Shown here: positions 1-37,478 of the stretch, piece after piece | Numbering within the stretch: the stretch's first letter is position 1 | Layout: every line of letters starts with the position of its first letter | NCBI GenBank assembly: GCA_027484165.1 | Contig: JAIXWH010000099.1 | Coordinates: forward strand, 1-37,478 | Reading direction: 5' to 3' | Source of the DNA: Chitinophagaceae bacterium | Lineage (GTDB): Bacteria > Bacteroidota > Bacteroidia > Chitinophagales > Chitinophagaceae | DNA: 37,478 nt | Notes under the pieces: model-generated | The model's input: only the letters and a program-made list of their open reading frames with translations | What the model was told of the DNA's origin: nothing | Database searches by the model: none | Position numbers and translations under genes: made by a program

Positions 1-2549
1 GTTTCATCAGAAGATTTTTTCTTCTTGTCTGATTTGTTACTTAAAGGCTGACTTAATTTAGATCCATCACGGTAAAGCGCACACGCTTTTAATCCCAACT
101 CCCAGCTTAAGCGGTAAGAGTCTGCAATTTCTTCTATAGTAGCTTCATTTGGAAGGTTGATGGTTTTGCTGATTGCACCACTCAAGAAAGGTTGAGCAGC
201 AGCCATCATACGGATATGTCCGTGAGCATGGATATAACGTTGTCCGGTTTGTCCGCATTTGTTAGCGCAATCAAACACAGATAAATGCTCATCTTTTAAG
301 TGTGGAGCACCTTCTACTGTCATGGTTCCACATACATAAATGTTAGCTGCTTCAATTTCTTCATCACTGAATCCTAAAGCTTCCAACAAACTCCAGCTGA
401 AGTCGTTGTATTCATTTGGAGTAAATCCAAGACGTTGTAAACATGATTCTCCTAGGGTAAACACATTAAACACGAACCCGATTTCAAAAGCACTTCCCAT
501 TGCTGCATTTAACTTTTCAATCTCTGCAGGAAGGAATCCTTTTGCTGCTAATGTTTCTTCATTGATATAAGGAGCACCTTTTAGAGTAGCGTGTCCTTTT
601 GCATAGTTTACAATGTTTTCAATTTCTTTTTCCGAATACTTTAAGTTTCTTAAAGCCTGAGGAACACTTTGGTTAATGATTTTGAAATAACCACCACCAC
701 TTAATTTTTTAAATTTCACTAAAGCGAAATCAGGCTCAACACCTGTTGTATCACAATCCATCACTAAACCAATTGTTCCTGTTGGAGCAATTACAGTAGT
801 TTGTGCATTGCGATAGCCATTTTTTTCTCCTAATTGTACTGCTTCATCCCAAGCTTTGGTAGCAGCTTTCAGTAAATAATCAGGACAATATTTAGCATTG
901 ATTCCATGAGGTTTGATTTCCAATCCATCATAAGCATCCATAGCATCATAAGCAGCAGCGCGGTGATTGCGCATTACTTTCATCATGTGCTTCTTGTTCT
1001 CTTTGTATCTGTCAAACGCACCAAGGAATCCAGCCATTTCTGCTGATGTTTTGTATGCAACGCCAGTCATGATAGCTGTGATAGCACCAGCAATGCCTCT
1101 TGCTTGTTCACTGTCATAAGCAATACCGCTTACCATTAACATACTTCCAAGGTTAGCATAACCTAAACCTAAAGTTCTGTAATCATAACTCAATTGTGCT
1201 ACTTCTTGTGAAGGGAATTGAGCCATTAACACAGATATTTCTAGAACTACTGTCCATAAACGGCAAGTGTGTTCAAAACCTTGTACATCAAACTGATTGT
1301 TGCTTTCATCAAAGAAACGACGAAGGTTAACGCTGGCTAGGTTACAAGCAGTGTTGTCTAAGAACATGTATTCACTGCAAGGGTTTGAAGCTCTGATAGG
1401 GCCTCCTTCAGGACAAGTGTGCCATTCGTTGATGGTTGTATCATATTGAGTTCCAGGATCAGCACAACGCCAAGCAGCATAATTGATTTGATCCCAAAGG
1501 TCTTTTGCCTTTACAGATCTCATTGTACTACCATCGCTTCTTGCTTTCAAATCCCAGTCGCCATTTTCATCCAATGTTTTAAAGAAAGAATTAGGGATAC
1601 GAACAGAGTTGTTGCTGTTTTGACCGCTTACAGTACGATAAGCTTCTCCTTCGTAATCGCTTGAATATCCTGCAGCTATTAGTGCCGCAACTTTATCTTC
1701 TTCTTTTAATTTCCAGTTAACGAACTCTATAATTTCAGGGTGATCTAAATCCAAGCAAACCATTTTAGCTGCACGACGAGTTGTTCCACCACTTTTGATA
1801 GCTCCCGCTGCGCGGTCACCTATCTTTAGGAAGCTCATCAATCCGCTTGAAGTACCACCACCGCTCAATTTCTCTCCATCTCCACGAATGCTGCTGAAGT
1901 TAGTTCCAACACCACTGCCATATTTGAAGATTCTTGCTTCTCTAACCCACAAATCCATGATGCCACCCTCATTTACTAAATCATCATCTACACTCAAGAT
2001 GAAACATGCGTGTGGTTGAGGACGTTCGTATGCTGAAGTTGATTTTTTTAATTGACCATCTTTTGCGTCTACATAGTAGTGACCCTGAGGTTTACCGGTA
2101 ATGCCATAAACTTCGTGTAAACCGGTATTAAACCATTGAGGACTGTTCGGAACGCATGCCTGATTTAAAATACTATATACCAACTCATCGTAAAAAATCT
2201 GAGCATCTTCCTTAGTGGCAAAATAATCATAACGCTCGCCCCAAACTCTCCAACAATGAGCCATACGGTGAGCTACTTGCTTAGCACTCTTTTCTCTTCC
2301 CAAACTGCCATCGCCTTGAGGTACTCCTGCTTTTCTAAAATACTTCTGTGCGATGATGTCAGTAGCAATCTGACTCCACTGTTTTGGAACTTCAACATCA
2401 TCCATTTGGAAAACAACCTCGCCACTTGGGTTTTTAATAACTGAAGTACGATAATCGTAGTCAAACATATCATATGGACTCACACCCTCTTTGGTGAATT
2501 GGCGCTCGAAACGAAGCGCTGACGTGGCTTGTTGTTTTTTTGCTGGCAT
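1..2549 (-). CDS. nrdJ: Adenosylcobalamin-dependent (class II) ribonucleotide reductase, 3' end cut by window edge
   Basis: It reduces ribonucleotides to deoxyribonucleotides in the cytoplasm, using a cobalamin-generated thiyl radical. I translated the minus strand from the ATG at 2549; it stays open for 849 codons to the left edge, so the C-terminus with the shuttle cysteines is missing. Visible catalytic landmarks are HAC with the first redox Cys at C182, NPCSE with the presumed radical Cys C391 and Glu E393, the second redox Cys C402 inside [11 protein letters not shown], and the phosphate-binding PTGTIG starting at P589. The C391 to C402 spacing matches class II enzymes. The N-terminus shows no obvious ATP cone. 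The last visible residues are Lys/Ser-rich and look like a linker. The gene is divergent from dtd across 288 bp that contain a CRP-like palindrome. No cobalamin riboswitch was recognised upstream. Confidence 0.95.
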
Positions 2550-2666
2550 AATTAATTAATATTTTGTTGGTTAGTAAGTTTAATTCCTCAATTAATGGGG
2601 TTAACGAAAGTATTGGAACCTACCCACAATTTCGCAACAGAAATATCAACACGATGTGGACAAAAT

Positions 2667-2684
2667 TTGTGAACAATTTCACAA
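2667..2684. promoter_or_regulatory. CRP/FNR-family-like palindrome between nrdJ and dtd
   Basis: The sequence TTGTGAA-CAAT-TTCACAA is a perfect 7-bp inverted repeat around 4 bases. It contains TGTGA-N6-TCACA, the classical CRP half-site arrangement. It lies about 118 bp upstream of the nrdJ start and 154 bp upstream of dtd. Binding by a Crp/Fnr-type regulator is an inference; which gene it would control is unknown. Confidence 0.4.
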
Positions 2685-2777
2685 TACATATTGCTATTGA
2701 TTTCTATGAGTTTTGCACTTTTTGTGGAAAGAATATTTTTTTTTCTGAAACAAAATAGTTGTAATAAATGAAGGGAA

Positions 2778-2794
2778 ATGATGTTCAACATCAT
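2778..2794. promoter_or_regulatory. 17-bp palindrome upstream of dtd, candidate operator
   Basis: A perfect palindrome, ATGATGTT-C-AACATCAT, has 8-bp arms around one central base. It ends 9 bp before a TAAGTTTG -7 element, so it covers the region where a -33 element would lie. The half-site AACATC occurs again at 2812-2817, 25 bp after its copy at 2787. A regulator binding here would be well placed to repress dtd, but no cognate regulator is identified. Confidence 0.35.
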
Positions 2795-2803
2795 AATAAA
2801 AAC

Positions 2804-2811
2804 TAAGTTTG
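2804..2811 (+). promoter_or_regulatory. Bacteroidota -7 promoter element for dtd
   Basis: TAAGTTTG fits the TAnnTTTG consensus exactly and lies 26 bp before the dtd ATG, giving a short leader. No convincing -33 TTTG was found at normal spacing; the palindrome at 2778-2794 occupies that place. Confidence 0.45.
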
Positions 2812-2837
2812 AACATCGATAAAAGTTTAGTGATTTT

Positions 2838-3290
2838 ATGAGGGTTTTAATTCAAAGAGTAAAACAAGCAAGTGTAACTATCAACAATCAATTGAAATCT
2901 AAAATTGAAAATGGATTACTGGTTTTTGTTGGGGTAGAAGACGAGGATCAATCTGATGATGTAAAATGGTTGAGTAATAAGATTGTAAACCTCAGAATTT
3001 TTGATGACAATAATAAAATTCCAAACTTATCTGTAAAAGAAACCAATGGTGATATCTTACTGGTGAGTCAGTTTACTTTACATGCACTAACGAAAAAGGG
3101 TAATCGCCCTAGTTATATCAAAGCAAGCAAGCCCGAAAAAGCAATACCGCTTTATGAGCAATTGATTCAACAATTGGAAAGAGATCTTGAAAAAAATATT
3201 TACACAGGAACTTTTGGCGCAGATATGAAAGTAGAATTATTAAATGATGGTCCTGTTACCATTTGGATTGACAGTAAAAATAAAGAATAG
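2838..3290 (+). CDS. dtd: D-aminoacyl-tRNA deacylase
   Basis: It hydrolyses D-aminoacyl-tRNAs (and Gly-tRNAAla in characterised homologues), a cytoplasmic proofreading step of translation. The 150-residue length is typical of bacterial DTD. The N-terminus MRVLIQRVKQASV is characteristic. The two active-site motifs are present: SQFTLHA at residues 77-83 and GPVT at 138-141, preceded by TGTFGADM around 123-130. It starts with ATG behind a -7 element and is followed 15 bp later by the MazG-type gene, so the two are probably co-transcribed. Nothing is truncated. Confidence 0.95.
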   Translation: MRVLIQRVKQASVTINNQLKSKIENGLLVFVGVEDEDQSDDVKWLSNKIVNLRIFDDNNKIPNLSVKETNGDILLVSQFTLHALTKKGNRPSYIKASKPEKAIPLYEQLIQQLERDLEKNIYTGTFGADMKVELLNDGPVTIWIDSKNKE

Positions 3291-3305
3291 AAAAAATTAT
3301 ATCAC

Positions 3306-3644
3306 ATGAATGAACTTACAATTTCACAAGCACAGCAAAGAGTAGACGAGTGGATCAAAACCATTGGAGTAAAATACTTTAGCGAACTAACCAATCTGGG
3401 AATACTCATGGAAGAAGTGGGTGAGCTTAGCAGATTGATGGTTAGAAAATATGGAGAGCAATCTTTTAAAGAATCAGATAAAGGAAAAGAATTGGCAGAT
3501 GAGATGGCTGATGTATTATGGGTGTTGATTTGTTTGGCCAACCAAACAGGAGTAAACCTCGGAGAAGCATTGGAGCAAAATTTTCAGAAGAAAACCACCA
3601 GAGATGCTAGCAGACATCAGAACAATGAAAAACTAAAGTCTTAA
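3306..3644 (+). CDS. MazG-type nucleotide pyrophosphohydrolase
   Basis: A small (112 aa) all-alpha NTP pyrophosphohydrolase of the MazG superfamily, expected to cleave (d)NTPs to the monophosphate and pyrophosphate. The metal-binding acidic motifs are visible as EEVGE at residues 36-40 and DEMAD at 65-69, the E-x-x-E and E-x-x-D pattern of the fold. One MazG domain is present, as in the short orphan forms rather than the two-domain E. coli protein. It follows dtd by 15 bp on the same strand, which suggests a shared house-cleaning transcript. The precise substrate cannot be read from sequence. Confidence 0.88.
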   Translation: MNELTISQAQQRVDEWIKTIGVKYFSELTNLGILMEEVGELSRLMVRKYGEQSFKESDKGKELADEMADVLWVLICLANQTGVNLGEALEQNFQKKTTRDASRHQNNEKLKS

Positions 3645-3692
3645 TATCATTACAACTCCAAACATCACCTAACTTGCGATAAAATCATACTA

Positions 3693-5051
3693 ATGCAAAA
3701 AATCATTTTTTACTTTTTGTTTTTTACTTTTTACTTTAATTCAATTTATGCTCAACAAAATAATGGTCTCATCAGTGGACCCTGGGCAGGTAATGTGGAC
3801 TTAAGAACTGCAGTGATTTGGCTTGAAGTATCTCCATCTGTAAAAAAAGTTAGTGTTAGTTATTATCCAAAATCAGACTTGAAAAATATTCAAAAGGTTA
3901 CATTTAAAGGAGAATTGGGAAAACCATTCAACCCTGTGAAATTAGAATTGAATGGTTTGGAAGTTGGAACAACTTATCAATATGATATCAATTTAGATGG
4001 TAAAAAAATAGCATTACCGTTTTCAACTCAGTTCACCACCAAAGATTTGTGGCAATATAGAAAGCCAGTACCAGATTTTAGTTTTCTTACGGGCAGCTGC
4101 GCTTATTTTAATGAACCAAAATACGACCGACCCGGAAAGCCCTATGGTGGCGACTCTTCTATTTTTGAAACCATGGCTAAAACTCCTGCGGATTTTCATG
4201 TTTGGCTAGGCGACAACTGGTATTCCAGAGAGGTAGACTATAACTCGGCTTGGGGATTGAATTACAGGGCATCTCACGACAGATCCCATCAGGTTTTACA
4301 GGAGTTCATGGCTAAGATGCCACAATATGCCATTTGGGATGATCATGATTATGGTCCCAATGATGCAGGCAAAAGCTATATTTTTAAAAATGAAAGCAGA
4401 GCTATTTTTAAAAATTACTGGCTCAATCCAAGTTATGGCGAGGATGACAAAGGCATCTATACTAAAGTGAGTTATGGTGATGTGGATTTGTTTTTAACTG
4501 ATGATCGTTTTTTTAGGTCAGAAGATGAAATTCCTGATTCTATAAATGGGCAACCCAATACTAACAAAGACTTTTTTGGTAAAGAACAAATGGAATGGCT
4601 TCAAAACTCTCTATTGTACAGCAAAGCAACATTCAAGATTATTGTTACCGGAAGTCAGGTGTTGAACACTTTCAATAAATATGAGTGCATGCAACATTAT
4701 CCATACGAATACAATATGTTGCTTAACTTTTTAAGTGAACAAAAAATTAAAGGAGTGCTATTTTTAACAGGAGATAGACATCACAGTGAAGTCATAAAAA
4801 TGTCTCGCCCCAATCAATATCCATTATACGATATTACCGTATCCCCTTATACCTCAGGGGTTAGCAAAGTAGCTAAAAGTCCTGAGGAAAATAACCCTTT
4901 AAGAGAACCTAATACATTAGTTGAAGTACAAAATTTTGCAAAATTTTCATTTGCTGGAAAAAAAGGGGAGAGAATACTGAAAGTTGAATTTATAGGTTTA
5001 AAAGGGGATAAATTAGGAGAGTTTAGTGTTGATGAAAAAAGTTTAAAATAA
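3693..5051 (+). CDS. PhoD-like alkaline phosphatase / metallophosphatase, secreted
   Basis: A 452-residue protein with an N-terminal signal peptide (hydrophobic residues 3-19, likely cleavage after YAQ). An N-terminal beta-sandwich-like segment (about 25-115) resembles the PhoD N-domain. The metallophosphatase part carries FLTGSCAYF at 131-139, WLGDNW at 171-176, WDDHDYGPNDAG at 215-226 and GDRHHSE at 360-366. These correspond to the metal-ligand motifs of the PhoD family. It probably hydrolyses phosphodiesters or phosphomonoesters outside the cytoplasm. The next gene starts 5 bp after its stop. No Tat twin-arginine motif is seen, so export is probably by Sec. Confidence 0.85.
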   Translation: MQKIIFYFLFFTFYFNSIYAQQNNGLISGPWAGNVDLRTAVIWLEVSPSVKKVSVSYYPKSDLKNIQKVTFKGELGKPFNPVKLELNGLEVGTTYQYDINLDGKKIALPFSTQFTTKDLWQYRKPVPDFSFLTGSCAYFNEPKYDRPGKPYGGDSSIFETMAKTPADFHVWLGDNWYSREVDYNSAWGLNYRASHDRSHQVLQEFMAKMPQYAIWDDHDYGPNDAGKSYIFKNESRAIFKNYWLNPSYGEDDKGIYTKVSYGDVDLFLTDDRFFRSEDEIPDSINGQPNTNKDFFGKEQMEWLQNSLLYSKATFKIIVTGSQVLNTFNKYECMQHYPYEYNMLLNFLSEQKIKGVLFLTGDRHHSEVIKMSRPNQYPLYDITVSPYTSGVSKVAKSPEENNPLREPNTLVEVQNFAKFSFAGKKGERILKVEFIGLKGDKLGEFSVDEKSLK

Positions 5052-5056
5052 ATCGC

Positions 5057-5533
5057 ATGACAACAAATTATTTCGAGTATAACAAAGCCAAAGTAATTCA
5101 GGCATTACGTTATCATTTCATCAGCAGAAAAGAAATTAAAATCATGATGATTTTGGTAAATGTTTTTGCATTGTTATCCGCCTCTCTATTTTTCATGAAA
5201 AAAATTACTCCTGTTGCTTTTTTATTGAGTTCTTTTTTGTGGTTTTTAATGATGATTTTATTCTGGTTTTTATTGCCAAGAATCATTTACAGAAAATCTC
5301 CATCGTTTAAAGAAAAATATAGAATCAAAATTGATGACAATGCGCTTACTGTAGAAAGTGAAAGAGGATCGAGAAGTTTTAATTGGCAGGATTTTTTTTC
5401 ATGGATGGAAAGTCCACATTTTTTTCATGTTTATTTTAATGCAACTAGTTTCTTTTTGATACCTAAAGAAGCTTTTGAGGAAGATTTTGAGCATGATGCA
5501 AGAAATTATTTCAAAGAAAAAATTAAAAAATAA
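5057..5533 (+). CDS. YcxB-like membrane protein
   Basis: A 158-residue protein with a short cytoplasmic N-terminus, two adjacent hydrophobic helices (about 30-48 and 52-73) and a soluble basic C-terminal half. The C-terminal pattern, ending in a segment with FFLIPKEAF near residues 131-140, resembles the YcxB-like domain found in small membrane proteins of unknown function. The start ATG lies 5 bp after the phosphatase stop, so the two are probably co-transcribed. No catalytic motif is visible and I assign no function. Confidence 0.65.
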   Translation: MTTNYFEYNKAKVIQALRYHFISRKEIKIMMILVNVFALLSASLFFMKKITPVAFLLSSFLWFLMMILFWFLLPRIIYRKSPSFKEKYRIKIDDNALTVESERGSRSFNWQDFFSWMESPHFFHVYFNATSFFLIPKEAFEEDFEHDARNYFKEKIKK

Positions 5534-5577
5534 ACTTTTAAATTTAATTGAAGTCTGATCGCTTCAAATTACAAAAA

Positions 5578-6678
5578 ATGAAAAATCTAACATTCATCAT
5601 CATTTTTGTTTCATTATTTATTTTTTCTTGTAAGAAAGCTGAAAATACAAATACAGCTCCCCAACCACAGCCAGTAAATGATGTTATGTATTTTCCACCA
5701 ACAAGCTCATCTGTTTGGGACTCTACATCTCCAGCTTCTCTAAACTGGAATATAACAGAGCTCAATAATTTGTACCCTTACTTACAAAGCAAAAACACTA
5801 AGGCTTTTATCATTTTAAAAAACGGAAAAATTGTAGTTGAAAAATACTTTGGCAGTTTTACTTCTGATAGTTTATGGTATTGGGCTTCAGCCGGTAAAAC
5901 AATGACTGCATTTTTAGTAGGTATTGCACAACAAGAAGGCATTATAAATATCAACAATAAGACTTCTCAATATCTGGGCAGAGGATGGACTTCAGCCCCT
6001 TTGTTGAAAGAAAACCTCATTACAATAAAAAACCAGCTAACCATGACCACTGGTTTGGATGATGCAGTTCTTGATGATGATTGCACCTTACCCTCATGTT
6101 TGATTTATAAGGCGGATGCCGGAACAAGATGGGCATATCATAATGCAGCATATACGATTTTGGATTCAGTGATAGTTAATGCAAGTGGAATGGGGTACAA
6201 CGCCTATTTCCAACAAAAAATCAGAAATAAAATTGGCATGAGCGGATTTTGGTCTAAGACATCTAATTCGAATAATATTTATTGGAGTAATGCTAGAAGC
6301 ATGGCCAGATTTGGGTTGCTGTTATTAAACAAAGGCAAATGGGACAGTACAGCAATTTTAAGTGATACCAATTATTTCAACAATCAAATTTCAACTTCTC
6401 AAACCATAAACCCAAGCTATGGTTACTTAACCTGGCTCAATGGAAAAAATAGTTTCATGGCACCTACCTTACAGACCGTATTTCAAGGCTCAATCATTAC
6501 AAACGCCCCTGCTGATTTGTATGCAGCTTTAGGAAAAAATGATCAGAAAATTTATGTGGTACCCTCGCAAAAATTAGTAGTTATCAGATTGGGTGAATCA
6601 AGCGGTCAGGTAATGTTAGCACTTTCCAGTTTTGATAATGAGTTATGGGGTAAGTTGAGGACAATTATCAATTACTGA
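5578..6678 (+). CDS. Serine hydrolase lipoprotein, class C beta-lactamase / penicillin-binding-like
   Basis: A 366-residue lipoprotein with the beta-lactamase-related fold. The ATG at 5578 is preferred over a TTG at 5548 because it places the lipoprotein signal at the very N-terminus, with lipobox IFSC and Cys18. Visible catalytic motifs are S104-A-G-K107 (SxxK nucleophile and base) within YWASAGKTMT, and Y187-H-N189 (YxN). The family includes esterases, D-amino-acid peptidases and true beta-lactamases; the substrate cannot be assigned. It is the last gene of the + run and ends at a repeat-filled convergent intergenic region. It follows the YcxB-like gene by 44 bp. Confidence 0.85.
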   Translation: MKNLTFIIIFVSLFIFSCKKAENTNTAPQPQPVNDVMYFPPTSSSVWDSTSPASLNWNITELNNLYPYLQSKNTKAFIILKNGKIVVEKYFGSFTSDSLWYWASAGKTMTAFLVGIAQQEGIININNKTSQYLGRGWTSAPLLKENLITIKNQLTMTTGLDDAVLDDDCTLPSCLIYKADAGTRWAYHNAAYTILDSVIVNASGMGYNAYFQQKIRNKIGMSGFWSKTSNSNNIYWSNARSMARFGLLLLNKGKWDSTAILSDTNYFNNQISTSQTINPSYGYLTWLNGKNSFMAPTLQTVFQGSIITNAPADLYAALGKNDQKIYVVPSQKLVVIRLGESSGQVMLALSSFDNELWGKLRTIINY

Positions 6679-6691
6679 TGACATTATGTTT

Positions 6692-6834
6692 AAAAGGTTC
6701 AATAGGTTTCAAAAGTTCAAAAGGTTAACTAATCAACCTCTCAACCTCTCAACCAATCAACCTCTCAACCTCTCAACCAATCAACCTCTCAACTAATCAA
6801 CCTCTCAACCAATCAACTTCTCAACCAATCAACT
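6692..6834. repeat. Composite short-period tandem repeat, locus 1
   Basis: This fills the space between two convergent genes. Left module, about 6692-6730: four degenerate units of the type AAAGGTTCA or AGGTTTCA, about 8-9 nt apart. Right module, 6731-6834: thirteen 8-nt units alternating between AATCAACC and TCTCAACC, with occasional C-to-T changes. These are ordered as two 24-nt blocks, three 16-nt blocks and one final unit. The last unit supplies the stop codon of the acetyltransferase on the other strand. A second locus at 36083-36153 contains both module types. Confidence 0.85.
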
Positions 6835-7267
6835 AACTCCCCAATTCTTTTTGCATAATATGATGTGAAATCCCCACTTCAGTAAATTCATCACTAGTAA
6901 CCTTGTAGCCTATTTTTTCATAGAAACCAATAGCAGTGTCTCTTGAGTGCATAATCATATAATTAAATCCTTTATCTCTAGCGAGATTTTCTGCAAAGGT
7001 CATAATAGAAGCGCCAATCCCCGTTAACTGCATATCAGCTCTTACAGCCATTTGACGCAATCGAATCTTTTCATTATTGAATTTTGTCAATACACAACAA
7101 CCTAATATCTCATCCTCATCAAAGGCAGCAATTAAAATATCATTTTTTTCCTGAGCCAATTCTTCCTCCGAAAAACTTAAACCCAATGGTTCTCTTAGGA
7201 TTTTTTTTCTCAATAAAACCATTTGGTCGTATTCATTACTTCCAAAATCAATCTGCTTTATAGCCAT
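6833..7267 (-). CDS. GNAT family N-acetyltransferase
   Basis: A 144-residue acetyl-CoA-dependent N-acetyltransferase. The ATG at 7267 (MAIKQIDFGS) is preferred to an in-frame TTG two codons earlier. The acetyl-CoA-binding region is visible as IRLRQMAVRADMQLTGIGAS around residues 68-87, where the Q/RxxGxG/A-type loop reads QLTGIG. A typical C-terminal segment follows with MHSRDTAIGFYEKIGYK near 108-124. The substrate is unknown. Its stop codon lies inside the last unit of the tandem repeat, so the repeat array directly abuts the reading frame. Confidence 0.85.
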   Translation of the reverse strand: MAIKQIDFGSNEYDQMVLLRKKILREPLGLSFSEEELAQEKNDILIAAFDEDEILGCCVLTKFNNEKIRLRQMAVRADMQLTGIGASIMTFAENLARDKGFNYMIMHSRDTAIGFYEKIGYKVTSDEFTEVGISHHIMQKELGS

Positions 7268-7389
7268 AATCAATATTTTTTTGCTAAAAAACGAATCTAA
7301 ATATATGCAATTTTTACAGCACAGGCTTGGATTTGGGGATAAAATTTTAATTATTGTGACAAATAATCTTGCTCATTTGATACTATTTC

Positions 7390-7419
7390 TTTGTAATTAG
7401 TTCAAAAAGTATATTTTTG
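7390..7419 (+). promoter_or_regulatory. Bacteroidota promoter of the acpP-fabF-rnc-gpsA run
   Basis: A -33 TTTG at 7390-7393 and a -7 TATTTTTG at 7412-7419 are separated by 18 bp, close to the Bacteroidota consensus TTTG-N17-23-TAnnTTTG. The acpP ATG follows 27 bp after the -7 element. This is the best two-part promoter seen in the window. Confidence 0.65.
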
Positions 7420-7446
7420 CATCCGTATTAACCAAATTATACTATC

Positions 7447-7683
7447 ATGTCAGACATTGCAACAAGAGTAAAAAAAATTATTGTTGACAAATTAGGTGTT
7501 GATGAAGCAGAGGTAACTCCTGAAGCTTCCTTCACTAATGATTTAGGTGCCGATAGCTTGGACACCGTTGAATTAATCATGGAATTTGAAAAAGAATTTA
7601 ATATTTCCATTCCTGATGAGCAAGCTGAAACTATCACTACGGTAGGTCAGGCTGTTTCTTACTTGGAAGGAAATGCTAAGTAA
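7447..7683 (+). CDS. acpP: Acyl carrier protein
   Basis: The small acidic carrier (78 aa) that holds growing fatty acyl chains on a 4'-phosphopantetheine arm. The attachment serine is S37 in the conserved [10 protein letters not shown] motif. Length and composition are typical. It is the first gene behind a clear two-part promoter, and fabF starts 30 bp after its stop, the usual acpP-fabF arrangement of type II fatty-acid synthesis. Confidence 0.97.
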
Positions 7684-7713
7684 TTCATCTTTTAACTTTC
7701 ACAGGTAAATCGC

Positions 7714-8967
7714 ATGGCTTTAAATAGAGTAGTCGTAACTGGATTAGGTGCCCTTACTCCATTGGGAAACACTGTCAGTGAATATTGGCAGAGTTTGGAA
7801 AATGGTGTGAGTGGCTGTGACTTCATCCAGCAATTTGATGTTACTAAATTTAAAACCCGATTTGCTTGTGAAGTTAAAAACTTCGATCCCACAGTTTACA
7901 TCGACAAAAAAGAGTCACGCAAAATGGATCGCTATTGCCAATTCGCAGTAGTGGCCTCCGATGAAGCAGTTAAAGACGCTGGTATTACAAAAGAAAATGT
8001 AAATCCCGAAAGAGTTGGGGTTATTTTCGGAAGTGGAATCGGTGGTATATTAACGTTTCAGGAAGAGGTAATCAACTTTGCAAATGGTGATGGTACTCCA
8101 CGTTTCAATCCTTTTTTTATTCCTAAGATGATTTTGGATATTGCCCCAGGGCATATATCAATGCGTCATGGATTCAGAGGTCCTAACTATGCTGTAGTAA
8201 GCGCATGCGCATCTTCTACCAATGCAATTATTGATGCATTTGATAATATCAGATTGAATAAAGCTGATATTATTATAACCGGCGGAAGTGAAGCAGTGAT
8301 TTGTGCTGCAGGGCTGGGTGGGTTCAATGCCATGAAAGCATTAAGCGAAAGAAACGATGATCCTAAAACAGCAAGCCGTCCTTTTGATAAAGATCGTGAT
8401 GGTTTTGTAATGGGAGAAGGTTCTGGCGCTTTAGTTCTCGAAAGTTTAGATCACGCCTTGGCAAGAGGAGCAAAAATCTATTGCGAAATTGCTGGTGGTG
8501 GTGCAACTGCCGATGCTCACCATATAACAGCCCCACATCCCGAAGGATTAGGAGCAAATAATGTAATGAATGCTGCTTTGAAAGATGCTGGAATGAAACC
8601 TGAAGATATCGATTATATCAACGTTCATGGTACTTCAACACCACTTGGTGATATTGCAGAAACCAAAGCCATTCTGAATGTTTTTGGTGAACATGCTTAT
8701 AACTTAAACATAAGTTCTACTAAGAGTATGACCGGGCACTGCCTTGGAGCAGCAGGAGCGTTGGAAGCTTTGGCGTGTATCATGGCTGTAACTAAAGATG
8801 TTATTCCTCCTACTATCAATCATTTTACTGATGATCCAGAATTAGATGCTAAACTGGATTTCACTTTTGAAAAACCGCAATACAAAACTGTAAATGCTGC
8901 CTTAAGCAACACTTTTGGTTTTGGTGGACATAATGCTTCAATTATTGTAAAAAAGTACGTGCCATAA
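7714..8967 (+). CDS. fabF: Beta-ketoacyl-ACP synthase II
   Basis: A condensing enzyme of type II fatty-acid synthesis that joins malonyl-ACP to acyl-ACP. The protein has 417 residues, normal for FabF. The Cys-His-His triad is visible: C165 in VVSACASSTN, H305 in NVHGTSTPLGD and H342 in SMTGHCLGAAGA. The Gly-rich C-terminal NTFGFGGHNAS is also present. It lies directly downstream of acpP, its carrier partner, and upstream of rnc and gpsA in the same orientation. Confidence 0.97.
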   Translation: MALNRVVVTGLGALTPLGNTVSEYWQSLENGVSGCDFIQQFDVTKFKTRFACEVKNFDPTVYIDKKESRKMDRYCQFAVVASDEAVKDAGITKENVNPERVGVIFGSGIGGILTFQEEVINFANGDGTPRFNPFFIPKMILDIAPGHISMRHGFRGPNYAVVSACASSTNAIIDAFDNIRLNKADIIITGGSEAVICAAGLGGFNAMKALSERNDDPKTASRPFDKDRDGFVMGEGSGALVLESLDHALARGAKIYCEIAGGGATADAHHITAPHPEGLGANNVMNAALKDAGMKPEDIDYINVHGTSTPLGDIAETKAILNVFGEHAYNLNISSTKSMTGHCLGAAGALEALACIMAVTKDVIPPTINHFTDDPELDAKLDFTFEKPQYKTVNAALSNTFGFGGHNASIIVKKYVP

Positions 8968-9039
8968 CATTGGTATTCTTTCTTTCACGTCTCAAATTCA
9001 AAACAAAATCAATAATTTCGGGTTCTTATAAACTCTATT

Positions 9040-9750
9040 TTGAGATTAGTGTATCAATTATTCAATATCAACAAAGAGCTAATTGCTTTTAAGCGTCAAC
9101 TCAAAAATGTTCTTGGCTTTACACCAAGAGATATCTTATTATACAAAACAGCATTAAGTCATAGGTCTGTTAGAGAAGGTGCAGATGAAAATAATGAACG
9201 CCTTGAGTTTTTAGGCGATGCCATTTTAAGTTCAATTGTTGCTCACTATCTTTTTAGAAAATATCCATACAAAGGGGAAGGATTTCTTACAGAGATGCGA
9301 AGCAAAATGGTGAACCGACAAAAGATGAATGAAATTGCTGTTAAAATGGGCCTGAAAAAAATCACGATTTACAACAAGATGGATAACGCCCTTAAAATTT
9401 CTCAGATTTTCGGAAACTCTCTGGAAGCCTTGATTGGCGCTGTTTATTTGGATAAGGGGTATGAAAAAACAAAAAAGTGGGTTGAAAAATACATCATCAT
9501 GCCTTATCTCTTTATTGATGATTTAGAAGGCATTGATATCAATATCAAAAACAAACTTTATGGCTGGGCCAATAAAAATGGAAAGAGTCTGGAGTTTGTA
9601 ACCCTTGATGAAAAAATTGAAAACGGAAGACGATTATTTACGATTGCTTCAACTGTTGATGGTCAAATTATTTCTCAGGCAAAAGGGTATAATAAAAAAG
9701 ATGCCAGTCATATCGCAGCACAATTAGCAGTCGAAAAATTAGGCCTTTAA
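9040..9750 (+). CDS. rnc: Ribonuclease III
   Basis: A double-strand-specific endoribonuclease that processes rRNA precursors and structured mRNAs. The RNase III signature ERLEFLGDAI is at residues 53-62, the second acidic region NSLEALIGAVYLDKGY at 126-141, and a double-stranded RNA-binding domain covers about 166-236. The start is not ATG. The frame is closed upstream by TAA at 9013 and has no ATG before codon 86, which lies inside the catalytic domain. TTG at 9040 is chosen because it gives a normal N-terminus; GTG at 9049 is possible. It lies between fabF and gpsA. Confidence 0.95.
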   Translation: MRLVYQLFNINKELIAFKRQLKNVLGFTPRDILLYKTALSHRSVREGADENNERLEFLGDAILSSIVAHYLFRKYPYKGEGFLTEMRSKMVNRQKMNEIAVKMGLKKITIYNKMDNALKISQIFGNSLEALIGAVYLDKGYEKTKKWVEKYIIMPYLFIDDLEGIDINIKNKLYGWANKNGKSLEFVTLDEKIENGRRLFTIASTVDGQIISQAKGYNKKDASHIAAQLAVEKLGL

Positions 9751-9779
9751 TTTTTTTATATTTCTATAAAAGTTAAAAA

Positions 9780-10814
9780 ATGAAATTTGGAATATTAGGA
9801 AGTGGCAGTTGGGGAACAGCATTGGCAAAATTGCTTACACATAATGGACAAAATATTTATTGGTGGAACAGGAGTGAGAATGCGATTCAACAATTCAAAG
9901 AAAAATCTCATAATCCTCATTATTTATCGTCAGCAAAATTCAATGTTAGTCAATTAAATTTTACTACATCAATAGAACATTTAATTCAAGAATCAGATAT
10001 TATTTTAATTGCAGTGCCCTCTGCTTATATATCAGATCTTCTAATTTCATTACCCAAAAATATTTTTACTAATAAAAAAATTCTTACTGCCATAAAAGGA
10101 ATTTTACCGGAAAGTAATTTGTTACTGAATGATTTTTTAAGTCAGCATTTCAACTTCTCAATTGAAAATTATTTTGCGGTTTCAGGTCCTTGTCATGCTG
10201 AAGAAGTAGCTGCGGAAAAATTATCTTATCTCACTTTTGCAGGACTTGATGAAACAGTTACAAAAAATATTTCTTCTTATTTTCAGACTCCTTATTTAAG
10301 AACTATAACTAACATTGATATTATTGGTGTTCAGTATGCTGCAGTACTTAAAAATATCTATGCATTAGGAGCAGGTATTGCTCATGGCTTAGATTACGGC
10401 GATAATTTTTTAAGCGTGTTCATTGCAAACAGCGCCGATGAAATGGCTGTATTCTTAAGGAAAGCAGGAATTATCAATGCTGAAGTTGGTTATTTAGAGC
10501 ACGGAAAAAAAAGTCCGGAACATCATAACAATTACGCTGCTTCTGTTTATCTCGGTGATTTGCTTGTAACCTGTTATTCTTTATACAGCAGAAACAGAAC
10601 TTTTGGTACCATGATTGGAAAAGGATACTCTGTAAAGTCAGCTCAATTGGAAATGAATATGGTTGCAGAAGGATATAATGCAAGTAAGTGCATGTTTGAG
10701 ATGAATAAAAAATACCTGGCTGAAATGCCAATTGCAGAAACGATTTATAAAATATTATGGGAAAAAATTTCAGCCGAAGATGGATTTAAATACATTGAAG
10801 AAAATCTAATCTAA
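9780..10814 (+). CDS. gpsA: NAD(P)-dependent glycerol-3-phosphate dehydrogenase
   Basis: It makes sn-glycerol 3-phosphate from dihydroxyacetone phosphate for phospholipid synthesis. The 344-residue protein shows the N-terminal dinucleotide-binding GILGSGSWGTALA (G-x-G-x-x-G, residues 4-16), SGPCHAEEVA at 135-144 and the active-site Lys K191 in QYAAVLKNIYALGAG. A substrate-binding segment SRNRTFGTMIGKG follows near the C-terminus. The segment that is usually AKAALITRG is diverged here (FLSVFIANS), as may be normal for this lineage. It lies 29 bp after rnc and ends the acpP run, convergent with hemW. Confidence 0.93.
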   Translation: MKFGILGSGSWGTALAKLLTHNGQNIYWWNRSENAIQQFKEKSHNPHYLSSAKFNVSQLNFTTSIEHLIQESDIILIAVPSAYISDLLISLPKNIFTNKKILTAIKGILPESNLLLNDFLSQHFNFSIENYFAVSGPCHAEEVAAEKLSYLTFAGLDETVTKNISSYFQTPYLRTITNIDIIGVQYAAVLKNIYALGAGIAHGLDYGDNFLSVFIANSADEMAVFLRKAGIINAEVGYLEHGKKSPEHHNNYAASVYLGDLLVTCYSLYSRNRTFGTMIGKGYSVKSAQLEMNMVAEGYNASKCMFEMNKKYLAEMPIAETIYKILWEKISAEDGFKYIEENLI

Positions 10815-10829
10815 CGAAAACGAAAAGCG

Positions 10830-11960
10830 TTAAAAAAATAAGTCTGAGGCAATTCCGTCTGCAAATAATTTTCCTTCCCTGGTTAAAAAAAGTCTTCCAT
10901 CATTTTTGATTACCTTTTCTGTTTTTTGAAATTTTTCAATTTTTTGAAGCAGTTCTATTGTAATTTCTTTTCCAAAATCAGAATCAATTTTATTTAAATC
11001 AATGCCTTCTATTGTTCTTAATGCAGTCATGATGTACTCATTTATTTGTTGAGTTGGAGTCAAAATTTCTTCTTCAAAATTTATTTCATTCAAGCTCAAA
11101 CATTTTATGAACAAAGCATTATTTGCAATGTTCCATCTTCTTTTGTTACTGCCATCAAATGAATGTGCCGAAGGCCCAAATCCATAATAAGACTTTCCTT
11201 GCCAGTAACTGCTGTTGTGTTTACTCCTCATGCCTGGTTTAGCATAATTGCTAATTTCATATTGCTCATATCCATGATTGCCTAAATAATCAGCAATAAT
11301 TAAAAATTGCTCGGCTTGTTTATCTGTATTGATGTTGGCGATTTTTTTCTTTTCAATTAAATGACTGAGCTGTGTTTTAGGTTCAACAGTAAGTGCATAG
11401 CAGGATATGTGTGGAATGTTTTTTTGAGAAATGATGTCAAGATTTTTTTTCAACATTTCGTTAGTCAAAATTGGACTACCAAAAATCAAATCAACAGAAA
11501 AATTAGAAATCCCCGCTTCGATAATATCATCGATACTTCTCAATGCAATTTCGGTATCGTGAGCCCTGTTCATCCACTTTAATTCTTCATCAAAAAAACT
11601 CTGCACACCTAAACTCAATCGATTGATACCAATTGATTTCCAGCTTTTTACTTTTTCCAAACAGATATCATCCGGATTCGCTTCAAGCGTAATTTCAGCA
11701 GCATCCCAAACACGGAATTTAACTTTGATGTTCTCGATGATTTTCGATAACTCATATATACTTAAAATGCTGGGTGTCCCACCACCAAAATAAATAGTTT
11801 CAATAAGTTCATCTGCAGCAATAAAATCTTTTTGCAAAGAAATTTCTTTATTGAGCGATTCAATTAATGCATCTTTCTGATCTAATTGTGTAGAAAAATG
11901 AAAATTGCAATAATTACAGGCTTTTTTACAAAATGGAATATGAATATAAATACCCGCCAA
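10830..11960 (-). CDS. hemW: Radical SAM heme chaperone HemW (CPO-III-like)
   Basis: A radical SAM protein that binds heme and is thought to deliver it to target proteins; many genomes label it as oxygen-independent coproporphyrinogen oxidase. With a TTG start at 11960 the protein begins MAGIYIHIPFC, exactly the family N-terminus, and has 376 residues. The 4Fe-4S motif is C11-x3-C15-x2-C18 (FCKKACNYCNF). GGGTPS and the HNSSYW segment of the family are also present. A longer TTG start at 11999 exists but adds 13 residues that do not look conserved. No in-frame ATG precedes the cysteine motif. It is divergent from the Omp85 gene with only about 33 bp between chosen starts. Confidence 0.92.
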   Translation of the reverse strand: MAGIYIHIPFCKKACNYCNFHFSTQLDQKDALIESLNKEISLQKDFIAADELIETIYFGGGTPSILSIYELSKIIENIKVKFRVWDAAEITLEANPDDICLEKVKSWKSIGINRLSLGVQSFFDEELKWMNRAHDTEIALRSIDDIIEAGISNFSVDLIFGSPILTNEMLKKNLDIISQKNIPHISCYALTVEPKTQLSHLIEKKKIANINTDKQAEQFLIIADYLGNHGYEQYEISNYAKPGMRSKHNSSYWQGKSYYGFGPSAHSFDGSNKRRWNIANNALFIKCLSLNEINFEEEILTPTQQINEYIMTALRTIEGIDLNKIDSDFGKEITIELLQKIEKFQKTEKVIKNDGRLFLTREGKLFADGIASDLFF

Positions 11961-11993
11961 AGATTGTAGTTTTACATGGTAATAATTAACCGC

Positions 11994-13793
11994 ATGCAAT
12001 TTAGCTTTAATGATACGATAAAGAAAATCTTCTTATTGCTTTTTGCTATGCAATTATCAAACATTGTTTGCTCTCAAAACAAAAAGACTTTCTTAAATTA
12101 TGAATTTATAGACTTTGATAGCAGTTCTATTATTGAAAAAACTGCTTTAAAATCAGCATTCAACAATCAACAGGAATTAACTGAATATTTAAAAAGATTG
12201 CCTAATCTCTTATTGCAAAAAGGATTTCCTTTTTCTTCAGTTGATACGGTTTATCAACAAAATAATCAAACATTCATCCATTTATATTTAGGGGAAAAAT
12301 ATCATCATGTAAAATTTGATTATGCTTCACTCAATCAAAAAGAGTTGTCTCTTCTAAATTTAAAAAGGCACAAAAAATTCAACACCCTTCAGGATTTATC
12401 ATCAATTTCTGAAATATTAATCAACTATTACGAAAACAATGGTTTTCCATTTGCAAGTGTTACAATCGATAGTATCAGTTTTTCTAATGAAGAAATTCAT
12501 GCAAGAATAAAATCTGAAAGAGGAGTATTTTATAAAATAGATAGTATTCATATTGAAGGTTCTGCAAAAATTAAAAATAAATTTTTGTCTAAGTATTTGC
12601 ATATTCAATCCGGAAGTCCTTACAGCAAAGAAAAGTTAAGATATGTCGACAAAAAAATCTCTGAATTGTCTTATATCAAATCTATTCAGTCATCTGATGT
12701 TTCAATGCTTGGAACTGGAGCTTCGCTAAATTTATATCTTCAATCCAAAAAAAACAGTCAATTTAATTTTTTGATTGGACTTCAGCCTGCGTCAATTTAC
12801 AATAATAAATTTAGATTCACTGGCGATTTAAATCTAGATCTTAAGAACTCTTTCGGTCAAGCAGAGAATATTGTTTTAAGATGGCAGCAACTTCAACCCC
12901 AATCACCAAGGTTAAATATACGCTTTGTAAAGCCCTATATTTTCGGCTCTCAATTTGATTTTGATGGGGGTTTTGAATTGTTTAAAAAAGACAGTTCTTT
13001 TTTACAAATCAATTCTCAATTGGGTATGCAATTTTCAATTTCTAATAATCAGTTGGGAAGAATTTTTATGCAGTGGCAAAAAAGTAATTTACTTTCTGGG
13101 GGAGTGGATACTAATAAAATAAAATCAGAAAAAAGACTTCCTAACAATATTGATGTTAGTGTAAATTATTTAGGTCTGAATTACCAATGGAACAACACAA
13201 ATTATAAATTCAATCCCAGGAAAGGAAATGATCTTTCCATTTTTGCTTTGGTTGGTATCAAGAAAATCAAAAAGAACGAAGACGTTTTGTCAATTAAAGA
13301 AACAAGTTTTAATTATTCAACATTATATGATTCATTAAAGCTAAACTCTCAACAAATCAAATTGAAAATAAATTTTGCTCATTATTTTCCAATTGGTCGT
13401 TCTTCAACTTTTAAAGCTGCAATAAATTTAGGAAGTCTCATCGGTTCAGATATTTTCAGAAATGAATTGTATCAAATCGGCGGATTTAATTTGTTGAGAG
13501 GTTTTGATGAAGAGAGTATTTATGCGAAACAATATGAAGTGTTAACATTCGAATATCGATTGCTGTTTGGATCGAATTCATTCATCTCTTTGTTTTCAGA
13601 TATTGGAAATGTAACTAACAGTTACCAAAAATATAAGCAGGAAAATCAATTTTATGCTGCCGGATTAGGTTTTTTATTTGAAACAAAAGTTGGCGTTTTA
13701 AATTTATTTTATGCTGTTGGGAAAAGAAATGATATACCATTCAATTTGAGAGAATCTTCAAAAATTCATTTTGGTTACATTAATTACTTTTAA
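11994..13793 (+). CDS. Omp85 superfamily outer-membrane protein with POTRA-like repeats (TamA/BamA-like)
   Basis: A 599-residue protein starting at ATG 11994; ATG 11976 would add six residues. A signal peptide covers about residues 8-28, ending VCSQ. Two POTRA-like modules with the pattern YYENNGFPFASV and IEGSAKIKN fill about 30-245. The C-terminal half is a beta-barrel with alternating hydrophobics and the Omp85-type segment GGFNLLRGFDEES near residue 490, ending in aromatic NYF. It is shorter than typical Bacteroidota BamA, so a TamA-like or BamA-paralogue role in outer-membrane protein or lipid handling is more likely. The next gene begins within or just after its stop. Confidence 0.82.
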   Translation: MQFSFNDTIKKIFLLLFAMQLSNIVCSQNKKTFLNYEFIDFDSSSIIEKTALKSAFNNQQELTEYLKRLPNLLLQKGFPFSSVDTVYQQNNQTFIHLYLGEKYHHVKFDYASLNQKELSLLNLKRHKKFNTLQDLSSISEILINYYENNGFPFASVTIDSISFSNEEIHARIKSERGVFYKIDSIHIEGSAKIKNKFLSKYLHIQSGSPYSKEKLRYVDKKISELSYIKSIQSSDVSMLGTGASLNLYLQSKKNSQFNFLIGLQPASIYNNKFRFTGDLNLDLKNSFGQAENIVLRWQQLQPQSPRLNIRFVKPYIFGSQFDFDGGFELFKKDSSFLQINSQLGMQFSISNNQLGRIFMQWQKSNLLSGGVDTNKIKSEKRLPNNIDVSVNYLGLNYQWNNTNYKFNPRKGNDLSIFALVGIKKIKKNEDVLSIKETSFNYSTLYDSLKLNSQQIKLKINFAHYFPIGRSSTFKAAINLGSLIGSDIFRNELYQIGGFNLLRGFDEESIYAKQYEVLTFEYRLLFGSNSFISLFSDIGNVTNSYQKYKQENQFYAAGLGFLFETKVGVLNLFYAVGKRNDIPFNLRESSKIHFGYINYF

Positions 13794-13794
13794 T

Positions 13795-14724
13795 TTGCAT
13801 TTCAATAAATATTTTTCTTTGTCAGTTATTAATCCTTTAAGAGCAGTTTTTTATTTGACGATATTTTTATCAGCGCTCGTATTTTTTTCTGAAAACATTA
13901 GGGCGCAAGACTCATCAATGCAAATTGAAATCCTAACAGATACAATTCAAATTTCAGTTGCAAAAAATAGAACTGCAAACCATTCTATTGACGAAATAAT
14001 TAAAAGTAATTTTCTTGTTTGTACCCAGAAGCAACCCAATCAGTTCTTTCAGGAAATTCATCATGAAATAAAATTTAAGCAATCTCTCTTTTATATCATT
14101 TTTTCACTTTTTTTATTTTTTGGAATATTAAAAGTGGCATTCAATAATTATACCACTAACTTACTTAGGGTTTTTTTTAATACCACATTAAGACAAAGTC
14201 AACTTACCGAACAATTACTGTTTTCTAAAATGCCTTCTTTACTTTATAATTTATTTTTTTTGTTAGTAGCAAGCACATATATATTCGTATTATTTGCATT
14301 AAAGATTAATCCTACAATTTTTGATTGGAAACTTATGGCATATGTTTTGTCTGCTGTAGGTTTGGTTTACTCCATAAAATTTATCATTCTAAAATTGTCG
14401 GGATGGCTTACTGGATATAAGCAAGAAGTTGAAAATTATGTTTTTATAGTTTTCCTCATTAATAAAATTCTTGCCATACTTCTTTTGCCCATTTTATTAC
14501 TTGTTAGTTTTTCTAATCAGGAACTTGGAAATTTAGCTGTAAAGATTTCTTATGTTTTAATTTTTCTACTTTATTTTTTAAGGTACTTTAGAACTTTCAA
14601 CTTACTTAATCGAAGATTAAGCATCTCTAAATTTCATTTTCTGATTTATGCCATAGGAATTGAAATAATCCCAATTTTATTGATTTATAAGTCACTAGTT
14701 ATTATTATTGATAAAAGTTTGTAA
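13795..14724 (+). CDS. DUF4271-type polytopic membrane protein
   Basis: An inner-membrane protein of about 309 residues with an N-terminal signal or anchor segment ending near NIRAQ and about six further hydrophobic helices. I recognise the overall pattern as the DUF4271 family of Bacteroidota; its function is unknown. No ATG precedes the signal segment, so the start is a TTG: 13795, one base after the Omp85 stop, is chosen. TTG 13771 (overlapping the Omp85 gene) and TTG 13819 are alternatives. It is followed by uroporphyrinogen-III synthase, a pairing I associate with this family in other Bacteroidota. The stop codon TAA doubles as the start of a TAATTTTG promoter element. Confidence 0.72.
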   Translation: MHFNKYFSLSVINPLRAVFYLTIFLSALVFFSENIRAQDSSMQIEILTDTIQISVAKNRTANHSIDEIIKSNFLVCTQKQPNQFFQEIHHEIKFKQSLFYIIFSLFLFFGILKVAFNNYTTNLLRVFFNTTLRQSQLTEQLLFSKMPSLLYNLFFLLVASTYIFVLFALKINPTIFDWKLMAYVLSAVGLVYSIKFIILKLSGWLTGYKQEVENYVFIVFLINKILAILLLPILLLVSFSNQELGNLAVKISYVLIFLLYFLRYFRTFNLLNRRLSISKFHFLIYAIGIEIIPILLIYKSLVIIIDKSL

Positions 14725-14729
14725 TTTTG
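14722..14729 (+). promoter_or_regulatory. -7 promoter element for the uroporphyrinogen-III synthase gene
   Basis: TAATTTTG matches TAnnTTTG exactly. Its first three bases are the stop codon of the preceding gene, and the next ATG is 42 bp downstream. No -33 TTTG at standard spacing is evident. Confidence 0.4.
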
Positions 14730-14771
14730 CGAATTATTAGACAGGTAGCATAATCTAAAAGAAACTAAAAG

Positions 14772-15554
14772 ATGGCAGTTGCAAAAAAGCCTACAAAGAA
14801 AATTCTAATTTCCCAACCTAGGCCGGAAGGTGCGAAATCTCCTTATTATGATTTAGCTACGAAATTTAATTTATCAATCGATTTTTATCCATTCATAAGT
14901 GTTGAAGGGATTCCTTCAAAAGATTTTAGAAAGCAAAAAATTGACATCTCACAATTCACTGCTGTGATATTTACAAGTAGGAATGCAATCGATCATTTTT
15001 TCAGAATTTGTGAAGAGATGAAAGTAAGCGTTTCTCAGGATACAAAATATTTTTGCATTACTGAATCAGTTGCTTTGTACTTGCAGAAATTTATTTTGTA
15101 TCGCAAGCGCAAAGTATTTTATGGCGCTGATGGCCATAACAAGAGTTTATTTGATGTAATCAACAAGCACAAAGACAACGAGAAGTTTTTATATCCATGT
15201 TCTGAATCATTTGACAGCGAGATTACAAACTGGTTGAAATCCAATAAGTGCGAATTTGCTACACCGGTTTTATATAAAGTTGTCAGTAATAATATCAAAG
15301 AAGTGATAGCAAAAAATTATGACATCATTTGTTTTTTCACACCTGGAGCGATTAAAAGTTTAAAAGAAAATTTTCCAAGATACAAGCAGAACGAAACCAA
15401 AATTGCGATTTTTGGAGCGAATACCATAAAAGCTGCTGAAGATGCAAAGTTGTCCATCGATATAAAAGCTCCCTTACCTCAAACGCCAAGTATGGTTAGT
15501 GCGCTGGAGAAATTTCTAAAAGAAAAGCCCAAAAAAATAGCCAAAAAGGTATAA
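14772..15554 (+). CDS. hemD: Uroporphyrinogen-III synthase
   Basis: It closes hydroxymethylbilane to uroporphyrinogen III in tetrapyrrole synthesis. The 260-residue length fits. The family is poorly conserved. Recognisable features are the N-terminal KILISQPRP strand, AVIFTSRNAIDHFF near residues 65-78, and the C-terminal CFFTPGAIKSLKENF near 187-201 (the usual FTSP-x-x-v pattern). It has a Lys-rich C-terminal tail. The neighbourhood includes hemW upstream on the other strand, so heme-related functions cluster loosely here. Confidence is good but rests on pattern rather than on a catalytic residue. Confidence 0.8.
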   Translation: MAVAKKPTKKILISQPRPEGAKSPYYDLATKFNLSIDFYPFISVEGIPSKDFRKQKIDISQFTAVIFTSRNAIDHFFRICEEMKVSVSQDTKYFCITESVALYLQKFILYRKRKVFYGADGHNKSLFDVINKHKDNEKFLYPCSESFDSEITNWLKSNKCEFATPVLYKVVSNNIKEVIAKNYDIICFFTPGAIKSLKENFPRYKQNETKIAIFGANTIKAAEDAKLSIDIKAPLPQTPSMVSALEKFLKEKPKKIAKKV

Positions 15555-15571
15555 TCCTTTTATAAAATTTC

Positions 15572-17623
15572 ATGGATAAAAAGTATACCAATGATTTGAT
15601 TCATGAAACAAGCTTGTATTTACTCCAACATGCTCACAATCCAGTTAATTGGTATTCATGGAGTCAGAATACATTATCTCTTGCAAAGAAATTAGACAAG
15701 CCGATTCTTTTAAGTATAGGTTATTCTGCATGCCACTGGTGTCATGTGATGGAACGTGAAAGTTTTGAGGATATGGAAACCGCTGAGTTTATGAATGAGA
15801 ATTTCATAAACATAAAAGTTGACAGAGAAGAGAGACCAGACATTGATAGTATTTACATGGATGCAGTACAAATTTTAACTGGCTCAGGGGGGTGGCCACT
15901 TAATGTTTTTCTGACTCCTGATGCAATCCCTTTTTATGGAGGTACTTATTTTCCCCCAAAACAAAGCTACAACAGGCCTTCATGGATGGACGTTTTAAAA
16001 TTCATTTCTGAAGTATGGAAAACCAATCCCATTAAAGCCGAGGATCAGGCACAAAAATTATTAGATCATATTCAGTCCTTGACTACAGCATTTTCAATTG
16101 TTTCAAAGGTTGAGAATATAGAAAAGTCGGAGTTTACTGGGTTGCAATGCAACGAACTCAATTCAACATTTTTAAAAAGTGCGGATAAAATTTTTGGGGG
16201 CTTTGGATCTGCACCCAAGTTTCCACAAACCTTTACATTACAATTTCTTTTGGCTTATGGGAAATTTTACAATTGCCAGGAATCAATTGATCATGCACTG
16301 CTTTCATTGAAATCAATGTTGAGGGGCGGGATTTATGATCATTTAGCTGGTGGTTTATGCAGATACAGTACAGATGAAAAATGGTTGGCACCTCATTTTG
16401 AAAAAATGCTTTATGATAATGCGCTTTTAATAATAGTTCTTTCCGAAGCTTATCAAATTTGCAAGGATGAAGAAATCAAAAAAGGCATAGAAAAAACAAT
16501 AACGTTCTGTGAGAATGAGTTAAAAAGTAAGGACGGTGGTTATTTTGCGGCAATTGATGCAGATAGTGAAGGAGAGGAGGGCAAATTTTATATCTGGGAT
16601 AAAACTGAAATTGAATCAGTATTGGGGGAAGAATCATCAGAATTTATTGATTACTATGGAATCACGGAAAAGGGTAATTGGGAGGGAATGAACATCTTGA
16701 ATAAATGCCATCATTTCAATACCCATATTTACAAATCGGATGTTGATGATTTGCTCAGAAGAATCGCAATTTGTGAAAAAAAATTATTGTCTCATAGAAA
16801 CAAGAGGATAAGACCAGTAACAGATGATAAAATCATTCTTAGTTGGAATGCTATATATCTAACAGCACTTTGTAAAGCTTCTGCAGCTTTGAAGGAAGAA
16901 AAATATAAAGTTTGTGCAGAGGAGTTGTTCTATTTTTTAGAGTCAAAATTTTTCAAGTCAAATGGTCAACTAAATCACTCATACAAAAACTCCGAATTAA
17001 AATTCATGGCATATTTGGATGACTATGCTTACTTGATTCAATCCTGTATTTTATTACAAGAGTTAACCGGTAATCAAAAATATTTGGATTGTGCAAAATC
17101 TTACACTCAATACGTAATCGACAATTTTAGTCAAGAAAGTTCAGACTTCTTTTATTATACAGATCAAAAACAGGACGACATTATTCTAAGAAAATTGGAT
17201 AATTATGATTCAGCACTTCCATCTGGGAATAGTGTAATGGCCTTTAATTTGAAATATTTGTCAGAAATTTTTCAAATCGAAGGATGGAAGGCACAATCAA
17301 TAAAGATGCTGAATAGCATCTATCCATTTGCTATTAAACACACTAATTCATTTGCTTTTTGGTGCTTTCAAATCATCAATCAAAGTGTTGAAAATTATCA
17401 AATTGTAATAACGGGTAAAGAAAACTCAGAAATGAGATCATCTGTAAATGAAATGTATATTCCAAACAAAGTGCTACAGTCTACAGAAACGGAGAGGAAA
17501 TATCCATTACTTGATGGAAAACGGATTAGTGAGTATTCATCTCAAATGCACATTTGTGGTGAAAAAATGTGTTACGAACCACAGCAAAGTTTAACCTTAA
17601 TCAGACTTTTAACTAAAAATTAG
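15572..17623 (+). CDS. Thioredoxin-domain protein of the YyaL/SSP411 (DUF255) family
   Basis: A 683-residue protein with an N-terminal thioredoxin-like domain (about 1-165) and a C-terminal alpha/alpha-toroid region resembling glycosidase or epimerase barrels. The hallmark is SACHWCHVMERESFED with C54 and C57. Further family segments are GSGGWPLNVFLTPD, FYGGTYFPP, GGFGSAPKFPQ and LAPHFEKMLYDNALL. The molecular function of bacterial members is not firmly established. No signal peptide is seen, so it is probably cytoplasmic. It starts 17 bp after hemD and is likely co-transcribed. Confidence 0.92.
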   Translation: MDKKYTNDLIHETSLYLLQHAHNPVNWYSWSQNTLSLAKKLDKPILLSIGYSACHWCHVMERESFEDMETAEFMNENFINIKVDREERPDIDSIYMDAVQILTGSGGWPLNVFLTPDAIPFYGGTYFPPKQSYNRPSWMDVLKFISEVWKTNPIKAEDQAQKLLDHIQSLTTAFSIVSKVENIEKSEFTGLQCNELNSTFLKSADKIFGGFGSAPKFPQTFTLQFLLAYGKFYNCQESIDHALLSLKSMLRGGIYDHLAGGLCRYSTDEKWLAPHFEKMLYDNALLIIVLSEAYQICKDEEIKKGIEKTITFCENELKSKDGGYFAAIDADSEGEEGKFYIWDKTEIESVLGEESSEFIDYYGITEKGNWEGMNILNKCHHFNTHIYKSDVDDLLRRIAICEKKLLSHRNKRIRPVTDDKIILSWNAIYLTALCKASAALKEEKYKVCAEELFYFLESKFFKSNGQLNHSYKNSELKFMAYLDDYAYLIQSCILLQELTGNQKYLDCAKSYTQYVIDNFSQESSDFFYYTDQKQDDIILRKLDNYDSALPSGNSVMAFNLKYLSEIFQIEGWKAQSIKMLNSIYPFAIKHTNSFAFWCFQIINQSVENYQIVITGKENSEMRSSVNEMYIPNKVLQSTETERKYPLLDGKRISEYSSQMHICGEKMCYEPQQSLTLIRLLTKN

Positions 17624-17734
17624 AATATTTAAAACGATTGCAATAGCAATAATTCAATAATTTGGTCGTTAGAATGAATGTTTCTAATTTTTAAATAAGT
17701 TTTTGGAATTTTATTTTTAAATTAAAATAATCAT

Positions 17735-17742
17735 TACATTTG
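17735..17742 (+). promoter_or_regulatory. -7 promoter element upstream of gldK
   Basis: TACATTTG is an exact TAnnTTTG match 21 bp before the gldK ATG, at the end of an AT-rich 140-bp intergenic region. The nearest TTTG (17702-17705) is too far upstream (29 bp) for a normal -33 element. Confidence 0.5.
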
Positions 17743-17763
17743 CCCATACTTAATTAAGTTAAA

Positions 17764-19053
17764 ATGACTAAAAACTTCATTTTTTCGGTAGCCGTTTGTG
17801 CATCCGTACTAGCAATCGTAAGTTGCAGTAAAAACAAATCAGGAAAATCAACACCTAATGATGGTCAACTTCATGGTGTAGCTCCAGCATCTCGTTGGAC
17901 ACCAACTAAGCCAATCGGTATGGTTTATGTTCCAGCTGGTACTTTTCACATGGGATCAAGTGACGAGGATATTAATTATACCTACACTGCTCGTAATAAA
18001 TCGGTATCTATTAGTGGATTTTGGATGGATGCTACTGAAATCACAAACAATGAGTATCGTATGTTTACCAATTGGGTGAGAGATTCAGTTGCGGCTAAAT
18101 TGTTGAATAATGTAAAACAAAATACAGCAGATGGCACCGAGGCTGTAGATTGGAAAAAAATGGCTACTGTAAAATGGGGAGACAAATCTACCATCGAAAA
18201 AATAGATGCAATTATTGTAACTCCAGACAATAGAATATTCGGAAAGAAGGAAATAGATGCGAATAAAATCGTATATCAATCTGAAGTTTTTGATTATAAA
18301 GCTGCAGCTATGAACAAGGATGTTACCATTCCTAGATCTGCTTTCATTCGTAAAACTCAGGTTAAAGTATATCCTGATACATTGTGTTGGGTTAGGGATT
18401 TTGCTTATTCTTACAATGAGCCAATGGCAAAAAAGTACTTCGGACACCCTGCTTTCGGAAACTATCCAGTAGTTGGTATCAATTGGAAACAGGCAACTGC
18501 TTTTTGCGAATGGAGAACAAATTATATGAATGGTTTTTTAGAGTCTAAAAAAAGAACTGCAGAGTCTAATTTTAGATTACCAACAGAGGCGCAATGGGAA
18601 TATGCTTCAAGAGGTGGAAAATCTCAATCTCCTTACCCATGGGGTGGTCCATATCTTAGAAATAAAAAAGGCTGTTTGTTAGCAAACTTTAAACCAGGAA
18701 GAGGGAATTATCCTGAAGATGGTGGTTTTTACACAGTTAGAGCTGACGCATACTGGCCAAATGATTTTGGCTTATACAATATGGCGGGTAATGTTGCAGA
18801 ATGGACATCATCTTTATATTTTGAAAATGGGTATTCTTTCCAGCATGATATGAATCCAGATATCAGATGGAATGCAAAAGAGTCAGATCCTCCTAGAATG
18901 AAGCGTAAAGTTATCCGTGGTGGAAGCTGGAAAGATGTTGGATATTTCCTACAAACCAGCGCAAGAGCATACGAATATCAAGATACCGCAAAATCGTACA
19001 TTGGTTTCCGCTGCGTATTGGATTTGCCTGTAGCTATGAAAAAACGCAGATAA
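17764..19053 (+). CDS. gldK: Gliding motility / type IX secretion lipoprotein GldK
   Basis: An outer-membrane-anchored lipoprotein that forms the periplasmic ring of the type IX secretion system with GldN (PorK/PorN in Porphyromonas). The 429-residue protein has a lipoprotein signal with lipobox IVSC and Cys21. The FGE-sulfatase-like domain follows, with MVYVPAGTFHMGSS near residues 53-66, TEITNNEYRMFTNWV, FRLPTEAQWEYASRGG, GNVAEWTSS and VIRGGSWKD. It has the large insertion between the first and second domain halves expected for GldK. It is the first gene of gldKLMN and has its own -7 element. Confidence 0.95.
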   Translation: MTKNFIFSVAVCASVLAIVSCSKNKSGKSTPNDGQLHGVAPASRWTPTKPIGMVYVPAGTFHMGSSDEDINYTYTARNKSVSISGFWMDATEITNNEYRMFTNWVRDSVAAKLLNNVKQNTADGTEAVDWKKMATVKWGDKSTIEKIDAIIVTPDNRIFGKKEIDANKIVYQSEVFDYKAAAMNKDVTIPRSAFIRKTQVKVYPDTLCWVRDFAYSYNEPMAKKYFGHPAFGNYPVVGINWKQATAFCEWRTNYMNGFLESKKRTAESNFRLPTEAQWEYASRGGKSQSPYPWGGPYLRNKKGCLLANFKPGRGNYPEDGGFYTVRADAYWPNDFGLYNMAGNVAEWTSSLYFENGYSFQHDMNPDIRWNAKESDPPRMKRKVIRGGSWKDVGYFLQTSARAYEYQDTAKSYIGFRCVLDLPVAMKKRR

Positions 19054-19169
19054 TCCCCAGTAGAATATTGAGATAACATACACTAGCTATCTTTTTTATG
19101 AAAATCGGGTAGTTACGATAAACATTTGAAATACACTTTAACATAACAAACCTTAAAAATTAAAACAAA

Positions 19170-19919
19170 ATGTCAGTTAAAATTAATCCAAAAACGAGTA
19201 AATGGATGGATGTAATGGTATCACTTGCTGCTGCAATAGTTATCTTTGGAGCGTTACAAAAAATTCTTCACACAGCTATCGCAGATTTATTTCTACAAAT
19301 AGGTCTCTATACTGAAGCTGCAATTTTTGCTGCTTATGGTATTATTTATATAAAAGCACCTTTGGAAGATGATGGACATGCGCATGCAGCAAAGCCTATC
19401 AATCCAATGGAAGCGATGGATAAAATGATGAAAGATGCAGATATTACTCCTGCTAACATGAAAAAACTAGGCGAAGGATTCCAAAAATTAGGTACTACTG
19501 TATCTGGAATTGCTGATGTTAGTGATGTTGTTAAATCAACAAGTGATTTCGGAGCAAAAGCAAAAGAAGCTACAGCTTCAATTTCTTCAATGTCAGCTGC
19601 ATTCACTGCAAGTGCTACTACAATGGGCTCATTCAACAATGCAGCTGAAAGTGCAAAAGGTTTTCATGAGCAAGTTCAGGTACTGACTAAAAACTTAGGT
19701 TCTTTAAATACTATTTACGAATTGGAATTAAAAGAAAGCAACAACCACTTGAAAGCATTAAATAACTTCTACGGTAAATTAGCTGAAGCAAGTCAAGCGA
19801 TGACTAGTAGTGTTGAAGATGCTACTAAAGTTAAAGATCAAATCTCTGCTTTAGCCGGAAATCTAAGCAAATTGAATGCTGTTTATGGAAACATGCTTAC
19901 AGCTATGCAAGGTAGATAA
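19170..19919 (+). CDS. gldL: Gliding motility / type IX secretion motor protein GldL
   Basis: The inner-membrane stator-like component that, with GldM, uses the proton-motive force to drive type IX secretion and gliding. The 249-residue protein has two N-terminal TM helices (about 13-31 and 38-60) and a long cytoplasmic coiled-coil-rich tail. Membrane-embedded charged residues K31 and E49 are present. E49 corresponds to the glutamate shown to be essential in Flavobacterium johnsoniae GldL. A His/Ala-rich linker (GHAHAAKP) follows the second helix. It lies 116 bp after gldK and 67 bp before gldM. Confidence 0.95.
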   Translation: MSVKINPKTSKWMDVMVSLAAAIVIFGALQKILHTAIADLFLQIGLYTEAAIFAAYGIIYIKAPLEDDGHAHAAKPINPMEAMDKMMKDADITPANMKKLGEGFQKLGTTVSGIADVSDVVKSTSDFGAKAKEATASISSMSAAFTASATTMGSFNNAAESAKGFHEQVQVLTKNLGSLNTIYELELKESNNHLKALNNFYGKLAEASQAMTSSVEDATKVKDQISALAGNLSKLNAVYGNMLTAMQGR

Positions 19920-19986
19920 TTGAAAGATTATCTATAATAAAATTCTATCCAAACAATATTTTTAAAAATAATTAATATCACAAGTT

Positions 19987-21528
19987 ATGGCTTTACCTAA
20001 AGAGCCCAGGCAGAAGATGATTAACCTGATGTACCTGGTGCTTACAGCATTGTTAGCACTAAACGTTTCATCAGAAATTTTGAATGCCTTCAAGGTTGTA
20101 GATAAGAGTTTGATTACATCAAACGAAAATTTGAATTCAGCTAATAGTACTTTGTATACCTCTCTAGAGGCCAAATTAAAAGATCCCATGACTTCTGAAA
20201 AAGCAAAGCCATGGAACGATAAAGCTAATCAGGCTAAAAAGTTATCAGTTGAATTAAGTAATTATATTGATCAATTAAAAATTGATCTCAAAGCTGAAGC
20301 TGGAGCTAAGATGGTTGAAAAAGAGGGTAAAATGGTTGAAGAATTTAAAGAAGATGATTTAGAAGCACCAACTCGCTTATTCGGCAACGAAAAAGGAGGA
20401 AAAAATAAAGGTGTTGAATTAAGAGATAAATTGAATGCCTATAGAGATGCTATGCTTGCTATAGATTCTTCAATTGCTAAAGAATTTTCTACTACGTTTC
20501 CAGTAGATCGCCAAGACAAGATAAAAGGACAGAATGGTAAAGAGAAAGACTTTACTTACGCTTATTTTCACATGACACCAACTGTTGCCGCATTAACCTT
20601 GTTGAGTAAGTTTCAAAACAATGTAAAAAATGCAGAAAATCAAGTTGTAACTTATTGTCATAATCAAGTAGGTGCCGTAAAGGTTGTTTATGATCAATTT
20701 GCTGCTTTAGTTGGACAAAGTTCAAACTATGTAATGCCTGGCGAAGAAGTGGAAATCACTGCTGGAGTTGGTGCATATAGTAAAGCAGCCCAGCCTCAAA
20801 TATCAATTGGAGGTTCTTCAATGGTATTGCAACCTGATGGTAGAGCAAGCTATAAGTTTAAAGCAAATGGTTCAGGATCAAGATCAGTACCAGTTAATGT
20901 TACATATACTAAACCAGACGGTACAAAAGAATCGAAGACATTTGATGTTAAATATACTGTTGGAACCCCTGGTGGAGCTGCAGTAATGCCTGACAAAATG
21001 AATGTGTTCTATATTGGTGTTGATAACCCTGTAACCATTGGTTCTCCAACTGGTTGGGATAAAACAACAGTAAACATTTCAAATGGTACAATAACTGGAT
21101 CAGGTTCAAATCGTGTTATTCGCCCTGCTGCTACTCCCGGTCAAAAAGCTGTGATTACAGTTGTTGCGGATAAAAAACCATCAACTTTCGAATTTAGAAT
21201 CAAGAGAATCCCAGATCCTGTATTTAAAATAGGTTCTGGTAAAATTAGAATGCCGTCAGTTGAGTTTAAAAGTCAACAATTTTGCCGCGCTGAGTTAGAA
21301 AATTTTGATTTCGATCTAAGATTTAGTATTGTTAGTGCTACAGTTTATTTCTCGGGTGCAAACTTTTCAAATGTGGTTACATCAACAATCAATGGAAATA
21401 ATTTATCTTCTTTAGCTTCATTTATATCAAGATGTGGACCGGGTTCTGTTATATCATTTGATAATGTAAAAGTACAAGGACCAGATGGTGTAAGATCTAT
21501 AGAAGGAAAATCAATCGCTCTTTATTAA
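19987..21528 (+). CDS. gldM: Gliding motility / type IX secretion motor protein GldM
   Basis: The partner of GldL: one N-terminal TM helix joins the motor and a long periplasmic rod of stacked domains reaches the GldK/GldN ring. The 513-residue protein starts MALPKEPRQKMINLMYLVLT, with the conserved basic residue R8 just before the helix (about 11-33). The rest is periplasmic. The central region looks helical (about 60-235), and the C-terminal half looks like beta domains with PGEEVEITAGVGAYSKA and Gly/Pro-rich turns. It begins 67 bp after gldL and ends 10 bp before gldN. Confidence 0.96.
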   Translation: MALPKEPRQKMINLMYLVLTALLALNVSSEILNAFKVVDKSLITSNENLNSANSTLYTSLEAKLKDPMTSEKAKPWNDKANQAKKLSVELSNYIDQLKIDLKAEAGAKMVEKEGKMVEEFKEDDLEAPTRLFGNEKGGKNKGVELRDKLNAYRDAMLAIDSSIAKEFSTTFPVDRQDKIKGQNGKEKDFTYAYFHMTPTVAALTLLSKFQNNVKNAENQVVTYCHNQVGAVKVVYDQFAALVGQSSNYVMPGEEVEITAGVGAYSKAAQPQISIGGSSMVLQPDGRASYKFKANGSGSRSVPVNVTYTKPDGTKESKTFDVKYTVGTPGGAAVMPDKMNVFYIGVDNPVTIGSPTGWDKTTVNISNGTITGSGSNRVIRPAATPGQKAVITVVADKKPSTFEFRIKRIPDPVFKIGSGKIRMPSVEFKSQQFCRAELENFDFDLRFSIVSATVYFSGANFSNVVTSTINGNNLSSLASFISRCGPGSVISFDNVKVQGPDGVRSIEGKSIALY

Positions 21529-21538
21529 AATTAATTTT

Positions 21539-22573
21539 ATGAGTAGTAAACTATTTAAGTACGTATTCTTTTTTATCGCATTCTGTTGCATTGCAGAATT
21601 AGCTTCTGCACAAAAAAGAAAATCTACAAAGAAAACCACAAAGGGAAAAACTAGAGCTAATATTCAAGCTTCAGTTCCAACTGCAGATACTACAGCTGTA
21701 GTTACTGCACCTCCTGACACAGCTAAAAAGGATCAAGTGGTGACTATAGATAGTTTTCCTATTCCAAAAATTAAACCTTCATTACGTCCTGACGAATCAG
21801 TAGAAACAACAGTACTAAGAGAGCGTATGCCACTCGCTTACGAACATCTCAGAGCTGATGATGCAGTATATCGTCAAAGAGTTTGGAGAGAGATTGATAC
21901 GAGAGAAAAGATAAATCAAACATTTGCATATGCAGCAAACGAAGATAATGGCAACCAAAGATTTATCTCAATTTTATTACAAACACTTCAAGATTCAACT
22001 AAAGGGATAACAGCTTTTTCTAGTATTGATGATAGATTTACAACACCAATGACAAAAGCTGAACTCATTAAAGGTGTTGTTGGAGATCCTGTAGAAGTAC
22101 CTGAGTATGATTCACTTGGTAATTTGATTGGAACAAAAAAGAAAAATAATGATATCAATTTAGATTCATTTTACAAATTCCACATCAAAGAAGAGGTTGT
22201 TTTTGATAAAGAAAGTTCAAGATTATTTTGGAGAATTCTTGGTATTGCCCCAGTTAAAAATATTTATAATTCAGCTGGATTATACCTAGGTGAGTCAGAG
22301 TTGTTTTGGGTTTATTATCCTGATATGCGTCCTGTATTCTCAAATTATGAAGTATATAATGGAAAGAATTTTGGAAGCAGAATGAGTTGGGATGATTTGT
22401 TTGAAAGCAGAATGTTTAATGGAAGAATAATCAAATGTTCTTTAGACAATCCAAGAGACGAAGCAATTAAAAATATCAAATCATTTGATCAAAAGAATAT
22501 GCTCCAATTGTTTGAAGGAGAAAATATCAAACATAAAATATTTACATACGAGCAAGATCAATGGAGCTATTAA
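21539..22573 (+). CDS. gldN: Gliding motility / type IX secretion ring protein GldN
   Basis: The periplasmic partner of lipoprotein GldK in the type IX secretion ring. The 344-residue protein has a signal peptide (about 1-24, ending ELASAQ), then a Lys/Thr/Pro-rich low-complexity stretch to about residue 85, then the conserved GldN/PorN domain. That domain has RVWREIDTREKINQTFAYAANE and, near the C-terminus, FWVYYPDMRPVFSNYEVYN with SWDDLFESRMFNGRI. It is the last gene of gldKLMN and is followed by a strong inverted-repeat terminator. Confidence 0.95.
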   Translation: MSSKLFKYVFFFIAFCCIAELASAQKRKSTKKTTKGKTRANIQASVPTADTTAVVTAPPDTAKKDQVVTIDSFPIPKIKPSLRPDESVETTVLRERMPLAYEHLRADDAVYRQRVWREIDTREKINQTFAYAANEDNGNQRFISILLQTLQDSTKGITAFSSIDDRFTTPMTKAELIKGVVGDPVEVPEYDSLGNLIGTKKKNNDINLDSFYKFHIKEEVVFDKESSRLFWRILGIAPVKNIYNSAGLYLGESELFWVYYPDMRPVFSNYEVYNGKNFGSRMSWDDLFESRMFNGRIIKCSLDNPRDEAIKNIKSFDQKNMLQLFEGENIKHKIFTYEQDQWSY

Positions 22574-22584
22574 TTTAGTTATTA

Positions 22585-22634
22585 TCTCAAATAAAAAACC
22601 CCTTAATTCAAAATAAGGGGTTTTTTATTTGAGA
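22585..22634. terminator. Bidirectional terminator between gldN and uvrC, perfect 21-bp stem
   Basis: Arms at 22585-22605 and 22614-22634 are perfectly complementary over 21 bp with an 8-base loop (22606-22613). Each strand carries a run of T after the GC-rich core (CCCCTTA/TAAGGGG), so it can stop transcription from both convergent genes. The right arm contains the uvrC stop codon and part of its last three sense codons. Confidence 0.92.
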
Positions 22635-24424
22635 TACTTTTTTATTAATTCAGTTTTTGATTTACCAACTAATTCAATTAGTTCGTTTTCAGCTGTAGCT
22701 TTAATCTTTTTAACCGACTTGAATTTTTTAAGGAGTAAGTCAGCAGTAGAGGTACCTATACCTGGTATAGATTCCAACTCATTTTTAATTGCATTATTGC
22801 TTCTTGTATTTCTATGAAATGTAATTCCAAATCGATGTACCTCATCTCGTATTCTTCGAATTAATTTTAGTATATCGCTATTCCAATCGAATAGAATAGA
22901 TTCCTTATCATTAGCAAAAAATATTTCTTCTTTGTTTTTTGCAAGTCCAACTAATGTTACTTTTCCTCTAATACCCAATTCATCAATTGATTCCAAAGCC
23001 GCATTTAATTGACCTTTACCACCATCTATAATAATCAAATCAGGAAGAGCTTCACTTTCTTTTAATGCTCTATAGTATCTTCTGTATACTATTTCTTTCA
23101 TACTTGAAAAATCATCTATCCCAACAACAGTCTTTATTTTAAACCTTCGATAATCATTTTTCGAAGGGATCCCATCTTTAAAACATACCATAGCCGCAAC
23201 AGCATTACTGCCCTGCAAATTTGAATTATCAAAGCATTCAATATGCCTAGGTATTTTTAATAATCGTAAATTTATTTGAAGCTCTGTCAATAATTTCTCT
23301 CTTTCTTCATCATTTTTATCTTCTAAATGAAGACGCTTTTGATGAGCGATTTCGGTTAAAAAAAAGTTTACATTTTTTTGAGAAAGTTCAAGAAGTTTTT
23401 TCTTGTCGCCTGATTTAGGGACTGTAATTTTTATTTCTTTGTCTGGATATTTTATATCAAAAGGGACAATAATTTCTTTTGCATTGCTTTCGAAATTGTC
23501 TCTTAATTGGGCAATTGCAAATGGCAATACTTGTTCGGCTGTTTCGTCTAATTTTTTTTCTACAAATATTGTTTTTGTGCGAACTACACTTCCATTGTTT
23601 ACTGACAAATAATTGATGTAAGCTAAATTTCCTTCTTCTACTATAGAAAAAATATCAGTTTCGGCAATTTTTGTATTGACAACAGTTGATTTAGCTTGAT
23701 AAGCTGAAAGTAAATTGATTTTATTTTGAAAAAAAGCTGCTTTTTCAAATTCTAAATTTGATGAATGTTCTTTTATTTTATTTTTTAAATCGGTGAGTAA
23801 GGGTTGCAAATTTCCTTTTAATAGAGATTTTAACTGTGATAAACCTTCATTATACTCTTCTATGCTCTGAAAGCCTTCACATGGACCCTTGCAGTTGCCT
23901 AAATGATACTCCAAACAGACTTTGAATTTATTTTTGTTGATTTTGTTAGGAGATAAATTGAGCGTACAAGTTCTGAAAGGAAACATTTGTTTAACGAACT
24001 CAATTATTTCTTTAGCATTTGAAATAGAGCTATAGGGTCCAAAGTATTGAGAACCATCATTTATCTTTTTTCTGGAAAAAAATACACGAGAAAAATCCTC
24101 ATTTTTTATAACAACATAAGGGTAACCCTTGCCGTCTTTTAAATTAATATTATAATGGGGCTGATATTCTTTAATTAGTGAGCTTTCAAGGAAAAAAGCA
24201 TCTTCTTCTGTATCAACAATTGTAAATTCAATAGCATTAATTTTTTTTACTAATTCAATTGTTTTTTGATTAGAAATGTTTTTGTTGAAGTAACTAGATA
24301 CTCTTTTTTTTAAATTCTTTGCCTTTCCAACATAGATAAGTTTATTCGTAGAATCAAAATATTTATAAATCCCAGGAAGTACAGGAATTTTTGACGACAA
24401 TTGACTAAATTCTATCTGATTCAT
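22625..24424 (-). CDS. uvrC: Excinuclease ABC subunit C
   Basis: The nuclease subunit of nucleotide excision repair, cutting on both sides of UvrAB-marked lesions. The 599-residue protein has the GIY-YIG domain (about 14-95, with PGIYKYF and IYVGKAKNLKKRVSSYF), a Cys-rich stretch, and a UVR motif near residues 203-240 (NLEFEKAAFFQNKI). The RNase H-like 5' nuclease domain carries IECFDNSNLQGSNAVAAMV and PDLIIIDGGKGQLNAA. A C-terminal helix-hairpin-helix has IPGIGTSTADLLLKKF. Its ATG at 24424 lies 9 bp after the stop of a lipoprotein gene, which suggests co-transcription with the upstream sigma-factor run. The stop overlaps the terminator. Confidence 0.97.
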   Translation of the reverse strand: MNQIEFSQLSSKIPVLPGIYKYFDSTNKLIYVGKAKNLKKRVSSYFNKNISNQKTIELVKKINAIEFTIVDTEEDAFFLESSLIKEYQPHYNINLKDGKGYPYVVIKNEDFSRVFFSRKKINDGSQYFGPYSSISNAKEIIEFVKQMFPFRTCTLNLSPNKINKNKFKVCLEYHLGNCKGPCEGFQSIEEYNEGLSQLKSLLKGNLQPLLTDLKNKIKEHSSNLEFEKAAFFQNKINLLSAYQAKSTVVNTKIAETDIFSIVEEGNLAYINYLSVNNGSVVRTKTIFVEKKLDETAEQVLPFAIAQLRDNFESNAKEIIVPFDIKYPDKEIKITVPKSGDKKKLLELSQKNVNFFLTEIAHQKRLHLEDKNDEEREKLLTELQINLRLLKIPRHIECFDNSNLQGSNAVAAMVCFKDGIPSKNDYRRFKIKTVVGIDDFSSMKEIVYRRYYRALKESEALPDLIIIDGGKGQLNAALESIDELGIRGKVTLVGLAKNKEEIFFANDKESILFDWNSDILKLIRRIRDEVHRFGITFHRNTRSNNAIKNELESIPGIGTSTADLLLKKFKSVKKIKATAENELIELVGKSKTELIKKYLK

Positions 24425-24433
24425 TTTTAATGA

Positions 24434-25003
24434 TCACCATTTAATACTGATTTCATCTACAATATCAGTAGTGTTTTCAACACTTTTAATTGTAATAATT
24501 TTACAACTCTTTTCAGGTATCCAAGTTAATTGTTTTGTGGTAATACTGTCGATTTGTTTTACTAGATATATCCTTGAAACACAATTGGATTCAGGATTAA
24601 TATATATATCCCAATGTTTCCATGGGCTTATAACCGAATGATTTTCTTTCAAATCGTAACTAAAAGTATATGCATTGATCGTGTTATCAAAAAAAGCACT
24701 TTCTAAATAAGATTTAGCATCATTTAGAGAATCAATTTTTGGGCTAGTAAAGTCTAAAAATTCATTGTGAACTGATTCTAGTTTAATCCAATTTGAATCA
24801 ATAGCAATACCCTTTTTATATAAATATTTAATCGGATTTTTACCTAAAGTTTTTATTTTATTTATTTCTCCTTTAATAAAATCAGTAACAGGAAAAAAAG
24901 ATGAGGCGCTATTTACTTTTTCTGAGATATTGTTTTCATTTTTTTTAACAGAACAAGAAATGAATAAAGTGACAACTAACAATATAAAGTTTTGACTTCT
25001 CAT
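24434..25003 (-). CDS. Uncharacterised lipoprotein in the sigma-factor run
   Basis: A 189-residue predicted lipoprotein. The N-terminal signal has lipobox FISC with Cys17 followed by SVKKNENN. The mature part is polar with mixed beta-type and helical segments and contains PWKHWDIYINPESN near residue 127 and CVSRIYLVKQ after it. I do not recognise a family. It lies 26 bp after the dual-membrane protein gene and 9 bp before uvrC, so its expression is probably tied to the sigma factor. A role with its neighbour at the envelope is an inference only. Confidence 0.75.
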   Translation of the reverse strand: MRSQNFILLVVTLFISCSVKKNENNISEKVNSASSFFPVTDFIKGEINKIKTLGKNPIKYLYKKGIAIDSNWIKLESVHNEFLDFTSPKIDSLNDAKSYLESAFFDNTINAYTFSYDLKENHSVISPWKHWDIYINPESNCVSRIYLVKQIDSITTKQLTWIPEKSCKIITIKSVENTTDIVDEISIKW

Positions 25004-25029
25004 TTACTTTCAAAATTTATTTGTAATGA

Positions 25030-26250
25030 TTAAAACGTTTTTGAAATTCCAAATTTCATTCCAAAATTATATGGGTTGTTGAAGGAATTCATCAAATTGT
25101 TATTGCCTGAAAATAATTGATATCTGAACTGAGGACCAGCATTAAAGTAAGAGTTTTTGTTAATTCTTAAACTTAGATAAGTTTCAAAATTAGAGTTCAA
25201 GTTAAATTTATTTAATTTGAACTGTTCATAAATAGGCAAATAATTTGTATTGTTTGAAACTGGATTGTCATAGATTTTATAGGTTGGCTCTAAACTCGCA
25301 CCTGCGTACCAATGAACTCTGTCGTTTCCAGCAAGTTCAAACTCTGAACCAATTGGGAGTGAAATTCTATATGAATTTAATTCTAAAAGTCCATTTTGAT
25401 TGTCGCTTAGTAAAAAGTAGTTATTGCTTACATTTGTTTGTTTGTTAAAATCAGATTCATTGTTTTCTTCTATGACATTAGAAAAACTTGCTCTTGTGTA
25501 AATGAGTTCTAAACCAGCTTTAATCCGAAAAGAATTACTTATTTGATATAAAATCGCACCACCGGCATTAAGGTTTAAATCGGAATATCGAAATCTTTGT
25601 TTTTTATTCTCTGAAACCTCATTAATTTCTTCAATTCCAGTAGCTTGATTTCTATTTTTTAAATTATTAAAACTCATAGAGGGAGTTGCGTGTATTTCAT
25701 AGGAGAAATTATTAAAATCTTTTTTATTATAGACTAATTTATCAATAGATTTATTCTTAAAATTATTTTCATTAATTTGGTTATTTACAATAAGTCCATC
25801 AAAAGAGATAGGATTGTTATCTTCTTTTAATAAATCATATTTTTGTATTTCAAAATTGGCATGATTCGTAATGATATTCAAACTATCTTTCTCATTTATA
25901 TTAAATTCTATTTGTTGAATTGTTTTTGTTTTATTTTTCAGTAATAATTTCTGATCAACATTGATTTGTATGTTTTGGCTTGATAACAGACTAGAAACAA
26001 TTTTTTTACTACTTTTTATATTTGTTTGTGTTTGTGTAGTTTTAATTGAACTTTTGCTTGTGTTTAAAAAATCAATTGAGAAAAAAATAAATAAAAAAAA
26101 TAGTGCTGTGAGTATAGAAGGTAAATTTTTGCTAGGGTGAATATGATTATAAATACTGAACCAAACCCTTTTATGGGGTGTCATTTTAAAATCTTTCGTG
26201 CTGTTACGAAGGAATTGTTCAAAAGAATCTATGTTATGATAATTACTCAT
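25030..26250 (-). CDS. Putative dual membrane-spanning anti-sigma factor (cytoplasmic segment, TM helix, linker, outer-membrane barrel)
   Basis: A 406-residue protein with an unusual layout. Residues 1-43 are polar with no export signal (FEQFLRNSTKDFK, HKRVWFSIYNHI), resembling short sigma-binding N-termini. Residues 44-61 form one hydrophobic helix. Residues 62-180 are a Lys/Asn/Ser/Thr-rich, probably extended linker. From about 182 to 406, amphipathic strands end in terminal Phe, as in an eight-strand outer-membrane barrel (for example LNLNAGGAILYQI, SFRIKAGLELIY, HWYAGASLEPTY, NFGMKFGISKTF). It starts 21 bp after an ECF sigma gene. This matches the Dma type of anti-sigma factor described in Bacteroides thetaiotaomicron. 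The assignment is inferred from topology and context; sequence homology was not tested. Confidence 0.7.
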   Translation of the reverse strand: MSNYHNIDSFEQFLRNSTKDFKMTPHKRVWFSIYNHIHPSKNLPSILTALFFLFIFFSIDFLNTSKSSIKTTQTQTNIKSSKKIVSSLLSSQNIQINVDQKLLLKNKTKTIQQIEFNINEKDSLNIITNHANFEIQKYDLLKEDNNPISFDGLIVNNQINENNFKNKSIDKLVYNKKDFNNFSYEIHATPSMSFNNLKNRNQATGIEEINEVSENKKQRFRYSDLNLNAGGAILYQISNSFRIKAGLELIYTRASFSNVIEENNESDFNKQTNVSNNYFLLSDNQNGLLELNSYRISLPIGSEFELAGNDRVHWYAGASLEPTYKIYDNPVSNNTNYLPIYEQFKLNKFNLNSNFETYLSLRINKNSYFNAGPQFRYQLFSGNNNLMNSFNNPYNFGMKFGISKTF

Positions 26251-26271
26251 TTTTTACCTCCAGTGATGTCT

Positions 26272-26835
26272 CTATGCTTTTTTAAAATATTCTGCCTGTT
26301 TTTCAATTATCCCTCTCTTAATTAAAATTTCCTGAAGTAATTTCTTGGCCCTTGCATACTGACTTCTGCTTGTAACCTCTTCAATATCTAATAGTCTTGA
26401 AATTTCATGATGAGAATAACCCTCAATTGCATATAAGTTAAGAACAGTTCTGTATCCAACAGGTAGTAATCTAATACTTTCAATTATGTCTTTTGCCTGT
26501 AAAATGGAAGGGATATAGTCCTGAGCAGAATGTATTTCTGATGCATAAGAAATATCAATTGTATCATTGAATTTCTTATGTTTCTTTATGAAATTAATAC
26601 AAGTGTTTACTATGACTTTTCTAATCCATCCCTCCAAAGATCCTTCATTTTTAAATTGATGTAAAAGTGAAAATACTTTGATGAAACCCTCTTGAAGCAT
26701 ATCCTCAGCATCAGCCTTGCTTAAGGCATAACGATAACAAACGCCAAGCATTTTAGGACTATATTTGTTATATAGAAGCTGTTGCGCATTAGCGTTATTT
26801 ATTTTACTACCAACAAGCATTTGCTCTTCGGTCAT
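26272..26835 (-). CDS. ECF (sigma-70 family) RNA polymerase sigma factor
   Basis: A 187-residue alternative sigma factor. Region 2 covers about 20-86, with YNKYSPKMLGVCYRYALSK, the acidic DAEDMLQEGFIKVF and EGWIRKVIVNTCINF. Region 4 covers about 118-172, with LPVGYRTVLNLYAIEGYSH and a helix-turn-helix HEISRLLDIEEVTSRSQYAR. No region 1 or 3 is present, as expected for ECF. It is the first gene of a four-gene run with the putative membrane-spanning anti-sigma factor. A -7 element in its own upstream region suggests at least partly housekeeping expression. Confidence 0.94.
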   Translation of the reverse strand: MTEEQMLVGSKINNANAQQLLYNKYSPKMLGVCYRYALSKADAEDMLQEGFIKVFSLLHQFKNEGSLEGWIRKVIVNTCINFIKKHKKFNDTIDISYASEIHSAQDYIPSILQAKDIIESIRLLPVGYRTVLNLYAIEGYSHHEISRLLDIEEVTSRSQYARAKKLLQEILIKRGIIEKQAEYFKKA

Positions 26836-26852
26836 ATATAAATATTAAGTAC

Positions 26853-26860
26853 CAAATATA
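26853..26860 (-). promoter_or_regulatory. -7 promoter element upstream of the ECF sigma gene
   Basis: On the minus strand this reads TATATTTG, an exact TAnnTTTG match 17 bp before the sigma-factor ATG. A TTTG lies 14 bp further upstream (26875-26878), a spacing shorter than usual. Confidence 0.4.
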
Positions 26861-26931
26861 CCACTTTTTATCGTCAAATAATGTAAACATTTAGTCAATA
26901 GAAAGTACCCATAATTACAAAATATCAAAAG

Positions 26932-28449
26932 CTAAGAAATTAGAACATTTCCTTTCATTTCTTCTGGAATAGGTAATCCCATAGTTTTTAATAGTGTAGG
27001 TGCAATATCTCCAAGTTTGCCAGATTTTAAATTACCATGCCAATTTTTATCAATAATAAAAAACGGAACAGGGTTTAACGTATGAGCAGTGTTAGGACTT
27101 CCATCTTCATTAATTTCATAATCAGCGTTTCCATGATCTGCAGTTAAGAAAACGGTGTAGTCGTACTCAAGAGCGGAGTTAACTACTTTTTCAACACAGC
27201 TATCTACTGTTTCAACAGCTTTAATCACTGCATTCCAAACGCCGGTATGACCAACCATATCTGCATTAGCAAAGTTCAAACAAATAAAATCAGGATGGTT
27301 TGTAGAAATTTCATTGATAACGGCTTGGGTAACTTCATGTGCACTCATTTCTGGCTGTAAATCATAAGTGGCCACTTTTGGTGAAGGTATCATTATTCTT
27401 TTTTCACCATTAAATGGATTTTCTCTTCCGCCATTAAAAAAGAAACTTACATGAGGATATTTTTCTGTTTCAGCAATACGTAATTGAGTTTTACCATTTG
27501 CTGCTAAGATTTCACCCAAAGTATTTTTTAAATCTTCATTTTGAAATATCACATGTACATTATTGAATTTATGATCATACTGTGTCATTGTTGTATAATG
27601 AAGATTCAATTTTTTCATGTCATGATCAGGCATGTCCATTTGAGTAAGTACTTCTGTTATTTCTCTGCACCTGTCTGTTCTGTAATTGAAAGCAATGACA
27701 GCATCTCCATCATTAATTTTTGTGTTGACTAAATTGCTGTTTATAATCGGTTTTATAAATTCGTCTGTAATGTTATTGTCATAAGATGATTTAATCTCAC
27801 TTAAGATATCATTTGAATGAACACCAGTTCCATTAACCATTCCATCATATGCAATCTTTATTCTTTCCCATCTTTTATCCCTGTCCATTGCATAATAACG
27901 TCCTGTAATGGTGGCAATTTTTCCCGTAGTATTTTCCATAGCTTTCAACAGCTCTTCAATAAATTTTAATCCTGATTTTGGATCAGTATCTCTTCCATCA
28001 GTAAAGGCATGAACAAGCACTTCTTGAAAGTTGTTTTCAGCACAAATAGATAATATTTCTTTCAAATGATTGATGTGAGAATGAACACCACCATCACTTA
28101 CCAAACCCAACAAATGCAGTGTTTTATTATTGTCTTTTGCATATTGAATTGAATTTAACAAGGTATTGTTCTTCGCAAACTTTTTTTCTCTTATTGCTAC
28201 GTTAATTCTTTGTAACTCTTGATAAACTATTCTCCCAGCGCCTATGTTTAAATGCCCCACTTCACTATTACCCATTTGTCCATCGGGTAATCCTACATCC
28301 TCACCGCAAGTAATTAATGTGGTATTGGGATATTTATGATAAAGAGAATTTACAAAGGGTACGTTGGCGTTTTGAATGGCATCACTTCTTTTTTCCTTTC
28401 CTAAACCCCATCCATCCATGATAATTAATATGATTTTCTTTGCTTTCAT
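26932..28449 (-). CDS. gpmI: 2,3-bisphosphoglycerate-independent phosphoglycerate mutase
   Basis: The glycolytic and gluconeogenic interconversion of 3- and 2-phosphoglycerate, using two metal ions and a phosphoserine intermediate. The 505-residue length is standard. The metal ligand D12 in MDGWGLGK and the nucleophile S62 in GQMGNSEVGHLNIGAGR are present. Further family motifs are HAFTDGRDTDP, GRYYAMDRDKRWER and the C-terminal metal site LTADHGNADY. The gene is alone, divergent from nadC, and 96 bp upstream of the sigma-factor start. Confidence 0.97.
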   Translation of the reverse strand: MKAKKIILIIMDGWGLGKEKRSDAIQNANVPFVNSLYHKYPNTTLITCGEDVGLPDGQMGNSEVGHLNIGAGRIVYQELQRINVAIREKKFAKNNTLLNSIQYAKDNNKTLHLLGLVSDGGVHSHINHLKEILSICAENNFQEVLVHAFTDGRDTDPKSGLKFIEELLKAMENTTGKIATITGRYYAMDRDKRWERIKIAYDGMVNGTGVHSNDILSEIKSSYDNNITDEFIKPIINSNLVNTKINDGDAVIAFNYRTDRCREITEVLTQMDMPDHDMKKLNLHYTTMTQYDHKFNNVHVIFQNEDLKNTLGEILAANGKTQLRIAETEKYPHVSFFFNGGRENPFNGEKRIMIPSPKVATYDLQPEMSAHEVTQAVINEISTNHPDFICLNFANADMVGHTGVWNAVIKAVETVDSCVEKVVNSALEYDYTVFLTADHGNADYEINEDGSPNTAHTLNPVPFFIIDKNWHGNLKSGKLGDIAPTLLKTMGLPIPEEMKGNVLIS

Positions 28450-28571
28450 TTTATACTTGTTACTTATGTAATATTTATATTGTAAAACTAATTAAATGCT
28501 GCTAAAATCCCTATAAAAGAAATCTAAGTCATAAAGTAGATGATATTTATCTAAATTTTGTTTTCAATTGT

Positions 28572-28579
28572 TAGATTTG
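28572..28579 (+). promoter_or_regulatory. Possible -7 element very close to the nadC start
   Basis: TAGATTTG matches TAnnTTTG but ends only 5 bp before the nadC ATG, so transcription from it would give a nearly leaderless mRNA. No -33 element is visible. Chance occurrence in AT-rich DNA is possible. Confidence 0.25.
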
Positions 28580-28584
28580 TAAAT

Positions 28585-29436
28585 ATGAATTACGAAACAG
28601 AATTATTACAACTGATTAATAATGCGTTAAATGAAGATATTGGTGACGGAGATCATTCTACATTGTGTTGTATTTCTCCTCAAGCAAAAGGGAAGGCAAT
28701 TCTTAAGATCAAAGAAAACGCTATCATTTCTGGAATTGGAGTTGCAGAAAAAATATTTAAAACCATACAACCTGATTGCGAATTCATAAAAATCAAAAAT
28801 GATGGAGATGCTGTTAATTCGGGGGAGATTGCATTTGAAATTATTGCAAATATTCATACTATTTTGAAATGTGAAAGAGTTGTACTAAATACCATGCAAA
28901 GAATGAGTGGAATAAGTACTTTGACTAAACAATATGTAAATGAGCTAAGAGGATATAGTACACAATTATTAGATACTAGAAAGACCACCCCCAATTTTAG
29001 GTTATTAGAAAAAGAAGCAGTAAGAATTGGAGGAGGAATGAATCATAGATTTGGTTTGTACGACATGATCATGCTTAAAGATAATCATATTGACTATTGT
29101 GGTTCAATTGAAAAAGCAATAACCTTGTGCAATGAGTATATTTCAAATAATAAGTTGAACTTAAAAATCGAAGTCGAAACCAGAAATTTGGAGGATGTAA
29201 AAAGGGTGTTATCTGTAGGAAAAGTACATAGAATTATGCTTGACAATTTTAAACCGGAAGATATCAAAAATGCGTTGGAATTGATTGCGGGAAAATATGA
29301 AACTGAAGCGAGTGGGGGTATTACTATCCAAAATATAAAAGAGTATGCAGCCACAGGAGTAGATTTTGTTTCATGCGGAGCAGTTATACACCAGGCAAAA
29401 AGTATTGATTTGAGTTTAAAAGCAACATTAATCTAA
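28585..29436 (+). CDS. nadC: Nicotinate-nucleotide pyrophosphorylase (quinolinate phosphoribosyltransferase)
   Basis: It converts quinolinate and PRPP to nicotinate mononucleotide in de novo NAD synthesis. ATG 28585 (MNYETELL) is preferred to a TTG at 28558 because it gives the usual length (283 aa). Conserved segments are NEDIGDGDHST, LNTMQRMSGIST, LLDTRKTTPNFR followed by EKEAVRIGGGMNHRFGL, LKDNHI, IEVETRNLEDV and the C-terminal EASGGITIQNI. The Arg, Lys and His residues that bind the phosphates are present in these. It is followed 5 bp later by the SUI1-type gene. nadE, the last step of the same pathway, lies about 2 kb away. Confidence 0.96.
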   Translation: MNYETELLQLINNALNEDIGDGDHSTLCCISPQAKGKAILKIKENAIISGIGVAEKIFKTIQPDCEFIKIKNDGDAVNSGEIAFEIIANIHTILKCERVVLNTMQRMSGISTLTKQYVNELRGYSTQLLDTRKTTPNFRLLEKEAVRIGGGMNHRFGLYDMIMLKDNHIDYCGSIEKAITLCNEYISNNKLNLKIEVETRNLEDVKRVLSVGKVHRIMLDNFKPEDIKNALELIAGKYETEASGGITIQNIKEYAATGVDFVSCGAVIHQAKSIDLSLKATLI

Positions 29437-29441
29437 TCGAA

Positions 29442-29780
29442 ATGAAAAAGAAAATAATTACATCGGGAATAATATATTCAACTGATCCTGATTTTAAACC
29501 AGAATTTGAGGACAGCAGTGAGCAAAACACACTACCACCCAATCAACAAAAACTAAGAATTAAATTAGAAACAAAACACAGAGCAGGAAAAGCAGTGACT
29601 CTGGTTGAAGGATTTGTGGGCACACAAATTGACAGAGACGAATTGTCGAAAAAATTAAAAAATTTTTGTGGAACCGGTGGCTCTTCAAAGGATGGAGAAA
29701 TACTTGTTCAAGGTGATCAAAGAGAAAAGGTTTTTTTATATCTCCAAAAAAATGGGTATATCAACTGCAAAAAAAATTAA
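29442..29780 (+). CDS. SUI1/YciH-family translation initiation factor-like protein
   Basis: A 112-residue protein with a C-terminal SUI1 (eIF1-like) domain, about 38-110. The core is recognisable by LRIKLETKHRAGKAVTLVEG, then LSKKLKNFCGTGGSSKDG and ILVQGDQREKVFLYLQKNGY. The first 37 residues are a variable acidic tail. Bacterial YciH proteins are thought to affect the fidelity of start selection; the physiological role here is unproven. It starts 5 bp after nadC and is probably translated from the same mRNA. Confidence 0.9.
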   Translation: MKKKIITSGIIYSTDPDFKPEFEDSSEQNTLPPNQQKLRIKLETKHRAGKAVTLVEGFVGTQIDRDELSKKLKNFCGTGGSSKDGEILVQGDQREKVFLYLQKNGYINCKKN

Positions 29781-29836
29781 ATTGTTTGTTTAAAATTTGC
29801 ATCGGAAATTATTTTGGGTAACTTTAAGAAAAAAAC

Positions 29837-30223
29837 ATGAACCCTAAAATTTCAAATGGAATAGAAATTAAGGTTGAAACTCATTATCAACCTGATTTTA
29901 GTAATCCTGCAAATAGTGAGTTTATGTTTGCTTACAAAATAACTATTGAAAACAACAATATTTTTACAGTAAAGCTTCTAAGTAGATACTGGAAAATATT
30001 TGATAGTAATGGAACTTACAGAGAAGTTGAAGGTGAAGGGGTAGTTGGTGTTCAGCCAGTAATTATGCCGGGTGAAAAATATCAATACATAAGCGGATGT
30101 AACTTCAAGACAGAGTTTGGTAAAATGTCTGGGAAATATTTGATTGAAAATCTCAATAACAATCATCTTTTTGAAGTAGAAGTGCCCACATTTATCTTTC
30201 AAACACCATTTAAATTAAATTAA
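29837..30223 (+). CDS. apaG: ApaG domain protein
   Basis: A 128-residue single-domain ApaG protein with a fibronectin-like beta-sandwich. Typical segments are ISNGIEIKVETHYQPDFSNP, YKITIENNN, VKLLSRYWKIFDSNG, VEGEGVVGVQPVIMPGE and YQYISGCNFKTEFGKMSG. ApaG has been linked to cobalt resistance and Mg2+ efflux in enterobacteria, but its biochemical function is not settled. It has a 56-bp gap after the SUI1 gene. Its TAA is immediately next to the stop codon of the convergent gldB, with no base between them. Confidence 0.93.
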   Translation: MNPKISNGIEIKVETHYQPDFSNPANSEFMFAYKITIENNNIFTVKLLSRYWKIFDSNGTYREVEGEGVVGVQPVIMPGEKYQYISGCNFKTEFGKMSGKYLIENLNNNHLFEVEVPTFIFQTPFKLN

Positions 30224-31231
30224 TCAAGGCTTGTATTTTGCCTTTTCAAGTATCAAATCTGGATTGGTTTTCATTAAATCAGACAAACTAAGCTTCTCAT
30301 TTTTGTTCATATATTTTTTTACAATCTGCCAACCAACAAAGGATCCGATATTGCCAGGAGATGATTCTCCCAATTCCTGTGTTTTAGGACTTTCACCAAT
30401 ATAATTCTTGATTAAGTTGTAGTTTACAGTTTGTAATAAATTATTCTGAATAAATAGATCCCATACCATAGGTTCATTTTTATAACAATCTTCCAATTGT
30501 TCTTTAGAATAACCAATCAACCAATATTCTTCTTTTTCTGGTAAAAATTTGCTCAGTAGGTATAATCTTTTTCCTTTTTCAATCATTTGATTTGCGAGTG
30601 TTAATTCATCAAATTTTTCTGGAAACATATCCAATATAATGTTGGTCATACAGTTAACTGAAATCGTATTGGGATCGAATCTTCTGGAGATGTAATTCGG
30701 ATAGGTTTCGTTCAGCCATGAGGATTTATAAAAAGAAGCCCCAGCTCCGAGATGGTGCTGTAATCCAATGATAAAAGCATCATTACTTAAAATATCACCA
30801 TATCCATCCAATGGTCCAATATAGGTGATGATTTTTTCAGGAGCTTGTGCTTTTGGAAAATAATATTTCAAATACTGAACGCCTGATTTTATTTCTTTTT
30901 CATATTTAGAAAAATCAGAGAAAATTTGCTTTGCTGTATCAAAAAGAAGTTTATAAGCACTTGTAAATCCTATTACATAATTTTTTGTGGTGTCGATATT
31001 CCATTTAGGATCAGCATTCAAAATGGTATTTAAATAGTTGATTCCAAATTCAGGATAATCAATCAACAATTTTGAGAATTGCCTTTCAAATTGGACTGAA
31101 TCCAGTTTAAATAAATCTTTTTCAAATCTCTTGGTATTCATATTTACATGAATATCAGAGACATCAGGATTTTTTCCATGACATGAACAAAAAAATGAAA
31201 CTATAAACAGGAATCTAAATAATAAACGCAT
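30224..31231 (-). CDS. gldB: Gliding motility lipoprotein GldB
   Basis: A 335-residue lipoprotein with a signal ending in FFCSC (probably lipidated at Cys17). Family resemblance to Flavobacterium GldB is clear in NMNTKRFEKDLFKLD near the N-terminus, IKSGVQYLKYYFPKAQAP and ITYIGPLDGYGD in the middle, and SSPGNIGSFVGWQIVKKYM plus EKAKYKP at the C-terminus. GldB is needed for gliding in F. johnsoniae, but its molecular role is unknown. It is unlinked to gldKLMN, about 8 kb away and on the opposite strand. It is divergent from nadE and abuts apaG at its 3' end. Confidence 0.9.
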   Translation of the reverse strand: MRLLFRFLFIVSFFCSCHGKNPDVSDIHVNMNTKRFEKDLFKLDSVQFERQFSKLLIDYPEFGINYLNTILNADPKWNIDTTKNYVIGFTSAYKLLFDTAKQIFSDFSKYEKEIKSGVQYLKYYFPKAQAPEKIITYIGPLDGYGDILSNDAFIIGLQHHLGAGASFYKSSWLNETYPNYISRRFDPNTISVNCMTNIILDMFPEKFDELTLANQMIEKGKRLYLLSKFLPEKEEYWLIGYSKEQLEDCYKNEPMVWDLFIQNNLLQTVNYNLIKNYIGESPKTQELGESSPGNIGSFVGWQIVKKYMNKNEKLSLSDLMKTNPDLILEKAKYKP

Positions 31232-31275
31232 ATAAATGAATTATCTTTACAACTATATAATTTATCTTTCGAATG

Positions 31276-31283
31276 CAAATGTA
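31276..31283 (-). promoter_or_regulatory. -7 promoter element upstream of gldB
   Basis: On the minus strand this reads TACATTTG, an exact TAnnTTTG match 44 bp before the gldB ATG and identical to the element in front of gldK. No -33 match at normal spacing was found. Confidence 0.4.
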
Positions 31284-31328
31284 AACCAAAGCACCCTACA
31301 AGCGAAAGATTAACATTGTTAATTAAAG

Positions 31329-33011
31329 ATGAAGATATTCTTAGCCCAGCAAAATTATCTAATCGGTGATTTTGAAAATAATACATCAAAAATCCTCGAG
31401 GCAATTGAAGAAGCAAAATTGCACGGAGGAGATTTGATTGTTTTCAGTGAGTTAAGTGTGTGCGGATACCCACCTAGAGATTTTTTGTATTTCAATGACT
31501 TTATTGAAAAATCAATTGATAGTATTAATAAAATAAAAGAAGCAGCTAGGGGTATTGCTGTTTTAGTTGGTGCTCCACAAAAAAACGAATCTGTAAATGG
31601 TAAAAGATTGTATAACTCAGCCTACTTTTTAGCCGATGGCAAAATTAAAGCAGTGATACAAAAAACATGTTTGCCAACTTATGATGTGTTTGATGAAAAC
31701 AGGTATTTCGAACCTGCAAGTCAATGGAACATTATAGAGTACAAAGGCAAAAAGATTGCGGTGACTATTTGTGAAGACATTTGGAATCTGGGCGAAAATC
31801 CTTTGTATAAAATTTGTCCGATGGATCAGTTGATCTCTCAATCACCTGACTTGATGATTAATCTGTCCGCATCTCCTTTTGATTATACTCATGCTGCAGA
31901 TAGGAAAGCGATTTTAAAATCAAATGTTGTAAAATATAATCTTCCTGTTTTTTATTGCAATGCAGTCGGAAGTCAGACAGAGATTGTATTTGATGGTAAT
32001 TCGATGGTATTTGATAAACATGCAAATTTGTGTGGTGCATTGAAATCATTTGAGGAGGAATTTAAAAGTTATGAACTACTTGATGATGGAACAATTAAAG
32101 AAGGGGTATTAGAATTAAGTAAGAATATATCCACTGAACAACTAAATCCTGATCAATTAATCAAAGATTTAAACATTGATACTATCTATAATACCCTTGT
32201 TTTAGGTGTTAGAGATTATTTCAAAAAGATGGGATTCAATAAGGCGATTTTAGGCAGTAGTGGTGGAATTGATAGCGCTGTAACATTGGCTTTGGCTGTA
32301 CAAGCTCTTGGAAAAGAAAATGTGTTGGCTGTATTAATGCCATCAAAGTTTTCCAGTAATCATTCAGTTGATGACGCAGTTGAACTGAGTAAAAATTTAG
32401 ATAATAGACATGAAATCATTTCAATAGAAAATATTAATAACTCATTTTTAAATGAATTGGATTTTTTATTTGAAGGCACAAGTTTTGGTTTGGCAGAAGA
32501 AAATTTGCAAAGCAGAACAAGAGGAAATTTATTGATGTCTATTGCAAATAAGTTTGGATATATTTTATTGAATACTTCTAATAAAAGTGAACTCGCAACA
32601 GGATATGGTACTTTATACGGAGATATGGCAGGCGGGTTGGGAGTTTTAGGAGATTGCTACAAGGTGCAGGTGTATGAATTAGCAAAATACATAAACAGAA
32701 ATACAGAGATTATCCCAAATAATATAATAACCAAGGCTCCTAGTGCGGAGTTAAGACCAGATCAAAAAGACAGCGATAGTTTACCAGATTATGATTTACT
32801 AGACAAAGTTCTTTATCAGTATATTGAACAACAAAAAGGTCCTGATGAAATCAAGCAAATGGGTTTTGATGATGAATTAGTTGATCGCATATTGAAAATG
32901 GTCAATAAAAACGAATACAAGAGAAATCAATTTTGTCCTATCATAAGAATATCACCCAAAGCATTTGGTGTTGGCAGAAGAATGCCTATTGTTGGGAAAT
33001 ATCTTTCTTAA
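31329..33011 (+). CDS. nadE: Glutamine-dependent NAD+ synthetase
   Basis: It amidates nicotinate adenine dinucleotide to NAD+, drawing ammonia from glutamine. The 560-residue protein fuses an N-terminal nitrilase-type glutaminase (about 1-260) to a C-terminal synthetase domain (about 280-560). The glutaminase triad is E41 (VFSELSVCGYPPRDFL), K112 (IQKTCLPTYDVFDE) and C148 (TICEDIWNL). The synthetase P-loop SGGIDS is at 311-316. A C-terminal ATP and NaAD binding region contains TSNKSELATGYGTLYGDMAGG. It is followed 8 bp later by rsgA. Together with nadC it gives two steps of NAD synthesis in this window. Confidence 0.97.
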   Translation: MKIFLAQQNYLIGDFENNTSKILEAIEEAKLHGGDLIVFSELSVCGYPPRDFLYFNDFIEKSIDSINKIKEAARGIAVLVGAPQKNESVNGKRLYNSAYFLADGKIKAVIQKTCLPTYDVFDENRYFEPASQWNIIEYKGKKIAVTICEDIWNLGENPLYKICPMDQLISQSPDLMINLSASPFDYTHAADRKAILKSNVVKYNLPVFYCNAVGSQTEIVFDGNSMVFDKHANLCGALKSFEEEFKSYELLDDGTIKEGVLELSKNISTEQLNPDQLIKDLNIDTIYNTLVLGVRDYFKKMGFNKAILGSSGGIDSAVTLALAVQALGKENVLAVLMPSKFSSNHSVDDAVELSKNLDNRHEIISIENINNSFLNELDFLFEGTSFGLAEENLQSRTRGNLLMSIANKFGYILLNTSNKSELATGYGTLYGDMAGGLGVLGDCYKVQVYELAKYINRNTEIIPNNIITKAPSAELRPDQKDSDSLPDYDLLDKVLYQYIEQQKGPDEIKQMGFDDELVDRILKMVNKNEYKRNQFCPIIRISPKAFGVGRRMPIVGKYLS

Positions 33012-33019
33012 AAAAAAAC

Positions 33020-33943
33020 ATGCAAGCAACAGTATATAAATCAACAGGTAGCTGGTATTTTGTAAAAAATGAAAAAGGAGAGTCTTTTAATGCAAGATTA
33101 AAAGGAAAATTTAAAATTGATAATATCAGTTCTACCAATCCGATTGCAGTTGGCGATAGCGTAACTATTGAAAATGAAACAGACTCTGAAAGCATTGTAA
33201 TAGCCGAAATACATAAACGTAATAATTATATCAACAGGGTATCTCCGCATAATAAGAATCAACAACATATCGTTGCATCCAATCTTGACCAGTCGCTTTT
33301 ATTTGCTACTATTAAAGAACCCAAAACCTCATTAGGATTTATAGACCGTTTTTTAATAACAGCTGAAGCCTATCATGTTCCCGCAATTATTGTTTTTAAT
33401 AAAATTGATTTGTTAAAGCCTAAAGATGAAGAATATCTTAATTATGTAAAAAGTATTTACGAAAAAATTGGATATAAAATAGTAGAAATCAGTTTGGAAA
33501 AAAGAATAGGATTAGAAGAGCTAACTCAATTACTAAAAGATAAAACTACTTTAATAACAGGGCATTCGGGGGTTGGAAAATCCACCTTCATTAATTATCT
33601 GTTTCCAGAATTCAAATTAAAAACACAGGATGTGAGCAACTGGAGTGGAAAAGGAATGCACACTACAACCTTTGCAGAGATGTTTGATCTTTCTTTCGGA
33701 GGAAAAATTATAGATACACCGGGAATAAGAGAGTTAGGTTTGGTAGATATTGAAAAACAAGAATTATCACAGTATTTTCCGGAGATGCGTGCTTTGTTGA
33801 ATGATTGTCAGTTTAATAATTGTATGCACATTAATGAGCCGGATTGTGCAATAAAAAATGCTGTTTCTAATAACAACATTCATTCAGACCGATATTATAG
33901 TTATTTAAACATTCTAGAAAGTATCAATTCCAAGAGTTATTAA
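33020..33943 (+). CDS. rsgA: Ribosome small subunit-dependent GTPase A
   Basis: A circularly permuted GTPase that acts in late 30S subunit maturation. ATG 33020 is chosen (MQATVYKSTGSWYFV, 307 aa). A TTG at 32933 would overlap nadE and add 29 unconserved residues. An OB domain covers about 1-65. The permuted GTPase order is visible: NKID (G4) at 127-130, then GHSGVGKS (G1) at 181-188, then DTPG (G3) at 232-235. The C-terminal zinc site is C263, C268, H270 and C276. It starts 8 bp after nadE and is convergent with a tiny lipoprotein gene 6 bp away. Confidence 0.96.
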   Translation: MQATVYKSTGSWYFVKNEKGESFNARLKGKFKIDNISSTNPIAVGDSVTIENETDSESIVIAEIHKRNNYINRVSPHNKNQQHIVASNLDQSLLFATIKEPKTSLGFIDRFLITAEAYHVPAIIVFNKIDLLKPKDEEYLNYVKSIYEKIGYKIVEISLEKRIGLEELTQLLKDKTTLITGHSGVGKSTFINYLFPEFKLKTQDVSNWSGKGMHTTTFAEMFDLSFGGKIIDTPGIRELGLVDIEKQELSQYFPEMRALLNDCQFNNCMHINEPDCAIKNAVSNNNIHSDRYYSYLNILESINSKSY

Positions 33944-33949
33944 ATATCA

Positions 33950-34141
33950 CTATTTAAAGCTTTTCCTTCCTTTATATTTGGAACGACTGCTTGCTCTTAT
34001 TGCCTTAGGATCTCCTGCCGCTAATTTTTCAGCACCAACAGCTGCGCCACTTGTAGGGCAACCCGATTTAGGAGTTCTTCTAAATAATGAGCAACTGCTT
34101 ATTAATATTAAAATAGAAAGCCCAAAAATTATTTTCTTCAT
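33950..34141 (-). CDS. Small lipoprotein of unknown function
   Basis: A 63-residue protein with a clear lipoprotein signal: KK near the start, a hydrophobic core (about 4-14) and lipobox ISSC with Cys17. Only about 46 mature residues remain. These contain SGCPTSGAAVGAEKLAAGD and a strongly basic tail (RSKYKGRKSFK). It is too small to carry an enzymatic domain and I recognise no family. Being real is supported by the signal, the mature composition and its neat fit between rsgA (6 bp) and the upstream minus-strand gene (67 bp). Confidence 0.72.
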   Translation of the reverse strand: MKKIIFGLSILILISSCSLFRRTPKSGCPTSGAAVGAEKLAAGDPKAIRASSRSKYKGRKSFK

Positions 34142-34208
34142 TTTATTGATTTATTCTTTTTTAAAATTTAGAGATTTAAAGTTAATATTCTTTTTTATAA
34201 AAATGGAG

Positions 34209-34730
34209 TTATTCAATTTCCTTGAACCACGAACTATATTTTACATAGTTGTCTGCAATACGATTTATCTCTCCATGAATTAATTCCTGACTGATGTCTT
34301 TAACTTTTTTTGCAGGAATACCTGCATAGATTGAACCTGGTTCAATTTTAGTATTTTCCAAAACCACTGCACCTGCCGCAACTATTGAATTGCTTCCGAT
34401 TTCTACATTATCCATAACAATAGATCCCATTCCAATTAATACATTTTCATGAATATGACATCCATGAACAATCGCATTATGTCCTATGCTAACATTGTCC
34501 TCAATAATAGTTTTTGTTTTTTGATAGGTACAATGAATCACTGCACCATCTTGCACATTTACTTTATTTCCCATTCTGATGCTATTTACATCTCCGCGAA
34601 TAACAGCATTAAACCAAACACTGCATTGGTCACCCATAACTACATCACCAACAATTGTGGCATTAGGTGCGATAAAACAATTGTTTCCCATTTTAGGATG
34701 AATGTTATTTACAGGATAGATATAAGGCAT
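34209..34730 (-). CDS. Gamma-carbonic-anhydrase-like left-handed beta-helix protein
   Basis: A 173-residue hexapeptide-repeat protein of the gamma carbonic anhydrase/YrdA/PaaY group. The left-handed beta-helix spans about 10-140. Zinc-site residues are present: H66 (GAVIHCT), H84 (SIGHNAIVHG) and H89. The structural R45 and D47 (VIRGDVN) and Q60 (NVQDG) are also there. The acidic loop with the proton-shuttling Glu of the methanoarchaeal Cam enzyme is not seen, so it belongs with the CamH-type relatives, whose activity is uncertain. Its promoter is divergent from the aminotransferase gene. The tiny lipoprotein gene follows 67 bp downstream. Confidence 0.9.
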   Translation of the reverse strand: MPYIYPVNNIHPKMGNNCFIAPNATIVGDVVMGDQCSVWFNAVIRGDVNSIRMGNKVNVQDGAVIHCTYQKTKTIIEDNVSIGHNAIVHGCHIHENVLIGMGSIVMDNVEIGSNSIVAAGAVVLENTKIEPGSIYAGIPAKKVKDISQELIHGEINRIADNYVKYSSWFKEIE

Positions 34731-34746
34731 AAATCAATTTTAATCG

Positions 34747-34754
34747 CAAAGTTA
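34747..34754 (-). promoter_or_regulatory. -7 promoter element of the gamma-carbonic-anhydrase-like gene
   Basis: On the minus strand this reads TAACTTTG, an exact TAnnTTTG match 16 bp before the ATG at 34730. It is the mirror image of the element at 34791-34798. Confidence 0.5.
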
Positions 34755-34790
34755 TTCCATATCATTTCAAAAAGATAACTTGCAGAATAA

Positions 34791-34798
34791 TAACTTTG
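34791..34798 (+). promoter_or_regulatory. -7 promoter element of the class III aminotransferase gene
   Basis: TAACTTTG is an exact TAnnTTTG match 18 bp before the ATG at 34817. Together with 34747-34754 it forms a 10-bp inverted repeat (CAAAGTTATT/AATAACTTTG) separated by 32 bp, the two divergent promoters facing away from each other. Confidence 0.5.
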
Positions 34799-34816
34799 AG
34801 ATCATAAAAATACAAA

Positions 34817-36001
34817 ATGAATAATCGACAATTGTTTTTACAACATATTGGACAAACATCAGAAGCCCCATTATGTTTGAACATTGTAAAAGCAGAGGGT
34901 AGTAAAATGTGGGATGCTGAGGGTAAAGAATATATAGATTTGATAGCAGGGATCAGTGTTTGTAATGTGGGTCATCGACATCCAAAAGTTGTTGAAGCCA
35001 TTAAAAAGCAAGCTGATGAATATCTGCATATTATGGTTTATGGAGAGTTAGTTGAAAATCCACAGGTGCAATACGCAACATTACTTGCAAAATATTTACC
35101 TCAACATTTAAATGCTGTTTTTTTTACTGCAAGCGGCAGTGAGGCAACAGAAGGGGCTATGAAATTGGCGAAGAGATACACAGGACGACCAAACATAGTT
35201 TCATTTAAAAATTCTTATCATGGAAGTACGCAAGGTGCCTTAAGTGTAATGGGAAGCGAATACTGGCAACAGGCATTCAGACCCTTGCTTCCAGGAATTA
35301 CTCAGCTTGAATACAATTCAATCGAGGATTTAAATTACATCACCACAGATACCGCTTGTGTAATTGCAGAAACTATTCAGGCAGAAGCCGGTGTAAATCT
35401 ACCTGATATCAATTGGATACAATCTCTTCGTAGAAGATGTTATGAAACAGGTACTTTATTAATTCTTGATGAAATACAAAGTGGTTTCGGTAGAAATGGA
35501 ACATTGTGGGCATTCGAGCAATTTGGAATTGCACCCGATATTTTGTTGTTAGGAAAAGCTTTGGGTGGCGGTATGCCTTTAGGTGCCTTTGTTTCAGATA
35601 AAAAAATAATGGATTCATTCACTAATAATCCGGTGTTAGGACATATCAATACTTTTGGTGGCCATCCTGTATCCTGTGCTGCAGGCTTGGCTGCATTTAA
35701 AGCATTGATTGAAGAAAATATTATTGCAGAGGTAAATAAAAAACAAGAATTATTTACTTCACTACTTAAACATAATCTCATAAATAAAGTAAGTGTAAGG
35801 GGCTTGATGATTGCTGTTGCTTTTGATAGCTTTGAAACCAATAAAAAAATAATAGATCAATTGATCGAAATGGGAGTATTCACCGATTGGTTTTTATTTG
35901 CATCAAATTGTTTACGAATAGCGCCACCTTTGAATATCAGTGAAGATGAAATAGAAACTTCTTGCAGGATTATACTTCAGGTATTAGATAGTGTTAGTTG
36001 A
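34817..36001 (+). CDS. Class III PLP-dependent aminotransferase (acetylornithine/ornithine type)
   Basis: A 394-residue fold-type I aminotransferase of the ArgD/ornithine aminotransferase group. The PLP Lys is K247 in LLLGKALGGGMPLGA, and the Asp contacting the pyridine nitrogen is D218 in LILDEIQSGFGR. TASGSEATEGAMKLAK near 104-119 binds the phosphate, and GHRHPKV and SYHGSTQGALSVMG are typical. Substrate specificity cannot be read from sequence: no arginine-biosynthesis genes flank it, so I leave out argD as a symbol. The gene stands alone behind its own promoter element and ends at the second repeat locus. Confidence 0.9.
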   Translation: MNNRQLFLQHIGQTSEAPLCLNIVKAEGSKMWDAEGKEYIDLIAGISVCNVGHRHPKVVEAIKKQADEYLHIMVYGELVENPQVQYATLLAKYLPQHLNAVFFTASGSEATEGAMKLAKRYTGRPNIVSFKNSYHGSTQGALSVMGSEYWQQAFRPLLPGITQLEYNSIEDLNYITTDTACVIAETIQAEAGVNLPDINWIQSLRRRCYETGTLLILDEIQSGFGRNGTLWAFEQFGIAPDILLLGKALGGGMPLGAFVSDKKIMDSFTNNPVLGHINTFGGHPVSCAAGLAAFKALIEENIIAEVNKKQELFTSLLKHNLINKVSVRGLMIAVAFDSFETNKKIIDQLIEMGVFTDWFLFASNCLRIAPPLNISEDEIETSCRIILQVLDSVS

Positions 36002-36044
36002 TAGGTTTTTCGTTTGTGGTTTATAGCTAGTTGTTTAGCGTTTG

Positions 36045-36153
36045 CTTAGCGCCTTCGCGTCTTCGTGGCAAAATATTGTTTGCTTGGTTGAATGGTTAAT
36101 TGACTTGCAATAAAAATCCAACCTCTGAAACAAATGAAACCTTAGAAACCTTC
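36045..36153. repeat. Composite short-period repeat, locus 2
   Basis: This fills the convergent gap between the aminotransferase and outer-membrane protein genes. It has three parts. At 36045-36073, three GC-rich 8-nt units (CTTAGCGC, CTTCGCGT, CTTCGTGG) run into a CAAAA tail. At 36086-36103, two and a bit 8-nt units (GGTTGAAT, GGTTAATT, GA) are the reverse complement of the locus 1 unit with one mismatch each. At 36127-36153, three 9-nt units (GAAACAAAT, GAAACCTTA, GAAACCTTC) are the reverse complement of the AGGTTTC-type units of locus 1. Confidence 0.75.
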
Positions 36154-36170
36154 TCATTAAAAATCCAACC
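36111..36170. repeat. 13-bp direct repeat at the end of the outer-membrane protein gene
   Basis: TAAAAATCCAACC occurs at 36111-36123 and again at 36158-36170. The second copy includes most of the stop codon and the last codons of the minus-strand gene; the first is a displaced copy. The GAAACC units lie exactly between the two. Confidence 0.7.
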
Positions 36171-37478
36171 CTAAAGAAACATACTGTATTGGTCTTCCTT
36201 TGAATAAAACTTCCATTGGCCAGCTGATATCATATTTTACAAAATATCCCAATAATGTACTTCTTGCCCCAAATCCATAACCACCCAAAAAGGGACCTAA
36301 TCCTTTGGGAATAGATGTTGTACCTGTTGAACTGGTATTTGTTGGTCGTTGTATTTTTTTATAACTGCCATTCCAAGCAGTACCAATGTCAATGAATTGA
36401 GTGAGTTGCAAATCATTTAAAAATGCGTTGCTTACTGTTCTGTTAAAAATTGTTGAAACTACGGGTAATCTCAATTCACTATTAATGACCATCGTATTAT
36501 TACCATTGGCTGCATTTTGAATATACCCTCTCATATTTACTGCCAATCCTTGAAATGCATAATTGCCATCGGGTGCAGGTGAATTGTATGAATTAAAAAA
36601 TCGTTCTCTTGTTGTACCATCCCCATTGGATACCAGATTGTTTCCAAACATCAGCCATCCATCAACTCCTCCTAAATAGTAAATGAATTTTTGATTGCCC
36701 CAACTGAAGTCGCCTGCAGCGCGACCAGCCCAGATAAAGTTTTTGAAAATAGGGTAGTAATATCTTGCATCAAATCCAAAATTGAAAGTGTTTGGACCAT
36801 TAGCAGTTTTGAAATTACTTACTTGACGATTCCAATCGATATAGCCTTTATATCTTAATCCATTCCAAATGTTATTTGCTTTGTTTAAACTGTTATCATA
36901 CACAAATTCGATGTGGGTTACAGAATAAAGTGTTTTATCATTTTCAGGAATAATACTGTATTGATCAAATGCAGATACTGATGAATTATCAGACCTAATA
37001 CCTGTGGTTAATTTAATACTTTTGTTGATGTTGAAAGGGTAAGAAATATTACCTTGGTAAATATTGGTAATTATCTTGCCAGGGTAATAACCTATTGGAT
37101 TATTGTTTAGATACAACAGTACATCTGCGCCAATAGCATTCCGATAATAAGTCAAACCCCAGTCTAATCTTCTTTTGTAATTTTGATAACTCACCAACCA
37201 TTCGTTGTCTTTTAAATTAGTTCCAATTTTAAATCCACCAGTAATTCTTTTGTCTTCCATTAAATCAGAAGTTCCCATTGTAATCAAGCCATTTAATGGA
37301 GTGTTGCTGCTCAACATGATTGGCCCATATCCTCCTCCATAAGGCTGATATTTATTGAACAAAACATTCGTATTAAATGAAGCTGATCCGTAATCAGTAG
37401 AAAATTTTATGGGCTTATATTTAAATAATTTTGCTCTGCTCAAAATATCATCTGATTCATTGATAACTTTAGATTTTA
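36157..37478 (-). CDS. C-terminal part of a large outer-membrane beta-barrel protein (TolB/PD40-linked type), 5' end cut by window edge
   Basis: The frame is open to the right edge: 440 codons are visible and no start was found that must be real, so this is a partial gene. The visible part is full of amphipathic beta strands with Gly/Asn/aromatic turns and ends in VSLGLDF, a terminal Phe typical of outer-membrane barrels. Conserved-looking segments are YQPYGGGYGPIMLSS, GGFKIGTNLKDNEWLVSYQN and RRLDWGLTYYR. I associate this pattern with the C-terminal barrel of long Bacteroidota proteins whose N-terminal half is a TolB-like or PD40 propeller; that half would lie outside the window. This is recalled resemblance, so the family call is tentative. 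Confidence 0.65.
   Translation of the reverse strand, partial: KSKVINESDDILSRAKLFKYKPIKFSTDYGSASFNTNVLFNKYQPYGGGYGPIMLSSNTPLNGLITMGTSDLMEDKRITGGFKIGTNLKDNEWLVSYQNYKRRLDWGLTYYRNAIGADVLLYLNNNPIGYYPGKIITNIYQGNISYPFNINKSIKLTTGIRSDNSSVSAFDQYSIIPENDKTLYSVTHIEFVYDNSLNKANNIWNGLRYKGYIDWNRQVSNFKTANGPNTFNFGFDARYYYPIFKNFIWAGRAAGDFSWGNQKFIYYLGGVDGWLMFGNNLVSNGDGTTRERFFNSYNSPAPDGNYAFQGLAVNMRGYIQNAANGNNTMVINSELRLPVVSTIFNRTVSNAFLNDLQLTQFIDIGTAWNGSYKKIQRPTNTSSTGTTSIPKGLGPFLGGYGFGARSTLLGYFVKYDISWPMEVLFKGRPIQYVSLGLDF

What the first reader, a model, noticed from the sequence alone, without database searches (positions are those of the whole stretch)
24434..26835. ECF sigma factor paired with a protein that appears to span both membranes: a Dma-type signalling module outside Bacteroides
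Directly seen: an ECF sigma gene, then 21 bp later a 406-aa protein with no signal peptide, a 43-residue polar N-terminus, one TM helix (44-61), a linker of about 120 residues rich in K/N/S/T, and a barrel-like C-terminus ending in Phe. Established: dual membrane-spanning anti-sigma factors (Dma) with this architecture were recently described in Bacteroides thetaiotaomicron, where they affect vesiculation. Inferred: this protein holds the sigma factor at the inner membrane while its barrel senses the outer membrane, with no separate relay. If right, it extends the class to another lineage and adds a lipoprotein and uvrC to the unit.
Basis: partly seen in the sequence, partly recalled or inferred. 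Interest (0 to 1): 0.75.

Follow-up and report, generated by a model that had tools for sequence, protein, structure and literature searches.

The report
Envelope-spanning anti-sigma factor in Chitinophagaceae
Next to a stress-type sigma factor this bacterium carries a single protein that is predicted to reach from the cytoplasm through both membranes to the cell surface, the same kind of switch recently described in gut Bacteroides, here found to be a well-kept gene pair in the family Chitinophagaceae.

Summary
An ECF sigma gene (26272-26835, minus strand) is followed 21 bp later by a 406-aa protein: polar N-terminus, one TM helix (46-62), a 119-residue disordered tether and an eight-stranded OmpA-like barrel ending in Phe. 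It works like, and by architecture belongs with, the Dma/Reo anti-sigma factors, a published class said to be found solely among Bacteroidota; so this is a new member, not a new class. New here: the pair is conserved in Chitinophagaceae (79 of 80 titled sigma loci have the partner downstream; 21 of 21 sigma-positive family genomes, but 1 weak match in 7 without). Where sigma is lost, the partner is gone or has lost its first helix. No tether is shorter than 109 residues in 109 homologues. Most sigma genes follow a promoter, GCAGC-N16/17-TGTC, whose strict form occurs at most once per genome; the window's own clade lacks it. Lipoprotein and uvrC are steady neighbours but stay when the pair is lost. 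Sigma binding, outer-membrane location and the signal are inferred; the sigma/N-terminus model was inconclusive; ECF21 membership could not be tested.

The parts
26272..26835 (-). ECF sigma factor, 187 aa
   Evidence: 38 genus orthologues 60-71% identical in A2
25030..26250 (-). 406-aa envelope-spanning anti-sigma factor candidate (Dma/Reo type)
26119..26250 (-). residues 1-44: inferred sigma-binding segment with invariant Trp30
   Evidence: W30 in 109 of 109 homologues, mean pairwise identity 0.47 over residues 5-44; eroded where sigma is lost
26065..26115 (-). residues 46-62: single transmembrane helix
25708..26064 (-). residues 63-181: disordered, inferred periplasmic tether
   Evidence: pLDDT under 50 nearly throughout; 119 residues, range 109-283 in 109 homologues
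25033..25707 (-). residues 182-406: predicted eight-stranded outer-membrane beta-barrel
   Evidence: strands 182-195, 222-236, 241-256, 289-308 (with a break), 312-332, 349-364, 367-381, 394-405; OmpA/NspA/OmpW fold; OMP_b-brl_2 in 16 of 41 aligned proteins, not in the window's own
24434..25003 (-). 189-aa lipoprotein-like protein, conserved neighbour, not obligate partner
   Evidence: Cys17 invariant in 29 of 29 aligned; kept where the sigma pair is lost
22625..24424 (-). uvrC, conserved co-directional neighbour
   Evidence: name recalled from the sequence, no family scan made; position
26836..26931 (-). sigma upstream region between gpmI (name recalled) and sigma; the promoter GCAGC-N16/17-TGTC of relatives is absent here

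Best explanation
The 406-aa protein is the cognate anti-sigma factor of the adjacent ECF sigma factor, built as one chain that spans the whole envelope. Residues 1-44 hold the sigma factor at the cytoplasmic face of the inner membrane (inferred), residues 46-62 cross the inner membrane (predicted), a disordered tether of 119 residues crosses the periplasm (predicted disorder, inferred place), and residues 182-406 form an eight-stranded barrel (predicted) in the outer membrane (inferred), with long external loops and short periplasmic turns. The most likely working mode, by analogy with Reo and Dma, is that disturbance of the outer membrane, or failure of the barrel to assemble there, ends the anti-sigma hold (probably by cutting of the unassembled or strained chain), freeing sigma. 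In most relatives freed sigma would drive its own operon through GCAGC-N16/17-TGTC, a positive loop that also renews the anti-sigma factor; the window's own clade lacks that promoter. Lipoprotein and uvrC ride along downstream and are not needed for the switch.
For: Architecture and fold. Pairing: 79 of 80 titled sigma loci have the anti-sigma ORF downstream, the exception L178 being a contig end; all 25 family-level sigma orthologues have a downstream ORF with this N-terminus and TM helix; 21 of 21 sigma-positive family genomes match the anti-sigma profile at E 7.8e-57 or better, while of 7 without the orthologue 6 have no match at 1e-8 and 1 has a weak one at 5.3e-10. Co-loss: G024, G027, G048 and G038 lack both genes at the locus; G049 lost sigma and the first helix; G007 and G056 lost sigma and keep only 116- and 90-aa stubs. 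Selection: N-terminus 0.47, TM 0.24, tether 0.12, barrel 0.36 mean pairwise identity, W30 in 109 of 109. Tether never under 109 residues, contour 41 nm. Promoter: 96 of 142 sigma upstream regions (three sets that share genomes) against a mean of 0.46 in shuffles and 3 on the reverse strand; strict form once each in 39 of 97 family genomes, none in 58, reversed-pattern control 1 match in all; 21 of the 30 loci read lie 20-25 bp before a sigma orthologue. In B. thetaiotaomicron the dma2 deletion chiefly changes its own operon and PULs (PMC13088901 section 7).
Against: No measured interaction. The sigma plus N-terminus model had pTM 0.44 and block pLDDT 48-68 over the N-terminal segment, and coordinates could not be inspected. 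Distance correlation with sigma is not specific to the N-terminus: partial r 0.60, but barrel 0.69, TM 0.57, lipoprotein 0.49. The window itself lacks the promoter of its relatives. G049 keeps tether and barrel (388-aa ORF) without sigma, so the barrel may have a use of its own or the loss is recent. A looser promoter pattern gives about 45 further matches in 18 genomes against 6 for the reversed pattern, an excess I have not explained. Signal and release step are untested.
Confidence: 0.72

Rival explanations
1. The barrel is a ligand sensor (for example for a glycan) whose external loops bind a surface molecule, and binding rather than stress releases sigma.
For: Four external loops in the predicted topology, the third with conserved residues in relatives; a glycan-sensing model is proposed for Dma2 (PMC13088901 section 11).
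Against: The neighbours recognised are gpmI, uvrC and gld genes (names recalled), no nutrient-uptake locus; but unlabelled neighbouring ORFs were not scanned. The window's own third loop departs from the consensus.
Confidence: 0.2
2. The tether is a strain gauge: it reports the distance between the two membranes, and tension on the N-terminal segment or TM helix releases sigma.
For: Lower bound of 109 residues in 109 homologues and a range to 283; a worm-like-chain estimate with assumed persistence length 0.5 nm and assumed gaps of 15-30 nm gives about 5-22 pN for the window's 119 residues and 2-4 pN for the longest.
Against: Tether length varies widely (sd 37 against 8 for the barrel), unlike a ruler; all forces rest on assumed gaps and assumed physics.
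Confidence: 0.1
3. The 406-aa protein is an outer-membrane protein that merely lies beside the sigma gene; the real anti-sigma factor is elsewhere.
For: No interaction has been measured; the barrel survives without sigma in G049.
Against: Near-perfect pairing and co-loss over a family; polar N-terminus before the TM helix; an N-terminal motif shared by 27 of 29 proteins beside other, distant ECF genes against 1 of 31 control ORFs.
Confidence: 0.06
4. Sigma, anti-sigma, lipoprotein and uvrC form one functional response operon (envelope damage plus DNA repair).
For: Same strand and order: lipoprotein in 71 and uvrC in 68 of 80 loci, eight of the nine loci without lipoprotein ending at the contig edge; no terminator-like site on that strand between sigma and the uvrC start.
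Against: Lipoprotein and uvrC are kept without the pair in G024, G027, G048 and G038 (the first three are near kin); L165 has the pair without either although the locus goes on.
Confidence: 0.2

Closest known systems
Dma1/Dma2 with Das1/Das2, Bacteroides thetaiotaomicron (PMC13088901, sections named above; first paper PNAS 2024, PMC10927553, not held)
   Same: Order of parts (N-terminal sigma-binding segment, one TM helix, disordered tether, C-terminal barrel), gene beside an ECF sigma gene, a third gene downstream of dma2, own operon among the chief targets.
   Different: Other lineage; ECF21 group not tested; no NigD_N match in this genome at E up to 0.01; the third gene has no Pfam match in the window, PepSY at best 0.002 in 5 of 29 relatives; vesiculation unknown. 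No direct sequence comparison was possible.
EcfO/Reo, Phocaeicola vulgatus and Bacteroides fragilis (PMC9308784, PMC13114119, passages read)
   Same: Sigma gene followed by an anti-sigma gene predicted to span the periplasm with an outer-membrane barrel; the sigma gene rises on activation.
   Different: Its reported regulon (NigD proteins, longer O-antigen, toxin protection) has no counterpart found here; sequences not compared.
OmpA/NspA/OmpW eight-stranded barrels
   Different: Joined here to an inner-membrane helix and a cytoplasmic segment; a shared fold shows no shared function.
Membrane-bound anti-sigma factors such as RseA and MucA (recalled)
   Same: Cytoplasmic segment, TM helix, periplasmic part, gene next to an ECF sigma gene.
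   Different: Here a barrel is predicted to reach the outer membrane; class I anti-sigma domains sit beside only 6% of Bacteroidetes ECFs (PMC7406223, passage read).

Membership tests
Dma family | N-terminal anti-sigma binding segment | tested here: inconclusive
   Conserved segment, coupled to sigma by co-loss; interaction model inconclusive.
Dma family | one transmembrane helix after it | tested here: met
   Helix 46-62, hydrophobic maximum from residue 45.
Dma family | long intrinsically disordered tether | tested here: met
   64-181 nearly all pLDDT under 50; 119 residues.
Dma family | C-terminal beta-barrel | tested here: met
   Eight strands, OmpA-like fold, OMP_b-brl_2 in 16 of 41 aligned proteins; the window protein itself has no barrel match in Pfam.
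Dma family | adjacent ECF21-group sigma factor | tested here: inconclusive
   Adjacent ECF sigma shown; no ECF-group models or named Bacteroides reference were at hand to assign the group.
Dma family | deletion raises vesiculation through the cognate sigma factor | not testable with these tools
   Needs a mutant.
Dma family | found in Bacteroidota | tested here: met
   Nearest titled relatives are Ferruginibacter, Sediminibacterium, Pinibacter, Lacibacter, Segetibacter and MAGs titled Chitinophagaceae or Bacteroidetes.
ECF sigma factors | sigma regions 2 and 4 | tested here: met
   Pfam Sigma70_r2 3.3e-16, Sigma70_r4_2 5.2e-11; NCBIfam sigma70-ECF 7e-25, over its cut-off.

The most novel reading that the evidence does not exclude
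The N-terminal segment defines a missing anti-sigma class of Bacteroidota: a helix, then Pro-x(3-5)-Trp-x2-hydrophobic in a second helix, then one TM helix, seen beside 27 of the 29 distant ECF genes read, whose sensor end is exchanged among outer-membrane barrels, short ends and, in L120, PKD plus a type IX secretion domain. The barrel form would be an envelope-assembly checkpoint: the anti-sigma factor is itself a client of the barrel-assembly machinery, so sigma is held only while new barrels reach the outer membrane, with no separate relay.
Probability: 0.28. Interest if true: 0.72.

Novelty: new member of a known kind. Interest (0 to 1): 0.45.

Why it matters
If true, one-chain signalling from outer membrane to sigma factor is kept at one locus in most sampled Chitinophagaceae (21 of 28 family genomes), not only in gut Bacteroidales. 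The family offers a natural loss series, a range of tether lengths and a specific reporter promoter, with which the open question of how such a protein passes its signal can be tested, for example in the culture-collection strains Sediminibacterium goheungense DSM 28323 and Ferruginibacter paludis CECT 8366, whose sigma genes carry the promoter.

Tried and rejected
Distance correlation of sigma with parts of the partner over 48 loci: all parts track sigma about alike, so it does not single out the N-terminus. Regulon search: the looser pattern GCAGC-N16/17-TGTCTA gave 63 matches in 18 genomes against 6 for the reversed pattern. Of the 30 loci read, 13 are sigma promoters; of the other 17, 12 overlap an ORF of 80 aa or more and 5 do not; 33 matches were not read. 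By eye no target recurred between genomes; L270 (TonB-dependent-receptor-like ORF, 62 bp downstream) and L269 are single leads. The excess over the reversed pattern is unexplained, perhaps codon usage. NigD_N in the window's genome: none at E up to 0.01. Relatives of the anti-sigma profile in PDB sequences: none up to E 1. Pfam matches of the window protein (Endotoxin_C2, DUF6061) are under cut-off in the tether and were rejected. Direct comparison with Dma1, Dma2 or Reo was not possible: no named Bacteroides genome came to hand (Bacteroides ihuae appears only as a control name). The regular expression was written after looking at the sequences, which favours its 27 of 29. Papers PMC8999054, PMC12045153 and PMC12596196 were seen in passages only and add nothing decisive. 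That this pair is not in print for Chitinophagaceae rests on (0 papers; 1 paper, a genome announcement, listing seen only), in a library that lacks the first Dma paper and most subscription journals.

Full report
WHAT IS THERE. On the minus strand of the window lie gpmI (26932-28449), an ECF sigma gene (26272-26835), the 406-aa ORF (25030-26250, 21 nt after sigma), a 189-aa lipoprotein-like ORF (24434-25003) and uvrC (22625-24424) (the names gpmI and uvrC are recalled from the sequences, not from a family scan). The sigma protein carries regions 2 and 4. The 406-aa protein has no family match above cut-off; 16 of 41 aligned proteins match OMP_b-brl_2 (best 6.6e-09).

WHO HAS IT. The protein matches in 54 of 98 genomes searched, all 54 among the 59 genomes of genus g1, own genome included; the five g1 genomes without a match are G010, G024, G027, G038 and G048. 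Titled relatives place the genus near Ferruginibacter in Chitinophagaceae. The sigma orthologue is sharply bimodal: in 148 genomes of the order there are 25 matches of 293.8 bits or more, all in the family (own, 3 of the genus, 21 of 28 other family genomes), then a drop to 209.8. All 25 have a downstream ORF with the N-terminal motif and TM helix (in L088 the contig ends after 68 residues, and several others run off the 1500-base flank). In the same 28 family genomes the anti-sigma profile finds 21 of 21 sigma-positive genomes and, among the 7 others, one weak match.

NATURAL LOSSES. Fourteen genomes, the own among them, were searched with sigma and the region between gpmI and uvrC was read where it could be. 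G024, G027, G048 and G038 have neither sigma nor its partner there, yet keep the lipoprotein and uvrC; the best sigma matches left in G024 and G048 are 43-45% identical paralogues, and G027 and G038 have none at the cut-off. G049 has no sigma at the locus and its 388-aa ORF lacks the first helix but keeps W30, TM helix, tether and barrel. G007 and G056 have no sigma there and keep stubs of 116 and 90 aa. On a uvrC tree of 48 rows these fall in about four places, not all well supported; G024, G027, G048 and G049 group together. Among the loci read none keeps sigma without partner, or an intact N-terminus without sigma, once contig ends are set aside (L028, L030, L038, L046, L081, L082, L178). 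G010 (77% complete) has no partner and only paralogues, and its locus was not found. This is the best evidence that the two are one unit, and it shows that lipoprotein and uvrC do not depend on them.

WHERE SELECTION ACTS. In 109 non-identical homologues of at least 380 aa the segment 5-44 is best conserved (mean pairwise identity 0.47; barrel 0.36, TM 0.24, tether 0.12). W30 is invariant, E11 99%, P25 97%, L14 95%. The tether has 109-283 residues (median 187, sd 37), the barrel 207-250 (sd 8). The window's 119 is near the shortest. Every tether, fully stretched, reaches 41 nm or more, as the model requires.

PROMOTER. Upstream of sigma, 59 of 81, 18 of 36 and 19 of 25 regions in three sets that share genomes hold GCAGC-N13..19-TGTC; 95 of these 96 have a spacer of 16 or 17; single-base shuffles give a mean of 0.46 of 142 and the reverse strand 3. 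The strict form GCAGC-N16/17-TGTCTANATT occurs once each in 39 of 97 family genomes and not in 58 (reversed pattern: 1 match in all); 21 of the 30 loci read sit 20-25 bp before a sigma orthologue, 9 do not, and nine matches were not read. So the likely main target is the own operon, which is also among the chief targets of Dma2 (PMC13088901 section 7). The looser form is not unique: 63 matches in 18 genomes against 6 for the reversed pattern, without a recurring further target among the 30 read. The window and its clade mates G012, G005, G011, G046, G030, G052 and G017, and also G039 and G057, lack the element even in a relaxed form, which 29 of 38 genus genomes read have (for G017 only 57 bases upstream were available). 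Loss of autoregulation there is inferred.

RELATION TO KNOWN SYSTEMS. The Dma papers define the class by N-terminal binding segment, TM helix, disordered tether, barrel and neighbouring ECF21 sigma, and call it found solely among Bacteroidota (PMC13088901: abstract, sections 3, 5, 7 and 11 and passages read). Reo of Phocaeicola vulgatus is described as spanning all compartments and likely sensing outer-membrane stress (PMC13114119, passages; PMC9308784, passages). Three structural features are met here, binding and ECF21 are inconclusive, vesiculation is untestable. I therefore file it as a new member, with good confidence in the way it works and less in the exact group.

WIDER PATTERN. Beside the 29 distant ECF genes whose loci were given (L112-L140), 27 downstream proteins carry the P-x(3-5)-W-x2-[IVLMF]-like motif in the first 60 residues against 1 of 31 control ORFs of the same loci; 17 of these are short (219-334 aa) and 10 long (429-499, some cut by the flank). 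Of eight long ones scanned, two of which lack the motif (L117, L121), seven have some barrel match at E up to 0.1, one of them over cut-off (L135); L114 has none. A coevolution study found class I anti-sigma domains beside only 6% of Bacteroidetes ECFs (PMC7406223, passage). The shared segment is a candidate for the class that fills this gap.

LIMITS. No interaction, location or signal is measured. The sigma plus N-terminus model is inconclusive. Sequence comparison with Dma and Reo could not be made.

Noticed in passing
L120:2030-3031 (+): A 334-aa protein beside an ECF sigma gene has the N-terminal W-motif and a TM helix, then a PKD domain and a CHU_C type IX secretion domain: perhaps another way for an anti-sigma factor to reach the surface.
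   Followed up: no
window 19987-22573: gldM- and gldN-like genes (names recalled) lie convergent to uvrC; this order is kept in many relatives but not in the sigma-less genomes G024, G027 and G048, where another ORF of 612-621 aa lies beyond uvrC.
   Followed up: no
L083:2201-2692; L079:5158-5661; L084:1291-1788; L085:5980-6480: ORFs of 163-167 aa beside gpmI at or near the sigma position in four genomes; the L083 one has a CxxCH motif and looks like a haem-binding protein. Whether all four are one family was not tested.
   Followed up: no
L033:4425-5591: A relative without sigma at the locus and without the first anti-sigma helix keeps an open 388-aa frame with tether and barrel.
   Followed up: partly
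window 26836-26931: The window's clade lacks the GCAGC promoter of its relatives; TATATTTG stands in the window where many relatives have TCTATATTTA.
   Followed up: partly
window 24434-25003: Lipoprotein family with invariant Cys17 and several invariant Trp and Lys positions, five of 29 members with weak PepSY matches (best 0.002), no PDB match with E under 0.2.
   Followed up: partly
window 22586-22633: Strong palindromic terminator-like site (20 pairs) between the converging gldN-like and uvrC genes.
   Followed up: no
L270:1501 (-): Sigma-promoter-like site 62 bp before a TonB-dependent-receptor-like ORF in G053; a similar site is listed for G035 but was not read.
   Followed up: no
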